Below are positions 1-64,000 of a DNA stretch of 64,000 nt, piece by piece. The DNA comes from Anadara kagoshimensis. Its lineage: Eukaryota; Mollusca; Bivalvia; Arcoida; Arcidae. Under the pieces are notes generated by a model, which worked only from the letters and a program-made list of their open reading frames with translations, did no database searches and was not told where the DNA came from. Positions within the stretch are counted from its first letter, which is position 1. Each line of letters opens with the position of its first letter. A program made the position numbers and the translations under genes. The stretch covers positions 12,984,791-13,048,790 of the forward strand of contig CM037872.1 of assembly GCA_021292105.1 (NCBI GenBank), written 5' to 3'.

Positions 1-289
1 CAATAAATAATTATAAATAATTATTACGACATTAAAATACAGGTAATATAGAATTCGAACTTGAAAAGGTAAATTATAGGTAAAATTACAGAAAAGGCCC
101 CTTAATCCCCATCTCTAGTAAGGTTAGGCGTTCGGGACCACATTAATGATTAGATTATACTAATTGCATATTAAAATTATCACAGATCATGCAGCAGGCG
201 TGTTCATCGATAAATTTAGGTTCTTGCTTTCCAGATCTTATCACCATTACTGGCACTACATAGTGGTTAACGTATAGAAATGTAAAATT

Positions 290-401
290 TGGATACGAAA
301 TGGTCATGGTACGAAATGGTCATATGGCATGGTACGAAATGGACAGAGTTGGGTACAAAATGGTTAATTTTGGTACGAAATGGTCATGGTACGAAATGAC
401 T
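290..401. repeat. short-period repeat (GGTACGAAATGGTCAT units)
   Basis: About six imperfect copies of a motif close to GGTACGAAATGGTCAT follow one another with variable spacing. No coding sense is seen. It is a local tandem repeat in otherwise featureless AT-rich DNA. Confidence 0.7.
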
Positions 402-631
402 AATTAAATGTGTCGTGATTATGGACCTCTTCTACGATTATAAAATCATGCAATATTGACAAATTTATAAACGTTTGTTTGTGGAAAAAGTTCCGATTGA
501 CAAAACGATCTCTCTCTCCATATACAACTTAATCAGTTCAGGGAATAATTTTTTTAATTAGATCCAAGGATCTTCACATGATGACGATAGTGCAGAAAGA
601 TTTACTAGTTTTACTTGATGAAATGGTGGTT

Positions 632-666
<35 letters not shown>

Positions 667-787
667 CAAGTTTCTTAACCGCGAAGTCGTAAAATAAGAA
701 ATCTTAAATCATGACAGCTTAAAAACTGACGTGTGTAATTCAAAGATGCAGTAGTCTTCTCTCAGTCACTAACCCTCTCTATCATAT

Positions 788-842
<55 letters not shown>

Positions 843-972
843 TTTGAATTCAAAGATACAGTAGTCTTCTCTCCGTTACTAACCCCCTCTCCCTATTTAT
901 TTATTTATTTACTTGAATTCAAAGATACAGTAGCCTTCTCTCCGTTACTAACCCCCTCTCCCTCTCTATCAT
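632..972. repeat. compound repeat: (TTTA)n tracts alternating with a 50-70 bp unit
   Basis: TTTA microsatellites at about 632-664, 783-845 and 893-912 separate three similar copies of a unit beginning TCAAAGATACAGTAGTCTTC (near 740, 849 and 919). The unit and the microsatellite appear to have been duplicated together, so this is a complex minisatellite and not three independent microsatellites. Confidence 0.75.
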
Positions 973-1218
973 ATTGAGATTGGGAATAAGAAATCTAGTA
1001 GGTAATTAATGAGATTAACACCTACCGGTAAATTTGTCACGTAGAATCGTCTGCCATTGGGTTTGAATTTGCTTCCGTTATCAATAGTTACGGATGTTGT
1101 TTGTGAAGTATGCCGATGATAATTAATTAGTAACCGTGATACGTTTATTATATGTCTCTGATTTACACCTTTTTAATTTTAACGACTAGTAGTCAAATTG
1201 CCACTATTGAAATAATAA

Positions 1219-1223
1219 AAACA

Positions 1224-1261
<38 letters not shown>
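1219..1261. repeat. (AAAT)n microsatellite
   Basis: About ten uninterrupted AAAT units. The surrounding 1000-2990 region holds only a G run at 1357-1368, short CT and T runs and the hairpin listed separately; no ORF there resembles a protein. Confidence 0.9.
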
Positions 1262-1263
<2 letters not shown>

Positions 1264-1721
1264 GTGAGCCCTCTATTTTTTATGTTGTCTGAAAATATTA
1301 TAATGAAAGAATTTTGAATTTAAACATATCAGGGCGGATCCAGAGTTTTGTTGAAAGGGGGGGGGGGGCACAACTTTATTCCATTTTATATTACCCCATT
1401 AAAATATTATTATCATTATGTAATTTACAATTAGGTGTTTCCTGCTAATTTGGATCAAAATAAACCTTTCCGAGTTAGCCTACTGAAGTTTTTTTTTCAT
1501 TAGTTGAGTCATTTTGCGCAGCGAAACACACTTTTGTCTCCCGAACAACAAATCTCCTAGGAAGATCTGAGGCATGTTTTCCCTTAAAAATTCCACTTTT
1601 TCATTACATATGATGCGATTTCTTGCATCTAGAACCCCGTCGTACGTCCTTCTTACTTTACATTCAAAGTGGATGTAAGCGAGTTAAAGAACTAATCAGC
1701 CTTTTAAAAAAAAATTAACAA

Positions 1722-1783
1722 TACCATTTTTTGAATGTAGTTTTTGATTAAATTTTTAAAAATTGTATATGACAGGAATCCCA
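1722..1783. mobile_element. small hairpin MITE-like repeat, copy 1
   Basis: An imperfect palindrome starts ATACCATTTTTTGAATGTA and ends AATTGTATATGACAGG. A close relative with better arms lies at 19313-19372, so this is a dispersed element and not a chance palindrome. No coding capacity. Confidence 0.5.
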
Positions 1784-3023
1784 TCATCAGAAAAGAACAC
1801 TGGTCATTTTAGATGGATTAGTTTCATAAAGCCGATAAACGGACGAATAGAGACTGTTTTTTTTATTTAAACCAAATATTTTTTTTAATGTATAAAAAGT
1901 GGGGCTTTTATTCGCGCTATAAAAGTATACAAAAATGATAATCGTGTGCTAAAAATGTAATATTCTGAATTAGCTCTCTCTCTCTCTCTGGGTCATGTCC
2001 TTTTGTTTGAAAAGTCAAATTAAATAATTCACGTATGATTAATGAAATCACATTCTCTATGGAATCTTTCCTCAAATAAGAATTACACTTGGAGTATTGA
2101 TAACGATCATGTTTACAATTCAGTTTTTTTGAAAAGACCGAAGTCTCTTAATTAGTATTCCTAATTAACGTCATCTACTGATTTCTTTTATGCCTCAGGG
2201 ATCAGGTAAATAACACTGGTCACTACTACCTGAATTTTTTCATGCCTCAGCGAACTGGCACATTACACCATCGCCTTATACCTGAATGCGGATAACTAAC
2301 CAGTGGTCCACTGATTGAGTGACAATTTGCGATGTGAGAGACAATCCCCCCAACCCCCGCTGAATCCGCCACTGCATATTTGTAGAAATTAACTTTTTTA
2401 AGTGATGCAAGAAGACATAAATGGTAGGCATATGAATGAATGAAGCACTTTATTTTATTTTATCCACATACCTGTATCAGTTTATCATGGGTATCATGTC
2501 ATATAACTCCGTCTATATAAAGTGATTTTTTTACGTAAAAATCTGTTTTTTAAATAAAAGTTAGATAGCCCCAAAAGCTTATTAAATGAATTTATATTAC
2601 CCTCTTTATCTATATTAAAAGCTTAAAAATTTCAAACGTAAAAAGTCCCAAAACCTCTAAATAAAATGAATTAAAAACATCAAACTTTTACTTTTTCATG
2701 ATATGAGGAATAAATTAATGTTTTTAATATTTCAATACTTTATTAAGAAGTTAAAGTTATCCTTCATAAATCTTTGTTAGCTTCAGCACGGTATCAACAC
2801 GATAAATCCGCGCATGCGCACATGCGTTCGTACGGAAAGACTCTGTATGAAAGGATGTCGACTGCTGTTCAGAGTTTAGTGATAGATAGTTTTAGGTATT
2901 TTTTTTCCCTTACACAGTTTTATTGAAAGTGCGACTATTTGCACGTTGGTGAAAAACGACGAAATGGCGCGAAATGAAAATTTAAATTTTTTAAAATACT
3001 TTACCGTAATAATTGGACGTTTT

Positions 3024-3240
3024 CCGGAATAATAAGTCAAAATCCGAAATAATCAGGCAAAATCCGAAATAATTAGACAAAATCCGGAATAATCAGACAA
3101 AATCCGGAATCTTTAGATTCCGGAAAATTTACCGTAAAAAATATAGCCTAATTATTCCGGATTTTGACCGATTATTCCGGATTTTGTCTGATTATTCCGG
3201 ATTTTGCCTAATTATTTCGGATTTTGACTTATTATTCCGG
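3024..3240. repeat. inverted array of ~20-bp tandem units (potential cruciform)
   Basis: The left arm (3024-3109) is a run of units of the form CCGGAATAATCAGACAAAAT. The right arm (3157-3240) is the reverse complement, and unit-specific variants (AAGTC, AGGC, AGAC) lie in nearly mirrored order. About 47 bases separate the arms, and that spacer contains a small palindrome of its own (TCCGGAATCTTTAGATTCCG). Further diverged units continue to about 3320. No protein coding is seen. Confidence 0.8.
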
Positions 3241-3739
3241 ATTTTTGTCTAACGATTCCGGATTTTTCCAAAGATTACGGAAAGTGTCTAACTATTCCGG
3301 AATTTCGCAATTATTCCGGTAAAACCCCCTTCTAGTGCTAAATATTCATAATTTCAATTTTCAATTACTAAACATTAGACAGCAAGTTGGTTTTGCACTT
3401 GCATATTTACTGTTATACCAATCTTCAGACTAACCAATTGTAACAGCTCAAAACACATCAAACGAACATTTTATGTAAATATTGTCTAAACCAAATTTTG
3501 TCTTATAAAAACTAAATGCCACGCGTGACAACTCTTTTGCATGTTTTTTCAATACTCTGTAGATAATCTATAGTTTGAACTTTCAGATATGCAAGACTCA
3601 CGGAAAATGGGATAGCTACAAGAGACGTTATTCTTTTTGATCACACGGCCTCAATTTCCTGTTTCACGTCCACGTGTTTAATTTAATCTGTCAGTTTTCA
3701 AAGTGGACTGTGATTTATGTTTGTATGTGATTATATCAA

Positions 3740-3821
3740 GACGAGGTGGCCGAGTGGTTAAGGCGATGGACTGCTAATCCATTGGGGTCTCCCCGCGTGG
3801 GTTCGAATCCCATCCTCGTCG
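3740..3821 (+). tRNA. tRNA-Ser(GCT)
   Basis: Intronless serine tRNA reading AGC/AGU codons. The acceptor stem GACGAGG (3740-3746) pairs with CCTCGTC (3814-3820) and is followed by discriminator G. The D-arm region reads TGGCCGAGTGGTTAAGGC, matching an internal A box. The anticodon loop CTGCTAA gives anticodon GCT. There is a long variable arm (GGGGTCTCCCC), as expected for class II tRNAs, and the T arm has GGTTCGAATCC, a perfect B box. A TTTT tract at 3826-3829 would serve as the Pol III terminator. All stems pair, so it looks functional. It lies on the strand opposite the carbonic anhydrase gene, either in a late intron or downstream of it. Confidence 0.96.
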
Positions 3822-4355
3822 ATTGTTTTATTTTAAATACTACCAATTTGTTGTAAATCAATTTCGCAAGGCAGGTATACGCTCGTTTCTACAAAAGGCC
3901 GTATGTATACGCTGTTTGTCCATCCATAATAGTTTTTTTCCTTCCCACTCCTCCAACACCATTGATTATATTTTGCTTAACATGTTATACGTGATAATCT
4001 GGATATGACTTCATATGTGAACCGAGAGAGGAAGTAACCCAATAAATGTCTCATCACGACCTTTACTAGTATTTTCATGGCAAAGAATGTAAAACGACGT
4101 ATCTAGTCCGCTGAGAATTGCTTTTGTTTCTCTTACAATACAAGAGAATTTCGGCACCATTTTGAACATCATACTCAATTACATAGTTTATTTACGGCAG
4201 TGGAATGAAAGCAGTTTTAAAAACCCAATCCGGTGTTTTAAAGAACTGTTCACGCCCGGCAGTGACAAAAACAAGAAAGTGCAAACATGAAAAGATGCAT
4301 TGATACACATTAAAGCTTGAAGTTGAAAGTGTCCATTATGAAAATATATACTCAC

Positions 4356-4434
4356 TAGAAGGAAACAGAATATGGCTGACAGCTCTCAGTACAAACAGAT
4401 CCAGATAAGAATTAAACCCTCTGTCGTAGTTAAC
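4356..4434 (-). CDS. alpha-carbonic anhydrase, exon 5 (last visible)
   Basis: Acceptor TTACAG precedes 4434 and donor GTGAGT follows 4356. In phase 0 it encodes VNYDRGFNSYLDLFVLRA and then VSHILFPS, continuing the beta-strand region after the third zinc ligand. It ends in phase 1, so at least one more exon must exist. I could not find it in the 4.3 kb that remain to the left edge; the missing part should hold the Thr199-equivalent and the LTTPPC motif. Confidence 0.8.
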
Positions 4435-4856
4435 CTGTAAAAAAATAATTCAGACTGATAATATAAATACTTTTGTATGTTTAAGTTGATGTTGAATGTT
4501 GCTTGACGTCGCATCAGCAATTTTTAAGCTATCCATGACGAGAACTACTTTATTAATTTTTAAACAAGTTCGTGTTTGCACGTGAAGTAAGAGTGTATCT
4601 TGGTCTGTCTTGTACCAGTAATCAGGGCGACTTTAATTAAAGGTGCTAGCTCACCGAGTCAGTACGCCACAGACAAGCGTACCATTCCCCCAGTCACATT
4701 AAACTAACACCGAGTGAACAATTAAAGGCCAAAGGCAAATAAAATCTTTAAAACATCTTGTTAAACATTTACTATATTTTTTAGTATGAAATCAAATAAT
4801 ACAGATCTCTCCAAACATTAACTATAAGCAGTAACGATATAGTGCCAAATCTGCAG

Positions 4857-5082
4857 TTCACATCGACCCCCTCATTACGTTGTGGGCAGGGTCCCTCTTT
4901 AGAGACCATTGAAACCGATGTCTTTGGTCACGGCAAGTGTGGCACGTTAAAAAACCCTACCTGATATCGTCTCGAGCACACTGCAAATGTCAAACTTTAT
5001 GCCACTTCACCTTTAGCTAGTGATGCCTCGATGTAAGTGAAACATTCCTGCTTGTGACGTTAAACCTATTTAATCAGTCAAT
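4857..5082 (+). mobile_element. SINE fragment (headless, diverged)
   Basis: Matches the body and tail of the tRNA-derived SINE seen at 7631-7970: 'gcacgttaaaaaaccct', the 'tagctagtgatgcctcgatg' segment and tail 'taagtgaaacattcctgctt'. The tRNA-like head is missing or too diverged to see. Confidence 0.7.
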
Positions 5083-5215
5083 CGACCCCTCGTTAAGCCT
5101 CATTTCGGTAGCTTTTCAGCCACCTTCTATCTACATTTCAGCCGAACTTCGACTCATTTTCATTAGCTCAGTGTTAAATCTTCAATAGGTTCATGAATAT
5201 GAGTTATCTATCTTG
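5083..5215 (+). mobile_element. MITE fragment (GTCGAAAGTTTAACACT family)
   Basis: Contains 'atcgacccctcgttaagcct', 'cgaacttcgactca' and 'gctcagtgttaaatctt', matching in order the body and right end of the element at 8626-8775. Diverged and without a clear left TIR. Confidence 0.5.
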
Positions 5216-5271
5216 AACCATCCCTATTGCTATTGTTATTACTATTGTAGGAGACGCATAATTGAACTTAC

Positions 5272-5364
5272 CTCGGCGAAAATAGACACGGTTACTGTAC
5301 CGCCCAATCTACCAGCCGCTGATTCGTAAGTGGGAAAGTCTGCTAGGTAATGCTCTAAATGAAT
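5272..5364 (-). CDS. alpha-carbonic anhydrase, exon 4 (third zinc ligand)
   Basis: Acceptor TTTTTAG and donor GAG|GTAAGT bound 31 codons in phase 0 at both ends. The exon starts IHLEHYLADF; its first His (residue 158) corresponds to His119 of human CA II in the AELHLVH motif once joined to exon 3, which ends AAE. The rest, ending AAGRLGGTVTVSIFAE, matches the position of the family's hydrophobic strand after the zinc site. Confidence 0.88.
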
Positions 5365-6165
5365 CTAAAAATGGAATAACTTGTGACGTTAATCCTTCAG
5401 ACCAGGGTTAACTGAAGCATTGGCATTTCTTCATCAACATACATAGAACGATTCTGATGAAAACGTAAATGTAGGTATGCGAATACTTCATTGTTCGCTA
5501 GACCTTTAATTTGAATATTCTTGACTTGGGACGTTCAACATCATTGCTCATCTCAACTCAACAACTAACGTATCCTGAATATATATATATTAATATATTT
5601 GACTTACTTTTAAATATTGTTGACACAAACTTTTTAAAACATGTTTGTAACAATAAGTTGCAAAGGCATGGGGTGTCTAATTAGTATAAATCAGTCATAT
5701 AAATTTCAGAACTTTCTTTTTCATCAGTAATTATACCAAAATAGCGTTTTAAGCACTCAATTTTCCCTCAGTAATGTTAATGTGATACTGTGCAAATTGC
5801 ATCTGGGTGTATTGTTGGCATAAAAACGTTTAAACGTTGTGTCAGAGCACGTACTGTCTTAAATCGGGATTGTTTTGCGTGCTTTTGATATTTGCGGTTA
5901 TGTTGCAAAAAGCTACGTGTTTGTTTTTGCGGGTTTAATTTTTGAGATCATGATGAATGAATCAGTAACTCAATCGGTGACAAAATCAGTACTTGGTGAT
6001 ATTGGCGAAACTTTTACTTAGTATGACTGTGGTTTTTGGGTAGCATATTTCAATATTGATACGTGATGAAGCTAGTGAAATACCGAGAATTGTCATGCCC
6101 ACGTATGAAACAAATACCCCTGACGTAATACATCAAAATTCAATACTTGTGTTAATAATCCTTAC

Positions 6166-6338
6166 TTCTGCAGCGTACTTTTTGGAGTCTACACTATGTT
6201 CCGACCCAGATTCAAAGTCATAGGTACTGCCAAAATGTATGTGGAAATTATCCAGATAATACATACTCTCTTCACCAGAACCAGGTACACCATGTAAAAC
6301 TTTACTTCTAGGTCTGACATAAAATACTGGCATAAAAC
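6166..6338 (-). CDS. alpha-carbonic anhydrase, exon 3 (first two zinc ligands)
   Basis: The acceptor used is the second of two nearby AGs (exon begins at 6338): the first gives an in-frame stop, while the second keeps the frame with exon 2. The exon encodes FHIHFG (His131 and His133, equivalents of His94 and His96) and GSEHSVDSKKYAAE, where Glu145 matches Glu106 of the catalytic hydrogen-bond network. Donor GAA|GTAAGG. The residue after LLNNG is Phe where many active CAs have the His64 proton shuttle. Confidence 0.92.
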
Positions 6339-7427
6339 CTAAAACGGACAATGTCTAAAATGTTAAATACATGTAGCAACTGTAATGCTTTCATGGTTTT
6401 TCTGGGTTTACTTAAGAAAGTTACGAGTTTGTTTAGAACATAATTGCCATGTGCAACTATTGAATAGTATTGCAATTGACTGTGTTACTTTGGTACAGCT
6501 ACACCTACTGTATATCCAAAAAATGGAGCACCGCAATGGAAAATGCAAGAATAAAATCATATTTTCCATCAAATTCACAAACAAATTGTCAAAACTTGAT
6601 ACAAAATCTACTGACCTAGTAGGAAAATATGTTCATATAACCAAAAGTGAATTTAATTCTGTACATAGAGCAATTTTTAAAGTTTTTAACAAAGCAACAA
6701 ATATGTCAAAGTTATTCCTTCTGTACTTTCTTACTCGAGACAACTTTAAATGTAATGCAATGATTGGAATATTCTTTCTGAGCACACCTGAACCTTAAAA
6801 TCCCGAACAACAATAACTTACCTGACCTTAAATGCCTTATCGTGTACAGAGGCCCTATTGGAATATATACTTGATCAATTTTTTTTAAAAAAATCCCAAA
6901 ACTTACCCATATACAGGAGAAATGAATAACGATGTTTTCATTTAAAAATATAATTTGGTTAGATCAGTGCATTTTTTAATTCATTTTATTGACAGTTTTA
7001 TGGAAACAGTTTCCATTGAAAGAAATAAATAATGAAAACTACAGTTGTAATTCCCATCGAAAACGATAACTTTGCCCCCTCACTCTTGTCACAAATTTTT
7101 GAAGTCCAAAAATCCATTTTTATGATGGTTTCCAAATTTATCAACAAACCCAAATTTGAATGAACTAATGGGACAATTAAATGAGAATTTACTGTTTTAT
7201 GGTATTATTTCATAAGTAGCACATGATATTAATATCTGTCTGCAACACCCGGGATCTATTGCTACAGGTAGAAAAACCACCGTCCAAAGAAATGACCGTC
7301 ATATAAATGTAAAAATCCAAGTCTACTCAAAAGGAACGGGTCGTTCATTACAGGCATTAAGATAAATTCACAAGTGCAGGGTATGAATATACTATACAAA
7401 TATTTTATTACTGTTATAAAACATTAC

Positions 7428-7577
7428 CATTGTTAAGAAGTTCTCCCTGCATCTTTTTCACGTTGTTATAGGTAATTGAATTTCCGCTTCCGCCGAGAAC
7501 AGTCTGCATTCGTATATCGATAGGTGATTGGTTCAGTAGTCCACAATGGGAGAAAACTGTTTTCCAGTTCGGTGGAC
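7428..7577 (-). CDS. alpha-carbonic anhydrase, exon 2
   Basis: Acceptor TTTCAG|GT and donor G|GTAATG, phase 1 at both ends. The exon gives GPPNWKTVFSHCGLLNQSPIDI. This is the hallmark N-terminal core of alpha-CAs: Gly-Pro..Trp, the Cys (residue 60) that forms a disulfide in secreted members, and the QSPIDI signature. Length and phase agree with exons 1 and 3. Confidence 0.92.
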
Positions 7578-7630
7578 CTGAAATTAAATGCAATAAGTTA
7601 CAATTAATGGTTCATATATTTCACAATTAA

Positions 7631-7970
7631 AACCACTGCGGTAGCTCATTTATATTTTTAGTAGTGTGCTCGCCCGGTAAGTGGGAGGTCGTAGTTTCGA
7701 ACAACGACCGGGTCTGACCCAAGATTTGAAAATGGGTAATGACTCTTCTTTCGCCAAGCACTAGGCATTACCAAATGATCAGGGTTCTTTCGGTTGGGAA
7801 CTTAAAATAAACAAGGTCCCATGTCACTGTGGGCTTGGCACGCTAAAGAACCCTGCTGTATACTGCCATAAGCGCAACACACAGGTATAATTTCTGCACC
7901 CTCCCCTATAGCTGGCGACATCTCGATATAAGTGAAATATTCTTGACTGGGACATTAAACACCATTACTC
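7631..7970 (+). mobile_element. tRNA-derived SINE, full length
   Basis: The head resembles a tRNA, with an A-box-like GCGGTAGCTCA and a B-box-like GTAGTTTCGAACAAC. A conserved body follows (TCTGACCCAAGA, TTTCGCCAAGCACT, AAGGTCCCATGTCAC, GCACGCTAAAGAACCCTGCT), then the tail CTCGATATAAGTGAAATATT ending ACACCATTACTC. It is non-autonomous and would depend on a LINE with a matching tail. It lies just upstream of carbonic anhydrase exon 2, inside the intron and opposite to the gene. Confidence 0.85.
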
Positions 7971-8175
7971 AAAAAGAGATTACTAAAATTTGCTAAATTT
8001 AAGTTAAGGAAAATATTAAGCAAAGGAATGATTGTGAAACTGGCGTCTGGCCTCACTTCTCTGGTAGAAGTCTTTTTGGTTAGCTTAATTCGCCAGTTTT
8101 TAAGTTTTTACTTTACTTTTGAATTGTGCTATGAACATGGATTGGTATGCGTGTGTTGGTTCGCTTCGCTTTCTC
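7971..8175 (+). mobile_element. nested fragments: MITE end and RT-family 3' UTR
   Basis: Bases 7975-8036 match the right end of the MITE at 29043-29294 ('aaggaatgattgtga'). They pass directly into a 3'-UTR copy of the reverse-transcriptase family (8037-8175; 'ggcctcacttctctggtaga', 'gaacatggattggtatg'). Confidence 0.65.
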
Positions 8176-8189
8176 AAGTTTTCTCCAGT

Positions 8190-8262
8190 ATGTCTGAACT
8201 TACTGTTTCGATATAAGTGAAAGAATCTTGACTTGGGTGTAAATAACCATTACTACACTTAA
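8190..8262 (+). mobile_element. SINE tail fragment
   Basis: 'tttcgatataagtgaaagaa' followed by a '...taaccattact' end. This is the same 3' tail as the SINEs but with a different preceding sequence, similar to the copies ending near 27052 and 27622. Confidence 0.6.
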
Positions 8263-8538
8263 AAACAATGCTTTGCCGTAACAAAATGCTTTAGATGCCA
8301 TTTCTACAGCGGTATTTTTTAGTGCCTGTTATCACCAATAATGAGCGTTGCATTATTGATGTAGTCAGGTGATTTATTCAGATATACTTGTATATCATTT
8401 TTCTCAAATGTGGTACCTAAAATTGTTTAATATTCAGTAATTCTAGTATTGTCATGTACTACTTTTGAATTTTTATAAAATAATACATGTACATTCAAAA
8501 CCAGCGCATGCCAGTATGTGTAATAATAATAATTATTA

Positions 8539-8564
8539 TGTGTGTGTGTGTGTGTGTGTGTGTG
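8539..8564. repeat. (TG)n microsatellite
   Basis: Thirteen TG/GT dinucleotide units in the first long carbonic anhydrase intron. Confidence 0.95.
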
Positions 8565-8625
8565 AGAATATATTGACAGAGTATAAGACTATCGAAAGCT
8601 TAACATACATGTACGTATTGCCTAA

Positions 8626-8775
8626 ATCGGTAGGACATCTCGATCCCTCGTTACCTATTTCTCGACAGCTGCTAGCTATCTCTCGGTAGCGTTTTAGCAA
8701 CTCGGCAGTCGAGCTTCGGCTACATACCGTTAACTCAGTGTTAAACTTTCGACAGGTCTGTACTGTGTGTGTAGG
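8626..8775 (+). mobile_element. MITE, GTCGAAAGTTTAACACT family
   Basis: The right end reads GTGTTAAACTTTCGACAGGT followed by CTGTACTGTG; its reverse complement equals the left end of the copy at 36494. The body contains 'gatccctcgttacctatttc'. Non-coding, and probably mobilised by an hAT-like or similar transposase (inference). Confidence 0.55.
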
Positions 8776-9711
8776 AGATTTTAAGGATATGTACATATAT
8801 TAGTGTCTTAGTATGTGTATCATATGCAGATGTTTTATATATAAATGTCAAATATGGCCCGAAATAATTCTATTATTAGAACATTACATTCTCCTCCACT
8901 TGTCAACCTCATATAGTGTCTTATTTATAAAAGAGGAAATTATGGGTGGAATGTGTAAGTTATAATTAACGAATCCGTTACTATGGCAATGATATAAATA
9001 TTTAATAAGTTCATCATATTTTATTTTAACTGTTCATCAACTTTATAAAACATAAATTCTCTTTAACCCAACAGTACTGTCATTGTCATTAAACCTGACA
9101 TTGAGGGACTAATTATTTCACTCAAGATTAAGTGCATACATGCTTGTAAGGATCACATCATGTCAAAACAGCTATTGCTACTATGGAGGCTTGACATTTA
9201 ACATACATATATTGCTGTGTTTATGCCCTGCCAAAGATTCTGTTGTATCGGAAAATTTATGATCTATCCCTTCCAGGTTTGTGGAAGCGTATTTATGCGT
9301 TTTTGAATATTTGGTATCAATGGGTGCAGAATTGAATTTACTTCATCCACAATCTGGGCTGAGGTGGTTAGAGGTATATTCAAGTACCAATTATATTATA
9401 TATATTTTTAATTTTTTTTACTAACGTTCAAAGATCTAGTTTTGTGAATAAAAATATGAAATACAAAGTCAAAGATATTTATAATGAATGGTTTAGCTGT
9501 CCTAGCTGTCACCCTTTCTTCAAACTGTCAAACTGACACTGATCTAAGTTTTCGGTTCTCGCATCAGTACTTGCGTATTGGATATAGATTCTATTCGCAG
9601 TTTTTTCTGACTTTCAAGACAAAAAAAGACACAATGAAACACGATTTTGTAATTCCACTTGATTGACAGAAATGATAAACAGGTACATGTATATGTATTG
9701 TTTATATATGA

Positions 9712-9930
9712 TTTTCCATAGTTACATGTTCCTTTCATTTTCAATTTTGATTACACACGTGGCAAGAGTAGCTAACTAAACATGAAGTGCTTAACCTTCC
9801 GGTGCACATGACCTCAATTACCTAGCGTTAGTTCAAGTGGTTGACCTAATATGTTAGTTTCAAAGTTTTTACTTTGCTTTGGGATTTTTATTTGGACATG
9901 GGTTTGTATTTTTCTTTTTCATGTATACTT
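9712..9930 (+). mobile_element. RT-family 3' fragment
   Basis: Runs from the end of the RT coding region ('ttacatgttcctttcatttt', 'acacacgtggcaagagtagc') through the conserved 3' UTR ('cttccggtgcac...gacctc', 'ttggacatgggtttgta'). A 5'-truncated retrocopy inside the carbonic anhydrase intron. Confidence 0.7.
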
Positions 9931-12230
9931 TGCCCGGGCCGAAGGATTCTACAAGAGCTTACGGATAACAACACATCAGAACGCCAGGTTTGAATCAACT
10001 ACGGCACGTCCTAGTATGAGACAATCTATAAGTTTGCTTGCCAAAGGTCAATCTTTTCTGCGTCTCCACTATTCTAGAACTGGGCGCGTTTTGACTTGCG
10101 CTTAAAAAATTTCCATTATTCATTTTCCAACGATTACGTAGTATACCATGCTGTATGTGTCGTATGAATTAACAAGACACATGTTTATATGTAAATTAAA
10201 TGTAAATAATGTTGGTTATTTTAGTAATTTATGTTTGTGAAAAAAGCTGCTAAGACACTTTTATTTCTATATACCTTAAAATACAATGTCAAGTATAGGA
10301 AACGTGTACTGTTTAACAAACATGTGACCTTGCATTACGTCCGTAATGATTATTTCTAAAAAAATCTTTTTCGCAATGATACACATGCAGTTTCCGTATA
10401 GTTGGAATTCTATTTAAGTAAGCCTTTAAACTATTCGTCTACTTTTATTATATTGTACAATGATAATGGAATTCTATGAAGATTGTTACCTAGTTTAAAT
10501 TTCTTCAGTATGCGCTGTGACAGTTTCCGTGAAGGGAACACCCAAAAGCGCCTAGAAATGTAAGTGTTAACATGATGTGATGGTGACCTACAGAACAGAG
10601 GCGGTGACGTTTTACGCATAATGTCTTGTTCACTGTGATGTATCACCGATGCTTTTGCTTTTAACACAATTCTATTGCATTGTAAGTTTAGTTTGAATGT
10701 AGATGCAAGTATGAACTTCATACTCTATATTCACACGCCATTGGGATTTACTTTTACCTGGCCCTTTACGGAATAATTTGATATGACTTTTTTTTTAAAA
10801 AAAAAATTCCGATGAAACAACTTTTTTCTGCAGTGTTTATTTTCAAATTTCCGCAATATACATGTCTCTGTTGATTGATGGAAATGGGTTTTTGAACAAT
10901 ACTATCAAAAGTTTCTAAGGTTTTGACGGATGCTATTAAAACTAACAAAACACTAAATACCACCATCATTAAGATTCGTCAACCATACTAAACATCATGA
11001 TACTTATAGTCATATTTATTACAGTTCAACTCTATTAAATTGCCTGGTTTTTCTTATACTTAATAACCGAACATTTACAATAGCACCCATTTATCGTCTA
11101 TGAAAGCCATTTTTCAATATTATCGTAAATTTGCCTCAAACGTGTTTGACATTTTTTGAAATGATGATTTTTTCATCAATGGAAGTACGGTGGAAGCGGG
11201 GTCATCTGTCATCCCACTCATCGATGACGTCATCCTTTATTAAGCTTCGCTCTCCATTCAATTTGTACCCGGAACACCCGATATCATACTAGCTTGAATG
11301 ACCCAAAAACAATGTCATTTCTTAAAAAAAGAAAATAATATCTATTTCTCACTTCTCATTCCCAGTCATACTAGTTGTACCTACTAGTACATTACTTAAA
11401 GGAAATTATAAGTTTAAACTTTTGATAGATCTGCACTGAAACCTACACACGAACAACATCGAGTTGCTAAAAATAAACAAGTAAAACTTAACGTGTTTAT
11501 TTAGATTTGATGTTTGTAGAACATGTTCTTGCGTAATTTTCCTACACTGAAACAATGTGACAGACAGAGGGTGAAAGTTTTTACCAAAATATTTCTGAAG
11601 AGAACCTGTCAGACATAGTGTTAAAACGGAATTTTCTGAAAACAACCTGTCAAATACATGTGGATGTACTTTAAATTTACTGTCTTCTGTTTGGAATGTG
11701 AAGTATAAATAAATCCTTAAGAAAACATGTGCAGGTTTTTTTTGACCAAAATACAACGTATGTTAAATTTCCATATATACATTTTAATATATACCTAGGC
11801 CTACTGGCAGATTTACTAGTATGGAATATCGACACAGTTAAGTAACAATGCATAATATAACATGTTTTAAACAAAGGTGATGGATTCGATGATTGCATTG
11901 TCAACTTTCTTTTTGCTGTGCAGCAATATATAGTTGCTTTTTTGTGAATTTGTTTCACAGTTAATACGGTATGGTAGAGCTTGTTCAATCAACGGGAACT
12001 GAATACAACAAAGCAAGTGCCTTACAAAAAAAATTGTTGACTCAGGATTATTTCAATTTTTATTGCCGTCATCACAATATTGTCGATAAGTATAATGTTC
12101 CTATATAAATAAATATCATGGATATATTTGACTTTTCATTGCCGTTATCACAATATCAACGATCTACTATGACGTCAAATACTTCAATTGTATTATCGGT
12201 TTACAAAGGTAACGGTTTCCACTTTTTTTG
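9931..12230. other. intron DNA with nothing assignable
   Basis: Large intron between carbonic anhydrase exons 2 and 1. Several ORFs of 80-116 codons occur on both strands, but none shows a recognisable domain or biased composition, and I take them as chance. AT-rich with short homopolymer runs (for example 10791-10807). Confidence 0.5.
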
Positions 12231-12289
12231 TTAAAAGCAACTATGGGACGTCAATAACAAAGGGGTTGATGATTTTGTATAAGCGTTAC

Positions 12290-12434
12290 CTTTTTGTGAA
12301 AACCGGTCATAATTATAGTCCACTGGCTTCTTTATCTGATTTCCGTTATTAATTGGTTTTGGTGAAGCACTGAAATATCCAAAATGTATCTGTAACAAAA
12401 GCGTTGTCAATAGCAACCAATGACGTACGTCCAT
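12290..12434 (-). CDS. secreted alpha-carbonic anhydrase, exon 1 with signal peptide (gene spans 12434 to <4356)
   Basis: First coding exon of a zinc metalloenzyme that interconverts CO2 and bicarbonate; secreted molluscan members often act in shell formation or acid-base transport (family knowledge). The chosen Met at 12434 starts a clear signal peptide (MDVRHWLLLTTLLLQIHFG). The sequence then runs through a short linker to NYDRFSQK, which joins in phase 1 to exon 2 to restore the NY.....GP..W start of the CA fold. Two upstream in-frame Mets (the first at 12491) are possible, but they would put a basic stretch ahead of the hydrophobic segment. The five visible exons encode 213 residues plus one base; typical family members have 260-320, so the C-terminal quarter is missing. 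Introns run from about 0.8 to 4.7 kb and hold SINEs and RT fragments. It could be a CA-related protein, but all zinc ligands are present. Confidence 0.88.
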
Positions 12435-12677
12435 TTTCCAATGATGCGCAAACATCGCGGATTGACCACCGCTGTATTTTGACTTTCCCACTACAAATTC
12501 TTTACAGACTATACTAGATGTTCTGCCCTCCAGATATTTAAATTATGTTTTGTATAACTGTCAGACTCATCGTGATGTGAATGTAGAATTCTGTATTATC
12601 ATAATTTCTAGATAAATGTTAACTTTATAATTATTATTTCAACATTTTTTGACAAAAAAGACAAACGTAGTGTACAT

Positions 12678-12803
12678 TTTAAAAATATTTTAGAAATGTT
12701 TAGAAATATTACGAAATTAAATTAAAAATATTTTAGAAATGTTTAGAAATATTACGAAATTAAATTAAAAATATTTTAGAAATGTTTAGAAATATTACAA
12801 ATT
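12678..12803. repeat. 43-bp tandem repeat, three copies
   Basis: Three nearly identical 43-bp units carrying ATATTTTAGAAATGTTTAGA. Spacing between equivalent bases is exactly 43 (12686, 12729, 12772). It lies just upstream of carbonic anhydrase exon 1. Confidence 0.9.
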
Positions 12804-13220
12804 AATTTCACAGATCGCAATGTATAACATCTCATAATTTTATTTCAACATTTTGTCAAAGACAAAGTGGATCCGCATATTTTTTATAAACATTTCAAAT
12901 ATTTCACTACAACGTCTTGTTAAAATAAATAAGTCCTATTGATTCGCTTGTTGATTGAATGGGGTTGACAAATATTTAAATTATATCAGGATGTCACCAG
13001 TTATAGATAAAGCTAGTTAAGTGGCAGAATGTTTTGCCTCTACAATGCGCTCTGTTGTGCTCAGGGCAATGTGTACGGAGGGTTCTTTAGTAAATGGTGA
13101 AGAAATTGTCATACAGAACTGTAAATGCAGTACAAAATAGTCACTTAAAGGAATGTTACTTTAAAGTTAGAAACAGTATAAAAGGATGTTTCTGCGAGCA
13201 ATCGACCACAAGCATTTAAA

Positions 13221-13562
13221 TCACTGCGATAACTCAGTTGGATGAGTGATCGCTCTGTAAGTGGAAGGTCGTGGATTCGAACCCAGACAAGGTCTGACCC
13301 AAGACTTGAAAGTGGGTAGTGATGGTTCTTTCGCCAAACACTCGGTATTACGAAATTAAAGTCACGGTTCTTTCGAATGGGAACTTAAAATAAACAAGGT
13401 CCCGTGTTACGCGTACGGTAGGCTTAGCACGATAAAGAACCCTACTGTATAATGCTATAAGCGCAACGCACAGGCAAAATTTCTGTACCTTCGCCTATAG
13501 CTGGCAACGTCTCGATATAAGTGAAATATCCTTGACTGGGACGTTTAACACCATTTCTCAAT
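13221..13562 (+). mobile_element. tRNA-derived SINE, full length
   Basis: Same family as 7631-7970 with a clearer head: GCGATAACTCAGTTGGATGA (A box) and GTGGATTCGAACCCAGAC (B box). The body and tail ('ctcgatataagtgaaatatc', 'ttaacaccattt') are intact. It lies between the two protein genes. Confidence 0.9.
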
Positions 13563-13759
13563 TCAACAGGCATTTGTATCTGTATCAGGGGGATCCCCAA
13601 ATTTTATGTTGACCTGTACAATGACACTGCAACATAACGCTCATGGTTATCTCGTGCAATTATTACTTTAACTATTAGTTAAAGTTCATCATTAAACAAA
13701 GTGACCAAGCGTCTGTTTGTGTCCCCACAGCGATTTTTTTCTTTTTTGTTGCTTTTACT

Positions 13760-13945
13760 GGTCATAATCAAATCAGACATACCAATCATGTCTGAATCAC
13801 AATCAAGAAGCAAAGTATAAACTTTGAAACTGACAAACTAGGTCAAACACATGAACTTCCACTAGGACAGTGAGGCCGGTTGCTCCGGAAGGGTAAGTAT
13901 CTCCTGTTAAGCTAGTTACACCCACCACATGTGTTATCAAAATTT
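13760..13945 (-). mobile_element. RT-family 3' UTR copy
   Basis: Minus-strand copy containing the reverse complements of 'ggattgtgattcggacatg', 'gaagttcatgtg', 'ccggagcaaccggcctcac' and 'acacatgtggtgggtgtaac'. A solo 3' end without RT coding sequence. Confidence 0.75.
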
Positions 13946-14014
13946 ATACTAGTATGCCAATATGTAGTACTTAGAAATTTATATATATATATCGTTTCCT
14001 TTGTAATATATAAT

Positions 14015-14140
14015 TTGGCCTCACTTCCCTGGTGGAAGTTCGCGTGTCTAACTTTACTTGTCAAGCTTTAACTTTGACTTTACTTCTTAATTGTGATTCG
14101 GACATGAATTATTATGTTTGTTTTGTTTTTGATACATGTA
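14015..14140 (+). mobile_element. RT-family 3' UTR copy
   Basis: 'ggcctcacttccctggtgga' followed by 'taattgtgattcggacatga'. It sits 70 bases from the opposite-strand copy at 13760-13945, so the two ends face each other. Confidence 0.7.
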
Positions 14141-15680
14141 TATGCCAATATATAGTATTTAATATTTCATTATATGACTATATATACTTATACATATACG
14201 TGTCGCACATAAGCAATTTGGAATCAAATTAGGAGTAGATATAACGTCTTCAATTTTTAAAGTTGAAATTTAAAAAATCATTTAAAGGAGGTCTTCAAAG
14301 TACAAAAAAGAAAAGAAAACAAACAAAGCCCCATTACTATCTATTAACAATTGAAGTACATTTTTTCAATTCGAACCCACACGTTAAATGAAAGAACGAA
14401 TGTTCCACTTAGTAGTCCATATTTTTATCCACTGGGCTATAAAAGCTTATAAATGTTTTGTTTATACTATATAATACATTATTGTTCGTCTTTTTATTTA
14501 GAGACAGTCCTTAACTAAAATGGCTATATTATCATTTGGTTTCTCATAAAATAACTACAATATTTGTGTTTAAAAACAAAAATACTAACAAGGAAAAATA
14601 CTTGAAAAATCAAAATCATTACATTTATTCCTGTATATAGAGAAAAATCAGCAAAGTTACAATAATCGTCATTAGACTAAGAACTAAAACACCCGTTTTG
14701 GACCCCGTGTTCTAAATCATTAATATTCACGCCTGAATCACGCCTGTGTCATAGACTTAATCAGTTTGCACACTTTCAAAAAATGTGATTCTGATGATTT
14801 TTTTACAAATTAAAACTTAAAAACTGCAAACTTCTCGTCATCTGGAATGGATATTTCTTCTCCATAATTTTGTCTAAACCGATGCCAATAACAAGTGTCA
14901 TGTCAAGTAATTGTTGACCTTATTTGAACCTTTTAATATATGCATATGGGGTCACCAAGGGAACAAACTACAACTGATGTTAAGCAAACAATGTAAAATT
15001 TTCTCTATGTAGGAGAATATCGGAAAAATTAAAAATAAAACAAAAAATATGTTTACATGCGCTTTTTGTTTTCAAAACAAAATATGATAGTTAGGTTTCA
15101 AAAACTAAAAAGGTATGAAAGTTATTTATGAAAATGACTGTCTCTAAACATTAAAGATGAACAATAGTATCGGGGTCATAATTTTTAATTTATGACTTCG
15201 CGAGAAGTAAATCAATTACATATACGAAAATAGACATTTTTGCATTTTTTCCATTTTCGTGAATAAAAGGTAATACTTTTCCATTAACGAAGATAATTTT
15301 TATTGGCATGACTCTAAATACAAAACATTATTCTACTATGTTAAAGTAAATCTTACCATTACTTTGAATGTTTCAATTTTGCAATACATGGAATTTTCCT
15401 TTAGGACATTCAGTTATATTTTCTGTATACATCCTTTACGTTCATGACATATTTACTCATTCAACAAGTAAAGTAAGTCAAATTGCATAACATTTAAAGA
15501 TTATAAAACATACGTAAGTGTAAGTAACACATGCTATAATACAGGTTTTGACGCAATGTACATGTATAGGCAAACACCATTGACCTGTCCACTTGATCTT
15601 TAATTAGGAATATTCATATAGGAGGATCCATCCAATACATGGGTAGCACTGTAGGATATATAATTATACACAGGTGTACT
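14141..15680. other. intergenic DNA, nothing seen
   Basis: AT-rich sequence between the carbonic anhydrase promoter side and the METTL27-like gene 3' end. I find no ORF with family features, no RNA gene and no clear repeat. Confidence 0.4.
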
Positions 15681-15684
15681 CTAA

Positions 15685-15970
15685 GAGGTCGGTATATCTC
15701 ATGATGTATACAAAATAAATACCTGTGTTCCCTTTTCATAGATATACTGGTCCGTGATAAATATTTAAATGAAAGGTCAATCGGACAATTCAATGGTGTT
15801 TACCTATATATCTCATTACGTATACAAAAAATACCCGTGTTCCCTTTACGTGTTCCCTTTCCCTTTATACTGGTCCGTGATAAATAATAAAATTAAAGGC
15901 CAATCGGACATGTCAAAGCTATTTGCCCATACACGCCTGTCGCAAGTCCCATACACGCCTGTCGCAAGTT
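15685..15970. repeat. ~120-bp and 24-bp tandem duplications
   Basis: A unit of about 120 bp carrying 'atactggtccgtgataaata' and 'tatatctcat...gtatacaaaa' occurs twice (with 'ggtccgtgataaat' near 15749 and 15870). Directly after it, 'cccatacacgcctgtcgcaa' is repeated twice at about 15926-15970. The 67-codon ORF across it is a product of the repeat. Confidence 0.8.
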
Positions 15971-16429
15971 AAGCACTCAGCTGAAATGGAATCTAAATGG
16001 CCTACTGTTGAGTATTGGTTTGTAGGTTTGTACCAAAATATTCCCATGTTCTGTTTTAATTGATTATAAAATGTTTGCATGGGTTTTTGGAAAAGGAAAT
16101 GTCTTATAGGTACTTGGTGTACATATAACACAGAAATTTCACCTTTTTAACGTTACATACTAACTAATTATTTATGCGTACTTCTTCAATGTAGCTACTG
16201 ATAAAAAACGCAAAATTAAAAAAATATCCTCCCAAAGTCGTTAATTTCATAATAATTGATCCCAACATGTGTTTTTATTCTTTGTTTTGTCTTGTTTGTG
16301 TTTAATCATACTTTCTATTGTTTCGTTTTCTCGGTTACGTTTGATGTTGTTTTTCAGTATTTGTAGTATCCACGTGCCTTTCAATCTCATTATTGATTCC
16401 GCACGTTGCAGATGTAACAATTTTAAAAA

Positions 16430-16548
16430 AGGGGGTACTTACCCTTCTAAAGCCCCTGTCTTCACTTCCCTAGTGGAGGTTTACGTATTTAACTTATTTG
16501 TTAATTTCAGTGTTTTTTTCGGAGTTTGATTTGGACAAGGACTTGGTC
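16430..16548 (+). mobile_element. RT-family 3' UTR copy
   Basis: 'gtacttacccttctaaagcc', 'cttccctagtggaggttt' and 'tttgatttggacaagga' mark the conserved 3' UTR. Solo copy. Confidence 0.65.
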
Positions 16549-16619
16549 ATTTTGCACAAAGCAAATTACTACCCATAAAATGTTTTATGCAACAACTGGT
16601 CTCTCGGTTCATCTATATA

Positions 16620-16985
16620 ATTAAAATCAAACATACTTATCCATGTCCGAATCAAAATCCAGAAGCAAAGTAAAACCTTTGGAACTGACAATTTAGGTTA
16701 GATACGTGAACTTCCACCAAGGATGTGAGACCGGGTGCTTTGCTGTGATGACGGTCATTAAACCTTTTTGAGGGCCTTGATAAGCCTAGGCTTGCAATAT
16801 CCCCGAGTCAACAATTTATTTGCAAGCAGCCTGTTTCGTTGCACAAAGTTTCCGTAGTGGGAACAAGTTCTACCATAGCGTATTAGTTGGGAAACAAATA
16901 CGCCATAAGCAGAAGAAGCAGATATATTGCTGCATAGGAAAGTTGACAATAGAAAATTAAAGTCATCACGTTTGACAGCCATGTA
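16620..16985 (-). mobile_element. reverse-transcriptase C-terminus plus 3' UTR (truncated retrocopy)
   Basis: Encodes an open 74-residue fragment with KRDDFNF, YGVFVSQLIRYGRTCSHYGN and KPRLIKALKK. This is the C-terminal thumb/connection region of an RT family common in molluscs (consensus like KLYDKRDDFNF...YGVYISQLIRYARAC). The family's 3' UTR follows at lower coordinates. It is 5'-truncated and has no catalytic domain. This copy is the least broken of the coding ends seen here. Confidence 0.75.
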
Positions 16986-17126
16986 TAAAATTATTTACCT
17001 CAATTTGTTCTTCGATCTTATCTGAGGTTTGAGGTCGAAACATGATGAACGAAAGGAAATATCAGAGAAGTGCATAATAAAAATAAATTCGTGTTTTTTT
17101 TAATTGAAAATGTAATACTTATAAAG

Positions 17127-17225
17127 TACATGTAAAATTGAGTCAGTGATATTTTTATATATCTGGTATTTATGTATATAGTACATATAAAATTAAGCCA
17201 GTGACAATTAACATATCTGGTAAAC
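17127..17225. repeat. 54-bp tandem duplication covering the METTL27-like stop codon
   Basis: 'agtacatgtaaaattgagtc' (17127) and 'agtacatataaaattaagcc' (17181) begin two similar units, each ending 'atatctggta'. The right unit contains the last codons and the stop of the methyltransferase; the left unit is a decayed duplicate in the 3' UTR. Confidence 0.7.
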
Positions 17226-17392
17226 TATAACCACGCCTTCTTTGCCAAGATGGTAATTATCAAACTTTTCAATTTTCACTTTTTTCCATTGACCTTCTTC
17301 TTCCAGTTGATCCATCTTCACTAAGAATCGACCTTTGTATTCTTCAACGGTTTCCAAATTAGCATACTTTGTAACCATGACAACAAACCCAC
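17208..17392 (-). CDS. METTL27-like: METTL27-like methyltransferase, exon 5 (terminal)
   Basis: Acceptor TTTTGCAG precedes 17392 and the stop TAA is at 17210-17208. The exon completes the split Gly codon and encodes GFVVMVTKYANLETVEEYKG followed by KMDQLEEEGQWKKVKIEKFD and a GVVIVYQIC end. The KPGG|FVV.. strand, the helix after it and the final hydrophobic strand match the C-terminal part of vertebrate METTL27. Confidence 0.9.
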
Positions 17393-17548
17393 CTGCAAAA
17401 ACGTTATGTACAGTGTCAACAGTGATATATCAGGAAATAAACGAATACTACAGTGAAAGGTTAAATTTAAAATATAAGGGATATAATATTGCTGAAAATG
17501 AGCTTAGCTCGGGGAAATTGAAACTCTTTTGTAGTCAAGACCCTCAAT

Positions 17549-17640
17549 TCTTTAGTTCCATGTTCTTTTCATTTTCCATTTTGAGTTACACCACAGTTGT
17601 TGGGGGTGTAGCTTCCTAGACAGGAGTTGCTTAAACTTCA
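17549..17640 (+). mobile_element. RT-family 3' fragment
   Basis: 'tagttccatgttcttttcat', 'ggggtgtagcttcctagaca', 'ggagttgcttaaacttcact': end of coding region and start of 3' UTR, strongly truncated on both sides. A C run follows at 17672-17685. Confidence 0.5.
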
Positions 17641-18274
17641 CTGGTGATAGATAATTTTACCAATAACCCCACCCCCCCCCCCCCCTACAAAATAGATGTA
17701 GTTTTAGCCGTTTAAATTACGATTGCATCTTCTGAATATGTTTTATGTCACCGCTTATCCAGTAACTTATAAAATGTTTTTGTAAAACAATGATTCAACG
17801 TCTATTCAGTTGTTTTCAATCGAGAAACATGCATCTCGAATGTATTTGAATTTCGTGTTCAGCTTTGTAGGCGTGTGACTTCTATATATATGAACTGTAA
17901 AAAACGGAATTCACATGTTTCATTTGACCAAAAACTGTACATATGTTTACTTAGGTTCATCTCATGTGTAAAAGCGTTTCGTGAAACTCTGCCATGTTTA
18001 TGAAAAGGCTTATAATGTAAGGAAACACTTACACTTGGCAAAAACCGACGCAACCAGGAACACAATACAAGTTAATTTAAAACAACTTAAAAAAACATAC
18101 ACGTATTTGGGAACACTGATTATAAAATTTATGACTAAAAACCAAATAAAACTATACAAATCTTAAAGAGATAAACTTTTGAAGAAATTTTCATCATATT
18201 TTTTAAAATCATATGAGTGGACCCATATTCTAAAGAATTGGTATAGAATTTGTTTCGTAAAAAATCAAAAGCAA

Positions 18275-18535
18275 AGACCATGTCCAAATCACAATTCTAA
18301 TGCAAAGTAAGATAAGTAAGAAGTACAAGTGAATTGCTGTCGTGGTAGGAACCTTTTGTCTAGCTAAATAAGTGCGATATTAAAATTGATAGTGATATGA
18401 AATCTCTATGGCACATCAATATTTTGGAAACTAACCAAATTAGGTAAAACCTATAATTTCCACTCGATTGCTCCGGAAGTATCAACACCTCCAGTTTAGC
18501 TAGCTACTTCCGCCACGTGTGTAACCAAATTTGAG
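18275..18535 (-). mobile_element. RT-family 3' UTR copy, interrupted
   Basis: Reverse complements of 'gattgtgatttggacatggt' (18275-18295) and of 'ctccggaagtat...gctagctacttccgccacgtgt' (about 18470-18515) flank about 130 bases of unrelated sequence. The copy was probably interrupted or deleted internally. Confidence 0.6.
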
Positions 18536-18837
18536 AATGAAACTTGTTATAAAAATGACTTTATAGTTTTATCATGAACCACACATGGAACCGGATACGA
18601 TAGTATTTATCGTTTGTCAATGTTTTATGACTTTTTTGCATCGTAAAGTATTAATCTATTTTATCACTGCGAGCACATGTTTCAGCAATCATTGTTCTAA
18701 ATAACTGGTAAATCATAGTATATTTCCAGCAAGTTCCAATTACAATCTCATTTTATATTTGTTCGATTAATATTCTTTGCTTCTGGTTACGGAAGTATAC
18801 ATTTATTGTTTGTTAATGTTTACGACTTTTTGCACAC

Positions 18838-18870
18838 AATTCACAAACGGCCGTCTAGAGCTGCAAATAA
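18838..18870 (+). mobile_element. decayed hammerhead-repeat fragment
   Basis: 'acaaacggccgtctagagct' aligns with the 3' half of the ribozyme at 20963 (GAAACAGCCGTCTAGTGCTG), but the CTGATGA core and the stem I partner are not recognisable. A relic of the same dispersed repeat. Confidence 0.4.
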
Positions 18871-18939
18871 AAACGGGGTTAGTAATAAATTAGCCTGATT
18901 TCTCGCATGTAATTTATGAACAGATATATTTTAACGTAC

Positions 18940-19032
18940 CTGGCTTTACAAGTCTAATCAATTCAGGTAAGGCACAACAATTGATATGTCCAAAAAGCAG
19001 TGCACCAGACATAGTTAAACCGTCGTATGTAT
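18940..19032 (-). CDS. METTL27-like: METTL27-like methyltransferase, exon 4
   Basis: Acceptor TTTGTAG and donor G|GTACGT; 93 nt, phase 1 on both sides. It encodes TYDGLTMSGALLFGHINCCA followed by LPELIRLVKP, the post-motif II region: a YD..-type strand, then the H..-PEL.R..KPGG segment typical of class I methyltransferases of this family. Confidence 0.92.
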
Positions 19033-19312
19033 CTACAAAAAAGTTTAAAAATTAAAAAAAAAAAAAATTAAAGATGTACTAAATTAAACTGAATTAGTAT
19101 TCGAGACCTATGGCGTAATGACTTTTAAGCCCCAGTCAACTCTTTCACTCTAAGTGATCGGAACGATCATTAGAGAGATGAATGGTGAAGGAATATTATA
19201 ACATGTAATAGAGACGAGTTCTCTATTTACATGTTCCAAAAAGTAAGCTCTCATCATGTACTCATAGACTCGATATAAACCGCGTTAAATTCAAATTGTA
19301 GAAAAAACTGCT

Positions 19313-19372
19313 GTCATATACCATTTTTTGAATGTATTTTATGATTAAATTAAAAAAATGGTATATGACACT
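19313..19372. mobile_element. small hairpin MITE-like repeat, copy 2
   Basis: TGTCATATACCATTTTTT at the left pairs with AAAAAATGGTATATGACA at the right; the interior 'gaatgtattttatgattaaa' is shared with the copy at 1722-1783. Total about 60 bp, non-coding. Confidence 0.65.
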
Positions 19373-19587
19373 GCCAAATCCAAGTACAAAATAAAAAGAA
19401 GATTCTTTTGTGATCCGTCATTGGGCTTTCTGTAGATACTTGAAGGCTAAAATGCGTCGAAAGATGATGATGTCTTAGAAGTAATCTTCTACATTTTCTA
19501 ACTATCCTGATATTTGAATAATACAAATGTTATAGCCGACTTATTTAACAAAATAGTTCCCAAATAAATTATTAACGCAGGTAGAGT

Positions 19588-19893
19588 CGAGTTAAGTAAT
19601 GGTGTTTTTACGTCACAGTCAAGAATATTTCACTTATATCGAGATGTCGCCAGCTATAGACGAAGGTTCAGAAATGATGCCTGTGCGTTGCGCTAATGGC
19701 ATTATACAGCAGGGTTCTTTATCGTGCCGAGCCCATCGTGACACGGGACTTCGTTTATTGTAAGTTCCCATCCGAAAAAAACGTGGCTTTCATTTCGTAA
19801 TGCCGAATGCTTGGCGAAAAAGCTAGTCACTACCCACTTTCAAGTCTTCTTATGGAGAGAACACTCTTACAACTGAGCTACCGTAGTGGTCAA
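19588..19893 (-). mobile_element. tRNA-derived SINE, minus strand
   Basis: Reverse complement of the family tail (ggtgtt...aagaatatttcacttatatc) begins at 19598, and the tRNA-like head ends at about 19892 (TGAGCTACCGTAGTGG, reverse complement of the A-box region). The body is complete except for a deletion around the B box. Confidence 0.85.
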
Positions 19894-19894
19894 T

Positions 19895-20235
19895 TGATGC
19901 AGTGATATTGCAAGTCAAAGCTAATGGAGGCCCTCAAAAAATTAGTGGACATCATCAAACTATAGTTTTGATTAGTATGATTCATCTGTATTCAGAACTG
20001 CCCTGGATATATCTGACGTCACATTGTTCCATTTTCCTCTCATTCTCAATCTCATTTTACGCGTGTTGGTTGGGTGAATCTAACTAAACACAAGATGCTT
20101 ACTCTTCCGAAGCACCCGGTCTCAATTACCTGCATGTGAAGGTTTACTTTTATTTGCCTGTTTCAAAGTTTATACTTCTTTTGTGGTTGTATTTTGGACA
20201 TGGATTGGTATGTTTGTTTTTTTATTTTTGGAAAG
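19895..20235 (+). mobile_element. RT C-terminal remnant plus 3' UTR
   Basis: Follows the SINE head directly. 'ggaggccctcaaaaaattag' and 'tgccctggatatatctgacg' correspond to the RT C-terminal KALKK..GRHH and PGYI/LDIFDV region of the copy at 52125. The full 3' UTR then follows ('cttccgaagcacccggtctc', 'ttggacatggattggtatg'). Frame lost. Confidence 0.75.
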
Positions 20236-20490
20236 ACATCATAAAGAAAAACCTAAGTTCACTTTTATAAAGATTTGTAGTTGGTCACGACAACTAATAC
20301 TGGTTTTTATTCAGTGTATATATATTTGAACATTTTACTTTTTACGCGGTGAAAATAAAAAGTATGAAATAAATATAATCAAATTTTATTCAGAAGAAAA
20401 AATGTCTGTTTAGTTAGTTGATACTCAAAAATTTTCAATTTTATTTAAAAAGTATGAAAATTAAAAAATAATAATTACTATCCGGAATAC

Positions 20491-20614
20491 TAGTTGGTTT
20501 CTCTGTGACATATTCGTAATAATAGTTTCGATAGATGTGCTTCTTTTTAGCTACTTCAAGCATACTCTCTGAAGGATCTACAGCGTCTATAATTCTAAAT
20601 CCTTGTTGGTAAAG
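20491..20614 (-). CDS. METTL27-like: METTL27-like methyltransferase, exon 3
   Basis: Acceptor TTTACAG and donor A|GTATTC; 124 nt. It starts in phase 0 (LYQQGFRIIDAVDPSESMLE, then VAKKKHIYRN) and ends in phase 1. Asp93 in IDAVDPS is the expected acidic residue of motif II that holds the SAM ribose; the SESMLEVAKKK helix follows. Confidence 0.93.
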
Positions 20615-20899
20615 CTGTAAAGAAAACGTACAATATCATTATTATTACAATTACATGATGTAATAAGAGCAAAAGGTGAAAAGTAACGCAGGTCAATTTT
20701 AGTCATTTCTTAATATCGAAATCTCTGCGGTGGATGTTTCCCAAAGATAATCACTAACTTAGTAGGCTATTATATTGTGTATTATTGTCAGAAATATACT
20801 ATTGTCTAAATTTGCTGCTAGTTAAAAATTGAAATTTTTCAAAAACTAAAGTTTACTCATTCATGCAAAATATTTCCTTAGCCAAATTCGGTAAAATAT

Positions 20900-21190
20900 A
20901 TTTTGGTTCTTTGGGTATTTTTAACATCATAAAAAAATATTTTGGTTTCACAATTTTGTCCAAGCGCTACTGATGAGGAATTGTATTCCGAAACAGCCGT
21001 CTAGTGCTGTAAAATTAACACTGGTATAATATGTAATTCTTAACTAAGATTTATCTTAACTTAAATCTGGCAAAACTTCAAATCTTAATAATTTTGTTGT
21101 TTCTTAAGATACAGTGGAATTTAAGATGTCATTTTGAAGATGAGTTAAGCCATATATTGTTTGTATTTTGTTTTTAGTTTAAACAGTATT
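20900..21190 (+). mobile_element. repeat carrying the hammerhead, followed by a MITE fragment
   Basis: Upstream flank 'tttggtttcacaattttgtc' resembles the flank of the ribozyme at 50715-50760 ('ggtttcactattttggttca'), so the ribozyme sits in a mobile repeat. From about 21030 the sequence ('taactaagatttatcttaac', 'tttaagatgtcattttgaag') matches the middle of the MITE at 29043-29294. Confidence 0.6.
20963..21008 (+). ncRNA. hammerhead ribozyme (type I), complete
   Basis: All conserved parts are present. Stem I: AGCGCTA (20963-20969) with TAGTGCT (21002-21008), 7 bp including one G-U. Core CTGATGA: 20970-20976. Stem II: GGAA (20977-20980) with TTCC (20986-20989), loop TTGTA. GAAA: 20990-20993. 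Short stem III: AC (20993-20994) with GT (20999-21000), loop AGCC. Cleavage site GTC, cutting after C21001. Hammerheads with very short stem III are known from Penelope-like elements and metazoan retrozymes and usually act as dimers (family knowledge). It lies within a METTL27-like intron on the opposite strand and is the intact member of a dispersed repeat. Confidence 0.85.
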
Positions 21191-21244
21191 TATTTATCAC
21201 ATAACCCTCCTGTTTATTGATGGAATAAAACGGTGTGATATTTT

Positions 21245-21725
21245 TCATATTACACAGGTACCCATGTAATATCACTTGATTGTGACGTAATCAGTTCTCA
21301 CGCTTCTGATCGCGCCTAATGACGTTAATTGAAAACTGTGTCGGTCTGTTGTTATTTTTAGACTTTTAAAGACTTTCCGATTCTTTGAAAAATAATTTTG
21401 ATGCATTCGAAAAATATAACATAATTTAAACTTACATATTGGTTTTGGCTTTTTTTATTTTAGGTGATTAATTTACTTTTACTATATCTAAATAAAACTA
21501 TATTCTTACTTGCGCAGTTAATTTAGAGGTGATTTGTCTGACCTAGATAGAAATCAGCTGTTTGTATATGACATCAATAATATGTACATGTCATTGTGTC
21601 TCGGTATTTTGAGTTATGTGATATATAGAATCTTAGACTCGTGAGGGTTTAATATGAAATTTATTAAACTCGTTCAATAATTCATATTAACCCCCCACTC
21701 GTCTAAGATCCTCTATATAATACAT
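21245..21725. mobile_element. hairpin-rich repeat, MITE-like
   Basis: Two stem-loops. GTGATATTTTTCATATTACA versus TGTAATATCAC lie around 21235-21275. A long one has arms at 21621-21658 (ATCTTAGACTCGTGAGGG...) and 21681-21719 (...CCCCCCACTCGTCTAAGAT) around a 22-base loop. No ORF. Probably a foldback MITE in the METTL27-like intron. Confidence 0.55.
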
Positions 21726-21837
21726 ATAACATTATAAATAATTCATTAATAGGATATTGGAACTAGAGAATATCTCTAATATTAACCAGTCTCCTATATC
21801 TTAGAGAACTTAAACGTCTTATAAAGGTGTATAATTA

Positions 21838-22067
21838 ATTACATAATAATAATAGTAGTAATAATATGATAATAATAATAATAATAGGAAATTGTGGTAG
21901 AATAAGAATAATGATAATAATAATAATAAAATTGTGAATAATAATAATAATTGTGAATAATAATAATAATAATTATTATTATTATTATACTATAATAATA
22001 ATAATAAATATCGGTGGAATGATTATGATTATAATATTACTAATAGTATAAAAAGATTAAATTGTTA

Positions 22068-22103
<36 letters not shown>

Positions 22104-22310
22104 TAATCATAATAATAATAATAAATATCGGTGGAATGATTATGATTATAATATTACTAATAGTATAAAAAGATTGAATTGTTATGAATAATAATAATAA
22201 TATATAATAATATAATAATAATAATAAATATCGGTGGAATGATTATGATTACAATATTACTAATAGTATAAAAAGATTGAATTGTTATGGATAATAATAA
22301 TAATAATAAT
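21838..22310. repeat. (AAT)n tracts with a ~105-115 bp minisatellite
   Basis: AAT-rich microsatellite blocks alternate with three copies of a unit beginning TCGGTGGAATGATTATGATT (22011, 22128, 22231). Copy spacing of 117 and 103 differs because the AAT tracts vary in length. Confidence 0.9.
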
Positions 22311-22319
22311 AACTAGAGA

Positions 22320-24600
22320 TTGTAACTGGGATACCAGTTACGTATGATTCCCCACCATCCATAAATTATCTGGTGAAAAGACCCTAGCAGGGTTAGCGCT
22401 GGGTTGTAAAAGTCTGTCGTCAAGGAAATCGCCAGTTGTAAAATTTTGTTGCCAATTTCTTTACTGTGTCGCCAAAAAGGGTAAATCTTGTGATTTTCAC
22501 GTCACATGCGTTTTTATTGTTGTGTATATATTGCCTTGATGAACAATTACATTTTAAAGGCAGTTGTGTATAAAGAACATTTGTACCGCACCGACCTGGT
22601 AAACTAAAAAAATCATACCTTGATTGTTTTTAAAATTTCTTTGAAAGTTAAAGTAGATTTGAATTAAAGTTTTCGGTTGAGAAAAATCGTACATTGGAAG
22701 GCCTTCTCGGCATAGGAAGTGACGTTTTCAATGAATTTTATTGAATAAGAAAACTCGTAGAACCCCTCTCAGGCCTCTGATTTGGCGTCGCCGCGTGTTA
22801 CAAAGAATGAACACGTATGGGAGGATTTGCGCTGGGCATCGCTTACTGCGATTTTTTTCTTTAACTAGCGACAAAACACGGCGCTTTGCGATTTTTCTGG
22901 CCACAAGTTTTTAAAGTTCACCGGTATCTTGGTCACCAGTAATTAACAGGTGGATACACATTGAAGCCAGTGACGGATTGGCGAGTGTCACTGAATAAAC
23001 ACAGTAATTAACGACTGAGTTAAGATCATTGTCTTAGGTCCGAACGTAAGACCTTCTAATGATGGGCAGGTAGATCCAAGTAATATTGGAGCGTGTCGAC
23101 ACTGCCTGAGGATATACCAAGGTGTCCTCCCGATGTCGTCAGACAGTATAAACACCCATGGACTCAGAATTATTGTAAAATCCAAAATAAAATATAATAA
23201 AAGTTACCCTTTGTGATGTTTATTTAATATTTTTTCTAAAAAGTTTATTGATTAATAATTGTGATTCAATGCGCAATACACATCATAGGAGGCCATCTGT
23301 TTGTATTTAATTACGCGACTTATATCGGTTATTCCTATATGTTTGAGGTTCATGATCATAACGATACATCTACTCAGTCAAAATAGTAAAAGACGGAAAT
23401 TTTTATATGAAGCATGTATGTTAACTCTGTGTATAGTGTGTTGAAATAGATCGACGCTGTATAAAAAGACCCCCTCTATTGAAAAAAACGTACTTTTCAA
23501 CACGTTGAGGTACATATTAGTTTAGGTGTATTATACGGAATAAATCTCATATTGTTATTTCCAGCATCTAAAAGACTCAGATCTTCATTGCTCTATAGAT
23601 TATTTAGGTGTTTTTGATGCAAAAGAAATAAAGTCGACTCTCGTTAATTCGAAATCGGTTCGGAATCGAAATTTCGCTTAAATGGAAATGATACAAATGG
23701 TCCCGTCAGATCGCTATGTATTTCTATGTAAATTTGTTAGTTAATTCGATATGTCGAATTTGAAGCAAATTTTCAGTCCAAATTACGAAATATTACGAAA
23801 ATTCCCATGTTTAAATCGAAGTGAACTTTCAGTCCAAATTACGAAAATTCCAATGTTTAAATCGAATAAAAAAGACACAAAAATATTTTATCTTAAACTT
23901 GAACAATACCTGAAATAATTGTCCATCTCTTATTTGATAAGTGTTAATAGTAACAGAGTGGCGGCTTACTCGGAAGATTCATTTCCGACTATAACTACAA
24001 ATTTTTGTACTCGACATACCGGTCATTAGGAAAGTGTCAGTCAGTAAAAGGAGACATTTCAATGGTGTAAACTTAAAAAAGTGGGCAGTCTTCTACTTCC
24101 ACAGTCAGTGATTAACAGAAAACCCCCCAAGCCATTTGATCTATCAAGGCAAATTGTATACACCATTCATCTCATTGTGTAAGGTTTTATGTACAGGCGT
24201 GTGACGTGACAAGCTGTGGTTTTAAAAATCGCCAAGTTTTTAACGGTCACTAATCGGATTAACTCATATGATAGGTGAAAGCATTGGCTTTGTATAATTA
24301 AGGTGTCGTAACCAGCTTATGTCCATTCAGAATTGGTTTCCCCGGGTATTTAACTACGTATTAATTTACACCCACCCACCCACCTTCAAGATAACGAAAA
24401 TGAACGCGTCTTGATTATCTACACAGACAACAGATTATTGGTAGCAAATTTCATCTAAATCCATCAAGCCGTTCCCGAGATATGCTGCAGCATATGGTCT
24501 TGAGAAGAAGAATAATAAGAATAATAAAATAATAATAATAAGAAGAAGAAACAGAACGAAAACAATATGATTCCCCACCTTCGGTGGTGGGGAATCATAA
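22320..24600. other. possible 2.3-kb element bounded by ATGATTCCCCACCA ends
   Basis: The sequence TATGATTCCCCACCA at 22344 is repeated in inverted form at the right as TGGTGGGGAATCATA (24584-24598), and both ends abut AAT/ATA-rich DNA. The interior has no protein-like ORF; the 65-codon minus ORF at 22988-23185 has no recognisable features. It may be a non-autonomous element or two unrelated hairpin ends. Confidence 0.35.
24571..24598. repeat. perfect stem-loop at an element end
   Basis: GATTCCCCACC, then TTCG, then GGTGGTGGGGAATC: an 11-bp GC-rich stem in AT-rich DNA, preceded by AAGCCGTTCCCGAGATAT (about 24467) and followed by an ATA-repeat tail. This arrangement resembles the 3' end of a retroposon with a microsatellite tail. 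Confidence 0.6.
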
Positions 24601-25029
24601 TAATAATAATATAAATACAAAGTGTGTACATGTGCAAAAAATAGATACATGAGTGTATTCATATATCATTGAAAAATACATCATAAACTTACTAATGATA
24701 ATAATAATGAAGTTAATTAAATATATTTGGTGTGTAAGAAGTAATTAATATGATAATAATATGATTGACAATGGTAATAATAATAATAAAGCCATGATAT
24801 GTTGAATATTCATAATACAATACTTTTTGCTGTTTTTCATTAGTTCAAAATATGTAGCCTGTGTTATGAATAATAATATGATTGACAATGGTAATAATAA
24901 TAAAGCCATGATATATTAAATATCTATAACACAAGCTAACATACCTTGAACCAATGAAAAACAGTAAATAGTGTTAAGTAAAACGTTTACTTTTTAAAAT
25001 GAATTCCTGTACTGTTAGAAATATTATTT

Positions 25030-25640
25030 TATTTTGTTCGAAGGACAAGGTAGGGTCACCAAACAATAATTTTTCAACGGTTAAAACATATGGAAGTGTA
25101 AATATGGTTGATGTTCGAATATGTCCAAAATTTTGACAATATAAAAGAAAATGATTGTTGTCTTCTATTTGACCACATCTGGATCTAAATGGTTACTATA
25201 TAAATGATACTTTAGAGAGCTACATTCGTAATCGTAGCCTTGTATGGAGTATTTGACCTAATCTTGTCCCACAATTATAGAAATTTGGAACTTTGATATG
25301 AGAGTTTTAATAAGTTTCTTAAAAATTGGTAAGGAGTTATCTCTTACATCGCTGGGTAAATTATTCCATTCTGTAATAGTGTAGGGCAAGAAGGAATTTT
25401 GATAAAATGAAGTTTTACATGATGTGTTTCGAATATTTTGGGAACCACGAGTGTTATGCGAATGGATATCGTTTTGTGAAGGTGGAATAAGCATGCGTAA
25501 ATATGGAGGGGCTAGATTATGATACATTTTATAGAACTGGTCTATTTTGTTTTTATCAAAAATATTAATTTGTAGTTTCAGAAAAGATTGTCGAAATTTT
25601 CATAATTTAAATTGAGAAAAATCTTAGTTGAGAAGAAAAG
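25030..25640 (-). mobile_element. LINE reverse-transcriptase C-terminal fragment
   Basis: The minus strand reads KIDQFYKMYHNLAPPYLRML, NTRGSQNIRN, FYQNSFLPYTITEWNNLPSD and then a SLPIFKK..K pattern, typical of the C-terminus of LINE (CR1/L2/jockey-like) polyproteins. After a stop, 'VKYSIQGYDYECSSLKYHLY' continues the usual G..R...R.R..CSSLN.HL pattern. 5'-truncated and pseudogenic; it sits in the METTL27-like intron 2. Confidence 0.75.
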
Positions 25641-26017
25641 AACTAACAGAGATTGGTAGTGTTGTTGTAGGTCGTTAAATTAAAAAAAAAAGTTATAACC
25701 CGCGAATCTTATATGACTGAAGGGCACATGAATTGTAAGCGTAGATTTTCTTAATTGAAAATGTTTTATTACTATTTTATAATGGTTCTTTAACCTTTCT
25801 GTACCTGCAAGTAAGTGTACATTCAAAGATTTGGTTACTGTGTTTTACAGAAAGCGCATGACAAAAGAGAAGACAAGCAATAATATGATAATATATATGC
25901 AATAAAGAATGCCAATTAAAAAAACTCTAATGGCATGGCATAACAATACTTATACATATATAACCAAAATAGTAATTTTAATTTTGATTGATCCATTTTA
26001 CATAAGAAATGTTATAC

Positions 26018-26146
26018 CTCGTCAGCAACAAGTCCTGTTCCGGCCGCAATATCAACTATAACCTTATTCTCCTTGTCCTCAGTAATGCAGTCACTAAGCG
26101 CTTTGGCTGTTATTTTCGCCCCTTGGTATCCAACCTTGTCGCTATG
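26018..26146 (-). CDS. METTL27-like: METTL27-like methyltransferase, exon 2 (SAM motif I)
   Basis: Acceptor AAAG and donor GAG|GTATAA; 129 nt, phase 0. It encodes HSDKVGYQGAKITAKAL...NKVIVDIAAGTGLVADE. DIAAGTG (residues 69-75) is the glycine-rich motif I that contacts SAM in class I Rossmann-fold methyltransferases. Confidence 0.93.
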
Positions 26147-26589
26147 CTTTAAAACAAAACAATTTTGTAAAGGACAATGCATCATATATAATACAATAAC
26201 AACGATCAGATCGTTTGAATAAATAATAAAAAAAACTTCTGAGAACTAGAATTATAGTTTTCAATGTTAAGCAGATTGTTTACCATCACTAGTTTGATTG
26301 GGTATGTTGATCTTATCGGACTTACATATTTTGTAAAACATTATATTCCATAGCTACCCTTTTGACTCCCTTCCTTGTCTTGCGAAAAAATAAAAATAAC
26401 TATAAAGTGACAGAATAAATGTTTGAGAATCATGGTGAAATGCATTGGAAATAAATATATAATTACACAAAATCAATGTATAAATGCTTATTTTAAATGT
26501 TATACTTATTTCTTGAACACTAGAGTCCTAAGTAGGTAAACCATACCACTTAATAGTAGTACCATGTCTAATTGTGTCAGTATTTAATG

Positions 26590-27052
26590 ATGGAAGAGTG
26601 GACCAAGCGCTGACTAAGAGGGCCGTTTACTGTCTAGCTATATGTTCGAATCTGACGAAAGGCAGATTATAGTATGATAATCATTGTTAGTTCACTTGCC
26701 AAGGGTCGTCGGGTCGCTAGCCAAGGGTCGTCAGTTCGCTAGCCAAGGATCGTCGGGTCGCTAGCCAAGGGTCGTCAGTTCGCTAGCCAAGGATCGTCAG
26801 ATCACTTGCCTAGGGTGGTCAGGCCGCTTCCCAAGGGTGGTCAGGTCGCTTGCCTAGGGTGGTCAGGTCGCTTGCCTAGGGTAGTCAGGTCGCTTGCCTA
26901 GGGTCGTCAGGTCGCTTGCCTAGGGTCGTCAGGTCGCTTGCCTAGGGTCGATAGTTTTCTCAAGGTAATTCGATTTTCCCCATTATCCCAGAATTAACCG
27001 CTTCGATATAAGTTAAACAATCTCAACTGGGACGAAAAACAAAATTACTCCA
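26590..27052 (+). mobile_element. SINE with an internal 22-bp minisatellite
   Basis: A tRNA-like head ('gccgtttactgtctagctat', B-box-like 'tatgttcgaatctgacg') is followed by about 12 copies of a 22-bp unit like CTTGCCTAGGGTCGTCAGGTCG (26691-26951) and then the SINE tail 'ttcgatataagttaaacaat' ending at 27052. The repeat apparently arose inside the SINE. Confidence 0.65.
26691..26951. repeat. 22-bp minisatellite, ~12 copies
   Basis: Units alternate between older forms (CGCTAGCCAAGGGTCGTCAG) and a homogenised later block (CTTGCCTAGGGTCGTCAGGT). The gradient from diverged to uniform units suggests expansion from the right side. Confidence 0.9.
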
Positions 27053-27089
27053 CTCCATTCTTGTCATGTCCGGTCTTTTGAGACGCGTT

Positions 27090-27270
27090 GTTGGTGACAT
27101 TAGCTGTTGCTAAGTATGGTTCAAACCTTCGAAATGTTAACACTAAGCTAAGGCATTGGTGTCAAATTAACAGCTCAGCTCGACCCCATTTTCTTTTTAT
27201 CTCTACAGCTGTCAGGCAGCTGCTATATCTTTGGACAAGTCCGTACTGTTCATATTTTTATTGCTTTTAT
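27090..27270 (-). mobile_element. MITE fragment, GTCGAAAGTTTAACACT family
   Basis: 'ttcgaaatgttaacactaag' at 27128 resembles the family's left TIR, and 'ggacaagtccgtactg' near 27230 its right end. Strongly diverged; it overlaps the 3' side of METTL27-like exon 1 only at the intron border. Confidence 0.35.
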
Positions 27271-27277
27271 TGCTTAC

Positions 27278-27388
27278 ATGATCATAGTTTACACACCATT
27301 GGTCATACCATTCCTGTATTTCACTTTCAGACATTTTCTCGGTATTTAGCCTCATTATAGCTGATGTTGGATCGTTATAGTTGGACAT
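27278..27388 (-). CDS. METTL27-like: METTL27-like methyltransferase, exon 1 (gene spans 27388-17208)
   Basis: First coding exon of a class I SAM-dependent methyltransferase similar to METTL27/WBSCR27; the substrate of this family is not established to my knowledge. The exon gives MSNYNDPTSAIMRLNTEKMS followed by ESEIQEWYDQWCVNYDH, including the W.Y.....YD pattern that precedes the methyltransferase fold, and ends at donor CAT|GTAAGC. The five exons join without a frame error into 213 residues plus stop; human METTL27 is about 245. The ATG at 27388 directly follows an AG splice-acceptor-like CCTTTCAG, so an upstream 5'-UTR exon is likely; the Met at residue 12 is an alternative start. Introns are 1.5-5.9 kb and hold SINEs, RT fragments, a LINE fragment and AAT microsatellites. 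Same strand as the carbonic anhydrase gene, but no functional link is implied. Confidence 0.9.
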
Positions 27389-27479
27389 CTGAAAGGCATG
27401 AAATATTTCCTTGAAAAAAACATGACCAAAATAGTAATATAAAGTAAAAAAATCTATATTGATAAGCGGTTGTTGTTAA

Positions 27480-27625
27480 GTTGTATTAAACTTACGTCTT
27501 TCAATACATAGCTAGGTTCAAATCCCGCTCGTACTAGATAGCTATAGGTTGTTTTCTCCAACCCGAACTGACTGTCTCGATATAAGTTAAAGAATCTTGA
27601 CTTTGTCGTAAAACAGCATTACTGT
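27480..27625 (+). mobile_element. short SINE (B-box head plus shared tail)
   Basis: 'ctaggttcaaatcccgctcg' is a good B box, and the tail 'tctcgatataagttaaagaa' ends at 'cagcattac'. It lies just upstream of METTL27-like exon 1. The body differs from the 340-bp SINE family, so two SINE types share one 3' tail. Confidence 0.65.
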
Positions 27626-28015
27626 AGTACATTTTACTTCTTCTCAAACCAACATGGTTATGGAATAATTGCTGTTAATTTTATATGCCTTTTTAAATAA
27701 AATTATATCTTTTTTGCATAAATAAAATACTGAGGGTTGTGCATTTTCCTAAACTATAAACTTTATTCCACATTATAAAAACAATGTTAGAAGTTTCTGA
27801 AAAAAAGTTTGGTTGACCAGAACGACCATAGTTTATAAAACGTTAACCAATTAGTTGATTATCTCTGATTTGATCAGGGATCTAATAATCGGTTGGCTAT
27901 CAACTGCATCTTGATGATAGAAGTAAACTTTTCAATTTTAACGAATCCTTAAAATGATAATCAGTCCGATATAATAATCTAGTAAATAAAAATAAAATTA
28001 AACATTTATGAATTA

Positions 28016-28018
<3 letters not shown>

Positions 28019-28048
<30 letters not shown>
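28019..28048. repeat. (TC)n microsatellite
   Basis: About 14 TC units, uninterrupted. Confidence 0.95.
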
Positions 28049-28051
<3 letters not shown>

Positions 28052-28254
28052 TTAACAATCCGATTGTTTTAACAATGTAACGTATAAATAGGATATACAG
28101 TTATCAATAAAATTGCAACTTTTTGGGCAGTATTTTTGAAGGGACAACGCCAAGTATCCTCCCATACCCTAACCTCATTCCGCTGGAAATAGCATTTTGA
28201 ATAACCTAACGTAGATTACGGAACGCGAGTTAGACGGTTAAAATTAAAAATAAG

Positions 28255-28476
28255 TAATAAATACTTTCGCTAAGCACTTGACATTTAGAAATGAAAGTCA
28301 CAACGTGCTTCAGAAGAGACTTTTAAACCAATGCTTCGTGCCATAGAAGGCATAAGTTGCTAAAGAACAATTCCTTCACATTTCCATATGCGCACTACAA
28401 ATGTTACAATTTCTGGCACTTCGCTTATTGCTGGTGATGTATTAAAATAAATAATATATACTTGACAGGGACGTAC
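28255..28476 (+). mobile_element. diverged SINE fragment
   Basis: 'tttcgctaagcacttgacat', 'ttgctaaagaacaattcctt' and a degraded tail 'aataatatatacttgacagg gacgt' follow the order of the SINE body at 7631-7970. Old copy, no head visible. Confidence 0.55.
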
Positions 28477-29042
28477 AATCAGCAGATCTCTATCGAGGGG
28501 GTGTACATTTAATGTTTAGTACACCATATACGAATGCGATATGGTTTTGTATGACCTTGACATTGATCTCTCATCGGTTATGATATTGATGTTGAATATT
28601 TGTCAAATGCAATAGTTTGTTCAGTATGACCTTATGTCCATCCTGCTTGAATTATCGGTTACCTCCCGGATACAACAATCAAATACATTCACTATAAATA
28701 AGGTTAATTAGGGTAGTTTAGAATATCATTCAAGGATGATATGTTTCCTAGAATTTAACCGGTAATCGGTGTCTATGCAGTTACCTGCTCTTGTCAATTA
28801 CCAATAGCCAAGTACGTGTTTTTCAGGAGCAAATAACATAAAGTGCATTTGGAAATTAGTATAATACCTTGTTTTGTTTAAAGGTGTTGTCTGTCCCTGC
28901 TTTGTTCTGAAATATGAATAGTATAAGAATAGAGATATTACATCCATGTATAGAATTATATTAAAACAGTGGGGTATTTTCATTTGCTTAGCAACACATG
29001 CAATCACAAAACGCTAGGAATTCAACACATTGTAGAATATCA

Positions 29043-29294
29043 GACCCCGGTTTCACAATCAATCCTCAGCTAAGAGTTTTCTAAACTTAAATTTTCCCAA
29101 ATTTCAAATCTTTATAGTTTTGTTAATTTAAGGTATTCGGAAATTTAAGGTGTCATTTTTAAGAACACATCTAGATTAAGACATTTGAAATAAATTCTAA
29201 TTTGACAAAATTATTCATCAGAAGTTCCAAAAAGAGATTACCAAAATTTAAGTTAAGAAAATTCTTACCTAAGGAATGATTGTGAATTCGGGGC
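29043..29294. mobile_element. MITE with ~50-bp TIRs
   Basis: The left end GACCCCGGTTTCACAATCAATC continues CTCAGCTAAGAGTTTTCT. The right end, reverse complemented, reads GGCCCCGAATTCACAATCAT and then TCCTTAGGTAAGAATTTTCT. The arms extend further through 'aacttaaatttt'. About 250 bp, non-coding. Fragments of the same family occur at 7975-8036 and 21030-21190. Confidence 0.75.
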
Positions 29295-29389
29295 CGCTAG
29301 ATTATAAAACTTCCGGATCGAAACACTTAATACTGTGACGTATTAACGAAAGAGTACCAAGTAACAGAAATGGAATTGAAGTGCAGTAG

Positions 29390-29560
29390 TGGTGTATTAT
29401 GTTCAAGTTAAGATGTGTATTTATATTGGGACCGTAAGTATTTGCATGACAGAGAAAACCTGAGTACCCAGGAAAAAACTAACTACCTTCGGCAGACTAG
29501 GATTTGACCGAGTGAGATTCGAACCTCGTTACTGAGAAGCGCTTTGGTCTGTTAGCTGGT
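29390..29560 (-). mobile_element. second SINE family fragment (Ser/Leu-type head)
   Basis: 'gaaaacctgagtacccagga', 'aactaccttcggcagact' and 'gattcgaacctcgttactga' match the element at 32812-33030 and contain a B box (minus strand). Different from the 340-bp SINE family. Confidence 0.6.
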
Positions 29561-29945
29561 GTTTTATATAGAAAATTCGGACATTGAGACCCCAAAAAGA
29601 ATGGGCTCGACAACTGTCGCGAGGATTGAAGTTCCTATGAAAGATCGCAGAATACGTTCTTTTGTAACGGGCGCAAAAAACATGTCTCCCGCCTGCACTC
29701 AACCACATATATGAAAGTAGGTCAAGTGTGAATTGGTCAACTGAATCCAATTAATGTTATATATATATACTAAGTTTCAAAAGCTCTATTTCAAAGACCT
29801 AATTTATAGTAAATTGTTATGTGCTTTACCAATCAAAGGCCTTCATTTTACCACATGATCTGCTACCATGGAGACATTGGGGAACTGAGTAATTCTGCAG
29901 TTATATACTGTAAAAGTTTTAGGTTAATCGATAAATACGTTTTTG

Positions 29946-30243
29946 ATTGATTGATTGTTTGGGTTTTTACACCCAGTCAATAAAATATTACTTCTATTGA
30001 AACGTCGCTAACTTTAGGTGAAGTTGCAGAATTTTTTTTACCTTTGCAATGAGCCCAGGACAATGTTTAACGTGCCATGCCTGTCGTGGCATGGGACATC
30101 AATTTTTAATGTCTTTCGAAGGACCCCGTGATTTTCATTTAAGTCACCTAACAATTTTCAAGTCTTGGTCAGACCCGGTCAGCGAACTCACGGCTTCCAA
30201 CATGCGAACGAGCACTCTACTAACTGAGCTACCGTAGTTGCTC
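29946..30243 (-). mobile_element. tRNA-derived SINE, minus strand, diverged
   Basis: The tRNA-like head at the right (ACTGAGCTACCGTAGTTG, reverse complement of the A box) and the body ('ggtcagacccggtcagcgaa', 'ttaacgtgccatgcctgtcg') are clear. The tail is eroded ('cacccagtcaataaaatatt'). Confidence 0.75.
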
Positions 30244-30249
30244 AAATCG

Positions 30250-31850
30250 TTTAAACTAAATGTATGCGGAAGCATGATGAAGATAAAGAGGATATCATGT
30301 GTGCTGTTGTCACATGACAATGATGGTAGAACGGTTATATAATGGCTTTATTAAGTTTTTCATAACATATACCGCGTGCTCCTTTTGAATTTTATTACAT
30401 AATGCATTAAAAATTAATAGACGGGTTCTACTGTTGAGTGCATCAGTTCATTTAAAAATATCTTGTTTACAGTTGCATTGAAGCAAAACCGGGTAAGGGC
30501 ATACCAGTTTTTTCTCTGTTTAGCGTCCCTTCGCTGGTAGCTTTTGTTACTTTAAACGCGTAAAAAAGCAAACAAATTTTTTTATCGAATTTATTCTGGT
30601 TTTTTGTGTTTCTTTTTAGGGATACATATCATTTTCAGATTTAATTTATTTTACATTTTTATTTTGTTTTAAAATGGCGATTTTTTTTACCATGTTTTAT
30701 ACTTTGATACAATTGTTACATGTATGCTTTATGCTAATTTTGGAATGTTTAAATACTATATACAAATGAGGTTCGATTTTTTAAAATTTTTGTTTTGGTT
30801 CTTTTACCTGAAAGGTAGAAATAAATGAAAATAAGGTGATCGCTTAACAATTAAAAAAACTGGTATGGCCTAATTTTTGCAACATAAAGTGAAAAAGGGC
30901 AAACATTTCAAATTTCTTAACCAATTTTATCAAGATCTATCGGTGCATACTGTAAAAGCAAATTGAACATTTATATGGACACACAAGTCTTTGAAAATTA
31001 CCAAGCTATACAATACGGTTTTTAGCATATATAATTTTATCGTGTAATATTTGTACGTATGGATTTATTATATTTTTTTGCTTAAATATTGACAACGGCG
31101 GTGCAAAAGGTATGGAGTTAAATAATAAAAAATTTGTACCCATATTTGTTTCAACCCTTGTCGCTATTTCGTTTATACTTGCTCGTGTGAGATAGGGTTT
31201 TTAGCCATGCGAGTTCGGCGTATCTCACATGACCACGTGTGGGACATGAAGTAATATTGCGGGAACGTTGATACACATCAAGGGTCATGACTTTCAACGG
31301 GCATTGCAATACAATTGCTTCTGCATGTTTCACCGAAGAGACTTACAGTCATATTGTAGATATTTAAAATATAAATATAAATATTTAACAATAAAGCTAA
31401 TAAAGTTAATTTATTAATTTGTGCTGCTAAAAGACTCATTGGGCGTAATTCAGCATAAATAATTGTTTATGTTTAAATGCATAGTCGTAGCAATTATTAT
31501 TTATTTAAAAAAAAATTTTTAAATATTAGCGTAGGTTCAAGTTTTAAAAAAACAAATTATATACCCATGTCAAATATATTTTTTCAAACACAATTTGTTA
31601 TTTCTCAAAATAAAAAAAAACCTTACCGAATTTTATCTTGCAACAACCGTCTTCAGAGTTTTGTGTGTGTTACTGGAACGTTTTCACACTATAGAAGGAA
31701 TATTTTCAACAAACTATTTTAAAGCATGGCCAATTCATCCATAGAAATATTTAAGCTGATTGAAATAAACCCATTCAAACGTAACAGATAAAAATACATG
31801 CTCGTGACAAAAGATATTTGCTTGTACAGTACCGATTTGTCAAAAATTTA
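30250..31850. other. nothing assignable
   Basis: AT-rich DNA with T and A runs. ORFs at 31151-31333 (minus) and 31477-31722 (plus) lack recognisable domains, and the second is low-complexity. No RNA gene or clear repeat seen. Confidence 0.4.
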
Positions 31851-31864
31851 ACACAGAACTAACA

Positions 31865-32046
31865 AAAAATATTTGAAGCTCTTCAACCAAGTGGCCAAGA
31901 ATTTGGAAGCAAGTGACTACCAAGAGATAGCAGCTGCCGAAACCTGGAAATTTCAGCTAACGAGGGGCCTGAACCAAGTGGAGCTGCCGATTCGGTACTA
32001 AGTCGTTAGGTTAATGCTAAACTTTCGTCGGGTCTGTACTGTATGT
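31865..32046 (+). mobile_element. MITE, GTCGAAAGTTTAACACT family
   Basis: The right end 'taatgctaaactttcgtcgg' followed by 'gtctgtactgta' matches 8626-8775; the body shares 'gctaacgagg' with 36494-36686. The left end is not clear. Confidence 0.5.
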
Positions 32047-32312
32047 TATTAAAAATTTATAACTACGTCATTTTTTATGAATTTTAAGTGCCGGTTTGAT
32101 CATCGGTCCAGTTGGTATATATATGTTTAGAGTAAAACTGATCATTATAGTCATATAATATGTTACGATTATTGCAAAATTGTCCTAACTAAAAGCGCAA
32201 TTGCAACATGTTCAGTAGTATTTCTTTGCTACTTCCTGATTTGTTTCCGCAACTTGGAAGTAAAAACAAGACAATCGATATTATTGTGTGACAGTTGGAG
32301 AAATTGACACCT

Positions 32313-32738
32313 ATGTATAAATCCCGCTTGTCACAGCTTAGGTACAAATCCCGCTTGTCACAGCCTAGGTACTAGTCCTGCTTATCAGAGCCTAGGTACA
32401 AATCCTGCTTGTCACAGCCTAGGTACAAATCCCGCTTGTCACAGCCTAGGTACTAGTCCTGCTTATCAGAGCCTAGGTACAAATCCCGCTTGTCACAGCC
32501 TAGGTACGAGTGCCGCTTGTCACAGCTTAGGTACAAATCCCGCTTGTCACAGCCTAGGTACAAATCCCGCTTGTCACAGCCTAGGTACAAATCCCGCTTG
32601 TCACAGCCTAGGTACGAGTGCCGCTTGTCACAGCTTAGGTACAAATCCCGCTTGTCACAGCCTAGGTACAAATCCCGCTTGTCACAGCCTAGGTACAAAT
32701 CCCGCTTGTCACAGCTTAGATACGAATCCCACTAGAAA
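32313..32738. repeat. 27-bp minisatellite, ~16 copies, with higher-order pattern
   Basis: The unit is AGGTACAAATCCCGCTTGTC plus ACAGCCT. Variants (TACTAGTCCTGCTTATCAGA; TACGAGTGCCGCTTGTCACA) recur at regular intervals, so units form higher-order blocks of three (81 bp) in the left half and four (108 bp) in the right half. Because 27 is a multiple of three, both strands stay open (81-codon ORFs on each), giving a repetitive SQPRYKSRL peptide. I regard that as a by-product and not a protein. Confidence 0.93.
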
Positions 32739-32811
32739 CGGTTCCTAGTATGAGAAAGATTGTTAATTCGCTTGGCGAATTATTTAAGTATTGCAATGGT
32801 GTTTTAAACTA

Positions 32812-33030
32812 GTACTGCAGTCATGAAACTTTATTTATATCGAGCGGTTTAGTTCGTGAATGGCGGGGGAAACTGGAGTGCCCGGAAGAAACCACCAACC
32901 TTCGGCAAGTTAATTGACAACTTTCTGACACAAGGGTATGTTCCGAATAGGGTTCTAGCCTAGGCGGTAAGCTGTGCTTTCGGTGATCCGCAAACGCACA
33001 CATTAGACCACTCGGCCAAAGAGGCCTCAT
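32812..33030 (-). mobile_element. SINE with tRNA-Ser/Leu-like head
   Basis: On the minus strand the head reads GAGGCCTCTTTGGCCGAGTG then GTCTAA, clearly class II tRNA-like. The body contains reverse complements of 'gaaactggagtgcccggaag' and 'accaaccttcggcaagtta'. A full-length member of the family at 29390-29560. Confidence 0.7.
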
Positions 33031-33149
33031 GGATGATGTATATGTTTATTTTTGTTACAAATACTGATAATGCATGATGGTTGGTTCCTATTTGATAATA
33101 GTGACAATGTGAACACAGTGATAATGACCAAGATTTTACAAATGTTGGT

Positions 33150-33235
33150 TTTACACATGGCGGATGTAGCTTTTTAGACAGGAGTTGTCTACCCTTACAG
33201 GGCACCCGTCTACACTTCCCTGGTTAAAGTTTGTA
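33150..33235 (+). mobile_element. RT-family 3' UTR copy
   Basis: 'acatggcggatgtagctttt', 'gacaggagttgtctaccctt' and 'acttccctggttaaagttt'. Short solo copy. Confidence 0.6.
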
Positions 33236-33579
33236 TTATGTGCCATTATCACAGTAAACAAATTGCACAAGTATGTATATTAAAAAAAACTTGTTTTGTG
33301 CCGTAAAGCATGTTTACGATCGTAAACTTGATATACGCTATATAAACTCCTTTAACGACTGATAAATTGCACAAATATTTGATAAACTTGATTTGCATTT
33401 TTCACCTAGAGATCAAGTTTCTCTAATACTTGTAGAATATGTGCATGTGAATTAACAAGTTAACTTAATCTTCTGTAAACCAAGTGGTACAATTATAAAT
33501 AAAATTTATTTTACGGTTGTTAATTTGCTTTTCATTCGTAAATCAAATTGTTGAATATTTGTATCTTTTTATTAACCAT

Positions 33580-33740
33580 ATTGATTACACATGTGCAGGT
33601 GTAGCTAGCTAAATAAAAATTGCTTTTCTTCTCGATGGTTCATGTATAAAATTTAAATTGTCAGTTTCAAAGTTTTTACTTAGTTTTTGGATTGTGGTTT
33701 GGGCATGCATTAGAATGTTTCTTTTTGATATGTTTTTCAT
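33580..33740 (+). mobile_element. RT-family 3' UTR copy, internally deleted
   Basis: 'acacatgtgcaggtgtagct', then 'tgtcagtttcaaagttttta', then 'tgtggtttgggcatgcatta'. The central cttcc..cacccgg segment is missing. Confidence 0.6.
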
Positions 33741-34990
33741 AATGTAAGAATCTAAAATTGAATTTTTTTGTTTTTGTAATTTACAAATCTTTAAAAAGTT
33801 TATAAAAGCTATCTGAAGATGTTTGTGCTTTATTTGACTTGAATAATGCAACTATATACAGCAAAAAGTATTAATTTACTCCTAAAACAGGACAAAAAGA
33901 ATAAATAACGAAACTGTAAGAACTTTATGAAAACAAGTTTTAAATAATGCCTGATATTAATTTGTTTGCTTTGGATAGAAGATGTAATTACATTATCATT
34001 TTAATGGACCAAGTACTGTGAAGAACCAGATACCAGGTAAAATGTTATTAAGTTTAGGGTGATATTTTTGGCATAAATTATAAACGAAATTCCCGCATTT
34101 ACATATATTTAAGATTTTGTCGCAACATGAGCAAGATTTATAACCTGTGGTTTTTTAATTATTATTATTGATTGCTTCGCTGAATTCCAACGTTTGGGAT
34201 AGATTTATTGTTTATGCTAGATATATACATGGGTTAGTTGTTTAATTTTTTTTATAAATACCTTATATAATTTATGGTCTCGAAAACCCTAGTCATTGAG
34301 CAGACATAAATTCCGTACGCTTTTAAGCTGTTTAAAATAACATTTTTACACTATATAGATCCACCCGATAAGTTCGTGCATAGTAAAAATGTACATCTTT
34401 TTTCAGCATAACAAACTCTGAATATAACTTGAAATTTGGTTATAATGTATTAAACAGCCTTATTTATTTCAAAATAGAAAATTATTTTTCTAGAATGATC
34501 TGATGTCGCAAAAAAAAAAAAAAAAAAAAATAGAATTTAGAAATTAGAAATTTTCATGTCATGTTTGAGTTAGTTACGATAAAAACATAATTATGGGACT
34601 ATCATGCCGTTACTATGTTGTTTATTAGGGTGAAATGAATCCAGGACCATGTACAAAATATCACGAAGGTTTAAAATGAAAGGAGTACATGTACGGCGCG
34701 GGTTTCATGGGGTTTTATCCAGAACGGAAAACAAATGACTTTTCCCGCGCTTTATGAAAAAGCGGGACGATGTGTGCGGAGACTCGGGTTATACGTATAA
34801 ATATAAGGTTGATATTATTTTTAACCAATGGGGATACGTGTTTTTGAACACGTGGTTTGTATTTAAGGGCAATGATTTATATCACTTTTTAACCGTCTGT
34901 TCACGGGCTTGAATTAACATTGATGAAAAATTTAGACTAAGGATAGAGCCAGATATACATGTACATATTAGCAATCTGATTTTCTGAGTA
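33740..34990. other. nothing assignable except a poly-A tract
   Basis: AT-rich DNA. A run of about 20 A at 34510-34530 could be a retroposition tail, but no insert body is recognisable. A local GC-rich patch at 34690-34790 contains a short hairpin (CCCGCGCTTT...AAAGCGGG). Confidence 0.4.
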
Positions 34991-34992
34991 GC

Positions 34993-35220
34993 TTGACTAC
35001 AGTACTAGACGTAAATGTAAGTTGTGACAGTTTTCAGCAGAATATTCAAGTCTCTCAAAAGACCATAAATTACATACAACTAGCTAGAATGGGGCTTTAC
35101 CACGTGATACCATCCAACGTTTGTGCGGAACACTTATTTCCAATGGATTTGGAATCGCATAAGATGACATTTTCTCGTAAAAACGATGTTATTCCAGGAA
35201 TTTTTGACGAACCCAATTGA
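34993..35220 (+). pseudogene. possible THAP-domain C-terminal fragment
   Basis: A 75-codon ORF includes VIPSNVCAEHLFPMDLESHK and ends with KNDVIPGIF. This resembles the C-terminal half of a THAP zinc finger (C.eHF ... AVPtIF) found in transposases and chromatin proteins. The N-terminal Cys pair is not visible and the His is followed by Leu. Weak recognition; it could be chance. Confidence 0.25.
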
Positions 35221-35301
35221 TTACACCTTTTTAGTCTAAGTTGTAGAATAGATGGACTAACCATAAAGCAGAAGATTGATTAATTGGGGTATAAAATTCC
35301 A

Positions 35302-35703
35302 TTTAAGACTATTTAACTTATATCGAGACGTCATAGGCTAATATGTAGGGAAGGTGCCAAGACTGTCATATACATGCTGCGGGGTATCGGATTTAAAGGT
35401 TTCTAAAGGACTCCGTGACTTTCATCTGATTTAAAGGTTTCTAAAGGACTCCGTGACTTTTATCTGATTTAAAGGTTTCTAAAGGACTCCGTGACTTTCA
35501 TCTGATTTAAAGGTTTCTTCCGAAGGACTCGGTGACTTTCATCTCTAAATGCCGAGTGTTTGGCAAAAGAACAGTTGCCGAGTGTTTGGCAAAAGAACAG
35601 TCACTACTTATTTTCAAGTCTTGATCACAGACCCGACCGGTGTACGAATTCTCGATCTCCATCATACGAAGCGAGCACTCTGCCAATTAGCTACTGTAGT
35701 GGT
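35302..35703 (-). mobile_element. tRNA-derived SINE with internal tandem expansions
   Basis: Minus-strand SINE of the 340-bp family: tail at 35318 ('acttatatcgagacgtc'), head ending 'aattagctactgtagtggtt'. A 38-bp body segment (GATTTAAAGGTTTCTAAAGG...) is repeated about 3.5 times at 35390-35535, and a 26-bp segment (TGCCGAGTGTTTGGCAAAAG) twice at 35549-35602. Confidence 0.85.
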
Positions 35704-35904
35704 TAAAAAAGCATTAGAAAAGAAACATTTTCTGAAAAATCCCGCCATTTTTAGTGACGTTACTGACTGTTAGAACCATGAGCTTTATTGACACTGACAA
35801 TGAGCGAAAAGTCGGTAAGATTATTCTTGTATAAGTCATTGGATCAAGTGCAATTTTATATACTTTTTTTTTCTTTTCATTTTTACATCTTAAAAATATT
35901 TCTA

Positions 35905-35960
35905 CATTTTTTGGTTCCAGCACTATTATTTTTTTTTCCAAAACTTCTGTCTAGTGTTGC
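35905..35960 (+). mobile_element. decayed hammerhead-repeat copy
   Basis: 'ttggttccagcactattatt' and 'ctgtctagtgttgcaaaatt' align with the ribozyme repeat at 50715-50760 (in the same reading sense). Stem I (AGCACTA with TAGTGTT) and the GTC cleavage triplet survive, but the CTGATGA core has become TTATTTT, so it should be inactive. Confidence 0.6.
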
Positions 35961-36493
35961 AAAATTAAAGTAGGTTAATCCCACTAAACAGGTCATGCAT
36001 GCGAAGAGTTTAAAAAAACCCAGGTCAAACATGCGATGAATTTCGAACTACACTGCCCTCCATAAATACTCATACACGTTTAAAACTCGTCCCATCATTA
36101 CAGACTGAACATCTTCAAAAATTGAAAACATCATTATGCTCAAGCTGAGTGTATTTCAACTAAAATAGTGTTTTTATCTTGAAAAATATAATGTTCCCAA
36201 TTTTTTTTTAAACTTTCCCAAAACATTCAGAAAAATCAAGAAAAACAACTTTATTACATACATTTAGATTATAAAGTTAAGACATTACTTTCAAATACAG
36301 GAAAAACTTCAATATTTTAATTTGTATGAACCAACTTTGAAATTATGATTATAATGTAAACCCATGACAAATATTTTGTTAAATTATTTATGGATGGCAG
36401 TATTGTTGTCATTTGATACCGACAGTGTTCTACTTGTCTATTCACCCGAACGGCTTTGAAGAGTATCCTTCTAGAATATTAAGTATTAAAGTA

Positions 36494-36686
36494 TAGACCT
36501 GTCGAAAGTTTAACACTTAGCTTACAAAAAAGTGAAAGCAAAAAATTGGATATTTAGTGACCGAAAAACTATAGAGAGATAGATAAGAAATTCAAAAAAT
36601 ACTGTAGAAATAAAGCTAACGAGGAGCCGACATAGATAACACTAATCTGTTAACTTAATGTTAAACTGTTCGACAGCTGCATTGTA
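36494..36686. mobile_element. MITE with TIRs, GTCGAAAGTTTAACACT family
   Basis: The left TIR TAGACCTGTCGAAAGTTTAA continues CACTTAGC. The right end, reverse complemented, gives CAGCTGTCGAACAGTTTAAC then ATTAAG. About 190 bp, non-coding; the only copy here with both ends. Confidence 0.65.
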
Positions 36687-36989
36687 CGTGTATGTACATT
36701 ATTATTATATTTATTGCATTTGCGTGAAGTAGATTTAAATATTTTTTCATCCGAACACTTCCCGAAGGTGTAATAAGAAATGTGTTTTAATTAAATACCA
36801 TAGTTAACATGCTAGACAATTTTTATAATTGTGGAGTTTTCAGGTGAGCTATAAGACATATGGACCTTTTGATTTAGTATTTCTCCCTATTTTACTGTTC
36901 GTTCTTTGTATCATGCATGTACCATTTCCAGTTATTAGTTTCATTCCCAAATCAAAACATTTTAGAATTGTTTTAAATACAAAAATATA

Positions 36990-37560
36990 TGTTTACAGGC
37001 CAAAGTAATGAGATTTATTGTTTCACTGGTCACACATGTGATCAGCAAGGAAAATGAAGTTTTAAAAACCATTGTAAAACATAGGATATGTGCTACCTGT
37101 AAATGATGGAAAAGAACTAGACCAGGTATAAGACCAAGACAGCATAGATATGTTTGAAAACACTTTTGTTCATCTAAGCTGATGGAGGCGGATGTTAGTG
37201 TTGAGACTGATGCTGGTGTTAAAGCAATTATAGAACTAATCAAACAAGGAGCACCTGTTAAAGTTTTTAAAAAAAAGATAACACACTGGTTGAGATTGAA
37301 AGTTGAAAGCAGTTTACCGTTACTTTTACCAAAAAAACTAGATAAAAATCAATGTTAAAAACATAGTAAAGAACTTATGACATCAGAAATGACAAAACAG
37401 TGAAAACAGTATAGCTATCTTTAAATTATAAAATATGTTTTTTATAGAAAAATCCAAGGTGCTGCTGAGGGCATGAAGATAAACCTACAGGCTTTAATAC
37501 CTCATATAAGTATAGAGACCTATAGAGAACAAAGCAACAGGAGAGATTCTGTGAGTATAA
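36990..37560 (+). pseudogene. Mutator-like (MULE) transposase remnant
   Basis: One frame reads KENEVLKTIVKHRICATCK, stop, WKRTRPGIRPRQHRYV, stop, KHFCSSKLMEADVSVETDAG and then VKAIIELIKQGAPVK. This matches the C..C..W.R..PG...R.H.C...H.GSA.LME..G...A...L...G.PV pattern of a Mutator-like transposase family abundant in molluscs. Both internal stops are TGA where the family has Trp. Downstream pieces in shifted frames (KDNTLVEIES; LDKN and a KNIVK-like segment; GAAEGMKINLQALIPH) continue the same protein in order. Degenerate: at least three frame changes. Confidence 0.65.
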
Positions 37561-38188
37561 AAGGTATGTGAAATAGTCATACATTTACAGAAGCTTGCCA
37601 TATAAAGTTCCTTTAAAAGGCCCAATTCTTAGAGAAAAAAATAAATGGAGACTTTTTGTAACCTATACAGTCTAAAAGGCCACTCAAGGGAACCATTAAA
37701 AGTGGCCTTTATAAACAGGTTTAAAAATTATAAATGAAGAAAAATTTGGATACAATTATACTAACCTTTTTAAGCATGTGGTCTTTGTATAGAGGTGACC
37801 TTTAAGGAAGGTTGGACTGTAATTGCAAAGTCAGCAATAAACAGCCTTGGTTTTAGTCAAGCATTGTAGCATGCTAACAGGACAACATCATTGAGAGCAC
37901 AAAAACACTTACATTATGGTTAAAGCAAAATTATTGAATATAGAGTTAAAGCAACAGTAGCACACATTAATAAAAACAATAGATATATAACTGAGTTTAC
38001 CTGTATGTTATTATTTATTTTTTTAAAGAATTTCTTTTACTTTACAGTTTGCTAAATCTTTTTCTGTCCTATTCAAAATGAGCACCAGAGACTCTGTGCA
38101 ACCAAAGGGTCAGGATATGTACGACATAATTAATGATACAATATCCCCAAAGACTATGTTACGGAGAAGATCCATAGCATGTCAAATA

Positions 38189-38292
38189 GAATTTATTAAA
38201 GCTAAAAGGGATGTTACTACGTACTGCTTGTTAATTGTACGAATTTATTAAAGCTAAAAGGGATGTTACTACGTACTGCTTGTTAATTGTAC
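38189..38292. repeat. perfect 52-bp tandem duplication
   Basis: 38189-38240 and 38241-38292 are identical and begin GAATTTATTAAAGCTAAAAG. The absence of differences in otherwise decayed DNA implies a very recent event or an assembly artefact. Confidence 0.95.
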
Positions 38293-38594
38293 TGCGTTAT
38301 ACGTGATGTTACAGTTCTAAATCAATAAAATTTTTAGTGTTGACATAACTTTTGCTACGGGGCTGTATTGCTTTAAGTGATGGTACAAATGACATTGAGT
38401 GCAGGTCAAAGTGACCATATAAGTAAAATATACAAAAATCTTAATTTTCTCTACATGCAATTGGTCTGGAGTAAAGAGTAAGAGTAAACACAAGGTGTAA
38501 GCTACCAGATGAATGACGCAGTACCTATTAAAAATTATATCTATATGTATTTATTTTTCAGGTCAACTGGGTGTAAATTTATCCTAAAGTGTCA

Positions 38595-38770
38595 CACATG
38601 AAACAGACAAAGTAACTGGCATTGTGGTTGATGGATTATGTCTATACTTCAATGGAAAATTTGTGGATCCTGTTTCAATTTATTCTGCAATAAAAAAATT
38701 TTCCCATGGCAAACTAAATTTGAAAATGTTGTTTTGATTGGCCATAATGGCATAATTATTTGATTTCAGT
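38595..38770 (+). pseudogene. exonuclease-like fragment (DnaQ fold), probably the same element as the MULE remnant
   Basis: The frame reads DKVTGIVVDGLCLYFNGKFV then DPVSIYSAIKKF, followed in another frame by NVVLIGHNGIIFDF. The VTG....G.LY..G..V..VSIY.A...F ... V.L.GHN...FD pattern matches the exonuclease domain that follows MULE-type transposases in mollusc proteins (remembered pattern, not checked). Confidence 0.5.
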
Positions 38771-38784
38771 CTTTTGCCATATAA

Positions 38785-40760
38785 TATTAACTTAGAAAAT
38801 GAATGTTATAAAACAACAGAAGCTTTTGCTGCGTCACTATTTTAATTCTCAAAAGTTCCTTGACAATGGAGGAGAGAGTTCAAACCTTTTTATCTCAGTG
38901 TGATGAAGATCAAGACTGCCAAATTGGGTACAATATATAGAGATGGATAGCAAGAACAGTTCCTGGTGGGCGTGGCTTTGGTTCACATTGTTACTCAAAA
39001 ATCGAATTGGAAGAAATAATCAAAACATTTTAAACATGCGGGAACTAACAAAAGGAGTGAAAGCTATGTTCATAATGGAAAAACTGACCAGCAAAGGCAT
39101 AGGTCGAAATGCAGAAACAATAGAAGCGTCAAAAAGAAAACTTTGATGATAAAGAAGTATGTAGGACAGCATTTTATACCAAAACATATAATATTAACTT
39201 AGAAAATGAATGTTATAAAACAATAGAAGCGTTTGCTGCGTCACTATTTTATGAGGTCAAAATATCCAAAATTGCAAAAGTTTTTCTCAAAAATTCCTTG
39301 CCAACCATTTTTGTTCAGAAACGTATAGTGCACCTAATATGTTGACAAACATTCTAGAATGTGCAGGTATTTCTGATAATGAATATAATAAGACAGCTTA
39401 TGGATCTGCAAGAGCAATTTCTTACTTCGAAAGAAAATAATGTCCCTTTCTTTTCTTATTTGTGTTGAAGTTAAGACAAGCTGAAAGTATCACTGGTTCT
39501 GGCATGGCATTTTGTCATCTGACTATGATTAATTTAAGATTTTCTTTCTTTTCAGTTCATTGGTTTTGTAAATGAGGAGCATTTTTCCGCATAACAAACA
39601 TCAGCTTCGCTTAGAACAAGTGAAATAAATCATAAAGACCATGATGACGAGAAAGCTGTGCCTTCAAGAACAATTGAGGAGACAATTCAAACCTTTTTAT
39701 CTCAGTGTGATGAAGATCAAGACTGCCAAATTGGGTACAATTGAGATGAAAAGCAAGAACAGTTCCTGGTGGGCGTGGCTGTGGTTCACACTGTTACTCA
39801 AAAACTGAATTTGAAGAAATACATCAAAACATTTTAAACATGCGGGAACTAACAAAAGGAGAGAAAGATATGTTTATTATGATGGAAAAACTGACCAGCA
39901 AGGCATAGGTAAAATGCAGAAACAATAGAAGCGTCAAAAAGGAAACGATATAGCTTCAACTTTGATGATAGAGAAGTGTGTAGGGCAGCATTTTTTTTAA
40001 CAAAACAAATATATGGTGTCACAACACGCATGCATGGGGATAAAGGTCGTCGAGCAAAGCATGTTTTTTTTTTAAAGATATCAAATTATGCTTCACTTTC
40101 ATTTTAAATTATTCTTCAGAAAATGGGTAACAGCCTGCTGTGACATGTATGAGTGACGGGGAACCACCTATCTTGTTACAATCTTACTGTACAAAAAGAT
40201 ATCTACAATCTGTGTAAGGAATCGTGTACTGAGAATGGAAATCTTCAGACCCACTGCTGCTCAAATATAAAAATTGCAATTCCAAGATTGATGTCTGTGT
40301 TACATGCGAGCATTTAAAAGATAGGATTGTAAAGGCAGTAATAGAACATAATGAATTAGAAGCTACACAGGCACTTACAGATCATATCAATGTGACAAAA
40401 AAAAGAACACAAAGTTTACATTAATGACTGCAAACTTGGCAAAGAGGAACTCTCTTTGATATCTGCAATACCGAAAATAGAACCGTCTTTACCATGCTTA
40501 ACAGATATTTGTAATGTTTACTACACAGTCGATTTTGACCAGTGCTCAAGGTGCTTCCACATAAATCTCGTTAGTCTGGACCACTCTACTTTAAAAAAAT
40601 AAAGAAAGGGCAACTATTTGGTAGATGCAAGGAAGGAAGACAACTGAAAAAATAATTGATTGGCGAATCGGAAACGATTGGTGAAGATAAAAAATCAACC
40701 AAAACCAATGGATGGATGAAACAAATACCGTTATATCGACAGTCATTGGCCAAAATTGAG
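38785..40760 (+). pseudogene. decayed DDE/integrase-like element protein, internally duplicated
   Basis: Recognisable pieces: MRELTKG.KAMFIMEKLTSKG, SFNFDDREVCRAAFFLTKQI then YGVTTRMHGDKGRRAKHA, a segment near SENGNLQTHC, and KIDVCVTCEHLKDRIVKAVI followed by EHNELEATQALTDHI. The order matches a mollusc/cnidarian element protein family (pattern ELTKdEK..liMGKL...; F..R.VC..AFL.L..I; PRTDVCskCE). Parts occur twice: 38782-38845 with 39187-39251, and 38868-39170 with 39676-39990. Numerous stops and frameshifts; not a functional gene. Confidence 0.5.
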
Positions 40761-40884
40761 TACGCAAAATGACTTGGGAAAAATCAATAATTTTTACCTT
40801 GGCATATTCAGTGCTATGACTGTAACCAATAAAAACTGGCTGGATCCCCCGGATATAATACTCAGTGGCAATTAGTATGGGACA

Positions 40885-41810
40885 ATAAAGTTGACTGAAT
40901 ATTACCCTTTTGTTGACATTTTATCGTCTCCTTTAAAATGACTCCACACCGAAGAGAAATGACGGAGAAGGAAAAGAAATTATTTTATTTTGTCAAACTA
41001 AGGCTATCCGAGCTATAAAATTCAGGAAATGACCGGAATTAATCCTGGAACAATTAAAAAATACATCGGAAAATAGAGTAATGAATAAAAATGGAGAGAC
41101 GAGGTCGAGAAAAATCATTACACCTCGGGAAGAACGGACATTTATTTGTAGGGCAAGAAAGAACCGGAGCATACACTAGTATCTATCTGACAAGTTTTAA
41201 CGTTCGTTCTGGATCGCAGACAATTATTTGAATATGGTTTATAAGTAGATTGAAAAATTACACTGGACAGAAGTAGACAATAATTTACCAAAGGTTACCT
41301 TCACTGATGAAACAAAACTTATTACTGGTAGCAATCTCAAAGTTTATGTATGGAGAAGATTGGATAAACGTTAAAGACCGGAATGCCTTTAGCGCACTTA
41401 CATAGTATCGGCAATGTTTTTGGGTTGTTTGACATTCCATGCAGTCGGTACATCAGTAATAGTTGATGGGAACATAAGTAGAGATACATTTAGATGTTTT
41501 AGACCTGAATCTGTTGTGATATTTTTAAAACAGGTCATGGACATTTGAAGAAGATAACGCATCCTGCCATGTGTTTGCGATTTCCAACCAATGGAAAAAT
41601 AAAATGAATTTCCCACTCTCTAGTGGCGTGCACAAAGCCCGGACATTAATATTATAGAAAATGTTTGGAATGTTTTAATCGGATCCAAAAAAGGGTGCAA
41701 GAGATTAGAAATGCCGAGAACCTGGTGCGCATTGCTTGCGAGATGTGAACTCCCTTCACACTAAAAGGACCTTATACGCCAATTATTTTTATCGTGATCA
41801 TGTGTTTGCG
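40885..41810 (+). mobile_element. decayed Tc1/mariner transposase
   Basis: In broken frames the plus strand shows LPKVTFTDETKLITGSNLKV then YVWRRLD, MFLGCLTFHAVGTSVIVDGN, and SPDINIIENVWNVLI, i.e. the first catalytic Asp (FTDE), the GTSVIVDGNI strand and the third catalytic Glu (IIENVW) of a Tc1-type DDE domain. Many stops; TIRs not identified. Confidence 0.75.
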
Positions 41811-42004
41811 TATATTCAATCAATCGTCAGTTTTTTTTAATGTAATTAGTTATAATTTTACTTTGTTAGATTGTACAATTTTGCGCCACTTTTTTGATAT
41901 CACTTTTTTAAATTTTGGTTATTCGTGTAAGAGTTTGTAAATATTTATCAAAATTCTTTTATGCAACCGCAATGTATTGTTATATAATTTGTTCTATTCA
42001 ATTC

Positions 42005-42065
42005 AAAGGTTTGAATCTGGCAAATTAGGTTTAGGTTAACTTCCACCAATGAGATGAGGCCAATA
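42005..42065 (-). mobile_element. RT-family 3' UTR scrap
   Basis: 'caaattaggtttaggttaac' and 'ttccaccaatgagatgaggc' are the reverse complement of the GGCCTCA...GTGGAAGTT segment. Confidence 0.5.
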
Positions 42066-42069
42066 AAAT

Positions 42070-43000
42070 GCACTCATTTATATATTTATCAAAACATAAT
42101 AAAACGTAGCAGTTTTAAAAAAATGTAAACAGAAACAAAACATCGAAAAACGGAAAACGAGGTCAGTTTGAGGCCATTGATTATGAAAATCCCAAAAGGT
42201 ACATACAGAGAGACGATAATTATCTAAAGGGTTAATTGTTAATTGCATGGTATACCGTTTTGCTAGTTTGTAAAATAACTATAAAGCTATATAGAATTTG
42301 ATATATGTGAGTCAAGAATAGCAGTTCTTTAAATTTGCATATCCATTTCATTCTTATACAATTGCTATTAAATATATTAATTACTAGCATTTTATTTTAG
42401 TCGAGTGGTGATGCGGGCGGGCAGAAATAAGTTTTCCGGACATTTTTCTAAACGCTTACAGATAATGAATAAATATTTGGTTTGTAATTTCTGGTTAAAT
42501 TATGTGATGTGGACTGTGAAAACGTGAAAATTTCTGTAAAATGGCAGTTTCCATACTTTTTACAAACGCTAGCAGTTATTGAACTAATATTGGCATGTGA
42601 GTCAATCATATAGAGTTTTGTTCAATTCATCGATTTTTGGTTAAATTACGGGATATTGATTTATTTCTAAATGCTTGCAAATTACGAATTAATATTTGGT
42701 GTGTGAATGACACGAATGAATACGAAATTGCAACTCAACTTCCGCACTCTGGTGCCTATTGATTTTTAAAATTTATAATCATAAAAAAAATTATAGTATC
42801 AGTATGTCAAAAATTTTAAATCAATGATGCTGACAAACATGAAATTGATAGAACAGTTTTTCTCCACAAAAAATATACATGTAGCAACTTCTAATTTAGA
42901 TAGCTGACTAATGAAACAATACTTGATGTAAAAGTATGATTTTTTTTATTCCATTATGTTATCGGAGGTTATGAACCGCACTGTATTAAAGTGTGTTGAA
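42070..43000. other. nothing assignable
   Basis: AT-rich spacer. No ORF above about 40 codons with protein-like composition, no clear repeat beyond short A/T runs. Confidence 0.4.
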
Positions 43001-43047
43001 TGATAGCGATATATATTATTTTTTATTTTCATATATTATTAAAATAC

Positions 43048-43195
43048 ACGTTGCGGATGTACCTATCTAGATGGAGATGCATACTCTTTCGGACCACCCG
43101 GTCTTTCTTCCCTCGTGGAAGTTTAACTTATTTGCCATTTTGCACAGATTTCAGCTTTCGGGATTGTTATTATTTTGATCATGGCCCGGTATTTT
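43048..43195 (+). mobile_element. RT-family 3' UTR copy
   Basis: 'acgttgcggatgtacctatc', 'ctttcggaccacccggtctt', 'cttccctcgtggaagttta', 'tttgatcatggcccggtat'. It ends 30 bases before the Tc1 element. Confidence 0.65.
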
Positions 43196-43224
43196 TTTAT
43201 CGCATACAGGTCGACTTCAATGTA

Positions 43225-44581
43225 CAGTCATTGGTCAAAAGTATTGGCAAAATCAAAATGGCTGACACTATTTTCATTTTTCATCTCAGATTTTCAAACA
43301 GCGTTTTAAAATGAAATACAAGTAAAAATCTTACCTTAATATTTTGTAATGCATCCTTTGGCCCTTGTTACTGCAGTTAATCTTCTTGGAATGTTCTGAT
43401 AAAGTTCTAGTATGAAATCAAGGGGAATATTTCACCATGAATTCCTGATTGCAGTTTCAAGCAGAGCCACACTAGTTATGTTATGAACTTGCAACTGCAG
43501 GAGATGTTTGAGGTTTTTTTCCAGACATTTCAATAATATTGATAGCAGGACTCTGGGCAGGCCATTACATGCAGTTTATCTAATTTTTCTCCATAAACTG
43601 TTTCACAACCCTGGCTCGATGGGCAGGGGCATTGTCATCCTGGTATATGTACCTATTATCGGGGAAATGACGTGCTATAACGGCCCATAAATTATTATCA
43701 ACGATTTCTATGTACTTTTGGCCATTTATGTTACCATTTACAATAGAAATAGTTCCAACACTTTGAAAAGTAATACGTCCCCAAATCATTAAACTGAACT
43801 TGGCTTTGGACGGGGGGTTTATGCATGCGGGTTCCCACTCTTCTCCGACCTTTCTCCAAACGCGAACTTTGTGATCACCTCCAATTTCCACCTTACATTC
43901 ATCACTCAATATCACTGGTTTTCAGTATCCATCCACAGTTTTCCATCTTTCACGTCTTCACCACAATACACGTTTCCGTTTGTTGACCTCTCTGATTCTG
44001 ATTGTTTTCTTAACCACCCGTCTCCCATAGCCTTCCTTATACAGTCGCCTCTTTGCAGTACTCTCAGAAATTTGTACAGTCCCCAAGTCATTTAACATAC
44101 ATTGTATAAGTAACTTCAGTCAAATTGTCCCGAAGATTCATCTTTACCATTCTCAAAAATCCCGTTCGTCCTGCACACTCATAGAAAGGGGGCGTCCACT
44201 TCGTGGTTTATTTGCAGTGGATTGAGTTTCTTCATAGCCGAATAAAATTATATACTGTCCGTCCAGGTCGTCTGCAAATCCTGACAATCTCGGATTTCTT
44301 AACTCCAATCTCGTACAGAGATACGATCGTATTTTTCTCAACATCTGACAGCTCAGAGCCTTTCCGGCCCATGTTGTTTACATTGGATATACACCGGAAA
44401 CAGACGACAGATGATATAAATTCAAGTTGCGCGGGGCACCAGTACGTCATAACTATCAACGTATGAAATAAGAGCGATAACTCATATATACTTACAAAGT
44501 TATGGCTAAAAGCAAATTGGCATACGCTCAACCCGTAATGACGATAACGTCGTTTTTGCCTATACTTATGACCAATGACTG
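43225..44581 (-). mobile_element. Tc1/mariner element, 1357 bp, TA target site
   Basis: TIRs CAGTCATTGGTCAAAAGTAT (43225) and, at the right end, the reverse complement of CAGTCATTGGTCATAAGTAT; about 28 bp with two differences, flanked by TA on both sides. The transposase runs on the minus strand. Start MGRKGSELSDVEKNTIVSLY at 44372 (helix-turn-helix region), then frameshifts. The catalytic part at 43915-43580 has MILSDECKVEIGGDH (first Asp), VNGNINGQKY and YQDDNAPAHRARV (second Asp); the third-residue region (WPAQSP.INIIE) is in a shifted frame. The family encodes one protein of about 340 residues, so this copy is inactive. Confidence 0.9.
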
Positions 44582-45412
44582 TAAGTATCATATTTGTATT
44601 CCACTAATTTGATTGTTTTTTTTAAATTCGTCTGTATGAGGATAACCAAATTTTTCGATTTTAATACATAGTGAATGAAATCTGTGCATTTATTACCATC
44701 TTATTGTTCACGTTGTTTGTCCTTAAAATGTTTCAACATGTCTTTCCATATAAAAAGAGGCAAATGCAATAAAAGAGAGACAACCCTCGACAGCGTTTTG
44801 AACATTTTGCATTGTGTCGTTCAATGTGTAAAATGATGGATTTACTTGATGATGTGTCACAGAGTACATGTCATATGTACATGTTATCTGTAGAGTACAC
44901 ATATGATCCTTGAATTTATATCATCTGTCGTCTGTTTCCGGTGTATATCCAATGTAAACAACATGGGCCTTTGAAATAAGAGAGATAACTCATATATACT
45001 TACAAAGTTATCGCTAAAACAAAATTGGCATACGCTCAACCCGTAATGACGATAACGTCGTTTTTTGCCAATACTTATGACCAATGACTGTAAGTATCAT
45101 ATTTGTATTCCACTAATTTGATTTTTTAAAAGATTCGTCTGTATGAGGATAACCAAATCTTTCGATTTTAATACATAGTGAATGAAATCCGTGCATTTAT
45201 TACCATCTTATTGTTCATGTTGTTTGTCTCCTAAAATGTTTCAACATGTCTTTCCATATAAGAAAGAAGCAAATGCAATAAAAGAGACAACCCTCGACAG
45301 CGTTTTGAACATTTGGATTGTGTCGTTCAATGTGTAAAATGATGGATTTGCTTGATGATGTGTCACAGAGTACATATCATATGTACATGTTATCTGTAGA
45401 GTACACATATGA
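44465..45412. repeat. tandem duplication (508-bp offset) with a 61-bp inverted junction
   Basis: 44465-44906 and 44973-45412 are near-identical direct copies that include the right end of the Tc1 element (TIR ending at 44581 and again at 45090) plus about 325 bp of outside DNA. Between them, 44909-44969 is a perfect inverted copy of 44366-44426, the transposase start region. The ORF seen at 44884-45084 is a by-product. Confidence 0.92.
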
Positions 45413-45957
45413 CCTTTGGCAGTAAGGTTGCGAAAAAGGGCGTAAATACGTAATCAGGTTGATATCTATGACGCCATAATGTAATGTGAGCAAAATTGAT
45501 TACATCATCATTATTTTGCATCACAGTTTTTCCTTGTGAGCAGGAGCGTTTATTCACAATGTAACTGTAATGTAATGTCAGACCTTGATAAGATTAGTTG
45601 CCAAAACGTAGAAAAATGAGCAAGAATCGAATATTTATTCTATTGATTCCCCTTATGGGATTAAATTTGGGAACAAAGATATTTTGAACCAATTATTTAA
45701 CGATAAACGACAAACGCGTCTTTTAATAAACGCACCAACAATAGTATTTGTATATTGGAACACATTTTATATTATGTATAGATAATTTAATTCGTGTTTC
45801 AGTCATCTGGTATTGATAAGCAATAGAAATTAAAGCTGAATACCTTCAATTTGCGAGTATGTTGCATTCGGAATGAATTAGAACGCGAATTAACGCCAAA
45901 TTACGTTCAAGCGAATAAAACTATATTAACAATGTTTGTATTTGCTTTATTTTTAAA

Positions 45958-46045
45958 TTTGCAGCTTTTGTCAGTTCCAAAGTTTTTACTTTGCTTCAGA
46001 ATTGTGATTCGAACATGGATTAGTATGTTCGTTTTTGATTTAACT
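45958..46045 (+). mobile_element. RT-family 3' UTR terminus
   Basis: 'cagttccaaagtttttactt', 'gaattgtgattcgaacatgg', 'attagtatgttcgtttttga'. Only the last about 85 bases of the family. Confidence 0.6.
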
Positions 46046-46049
46046 ATTT

Positions 46050-46995
46050 ACAAAGTCATGATCGATTTGACAAAATTATTAGTATGCTCAATTTTTTAAA
46101 TTTTATAATTTGCACATTAAAACATATTGTTATTGTTAGAACAACCAAAATACACCATAAAGCAATTTATTATGTAAGATTCAAGATTGGGAAAACAGTT
46201 TATTTTAAAATAGGCGGTGGTAAAGTTCAGACACCTAATCGGCTATTCAGAGTCATTATCAGACAATGTTAAGTATACCAGTATCAATAAAACACACCAA
46301 TGTTAAACCAAATACAAAATAACATATAATAGGGCAAAAAAACAACTGCAAACTGATAATTACAACATCGCAAATGAAAAGTAAAACACAAGAAAATATA
46401 ATAAAAATTCAAAACAAACTTATTTATTAGACAAGTTATTTTCCGAAGAAGTATGACATGTTTTACTTTCATGCATTTACTTTTACATATTTTAAGAAAC
46501 AAATCATTTTAATAAGTAAACTGACAAGCTTCCTCACAGAAGGATCTGTCCTGAATGAGATTCAAACCGTGGCTGTTTACGGTTCTGCAATCGATAAACA
46601 TGACTTTAAAACTTACCTTCTTTACAACGTTCTGGTCTGTTATAACACACGCCGTTATGTTTCTGTGATTTAATAAAAAACAAGTCAGTTCGGTGTTTAT
46701 ATACTTTTTAGCACACGTGTGCAACATAATTTCCGACATATAAAGATGCTGAACGATCTGTCACCCAGATAAAAACTTGACTCAAAAAGACTGTGTTTAT
46801 TTAGTATGTTATCAAATTTATTAATGCAATAAATATATTGGTAAAATCTGGCGATGAATGCCAGCAATAAAACCATGCAGTTGTAGTTTTACTAAATCAA
46901 AAAAATTAAATATTTAAAATACCTTTATTTCAACTTGATAAATTGCTATTATACAGATTAAATACAAACTTTGAGGGCCTACTTGTTTGTTTTTG

Positions 46996-47027
<32 letters not shown>

Positions 47028-47630
47028 AAGGTCCGCCCAAAAGTTTTGTGCCCCCCCCCCTTCTAAAAACAAATTTATATTTTTTTCGGAATTTTCAAAC
47101 ATTTACTTAATAATATATGATTTTAATGAATCTAATAGGACAAAATATTTTTGTTATATAAAAGAAACATCTTCTGTTTGTATTTTAGGAAAAAAATCAA
47201 GTGTTCCTTGAAACATCCCTATGTTCACGAAAAAGTGTTATACAAAGTTCTAATAGCTTTACGGGCTGAATATTTTGCGTTTATGACCTATAACATGGTT
47301 GAAATTTACTGGAATCTTCAAATGGCTAAATTTTGAAAGTAATTGTTTCAATACAATTAAATTTGTTATATCGAGTTCATTTTTAAAAGATGTTTAGATA
47401 AGTTCCTATAAGACAAATAAAAATGTTAGAGTAAAAAATTTGGTCGGACCTGTAGCTTATACATGCGTAGATATGTTTTTGGTAAACTGTAACTGGACAC
47501 CAGTTTAGACCCATGGTCACAATTTAAAAAAACAAAGTAAAATTGGCATATAAAATTAAACATCTAACATACCCACAGAGATAATTTCGAATTTACAGGA
47601 ATAGGTATCAACAATAAAGTGCCTTATAAA
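46050..47630. other. nothing assignable; (TA)n and C-run
   Basis: A TA microsatellite at 46998-47028 and a C run at 47051-47060. The ORFs of 60-76 codons here are lysine/isoleucine/phenylalanine-rich translations of AT-rich DNA without recognisable features. Confidence 0.45.
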
Positions 47631-47631
47631 T

Positions 47632-47765
47632 CTTAACCTTTTGAGGGCTTTGTTAATCCTTGGTTTGCACTAATTTTATTGTAAGCAAAATTCGTATTAA
47701 CTGAAACAAATACAACTTAAGCAGAAGAATCGGACATAACACTAAAGGATTGCTGACAATAGAAA
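47632..47765 (-). mobile_element. RT C-terminal remnant
   Basis: Reverse complement of the KALK / ISQLIRYG..CS / NFxIVN region, frame broken. It is directly joined at its high-coordinate end to the LINE fragment that follows. Confidence 0.6.
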
Positions 47766-47771
47766 ATAATT

Positions 47772-47997
47772 TAAATCCCAAGTTTATCGTCGGATACCAA
47801 GGGTAGCCTTAAGATGGACTCCACCTGGAAAGAGAAACAATGGAAGACCCAAGGAGACATGGCGGATATCAGTTGAGAAAGAGATGAAGAAACAGGGATC
47901 CACTTGGGGCATAGTACAACAAATGGCAGCCAACAGAGATGGAGTCCTCGGTCAAGGCCTTATGTGCCCAAGGCCCGAAGAGGACTAAGTGAGTAAT
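47772..47997 (+). mobile_element. LINE 3' coding end
   Basis: The plus strand reads RVALRWTPPGKRNNGRPKET then WRISVEKEMKKQGSTWGIVQ and QMAANRDGVL, with PRPEED before the stop. This is the C-terminal A.RW.P.GKR.RGRP..TWR...E.E.K..G.TW......A.DR pattern of RTE/L2/jockey-like LINEs. Only the last about 70 codons are present; no frameshift within them. Confidence 0.8.
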
Positions 47998-47999
47998 CT

Positions 48000-49150
48000 T
48001 CGAATGGTATACTAGTTAAATATATTTACTTTACCAGCTGTCACTAAATTATATGGTTTTAAAACATTTACAGATAATAGGGTTTAAAATAATTTATCTT
48101 GCATTTCCGTTGTATGTTGATTTTATTTTATTGTTTTTTGATGCAGCAAATTATTCTATGAATGCCTCAAATTAAAACAAACATTTACAACAGTTGTACA
48201 GATTTAATAAACTATAGTACTTAAAACCTTATGGAGGAGGCAAAGAGGTTTGAAGCTCGGATATTGGAGTAGGAAAACATTAGGTTTTGGGAAAAAACGT
48301 CTGTTACGATTGTTACCATGATTAACTGTAGCTCAAACAAAGATATACTGGTCTATTTTTAAATGACAACTAAGGAAATGCAATGATAATTCAATTTGTT
48401 ACCAATAATCCTCTAAAGCCATTTGATTCTGAAAATCAGACAACCATTACAACTGAAACTTTTTTGCAATCGAATAACATATATAGGACCTGAAACAGAC
48501 TTTATGTGAAAAATGTGAATAATTCAATTTTAGCTATAAATTCAATGGCGTATGCATATTTCCCCTTTATATTCTAGAGATCCAAAACAATTCTTCATTT
48601 ATTATCTTATTTCCTGGCCAAAGAAAAAAAAACAATTAAGTTTTTGTTGTACCATTAGCAAAATATTAGTTGTTTGAGCAACAAACTCTACTTCTGCATG
48701 TTTTACTTAATTTGCAATTTTTTTAAAGTTGCCTTACTTTTTTGTTATTGTGGTTGTGAGATAAATTTTCGGTTTGTAGTTGATCTTATTAATAATGCTA
48801 GCATTCGGACTAATAAAAATAATACAATAACATAAAAATGTATTTTGATCAAGCTGATTCGTTAATTATTTAATAGTTATCAAAACGTATGACATAATGT
48901 ATCTGAATGATTGGTTTAAAAGTAACAAAAGAACAAATGTTTGTGATTGATAAAAATATAATTGAAATACTTTTATTATATAACACGATGTGTTTAAGAT
49001 GAGTTTTAAATCGGTATGCATGAGCTGTTAAAAATATTTATCTTTTGACAGCCAGTAGATCTAGTAAGCATCAGTTAAATGTATAAAAAGTGATGGTTAT
49101 TTTGTCAAGCATCATACGGATTCCAAACAAAAATATATTGAAGAAACCAT
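48000..49150. other. nothing assignable
   Basis: AT-rich spacer between LINE and RT fragments; no ORF, hairpin or tandem repeat of note. Confidence 0.4.
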
Positions 49151-49154
49151 CAAC

Positions 49155-49720
49155 AAAATGTTATGTTTGATAATTTAATTTTCCAGCAAACAATCGGTAT
49201 ACCAATGGGTACAGACAGTGCAAAATTGCTTGCCAATTCGTTTCTGTATTCTTATGAAGCAGAATTTATGCAAACCTTGATAAATCTGGAGAGGAAACTG
49301 TCGCCAAATCATTCAACTCCACATACAGATATATAGATGACGTTTTCATCAATAATAAATTTGGAGACTGTTAACGCCATCTATCCTAGTGAGCTTGAAA
49401 TGCTTCATATTTAGACTTACATTTCACCACTTCGGGGACCTTATTCGACGAAGCAGGCTGCTTGCAAACAAACTGTTGACCCAGGGATATTGCAAGCGTA
49501 GGCTTATCAAGGCCCTAAAAGTGTTATGACCGTCATCACATTACTCTTGATAAGTTTGACGTCCAATAGTTCCATGTTCCTTTCACACAATTTTGATCAC
49601 ACACGTGGTGGATGTAGCTAGCTAAACAGGAGGGCTTACGTGTTTAACCTAACTTGTCAGTTCCAATGTTTTTACTTTTCTTCTGGATTGTGATTTGGAC
49701 ATGGATTAGTATTAGCATTT
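49155..49720 (+). mobile_element. RT core fragment plus 3' UTR, internally deleted
   Basis: QQTIGIPMGTDSAKLLANSF followed by LYSYEAEFM is the RT motif before the catalytic YIDD; the YIDD box is then read in another frame ('agatatatagatgacg'). Next come IYPSELEMLH and, after a deletion, the C-terminal 'acaaactgttgacccaggga' region and the complete 3' UTR ending near 49715. It is the only copy here that reaches the palm domain. It belongs to the family with KLYDKRDDFNF C-termini; class uncertain, possibly Penelope-like. Confidence 0.7.
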
Positions 49721-50107
49721 AGTATAAATGATAAATGTATACAAAATAACATGAAATTAGAACAATCAAAACACATACTGAAAAGGAAAAAAACAGAATA
49801 GATAACAAGAAAAAGTGCACTTAAATTCTTATGGAGGCGGTTAAGAGGTTTGAAGTTTTGCTATTGGAACGTTTACGTGGTAATTTGGTTCGGATTAATA
49901 CCATACAGTATTTGTTCATAATCGAATGTTATTTCTTCAGAGATATTTGCTTTTTTTATCACATGGGATCGTTCATTTCACTTCGACCTATACAACAAGT
50001 ACAGCATACTACATTGTTCTTAAATATTTTCTGCCATGCACATAATAACATTATTAACAGATCAGCGGGTTCAGTAGAGGCTACATACCAAATCTTTTGC
50101 CCAATAA

Positions 50108-50262
50108 TTATTTTACATGAGGCGGGTGTAGCTCGCACAGGGGGTCTTTACCTCCCGAAGCAACTAGCCTCACTTCCCATGTTGTTAAAATTCACGTTTT
50201 GAAACTTGTCAGTTTTCAAAGTTTTCGTGGTTTTTTTTTTTTTTTTTGGAAATGTGACCTTG
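50108..50262 (+). mobile_element. RT-family 3' UTR copy
   Basis: 'ggcgggtgtagctcgcacag', 'cctcccgaagcaactagcct', 'cacttcccatgttgttaaaa'. The end is altered by a T run. Confidence 0.6.
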
Positions 50263-50689
50263 ACCGGTATTTTAAGGTTTGAATGGCACTCAGTTTATTT
50301 AATTTCTTCCTTATGATTATTTTATGTGTATGTAATTGTTTATAGAAATTTTAAACAATTATTTAGATATAAACAATAAAATATGACGGAAATATAAAAC
50401 TTAGTCTTAATTATTACATCTTTATTAATCGATGAAAGATAACCTTCAGAGCTGATTGATACTTTCCTCAAAATAATGTGACTTCAAACTTATGGAACCA
50501 ATGATAAAATACTGCGTTTTGCCATTAAACATCTTATGACCGAAACTGTAAACATTCCAATGCCGTATCATTGTTGTTGTTTTTTTTTTTATGCTAGCAA
50601 TTTGTTGCTACATTAGTATTTAACTGAGTATCGTATAGGACCTTTAACAGATTTCAAGTGAATACAGTTTGCTAATAATAATTCAATTA

Positions 50690-50800
50690 CATATTATATC
50701 AGTGGAAATATCGCAACACTAGACGTTCGTTTCGGCATACAATTCCTCATCAGTAGTGCTTGAACCAAAATAGTGAAACCAATCATTTTTTTCAATAGGT
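50690..50800 (-). mobile_element. repeat carrying a hammerhead ribozyme, minus strand
   Basis: The minus strand flank 'ggtttcactattttggttca' leads into the ribozyme, as at 20941-20962. No coding sequence nearby. Confidence 0.6.
50715..50760 (-). ncRNA. hammerhead ribozyme (type I), complete
   Basis: Reading the minus strand. Stem I: AGCACTA (50760-50754) with TAGTGTT (50721-50715), 7 bp with one G-U. Core CTGATGA: 50753-50747. Stem II: GGAA...TGCC (50746-50734), only G-C, G-C and A-U pairs around an A/G mismatch, weaker than in the 20963 copy. GAAA: 50733-50730. Stem III: AC with GT closing loop GAAC. Cleavage after C50722 in GTC. All core nucleotides match the hammerhead consensus. Confidence 0.8.
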
Positions 50801-51119
50801 TAAAAAAAATATCTAAAAGACAAAAATAAATTCAATTTAGCTAATGCCTTTGCACTAGGGAGAATATTTTAGTTGTTTAGCAGAAAATTTAGATAGGTAT
50901 TATATTTTTTAAGATGTAAAACTCAATGAAGTATGAATCTAAAAATTAGCCAACACAGCAACCGATTAAATTTACATTAAAATGACGATGTATAAATTCC
51001 TTGACCAATGCCGCTATTTATAATGACGTCTTTGAATGTCTGCTTTGAGCCAACTTTATTATTGTGTTTTAAGTTTTAAACCTTTTTATTTATTGTTGAT
51101 TGTTATGGTAAGGATTTTG

Positions 51120-51366
51120 ATAGTTCACCCATGAAAAAGTGAAACCTTCCAGGTTTGTTATTATTCATAATGTATGTAACCTTGGGTGGTACGTTGGGTT
51201 GTACATTAAAATTACGAAAGCTATTCGTCATTGTTCAAATATTGGAGATGTTCTCTTCCGTCTCGTCCATTTTGTTCAAGTGGCATTGCAGATCTTAATT
51301 GTCAGAAAGGATGCATACTTTGAGAAAACTATGTCGTTGATGAAGCAGGTAATCGGAGCAATCTGA
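51120..51366 (+). other. exon-like ORF of unknown nature
   Basis: CTTCCAG (acceptor-like, 51145-51151) and CAG|GTAATC (donor-like, ending near 51349) bound an open frame: FVIIHNVCNLGWYVGLYIKI, then ITKAIRHCSNIGDVLFRLVH and FVQVALQILIV. The hydrophobic pattern suggests membrane helices, faintly like 3-hydroxyacyl-CoA dehydratases (YN...GW), but I do not recognise it firmly. No neighbouring exon found. May be chance. Confidence 0.2.
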
Positions 51367-51837
51367 AATTCTTTCATTTTAAATTCATCTATGGTGCAGC
51401 AATGTGACGGGTACAAAATATTTACATATACTTGCGCCTAAAGGGACTATAAAGGCTCGTCAACCAATGTAAATTCAAGAAAGTTGTTTGCAAAAAAAGC
51501 AATTTATAATATTAAACTTGTCATCTGATAATAAAAACCGCAATGTGCTGAGTAGCAAGACGTATTCTTGTAAGAACTATTCTATTATCGACTGACAATA
51601 TTCAATACTTTTAGCGCACATTCTTAAGTCTGTCTGGCAAAGCTGTAGCATTTATATTGAATATGAAGGCCATTTCATAACAAATAAATGTTATATTTTC
51701 GTTTAATATTTTAAAAAAATATTCGTTCATTCAGCAAATTAAATACCGTAGCAACTGAATTCAGGCAGGGATTCTTTGAATGGAGCAGCCATGGAGAACG
51801 TTCATTTTCCAATTAAATAGTTCATAATCAAAAACAA

Positions 51838-51918
51838 CATAATAATCCATGTCCATGTAAAAACTTTGGAACTGTCAAGTTAGGTTAAACATGTGAACTT
51901 CCATCAGGGAAGTGTATA
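51838..51918 (-). mobile_element. RT-family 3' UTR scrap
   Basis: Reverse complement of 'acatggacatggattatt', 'ttggaactgtcaagttaggt' and 'cttccctgatggaagttcac'. Confidence 0.6.
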
Positions 51919-52124
51919 ACTAAAATACAGACCTATGTATGTTCAAGTTATTATATACACTTAACATTTAAGTGTTGTTAAGTTTAATACATGTTACATC
52001 ATTTATAATATTACTTTTTTAACTTCTGAAAATACGGAAACCCATAGATATCGAGAGCCACTATCTTAAAAGGACAATAAAAATAAGTATTACACGTGAA
52101 CAATCACTACGGAAATGAAACCGG

Positions 52125-52750
52125 GTACTCCCGCATAGAGATCACGTTTGTTGTCTCTGAATGGAGACTAATTCCTCAATTTCTGCTTCATATTTAGACT
52201 TTTACCTCAATTATGACGCATACGAAAGGCTACATTTAAAACTTTATGGCAAACGTGATGCCTTCAATTTTTCTATTGTCAACTTTCCTTTTCTATGCAA
52301 CAATATACCTGCTTCTCCTGCTTATGGTGTATGTTTCCCAATTAATACGCTATGGAAGAGCATGTTCCCACTATAGGGGTTTTGTACAACGAAGTAGGCA
52401 TCTTGAAAATAAATTGTTGAATTAGGGATACTGCAAGCCTAGGCTCATCAAGGCCCTCAAAAAGTTCTATGGCCGTCATCACAGCATTGTTGATAGGTTT
52501 GACGTCTCTGTGTCCAGGATTGCCCTGGATATATTTGACGTCCCAAAGTTCCCTGTTCCTTTCAGACAATTTTTATTACACACGTGGTGGGTGTAGCTAT
52601 CTAAACAGGAGGTGCTTACCCTTCCGGATCACCCGGCCTCACTTTCCTTGTGGAAGTTCACGTGCCTAACCTACTTTGTCAGTTCCAAAGTGTTTACAAT
52701 GCTTCTGGATTGTGATTTAAACATGGATTAGTATGTTTGTTTTTGATTGA
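52125..52750 (+). mobile_element. RT C-terminal region plus complete 3' UTR (best copy)
   Basis: In open stretches: SISASYLDFYLNYDAYERLH, LKLYGKRDAFNFSIVNFPFL, NNIPASPAYGV, then after small indels SQLIRYG, KPRLIKALKKFYGRHH and SIVDRFDVSVSRIALDIFDV. This is the RT thumb/C-terminus of the dispersed family, followed by the full 3' UTR: ACACGTGGTGGGTGTAGCTA, CTTCCGGATCACCCGGCCTC, TTCCTTGTGGAAGTTCACGT, GATTGTGATTTAAACATGGA. Frame broken at two or three places. Useful as the local reference for the shorter copies. Confidence 0.8.
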
Positions 52751-53223
52751 TAACGTTATCTTGGACAGCTTTATAGAAGTTTGGATAATGATTTTTAAAC
52801 GATTATTTATGATGATCATCTCATAATCTTATACAAGAATTTTAAAACAAAATAATATTGTGCTAGATTTTTAACATCCAGAACGCCAAATACAAATGAG
52901 AGATTTGTTTGCTGTAATCATCCCTCCAAATATCTTTACAAAGCGTACAACTTGGACTGATTAACATAATCTAGACTTTGGCTAAAATAAATTATTCTTA
53001 ATTGAACAAAATACCGCAAATTTATCAAATGGTGTCAGTTTGTGAAAATTTGACGTTTGAAGTAGTTCATAGCAAACATTCCAAGATTTTGACGACATAG
53101 GACAGATATGTACAGAGACACATTTCATCCGTCAGATGTCCATATTAAAACAATTGACCTGAGCAAGGAAATTAAACTTCGCGAGGATCGTGTGGGGTCT
53201 TACCGTGAAGTTCAAAGGCGTGT

Positions 53224-53665
53224 AAATACCCAACATCAGTTCAAATACGACAATCACTTGTAATTAAAGCAATGCATTTGCAAGTTTTATAAATGTATTA
53301 GTTTACCGACACATACATATTTTAATTTAACAGTCCAAAAAAGTATATACATTAATAAACATTTAAATACCCAACGTCAGTTAAATTATGAGGGACATTG
53401 TAATTTATGGAATGAGTTTGCAAATTTTATCAATGTATAACTTTATAAATGTGTAAGTTTACCGACACATACATATTTTTATTTTAACAGTCCAAAAAAG
53501 TATATACATAAATAAACATTTAAATACCCAACGTCAGTTAAATTATGAGGGACATTGTAATTAATGGAATGAGTTTGCAAATTTTATCAATGTATAACTT
53601 TACAGACACATACATATTTTTTTAACAGTCAAAATTAGTAATACATTAATAAAGTAATATTTAAC
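53224..53665. repeat. ~140-157 bp tandem repeat, three copies
   Basis: Units start with AAATACCCAACGTCAGTT (53224, 53365, 53522) and contain 'ccgacacatacatattttta' and 'cagtccaaaaaagtatatac'. The array stops 30 bases before the left end of the 5.2-kb transposon. Confidence 0.9.
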
Positions 53666-53694
53666 CATTAAACTGTCTAGAAATGGCGTTTATT

Positions 53695-53737
53695 TAACAA
53701 TTGAACTGTTTAGAAATGCGGTTCATAGTCGATATGA
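53695..53737 (+). repeat. left 43-bp TIR of the transposon
   Basis: Starts TAACAATTGAAC, ends GTTCATAGTCGATATGA. Identical to the reverse complement of 58850-58892. Confidence 0.92.
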
Positions 53738-54477
53738 GGGATAATTTCTCAACAATTTTAATTTTCTGTCCCGATGTTTGAAAAAAAGGAGTTTGCATAA
53801 AAATGTGATTTTCTTTTTGTAAGCCTATTCTTTTAGAGGTAACCTAATCATAAAAAAAATAACGGTGCTCACAAATTCTACCAAAACACTAATTTTGCAC
53901 ATTTCAAAAAATTGCGTACATATAGATTTTATCGTGACGGTAAATGTCCCAACCCCGATTGTAATATTTCGTGTTAAAATTACTCATTATTGCATAAACA
54001 TTGACGATCATAGTCGTGCTTGTTAAAAAATAAACATTTGCGTCTTTTTAACTCTGTGTTATAAGTATCTAATGCGTTTTTGTCTACATAATAATTTTTG
54101 CGAGAATTTGTGTCCTAACTTTTTCCCGTCAGTACCGCAACGCTTCGTTTCTATTACACCACGTGGTAAAGGAAAAACTAATCGCTGTTTTCCCGCCTCT
54201 TTATTTTCATCTGACATCATAGTGACGTCATGTTATGTCTTCCATCAAGCCTGAATACATGTTATGTAGAAAAGACAACATGGTAAGTACTAAAATGCAA
54301 TGCGTACCTTAAATATCTGTCTTTACCGTTCAGTTCATAAATAGTAGTTGTGTTAATAAATGGTTTAAAATAATTATATTATGTTATCAAATACTGTTTC
54401 TCTCAAAAATGAACACAACTAAATTTACCAATACCCATATTAACGACAAGAAAACGCCACGTGTTTGGGAATTTCTC

Positions 54478-54547
54478 AGTACCGTCACAGTCAGTACCGC
54501 ATCACAGTAACAGTATGCGGTACGGACAGATGCGTGACGGTACTGAC
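54478..54547. promoter_or_regulatory. subterminal palindromic motif cluster, left side
   Basis: AGTACCGTCACAGTCAGTAC, then GCATCACAG...GTATGCGGTAC, then GCGTGACGGTACTGAC form a palindrome. Related single motifs occur at 53934 (GTGACGGTAA) and 54129 (GTCAGTACCGCAACG). Candidate transposase-binding sites of the surrounding element (inference). Confidence 0.5.
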
Positions 54548-54746
54548 AAAATTTATAAAGATAGTATATAAGATCGACTACAATGCACCATGCTTGGTTG
54601 TTTTTATTCCTCGTGATTATATTTACAGATTGCAAGCTTTTTCTGTCTCGTGAATGTGCCAGTGATATTATTTCATGTATTAATAATTTGCTTTTAAATA
54701 AATATTTTCAAAGTGTGTCTGTAATCAGGCAATTTTATACAAGATT

Positions 54747-55012
54747 TGATTGATTAATGTGGTTTAACGTCCTAGTTAAGAACAAATCACTTATATCGAG
54801 ATGTAGGCCAGCCAGGCAAATAACTTGAATTTTATACCATTGAACATGCTCTAATGACATTGTTCAGTGAGCGTCATTTATTGTGCCATGCTACGGCGAC
54901 ATGTGTTCTCGGGTTTAAGAGCTCTTCTGAATGACCCGTGGCTTTCATTTCTTAAATCGAATATTTGACGAGAGCAGAGCCATGGGTACGACCCTGGCCC
55001 GGATTAAACACT
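54747..55012 (-). mobile_element. tRNA-derived SINE nested in the transposon
   Basis: Minus-strand copy of the 340-bp SINE family: 'cttatatcgagatgtaggcc' (tail side), 'tgccatgctacggcgacatg', 'ccgtggctttcatttctt', 'acgaccctggcccggattaa'. Head truncated. It shows the host transposon was in place before the SINE inserted. Confidence 0.7.
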
Positions 55013-55091
55013 AGACCTGCATCTAAAACACATTGATTAAACAAATGAGGATAAATGTCTTGAAACTTCTTACTTTTATGTAATTTTTAGA

Positions 55092-55451
55092 TTGAAAATG
55101 GAATGCATGAAGCAAGAATTAAAATTTTTTGAGAAAGAGATAGAAGATTGTCAGAAAAGTTTAGAAATAAGACTTTCGCTTTGCCAATACCATTTATCCA
55201 ACTATTACGCGAAGATATTAGAGGAAGAATGGTACAGTGACTGTGGATCTTATTATTTGCACCAAATTGACAAAAGAAAATTATTGCTTAAAAAGGCTAA
55301 ACAGGTTTTAAAATGCCCCTATCAGCAGCAGAACGAGCTAAAAAATATAGAGAAGCGATTAGGTCGAATCCCGAAAGACATGCTTTCTACTTACAAAAAG
55401 AAAAAGAGAGATATAAAAGGAGAAAAGAAAATGGAGATCGAAAAAGCATAA
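55092..55451 (+). CDS. small upstream ORF of the transposon, 119 codons
   Basis: A Lys/Glu/Leu-rich ORF (MKMECMKQELKFFEKEIEDC...; an in-frame Met follows two codons later) overlaps the start of the next ORF in another frame. I do not recognise it. The first 73 codons look coiled-coil-like; the part overlapping the next ORF is low complexity and probably not selected in this frame. It may be an uORF or an exon that splices into the next frame near 55307 (CAG|GT). Confidence 0.35.
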   Translation: MKMECMKQELKFFEKEIEDCQKSLEIRLSLCQYHLSNYYAKILEEEWYSDCGSYYLHQIDKRKLLLKKAKQVLKCPYQQQNELKNIEKRLGRIPKDMLSTYKKKKRDIKGEKKMEIEKA

Positions 55452-55912
55452 AAGAGTATAATGAAAGAGATGCGAGGAAAATAAGAAGAGAATGGAGAAA
55501 ACAACAACGAAAATCGCGACAAAGGAAGAGAGAACTAGAACAAGTTATAAGTCTAACACCTCCTTTATCCCCGGTAGATGATCAAAATACCAATAATGCT
55601 CAAAAAAGAGGAAGAGGAAAGGTAAAAAAAGATCGTGCAAAAGTTTACAGAGACAATAATAAATTGGTTGTAAAACTACAGAAAGCAGAGAAACAAGTAC
55701 AAAAATATAGAAAGAGGTTGGAAAGGTTTAGTAAAAGAACAAGTACGAATTCGCCTAGATCAGAACTTAAAAAACAACTTCGTGGCCACAAAATACCGGA
55801 CAAAGTGAGAAAGATCCTTCTTTTTAACAGCTGTGTGGTATCAGAAATAAGAAACAGAATGAAAGAACAGTCTAATTATAACGGAAAACAAAAAGTTTTA
55901 AAAATTAATTAG
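55313..55912 (+). CDS. transposon ORF1, basic N-terminal region (MPLSAAER family)
   Basis: 199 codons, starting MPLSAAERAKKYREAIRSNP with a highly basic R/K-rich helical region (ERYKRRK, EWRKQQRKSRQRKRELEQV), a Ser/Pro linker (TPPLSPVDD), a second basic coiled coil (KLQKAEKQVQKYRKRLERF) and SPRSELKKQLRGH. Proteins with this start are repeated in mollusc, fish and cnidarian genomes, usually fused to the next ORF. The frame ends at 55912, but the following frame continues with GNIIKKYRLLHMTKKM, so a frameshift at 55905-55912 probably broke a single protein. The basic region may bind the element ends (inference). Confidence 0.65.
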   Translation: MPLSAAERAKKYREAIRSNPERHAFYLQKEKERYKRRKENGDRKSIKEYNERDARKIRREWRKQQRKSRQRKRELEQVISLTPPLSPVDDQNTNNAQKRGRGKVKKDRAKVYRDNNKLVVKLQKAEKQVQKYRKRLERFSKRTSTNSPRSELKKQLRGHKIPDKVRKILLFNSCVVSEIRNRMKEQSNYNGKQKVLKIN

Positions 55913-56057
55913 CGGGAACATAATTAAGAAATATAGACTTCTTCACATGACAAAGAAAATGACCAACATTTCATACTGACGAATCAAAAAGAACTCCAGC
56001 AGAAAGTTACTGTTAAATTATGAACGTGCTAAGAAGAAAAACGCAGTTAATGCGGAC

Positions 56058-57812
56058 ATGAAGAAAAAAGTGAAGGCATTCCTTGAAGAAGATGTCAATA
56101 GCCGATTAATGCCTGGTAAAAAAGACACAATAACTTTGCGCAAAATTAAAAAACAGAAAAGGCTGTTGTCTGATAGTTTGAGAAATTTATACAACAAATT
56201 TTTGAAAGAACATTCAGATATAAAAATGTCATTTATTACTTTTGTTAGGTTGAAACCTTTTTGGATTGTTCGTCCCAGAGTAAGTGATAGAGATACTTGC
56301 TCATGTAAGTTACACGAAAACACAAAGTTCATGATTGACAGACTAGTTGAACATGGGGTCTTGAAGTCTCGAGAATTTAGTGATGTGATTGAGTTGGTGT
56401 GTTGTGATAGCAAGAGAAAGGAGTGTATGTACAATGAGTGTACCACTTGTAAAGATAGAAGTATTGATGTAACAGATGATATGGAGTCAGAAAAAACTGT
56501 GTGGGTATATGAGTGGGTAAACAAGAGTGAAGAGAGGTGCATTGAAAAGGCAAATGGTACATCTGAAACTATTCATGTAAGGGTCACAGTAAAAGAGAAA
56601 TCCTCATTCACACTACGGCAGTTGACTGAGGAACTGAATACAAGTTTAAAACAAAAATTTTGTAGGCACTACTTTAATGTTTTTCACCAGTTTGAGAGCA
56701 TTAAGTTTCTTAAAGACAATTTAGCAAACAATGAATGCCTCATTCATATTGATTTTTCTGAAAATTATCAGTGCAAACTTGCGAACGAGGTGCAGTCCAT
56801 GCACTTTGGTGCATCAAAACACCAGGTTTCATTGCATACCGGTGTAATTTATACATCTAAGGGTGTACAGTCATTTTGTTCTTTGTCTCATAATACCCGT
56901 CATGACCCAGCTGCTATTTGGGCTCACCTTGATCCCGTTTTAAGAGACTTAAAGTCAAAACACCCACACTTAAAACACATTCATTTCCTTAGTGACGGTC
57001 CTACAACCCAGTACAAATCCAAAAAGAATTTTTACTTGTTTCAGCATGTAATACATGAAAAGTACAGTTTTCAAATAGGGACATGGAATTTTAGCGAGTC
57101 TGGTCATGGGAAGGGAGCACCTGATGGTATAGGTGGTACAATAAAAAGAAAGGCCGATTCTCTTGTTTCGTATGGGCAAGATATTACTAGTGCCTTGAAT
57201 ATGTATGACAAGCTACTTAAAGAGGAGATGTCTATTTCATTATATTATATATCAGATCAATCTGTCCATGAGTATGACAAACAAATACCAGATAATTTGA
57301 AAACAGTGAATGGCACTATGTCCATTCGTCAAGTATTTAGTAATGATGATGAAGTGAACACCATAATGGTTAGAAACCTTTCATGTTTTTGTACAAAACC
57401 TGACATTTGTCAGTGTTATCAGGTTCGAAAACATGTTTTTGATGCATTAAATGTTACACCTGCCACAGGTAATGTCTCTTTGGAACAAAGTGTTTCTGAT
57501 AACACTAGCCATAACGCAGCACTAGTTCCATTTGTTGCTGATGTTGATTGTATTGGTAAATGGTGTGTCGTTACTTATGACAGCAAACCTTACCCTGGTA
57601 TAATCCAAGACTGTGACCATGAAAGTGTAGAAGTTAAAACAATGCATTGTATAGGTAAAAATAGGTTTTTCTGGCCAACCCCAGATGACACTATTTGGTA
57701 TCTGTTTGACAATGTTGTTGCCTACATTCCTAGACCAAACAATGTAACAAAAAGGCATGTACAAATTGAACCAAAAATATGGGAAGAACTATGCAACAAC
57801 CTTGGCATATGA
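56058..57812 (+). CDS. transposon ORF2, putative DDE-type transposase core
   Basis: 584 codons, the longest ORF in the window. Features in order: LMPGKKDTITLRKIKKQKRL near residue 15; a Cys-rich zinc-binding-like block about 80-140 (DTCSCKLHENTKF; CCDSKRKECMYNECTTC); HIDFSENYQCKLANEVQS (~234-251; candidate first Asp); VSLHTGVIYTSKG; HIHFLSDGPTTQYKSKKNFY (~310; second Asp); WNFSESGHGKGAPDGIGGTI (~342); a C.C...C.C motif near 439-450; C-terminal PFVADVDCIGKWCVVTYD. The D..D.. spacing and GHGKGAPDG motif are those of a transposase family frequent in molluscs; the third acidic residue cannot be assigned by eye. Upstream the same frame is open except for one TGA, back to the end of ORF1. ATTAAA near 57899 may be the poly-A signal. 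Intact as it stands. Confidence 0.75.
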   Translation: MKKKVKAFLEEDVNSRLMPGKKDTITLRKIKKQKRLLSDSLRNLYNKFLKEHSDIKMSFITFVRLKPFWIVRPRVSDRDTCSCKLHENTKFMIDRLVEHGVLKSREFSDVIELVCCDSKRKECMYNECTTCKDRSIDVTDDMESEKTVWVYEWVNKSEERCIEKANGTSETIHVRVTVKEKSSFTLRQLTEELNTSLKQKFCRHYFNVFHQFESIKFLKDNLANNECLIHIDFSENYQCKLANEVQSMHFGASKHQVSLHTGVIYTSKGVQSFCSLSHNTRHDPAAIWAHLDPVLRDLKSKHPHLKHIHFLSDGPTTQYKSKKNFYLFQHVIHEKYSFQIGTWNFSESGHGKGAPDGIGGTIKRKADSLVSYGQDITSALNMYDKLLKEEMSISLYYISDQSVHEYDKQIPDNLKTVNGTMSIRQVFSNDDEVNTIMVRNLSCFCTKPDICQCYQVRKHVFDALNVTPATGNVSLEQSVSDNTSHNAALVPFVADVDCIGKWCVVTYDSKPYPGIIQDCDHESVEVKTMHCIGKNRFFWPTPDDTIWYLFDNVVAYIPRPNNVTKRHVQIEPKIWEELCNNLGI

Positions 57813-58194
57813 TATATGATGGCTGTTTGTTCTTACAATGTTTGATGTTAATTTTTGAAAATGTGTTTATGTTTTGCTTCCCAATTTTTATTTGCATTAT
57901 TAAAGTTCTTTGAATGTCATTTGAAAACACGTACTTGTTATCTTTTAAGTGTTATACCACTAAGTACTACACATGTCACATTACTACACGCCTCTACACG
58001 TGTCTTGTTTTTAACTTTATTGTCATATGTATGATATTTATATTACGCCTATACTTCAGAAACAAAAACGTTGATTTATTGACATGAGTGAAGTATTGTA
58101 GCACGAACATCAATAAAGTTTCAAGTCTAACTACGTCACAAATCTACTGCTCCAGACTTACAAAAACCCGACATTTCTGTTTTATGTCTATACC

Positions 58195-58600
58195 ATCACG
58201 GTTATGTCATTACCGTCACGGAAGTGAAATTTACACAAACTGACAAATTTACTATATTGTTGAACAAAAATAAAAATAATTAAGCGGTTTTGTAAACATT
58301 CCTCACAAACATAGCTGTTGGATACAATATGACACATGTTATGCGTTTGGTCTTATTTCTGCATAGAAGAAGGGGTTCAAATGGATGGACCTAATTCTCT
58401 GAAAAATAGTCAGTACCGTTCATCATTTTTTTTACGTCAATTTCGAAAAAGATGTCTCTTTTCTAGTAACATAAGACTATATTGGCTGATAAAAGTCTTA
58501 TCCAATAGTTAATATAATACTGATTGATTATATTTGAAAATAACTATCAAAAATATTCTGGTGTTTTTGTGACGGCACTGACGCATCACCATATGGGACC
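58195..58600. promoter_or_regulatory. subterminal motifs, right side
   Basis: CATCACGGTTATGTCATTACC then GTCACGG (58195-58220), GTCAGTACCGTTCATC (58409-58424) and GTGACGGCACTGACGCATCA (58569-58588) match the left-side motifs in sequence and lie at similar distance from the TIR. Candidate transposase-binding array. Confidence 0.45.
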
Positions 58601-58770
58601 TTCAAATATCACACTTTTACATAAAAACTGTGCGTAGAAGATCGCAACTGGTTTCATTTCTGCAAAATATACACTGTGTTGTTTCTAAAAAATGTATTTT
58701 TGTATCATTTGTCAATTGTTTAACGCCGAACATTTTCTCGGTTAAAAAATCAAAATGTTGAGATAATTGC

Positions 58771-58852
58771 CCATGAACGCAATTTATATGCAAGCAAACT
58801 GAATAACGCGCGCGCGTTATAATTAGTTTGCCTTGCATATCAATTGCGTTCA
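58771..58852. repeat. subterminal hairpin next to the right TIR
   Basis: GAACGCAATTTATATGCAAG (left arm) pairs with CTTGCATATCAATTGCGTTC (right arm) around AACGCGCGCGCGTT, itself a palindrome. The right arm runs straight into the TIR. The left end of the element has no counterpart. Confidence 0.75.
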
Positions 58853-58892
58853 TATCGACTATGAACCGCATTTCTAAACAGTTCAATTGTTA
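58850..58892 (-). repeat. right 43-bp TIR of the transposon
   Basis: TCATATCGACTATGAACCGC at 58850 through CAATTGTTA at 58892, followed by TSD TATT. A partial third copy of the inner part (GTTCATAGCCGATATGAACG) lies outside the element at about 59306-59325. Confidence 0.92.
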
Positions 58893-59573
58893 TATTTACG
58901 TTTAAAACTATTTTCTTTTCTTTTTCTTGGTCCAAAATCATTTAAAAAAAATTTTAATTCCGCGCTTTGTCAACAACGATTTTCGATTAACGAAACAGCT
59001 GATGGAACAGCAGATCCAACTGATCAGCTGTGCATTTTGGCGCCAGAAATTCTAGGACAAAATAGTGCGTGAAAAAAAAACAAATTGCAAACAAAATTTC
59101 TACTAAATTGTTCAATTTTTTATTAAATACAAATATTTCGGTAATAAATAATCACAATTATGCAAACAATCAATAAAAAGTTCCGGTTTTGTGTATTTCA
59201 TACTGTGTATTCATACGCCGAGTGTTGTGAATAAAATTACCGTGACGTCACATACGCCAATTGTTGTAAATGGAATTCCCGTGACGTCACCAAGGTAGAT
59301 CTTGCAGTTCATAGCCGATATGAACGCAATTGCTCTGAAACCTTGTGTAGAAGACAGAAAACAGACAAAATGTAAATATAAGGAAATGTAATTATAGTCC
59401 TATAACTTCATTTGGTCTAAAACAGAGTTTAATACAATCAAACACCATAAATGTAAACATATAACAATAACAATTTGTATGTTTTGTTATTATAAAAACT
59501 GTGCGACAAAATTGTATTCGAACGTTAGATTTTAAGTTCTACTAGGAAAGAACATATTTTAATGCAGGAAATC

Positions 59574-59960
59574 CATTATATTAATAAGTGCTGTTATCAT
59601 ATATCGTCATCGCGATTATCGTCGCCAAGAATTTGTCGATGGCGATATCGTAGAACAAAGCTTACATCATGATAACACAGAACCCCAATTACTTACAAAA
59701 AAAATTCTCTGAAATCATTGCATCACTTGAGTAGTGATCATGATTAAGCAGATTGTTATTGTGGTTTTGTTGTGAACTACAAACAAATCACTGATGACAG
59801 CTGACGTAATAAATGTACAATGTATCAATGCATACCGTTTTCAATGTATATATTAACTAACTGCAATTTCATATTGGGCATATTCATCTGGAATCATCGC
59901 GATATTATCGTAACGGTAATGATATCGTCAAAAGTTTAGCGATGTCTTTTTGTCTCATGA
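59574..59960. mobile_element. possible MITE with ATATCG-rich ends
   Basis: 'tatcgtcatcgcgattatcg' (about 59602) and 'atcatcgcgatattatcgta' (about 59892) are partial inverted partners, about 300 bp apart, with no coding sequence between. Weak. Confidence 0.3.
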
Positions 59961-60008
59961 TTACAGCTCTAATATAAATATTACATTTCTGACAGGGTGA
60001 CAATATAT

Positions 60009-60147
60009 AAATATTACATTTCTGACAGGGTGCCAGTACATATTGTCACCTCGAGGAAGCATTGTTTGCCGAGGCGATAGCCGAGGCTGACAATGCTTTT
60101 CGAGAGGTGACAATATGTACTGGCACCCTGTCAGAAATGTAATATTT
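60009..60147. repeat. long palindrome (58-bp arms)
   Basis: The left arm AAATATTACATTTCTGACAG...CACCTCGAGG (60009-60065) pairs with the right arm ending CTGTCAGAAATGTAATATTT (60090-60147) almost perfectly; the loop contains two copies of GCCGAGGC. Part of the left arm is also duplicated directly upstream (59974-60000). A foldback element or the end of the recombinase-like element next to it. Confidence 0.85.
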
Positions 60148-60206
60148 ATTTTATTACACCGAATGTTTGTTTTATTTTACCAATACATGATGTGTATCCT
60201 TCGTCT

Positions 60207-60395
60207 TTAGTAATGTCTATACAAATTTTCATTCGGCAATTTATCGACGGGGAATGCCTCAAATGCACAGTCATTTGAGCCAAGAAATTTAAGAAATGTA
60301 TCCACAGCCCGCTTAATGATCCGTTTAGTTGATGCAGAGTCTTTGGACTCTAACAAATTCCCAAGATAGTCATTGTCAACCTCGGCAAACATCAT
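60207..60395 (-). pseudogene. Crypton/DUF3504-type tyrosine recombinase N-terminus, copy A
   Basis: The minus strand encodes MMFAEVDNDYLGNLLESKDS followed by ASTKRIIKRAVDTFLKFLGS and a stop after about 62 codons. The FAE.d...L...KDS..Tk......v..F..fL pattern is the N-terminus of KIAA1958/QRICH1-like tyrosine-recombinase-derived proteins repeated in mollusc genomes. The catalytic domain is absent. Confidence 0.5.
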
Positions 60396-60759
60396 CCGTT
60401 GTTGTTACAGACGAATGTAAACAATATCAATAACAATGAGACGCTTGTCGTAGACACAACTGAAAACATGTTTTGTTCAAAGCGCTGAAGTGATCCAGTG
60501 AAGGGAGGCGACTCGAACAAAAGTACTGTCACATAGTCACGCGCAGCGCTATGTGACATTATAAATTTTATGTGACAGTACAAATTGTTATATAGCTCCT
60601 ATCCAATGAAATTGCTAGATTTTTACATAAGGTGTAATAATATGTACTGTCACACTGTCAAAAATGTAATATTTATTTTATTACACCGAATGTTTGTTTC
60701 ATTTTACCAATATATAATGTGCATCCTCCGTCTTTAGTAATGACTTTACCAATTTTCAT

Positions 60760-60912
60760 CCAATTTATCCGCCGGGATTGCCTCAAATCCAGTCATTTGG
60801 GCCAGGGCTAAGAAATTTATGAAAAGGTATACACGGTCCGCTTAGTTGATGCAGAGTCTTTAGGCTCTAATAAATTGACAAGATACTCATTGTCAGCCTC
60901 AGCAAACATCAT
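60760..60912 (-). pseudogene. Crypton/DUF3504-type N-terminus, copy B
   Basis: The minus strand from 60912 reads MMFAEADNEYLVNLLEPKDS then ASTKR before the frame changes. It is a diverged duplicate of copy A with the same upstream flank (reverse complement of 'ctgttgttgttacagacg'). Confidence 0.5.
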
Positions 60913-61440
60913 CTGTTGTTGTTACAGACGCATGTCATATCAATGACCATAAGACGCTTGCGTTGACACATCTGAAAAAGCGCTGACATGATTCAGTTAA
61001 ACTTAAGGAAGGGAAGTGACTCGAACAAAAGTACTGTCACATATCTCTTATCCAATGCAATTACTAGATCTTTACATAAGGTGTAATAATATACAATGTT
61101 TCGGATGTATGAATTGTTTCACAAAATATTAACTTATTGACATTATAACCACTCATAAGGTCTAATTAATTATTACAGAACAGATGTTAGAAAAACGTAA
61201 GCTTTAAAACATAAAAATATAATCATTGTTATTACACTCACAGGTCAAAAGTGTTTCCGCATAATGGCCGCCAAAAAAAATTCTATACCCGATTCACATC
61301 TGACTTTTCACTAGTATGCTTTTAATATCGAACGGAAGCGTGCAAAATTTTCAGATATATAACGGATGGTTTTTTGCGATCACCGGTTATAAAATTTTGT
61401 TAGAGTTATCTCTCTTTTGTTTTTAAGTCTGCTAGCAACA

Positions 61441-61884
61441 ATGGCTGAACGTAGGAAAGAATTGAAACCGGCAAAGAAAGAAGCTATAGTTAGCTTAAAA
61501 GAAGGTGGATTGAGTGGCAGGAAAATTGCAGAATATTTGAAAATTAATTGTTCTACCGTGCATAAGTTTTTGAAACGCTACGGACTGAGAGGTTGTGTAG
61601 AAAATAATCCGCGGAGTGGAAGACCCAGGAAGTACAGCGCCAGATCTAACAGACAACTGATACGTATTGTAAAATGTAACCGAAGAAAGAACTTGCATGA
61701 CATTACAAATAATTTTTATGACAGAACACCAGTAAAGTTAAGTGAGTCAAGTGTAAAAAGACGATTGGTGTACTATGGATTTAAAAGAAGAATTATCAAG
61801 AAGATTATAATATCTCGGGTGAACCGTTTTAAGAGGAGAGCATGGTGTAGATCGAAACTACATTTAACAGTTGAAAACTTTTGA
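61441..61884 (+). pseudogene. Tc1 transposase N-terminal part (to premature stop)
   Basis: 147 codons from the likely start at 61441 (the open frame extends upstream to a Met at 61417, which lies outside the family start). Encodes the paired-like DNA-binding region. The TGA at 61882-61884 stands where the family has Trp (TGG) just before the first catalytic Asp. Confidence 0.85.
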
Positions 61885-62224
61885 AAAAAAGTAATATTTT
61901 CTGATGAGACACAAATTGTGGTGGGAAAAAGCAGCAAGGTTCATGTATGGCGGAAAAATTGTGAACAGTGGTCGTCATACTGTTTAGGTGAGACATGTAG
62001 AACACCAAATGTTGTAACAAGTGTCATGTTTCGGGGGTGCATTACCTACGATGGAGTTGAGACCTTAGTTGCTGTTGATGGCAATATTAATTCACAGAAA
62101 TACACAGATATTCGATGGGCAAATTTGGCCAGTTGTTACAAAAGTTTTTGGTAACCGTCCCTGGATTTTTCAAGATGATAATGCCACCCCTCATCGATCT
62201 CGACATACCATGGCTTGAAAGCAA

Positions 62225-62476
62225 TTGAACAATTTTTCTACCATTTTATGGCCTGCACAAAGCCCAGACATTAATGTTATTGAAAATGTTTGGAGACTCT
62301 TGAAAATATGCATTCAGAGGCGAGCACACGAGATTGAATTCAGACAAGACCTTATTAACATTGCATCAGAAATCTGGCAGTTGATTACTTTGACCTATAT
62401 AAGATCTCTTTATTCATCTATCCCAAAACGAATTCAGCAGGTATTGAGATCAAATGGTTCAATAACCAAGTACTAA
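62225..62476 (+). pseudogene. Tc1 transposase C-terminal part
   Basis: Open frame with PAQSPDINVIENVWRLLK (third catalytic Glu) to the natural stop at 62474. It is in a different frame from the catalytic middle part (61885-62154). Confidence 0.85.
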
Positions 62477-62599
62477 GGTAAGATTTATTTTATTTTCAAC
62501 AAGTAATTCCAAATTATAGGTTCAAAGTTGAAACAGTTTTACTTCGTTTAAGATATTGCGGCCATTGTGCGGAAACACTTTTGACCTGTGAGTGTACTT

Positions 62600-64000
62600 A
62601 CAAAACATATCATAGTCGGATTGATCAAAATGATACACTATGTGGCGATTGGCTTTGACAAATAATGAATTATGAAATACAATAAACTCCTACCCATTTT
62701 CAAATAAGTCCAAGTAATTTCTGTAAGCATTCATAACTTTCATATTTTTACTTTATTTTTCGTATAACACGAGGAAAGTGAGTGAAATATTAATGAGTCA
62801 TTTAAGACAATAAAAATAATTAAACAAACGATAAAAAATTAATTGAGCCAAATTAGACAATTTCATAACTAAACATTTTTTTTAATTTTTAACCTTAATC
62901 TCATTCCGTCATTCAATCAGTTCATTCGGTTGTTGTTTTAGATTAAAATTCTGCATCAGTAATGTTCAAACTTATACTGTGGAAATCCAAATAAATAAAA
63001 AACTTGAAATAAAATGTGTTTTACTGAAGATAATTTATTAAGAAAAAATAATTCTTTCTGAGAACTACACTAAATTAGCACTATTTTGTGATATGTGACC
63101 TTTTAAGTAGTACCCGGCCTCAGTTTCCCGGTAAAAGTTCGTGTGTTTAACCAATGTTTTTAGTTTCTAGTGTTTACTTTGCTTTGAAATTGTGATTTTA
63201 TAAAAAATTTAATAGGTAGTTACAAGAAAAAAATTTTATATTGTTAATGATTAAGAATAGAATTTAAAAGTCTCCATATTCTTATCCTGTTTCGAGTGTT
63301 ATATATATATATGTGTTGATTTGTAATAAATCTCCCCTTTTTGTTTTTGTATTGGCTTGTACCAAGTTTTTTTTTTAACAGTACTTTTCACGTTTTTAGT
63401 ATGCAGGCACCTTGTATTTTAAATCGAAATTGTGCCTTCATTTTGGGTTTTATGTATTGAATTAAATACATATTTTATCAAAAAAATTTCTTAAGATGTT
63501 TGTACTTCTCTTTCAAAATAACTAGCAATATTACGAATAATGTTTCTAGCATCATTCGACCATTTAGATATCTATTTGCTTGTTTTCTCATATATCTTTC
63601 AAATTATTTGAATTTTATACTAATAAATAAAATAGTTAATTTTAACTATGAAAAAATAAAACGACGCACGGATTTTTCACGCGTGAAAGAGCCACAATAA
63701 AATCAAGTATATTTATAATAAAATTGAAAGAAAAAACAACAGATTCAGCAATTTTCGAACCGTTGACCCAGTAACCAACCTTAGCTCGGTCACAGAGGCT
63801 ATTGACTATCAACGTGGTTGCAAAAAATAAATCCATGAATCGTATTGTTTCTTATTAAATTACCAAAACACTTATTTATTTATACTTTTCCCATTCCATT
63901 TTATGAATACCGTAAATTTAAAAAAGTATATATGTGTACATTTGAAAAAAAGAGTTCAAAAGCAAACGTCTTATTTTTAATCAAATATACCCCCTGTACT
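62600..64000. other. AT-rich DNA with one RT-family scrap
   Basis: 63108-63205 is an RT-family 3' UTR copy ('acccggcctcagtttcccgg', 'gaaattgtgattttataa'). The rest has T and A runs and a TA tract at 63302-63313; ORFs at 63500-63836 lack features. Nothing else seen. Confidence 0.5.

What the first reader, a model, noticed from the sequence alone, without database searches (positions are those of the whole stretch)
20963..21008. Intact type I hammerhead ribozyme in a dispersed repeat
Every conserved hammerhead nucleotide is present (CTGATGA, GAAA, GTC), with a 7-bp stem I, a 4-bp stem II and a 2-bp stem III closed by AGCC. Very short stem III is the form seen in Penelope-like elements and metazoan retrozymes, which work as dimers. 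Finding the same element again at 50715 (other strand) and in decayed form at 35905 and 18838 shows a mobile family and not chance.
Basis: partly seen in the sequence, partly recalled or inferred. Interest (0 to 1): 0.75.

Follow-up and report, generated by a model that had tools for sequence, protein, structure and literature searches.

The report
Truncated copy of hammerhead retrozyme
The hammerhead ribozyme is real: it sits in a shortened copy of a small jumping element, repeated thousands of times in this animal genome, whose insertions mostly stop at the same point and look as if they were copied round and round from a tiny RNA circle.

Summary
Observation confirmed: all conserved hammerhead nucleotides lie at 20970-21001, and the window holds four copies of one repeat. 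The repeat is a metazoan non-LTR retrozyme: a 339-bp non-coding unit, 4,249 ribozyme cores in the genome (control 0), often in tandem.

The window copy is not a working unit: 0.95 unit, 5'-truncated, 86% identical to the consensus, one ribozyme. The family's stem III strand is a palindrome (ACGGCCGU) predicted to pair between neighbouring ribozymes (22 of 26 natural pairs folded); the window copy has lost it.

New detail: 52 of 59 insertions end at one internal point, 35-44 nt past the cleavage site, whether short or multimeric; start points vary. Units of one insertion share derived variants 8 times more often than units of different insertions (4 times without one pentamer). This fits rolling-circle reverse transcription of a circular RNA from a fixed internal site. 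Penelope-like elements of this genome have the same layout (hammerhead, short tail, end), but no shared sequence was found, so the driver is unproven. Cleavage and circles were not tested.

Known kind, new member. Rfam's Hammerhead_1 model scores the site below threshold (14.2 against 34 bits).

The parts
20717..21038 (+). Retrozyme copy, 0.95 unit (unit positions 51 to 339, then 1 to 37), 5'-truncated
   Evidence: blastn of family consensus 86.3% identity
20952..20957 (+). Outer stem I strand AATTTT (pairs with 21011-21016), beyond an internal loop
   Evidence: sequence; 95.1% of cells paired in 17 copies but no covariation
20963..20969 (+). Stem I 5' strand AGCGCTA
20970..21001 (+). Hammerhead core CTGATGA ... 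GAAA ... GTC; predicted cleavage after 21001
20993..21000 (+). Stem III strand ACAGCCGT; the family consensus has the palindrome ACGGCCGT
21002..21008 (+). Stem I 3' strand TAGTGCT
21011..21016 (+). Outer stem I strand AAAATT
21002..21038 (+). 3' tail of the insertion, ends at the family's usual end ATATGTAA(TT)
20707..20713 (.). Putative 5' target-site duplication TTCTTAA (3 nt before the aligned 5' start)
21037..21043 (.). Putative 3' target-site duplication TTCTTAA (overlaps the last TT of the element)
50682..50880 (-). Second retrozyme copy (75% identity), hammerhead core 50722-50753, stem II with one mismatch
35860..35979 (+). Decayed retrozyme copy (66% identity), ribozyme core lost
18839..18891 (+). 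3' fragment of a retrozyme copy (76% identity), begins inside the ribozyme

Best explanation
The feature is a 5'-truncated, decaying copy of a non-LTR retrozyme family. Proposed cycle: (1) read-through transcripts of tandem copies carry two or more hammerheads; (2) neighbouring hammerheads pair through the palindromic stem III strand ACGGCCGU into a double hammerhead and cut, freeing a 339-nt monomer; (3) a host RNA ligase closes it into a circle, which with one hammerhead does not readily recut itself; (4) a reverse transcriptase of a non-LTR/Penelope-like element starts at a fixed internal site about 35-44 nt past the cleavage site, target-primed, and runs round the circle from about 0.3 to 5 times, giving insertions with one fixed 3' end, variable 5' ends and closely alike units. 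Shown by sequence: the repeat family, the usual 3' end, variable 5' ends, shared derived variants in arrays. Predicted by folding: the double hammerhead. Inferred: cleavage, the circle, the ligase (from PMC7229834) and the identity of the reverse transcriptase.
For: 4,249 cores genome-wide, control 0. 3' end at unit position 33-45 (observed 35-44) in 52 of 59 insertions, 18 of 23 in the set found by the core pattern alone; none of the 23 ends at the cleavage site itself, although the pattern would have found such copies. By alignment, 19 of the 52 run across two or more cleavage-site positions and the other 33 across one (copies were chosen for holding a ribozyme). Genome counts: a 17-mer at the 3' end occurs 9,347 times, but only 1,228 (13%) when extended 8 nt across the end; the same extension inside the body keeps 3,663 of 4,957 (74%). 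Units of one insertion share derived variants: 17.1 per kb within against 2.1 between (22 insertions, 59 pairs); 8 of 8 full-unit pairs (6 arrays) share at least one against 179 of 812 between. Folding: the two-hammerhead consensus transcript pairs stem III across units (probability 0.83-1.0), as do 22 of 26 natural neighbour pairs folded. Flanking direct repeats above permuted pairs (mean 5.87 against 5.13, sd 0.15, 0 of 300; 51 insertions). Penelope-like elements of the same genome: RVT_1 plus GIY-YIG; in family F1 10 of 19 exact-ribozyme copies end about 59-66 nt past the hammerhead and 9 of 19 run on into a shared interior (read by eye).
Against: No RNA data: neither cleavage nor a circle was observed. 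No covariation in the ribozyme stems (0 of 19 pairs changed on both sides). Of 11 naturally seen stem III loops folded in the consensus dimer, only GGCC pairs above 0.5; the palindromic GATC gives 0.03, AGCT 0.48 and the non-palindromic GGCT 0.47, so palindromy alone does not decide the fold. Among the 100 cores listed the loop decays freely (69 GGCC; GATC 1 and AGCT 1; counted by eye), no clear excess of kept palindromes. 29 of 59 within-insertion pairs share no variant, the pentamer L077 supplies 84 of the 122 shared variants (without it 9.0 per kb, my subtraction), and some shared variants (unit 13-14 T/A) are subfamily-wide. Flanking repeats lean on one locus (L082, 24 bp, whose flank is itself repetitive). 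7 of 59 insertions do not show the usual 3' end. No sequence shared between retrozyme and Penelope tails was found, and the divergent inverted pairs of Penelope family F1 (12 of 19 copies) were not clearly seen in retrozymes. The circular monomer is not unusually stable (z -0.9).
Confidence: 0.7

Rival explanations
1. The arrays arise after insertion by unequal crossing-over or replication slippage (satellite-like spread); the hammerhead is an inherited passenger and no circle is needed.
For: Concerted evolution also makes units of one array alike; L024 units share variants unevenly (6, 2, 2); L031/L032 hold a changed junction between units.
Against: Insertions of only 1.4-1.65 units already share variants (L014, L020, L028), with little room for repeated exchange. 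Arrays of different sizes end at the same unit position, which exchange does not predict.
Confidence: 0.15
2. The template is an uncut linear multimer of a genomic array, reverse transcribed by target priming from an internal site; the ribozyme plays no part, as reported in vitro for the anole Penelope protein, whose ribozyme mutants still insert (PMC11167929).
For: Insertions run across uncut cleavage sites; the anole Penelope RT starts internally and unprocessed RNA is its main substrate in vitro (parts 1 and 2 of 4).
Against: Would copy several slightly different units of the source; instead units of one insertion share derived variants. Still compatible if source arrays are themselves homogeneous.
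Confidence: 0.2
3. Chance hammerhead-like string in an ordinary SINE or MITE.
For: Rfam Hammerhead_1 only 14.2 bits; loose pattern close to chance in the window.
Against: The family consensus keeps every core nucleotide, a 7-bp stem I with a further outer helix, and a palindromic stem III, in thousands of copies; units of retrozyme size stand in tandem.
Confidence: 0.05

Closest known systems
Metazoan non-LTR retrozymes, especially Mytilus galloprovincialis (PMC7229834; abstract and sections 13, 14, 17 read)
   Same: Type I hammerhead; small non-coding low-GC tandem repeats (mussel about 350-390 bp, about 5,000 ribozyme copies; here 339 bp and 4,249 cores); no LTR layout, no ORF; dispersed.
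   Different: Here the consensus stem III is predicted to pair between two units (the paper reports a need for dimers in amphibians and efficient cleavage in most invertebrate ones); one usual internal 3' end measured. Circles not tested here. Sequence likeness to the mussel element not tested.
Penelope-like elements (PMC11167929, parts 1 and 2 of 4 read; families found here)
   Same: Hammerhead-like motif with short, mostly palindromic stem III (in the host's own elements ACATGT or AGCGCT; exceptions L056 AGCACT and L061 AACGCT), then a short tail and an end; tandem copies; reverse transcription started inside the RNA.
   Different: The retrozyme codes for nothing, shares no detected sequence with the Penelope tails, and does not end in (TA)n as the sampled copies of families F2-F4 mostly do.
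Plant LTR retrozymes (PMC4918200, search listing only; features from PMC7761336 passages and PMC7229834 section 13)
   Same: Non-autonomous, hammerhead, circular RNA model.
   Different: Plant ones have LTRs, a tRNA primer site and type III hammerheads; the present unit shows a type I hammerhead and no LTR layout.

Membership tests
Metazoan non-LTR retrozyme | Type I hammerhead with all conserved nucleotides | tested here: met
   family model
Metazoan non-LTR retrozyme | Non-coding unit of about 150-450 bp, GC under 50%, in tandem copies | tested here: met
   339 bp, GC 33.9%, longest open stretch 49 codons; insertions of 0.26 to 4.6 units seen, the longest cut by its locus edge
Metazoan non-LTR retrozyme | No LTR, primer site or polypurine tract; target duplications, if present, over 4 bp | tested here: inconclusive
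   No LTR layout seen in 59 insertions; flanking repeats of 7 to 24 bp in some; primer site and polypurine tract not searched for
Metazoan non-LTR retrozyme | Ribozyme self-cleaves | not testable with these tools
   folding only
Metazoan non-LTR retrozyme | Expressed as linear and circular RNA | not testable with these tools
   no reads available
Rfam RF00163 Hammerhead_1 | Covariance score at or above gathering (34 bits) | tested here: not met
   14.2 bits, E 1.2; absent at E<=10 in the whole window
Penelope-like element | ORF with reverse transcriptase and GIY-YIG endonuclease | tested here: not met
   longest open stretch of the unit 49 codons
Penelope-like element | Insertion end a short fixed distance past the hammerhead (internal start of reverse transcription) | tested here: met
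   52 of 59 insertions; same layout in the host's own Penelope families
Plant-type LTR retrozyme | Long terminal repeats with type III hammerhead | tested here: not met
   stem I is the open end, so type I; no LTR layout

The most novel reading that the evidence does not exclude
A metazoan retrozyme is mobilised by Penelope-type reverse transcriptase through rolling-circle, target-primed copying of its RNA circle from one fixed internal site, and a dimer-only ribozyme acts as the switch: tandem transcripts cut themselves, finished circles do not. This would answer two questions left open in PMC7229834: which enzyme moves them, and why the circles stay closed.
Probability: 0.4. Interest if true: 0.75.

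Novelty: new member of a known kind. Interest (0 to 1): 0.5.

Why it matters
A review states that metazoan retrozymes show no conserved motif pointing to the element that moves them (PMC7761336, passages read). A usual end just past the ribozyme, like that of the host's own Penelope elements, is such a pointer, and thousands of insertions in one genome make the circle model testable by sequence. The palindromic stem III gives a simple testable reason why circles might stay closed. Among the 30 held open-access papers of 2019 or later with the word retrozyme (titles and abstract starts only) I saw none that announces this, but I opened only three papers, so it may be in print.

Tried and rejected
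Rfam over the whole window and over 201 bases: below threshold; I blame the very short stem III, which is inference. Covariation in 17 copies: none, the copies are alike. Nearest-neighbour identity of units: only 3 of 13 units found their own array as nearest, because copies closest to the consensus win; replaced by shared derived variants. Global fold of the circle: not unusual. Search for a Penelope element sharing the retrozyme's sequence: (12 loci, E<=10; 32 stretches) gave clear matches only in L045 and L058, read as retrozyme copies nearby, and a 28-bp piece in L055 that I did not examine; the F1 tails L103-L116 were compared by eye only. Inverted pairs as a Penelope hallmark: in retrozymes only pairs whose members differ in identity to the reference, not counted as support.

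Rows dropped: of 40 loci from the first search 4 duplicates (L002, L015, L031, L040) before the end counts; of 30 pattern loci 7 that share an array or flank with another (L074-L076, L086, L092, L095, L098); L002, L015, L031. The first 40 were chosen by likeness to the window copy, the other 30 are the first matches on contig C1, and both ways demand a ribozyme. One of the 52 start points (L077) is the edge of its locus, not a true 5' end; that array is about 1.7 kb (5 ribozymes).

Never answered: genome counts of stem III loop GATC and of CTGAGCCGATATCTCTG; the genome-wide palindrome test is therefore missing.

Full report
What was checked. A loose hammerhead pattern in 64 kb is close to chance (3 found, 0.64 expected, 3 of 100 shuffles reach 3), and Rfam's own model scores the site at 14.2 bits against a gathering score of 34, with no hammerhead at E<=10 when the whole window is scanned. 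The case therefore rests on the repeat. The core occurs 4,249 times in the 1.115-Gb genome from which the window comes, backwards control 0. In the window the unit consensus finds four copies, at 20717-21038, 50880-50682 (minus), 35860-35979 and 18839-18891; the reversed window gives none. Their 3' ends fall at unit positions 37, 40, 29 and 37.

What it is. I read 40 loci found by likeness to the window copy and 30 loci found by the core pattern. Removing duplicates left 59 insertions (36 and 23). The unit is 339 bp, 33.9% GC, with no open stretch over 49 codons, and many copies stand head to tail. These are features by which metazoan non-LTR retrozymes were defined (PMC7229834, sections 13, 14 and 17 read; mussel units of about 350-390 bp and about 5,000 copies).

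The ends. In 52 of 59 insertions the 3' end falls at unit position 33-45 (observed 35-44), counted from the cleavage site. The seven exceptions are L017, L032, L081, L089, L093, L100 and L102. In the set found by the core pattern alone it is 18 of 23. This holds for a fragment of 88 bp and for the longest array (1,570 bp in L077, cut by the locus edge; about 1.7 kb). Genome-wide, a 17-mer reaching the end has 9,347 matches, of which 1,228 (13%) continue 8 nt into the next unit. The same 8-nt extension in the body keeps 3,663 of 4,957 (74%). The 5' starts lie all round the unit, with a mild cluster at 66-90 (13 of 52; 13 of 2,000 uniform simulations reach it; 6 of 18 in the pattern set). That cluster falls on a GC-rich hairpin just beyond the presumed start site, as if the enzyme stalled there after one round; this is inference. 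Direct repeats flank insertions more than in permuted pairs (5.87 against 5.13, sd 0.15, 0 of 300 for 51 insertions), but one locus with 24 bp and a repetitive flank contributes about half of the excess. The window copy shows TTCTTAA on both sides.

A circle as template. All 52 insertions run across at least one cleavage-site position and 19 across two or more. The copies were chosen for holding a ribozyme, so the first part is partly by construction; but a copy ending at the cleavage site would have been found by the core pattern, and none of the 23 does. The template was therefore not a linear monomer cut at that site. Units of one insertion share derived variants: 122 in 7.1 kb of comparisons (17.1 per kb) against 979 in 458 kb between insertions (2.1 per kb). 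In full-unit comparisons 8 of 8 within-array pairs share at least one variant, against 179 of 812 between. The pentamer on C1 (L074-L077) supplies 84 of the 122; without it the within rate is 9.0 per kb (my subtraction). 29 of 59 pairs, mostly short overlaps, share none. Copying one circle several times explains this; exchange within arrays after insertion or a homogeneous source array could mimic it.

The ribozyme probably works in pairs. The family stem III strand, ACGGCCGU, is its own reverse complement. Alone, the consensus ribozyme prefers a fold without stem III (-12.3 against -7.0 kcal/mol for the hammerhead fold). Two consensus copies fold into the double hammerhead, and a 454-nt consensus transcript with two ribozymes one unit apart does so with pair probabilities of 0.83-1.0. 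Of 26 natural neighbour pairs, from 17 of the 19 loci tried, 22 have six or more of the eight pairs above 0.5. Of 11 naturally seen loops placed in both units, only GGCC passes 0.5: AGCC (window copy), GACC, GGTC, GAAC (copy at 50715), GGCA, GCCC and AGTC give 0, but the palindromic GATC also gives only 0.03, AGCT 0.48, and the non-palindromic GGCT 0.47. So the prediction is specific to the consensus, and palindromy alone is not the whole rule. The window copy keeps the core but has lost the dimer contact, and it has a single ribozyme. A palindrome of four free bases has a prior chance of 1 in 16, and in 100 listed cores I saw no sign that decay spares it (counted by eye), as expected for dead copies. 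The Penelope elements of this genome mostly have palindromic stem III strands too, ACATGT and AGCGCT; L072 has AGTACT, two changes that keep the palindrome, while L056 and L061 have lost it.

Who moves it. The host holds Penelope-like elements (50 GIY-YIG matches at E<=0.001 among scored candidates; RVT_1 and GIY-YIG in L046). Of these 50 I read stretches at 32 (12 loci, 20 flanks of 1.4 kb). Family F1 has 19 exact ribozymes: 10 end about 59-66 nt past the cleavage site and 9 run on into a shared interior. F2 ends about 39 nt past it, F4 at about 45-52 or about 85-95 nt, mostly in (TA)n (read by eye). In vitro, the anole Penelope enzyme starts reverse transcription inside the RNA, at sites matching the genomic tails (PMC11167929, parts 1 and 2 of 4 read). 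The retrozyme's layout is the same, and F1, like the retrozyme, ends outside (TA)n. But no shared sequence was found, F1 makes divergent inverted pairs that the retrozyme does not clearly make, and in the anole system ribozyme mutants still insert. So 'moved by a Penelope enzyme' is the best guess, not a result.

Verdict. A real hammerhead motif and a real mobile family; the copy itself is a truncated remnant. The kind is known; this genome's family adds a measured usual end, evidence for copying from a circle, and a ribozyme predicted to work as a dimer in what is probably a bivalve.

Noticed in passing
20717-21038 and surroundings (L001, L002): At least 2.8 kb around the window copy is duplicated 542 kb away on the same contig (C16:13547916) at 93% identity, retrozyme included.
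   Followed up: partly
Penelope family F1: C2:17777610/17777662, C11:8114159/8114194 and four more pairs: 12 of 19 exact F1 ribozymes stand in 6 divergent inverted pairs; two pairs are 19 and 2 bp apart, joined at or near the ribozyme's 5' edge, as if synthesis folded back at the ribozyme hairpin.
   Followed up: partly
L072, 3' end of a diverged Penelope element: Stem III strand AGTACT against AGCGCT in its family: two changes that keep the palindrome.
   Followed up: no
61417-61884 (+): Tc1/mariner-type transposase fragment (HTH_32, HTH_Tnp_Tc3_2).
   Followed up: no
43580-43915 (-): ORF that reads like a Tc1 transposase catalytic piece by eye; no Pfam match at E 0.01.
   Followed up: no
56058-57812 (+): 584-codon open frame without any Pfam match at E 0.01.
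   Followed up: no
60007-60149, 3023-3241, 58773-58853: Long inverted repeats (83-88% self-complementary), MITE-like, that Rfam reads as microRNA hits below gathering score.
   Followed up: no
3740-3821 (+): Complete tRNA gene, 66.3 bits; anticodon read by eye as GCT (serine).
   Followed up: no
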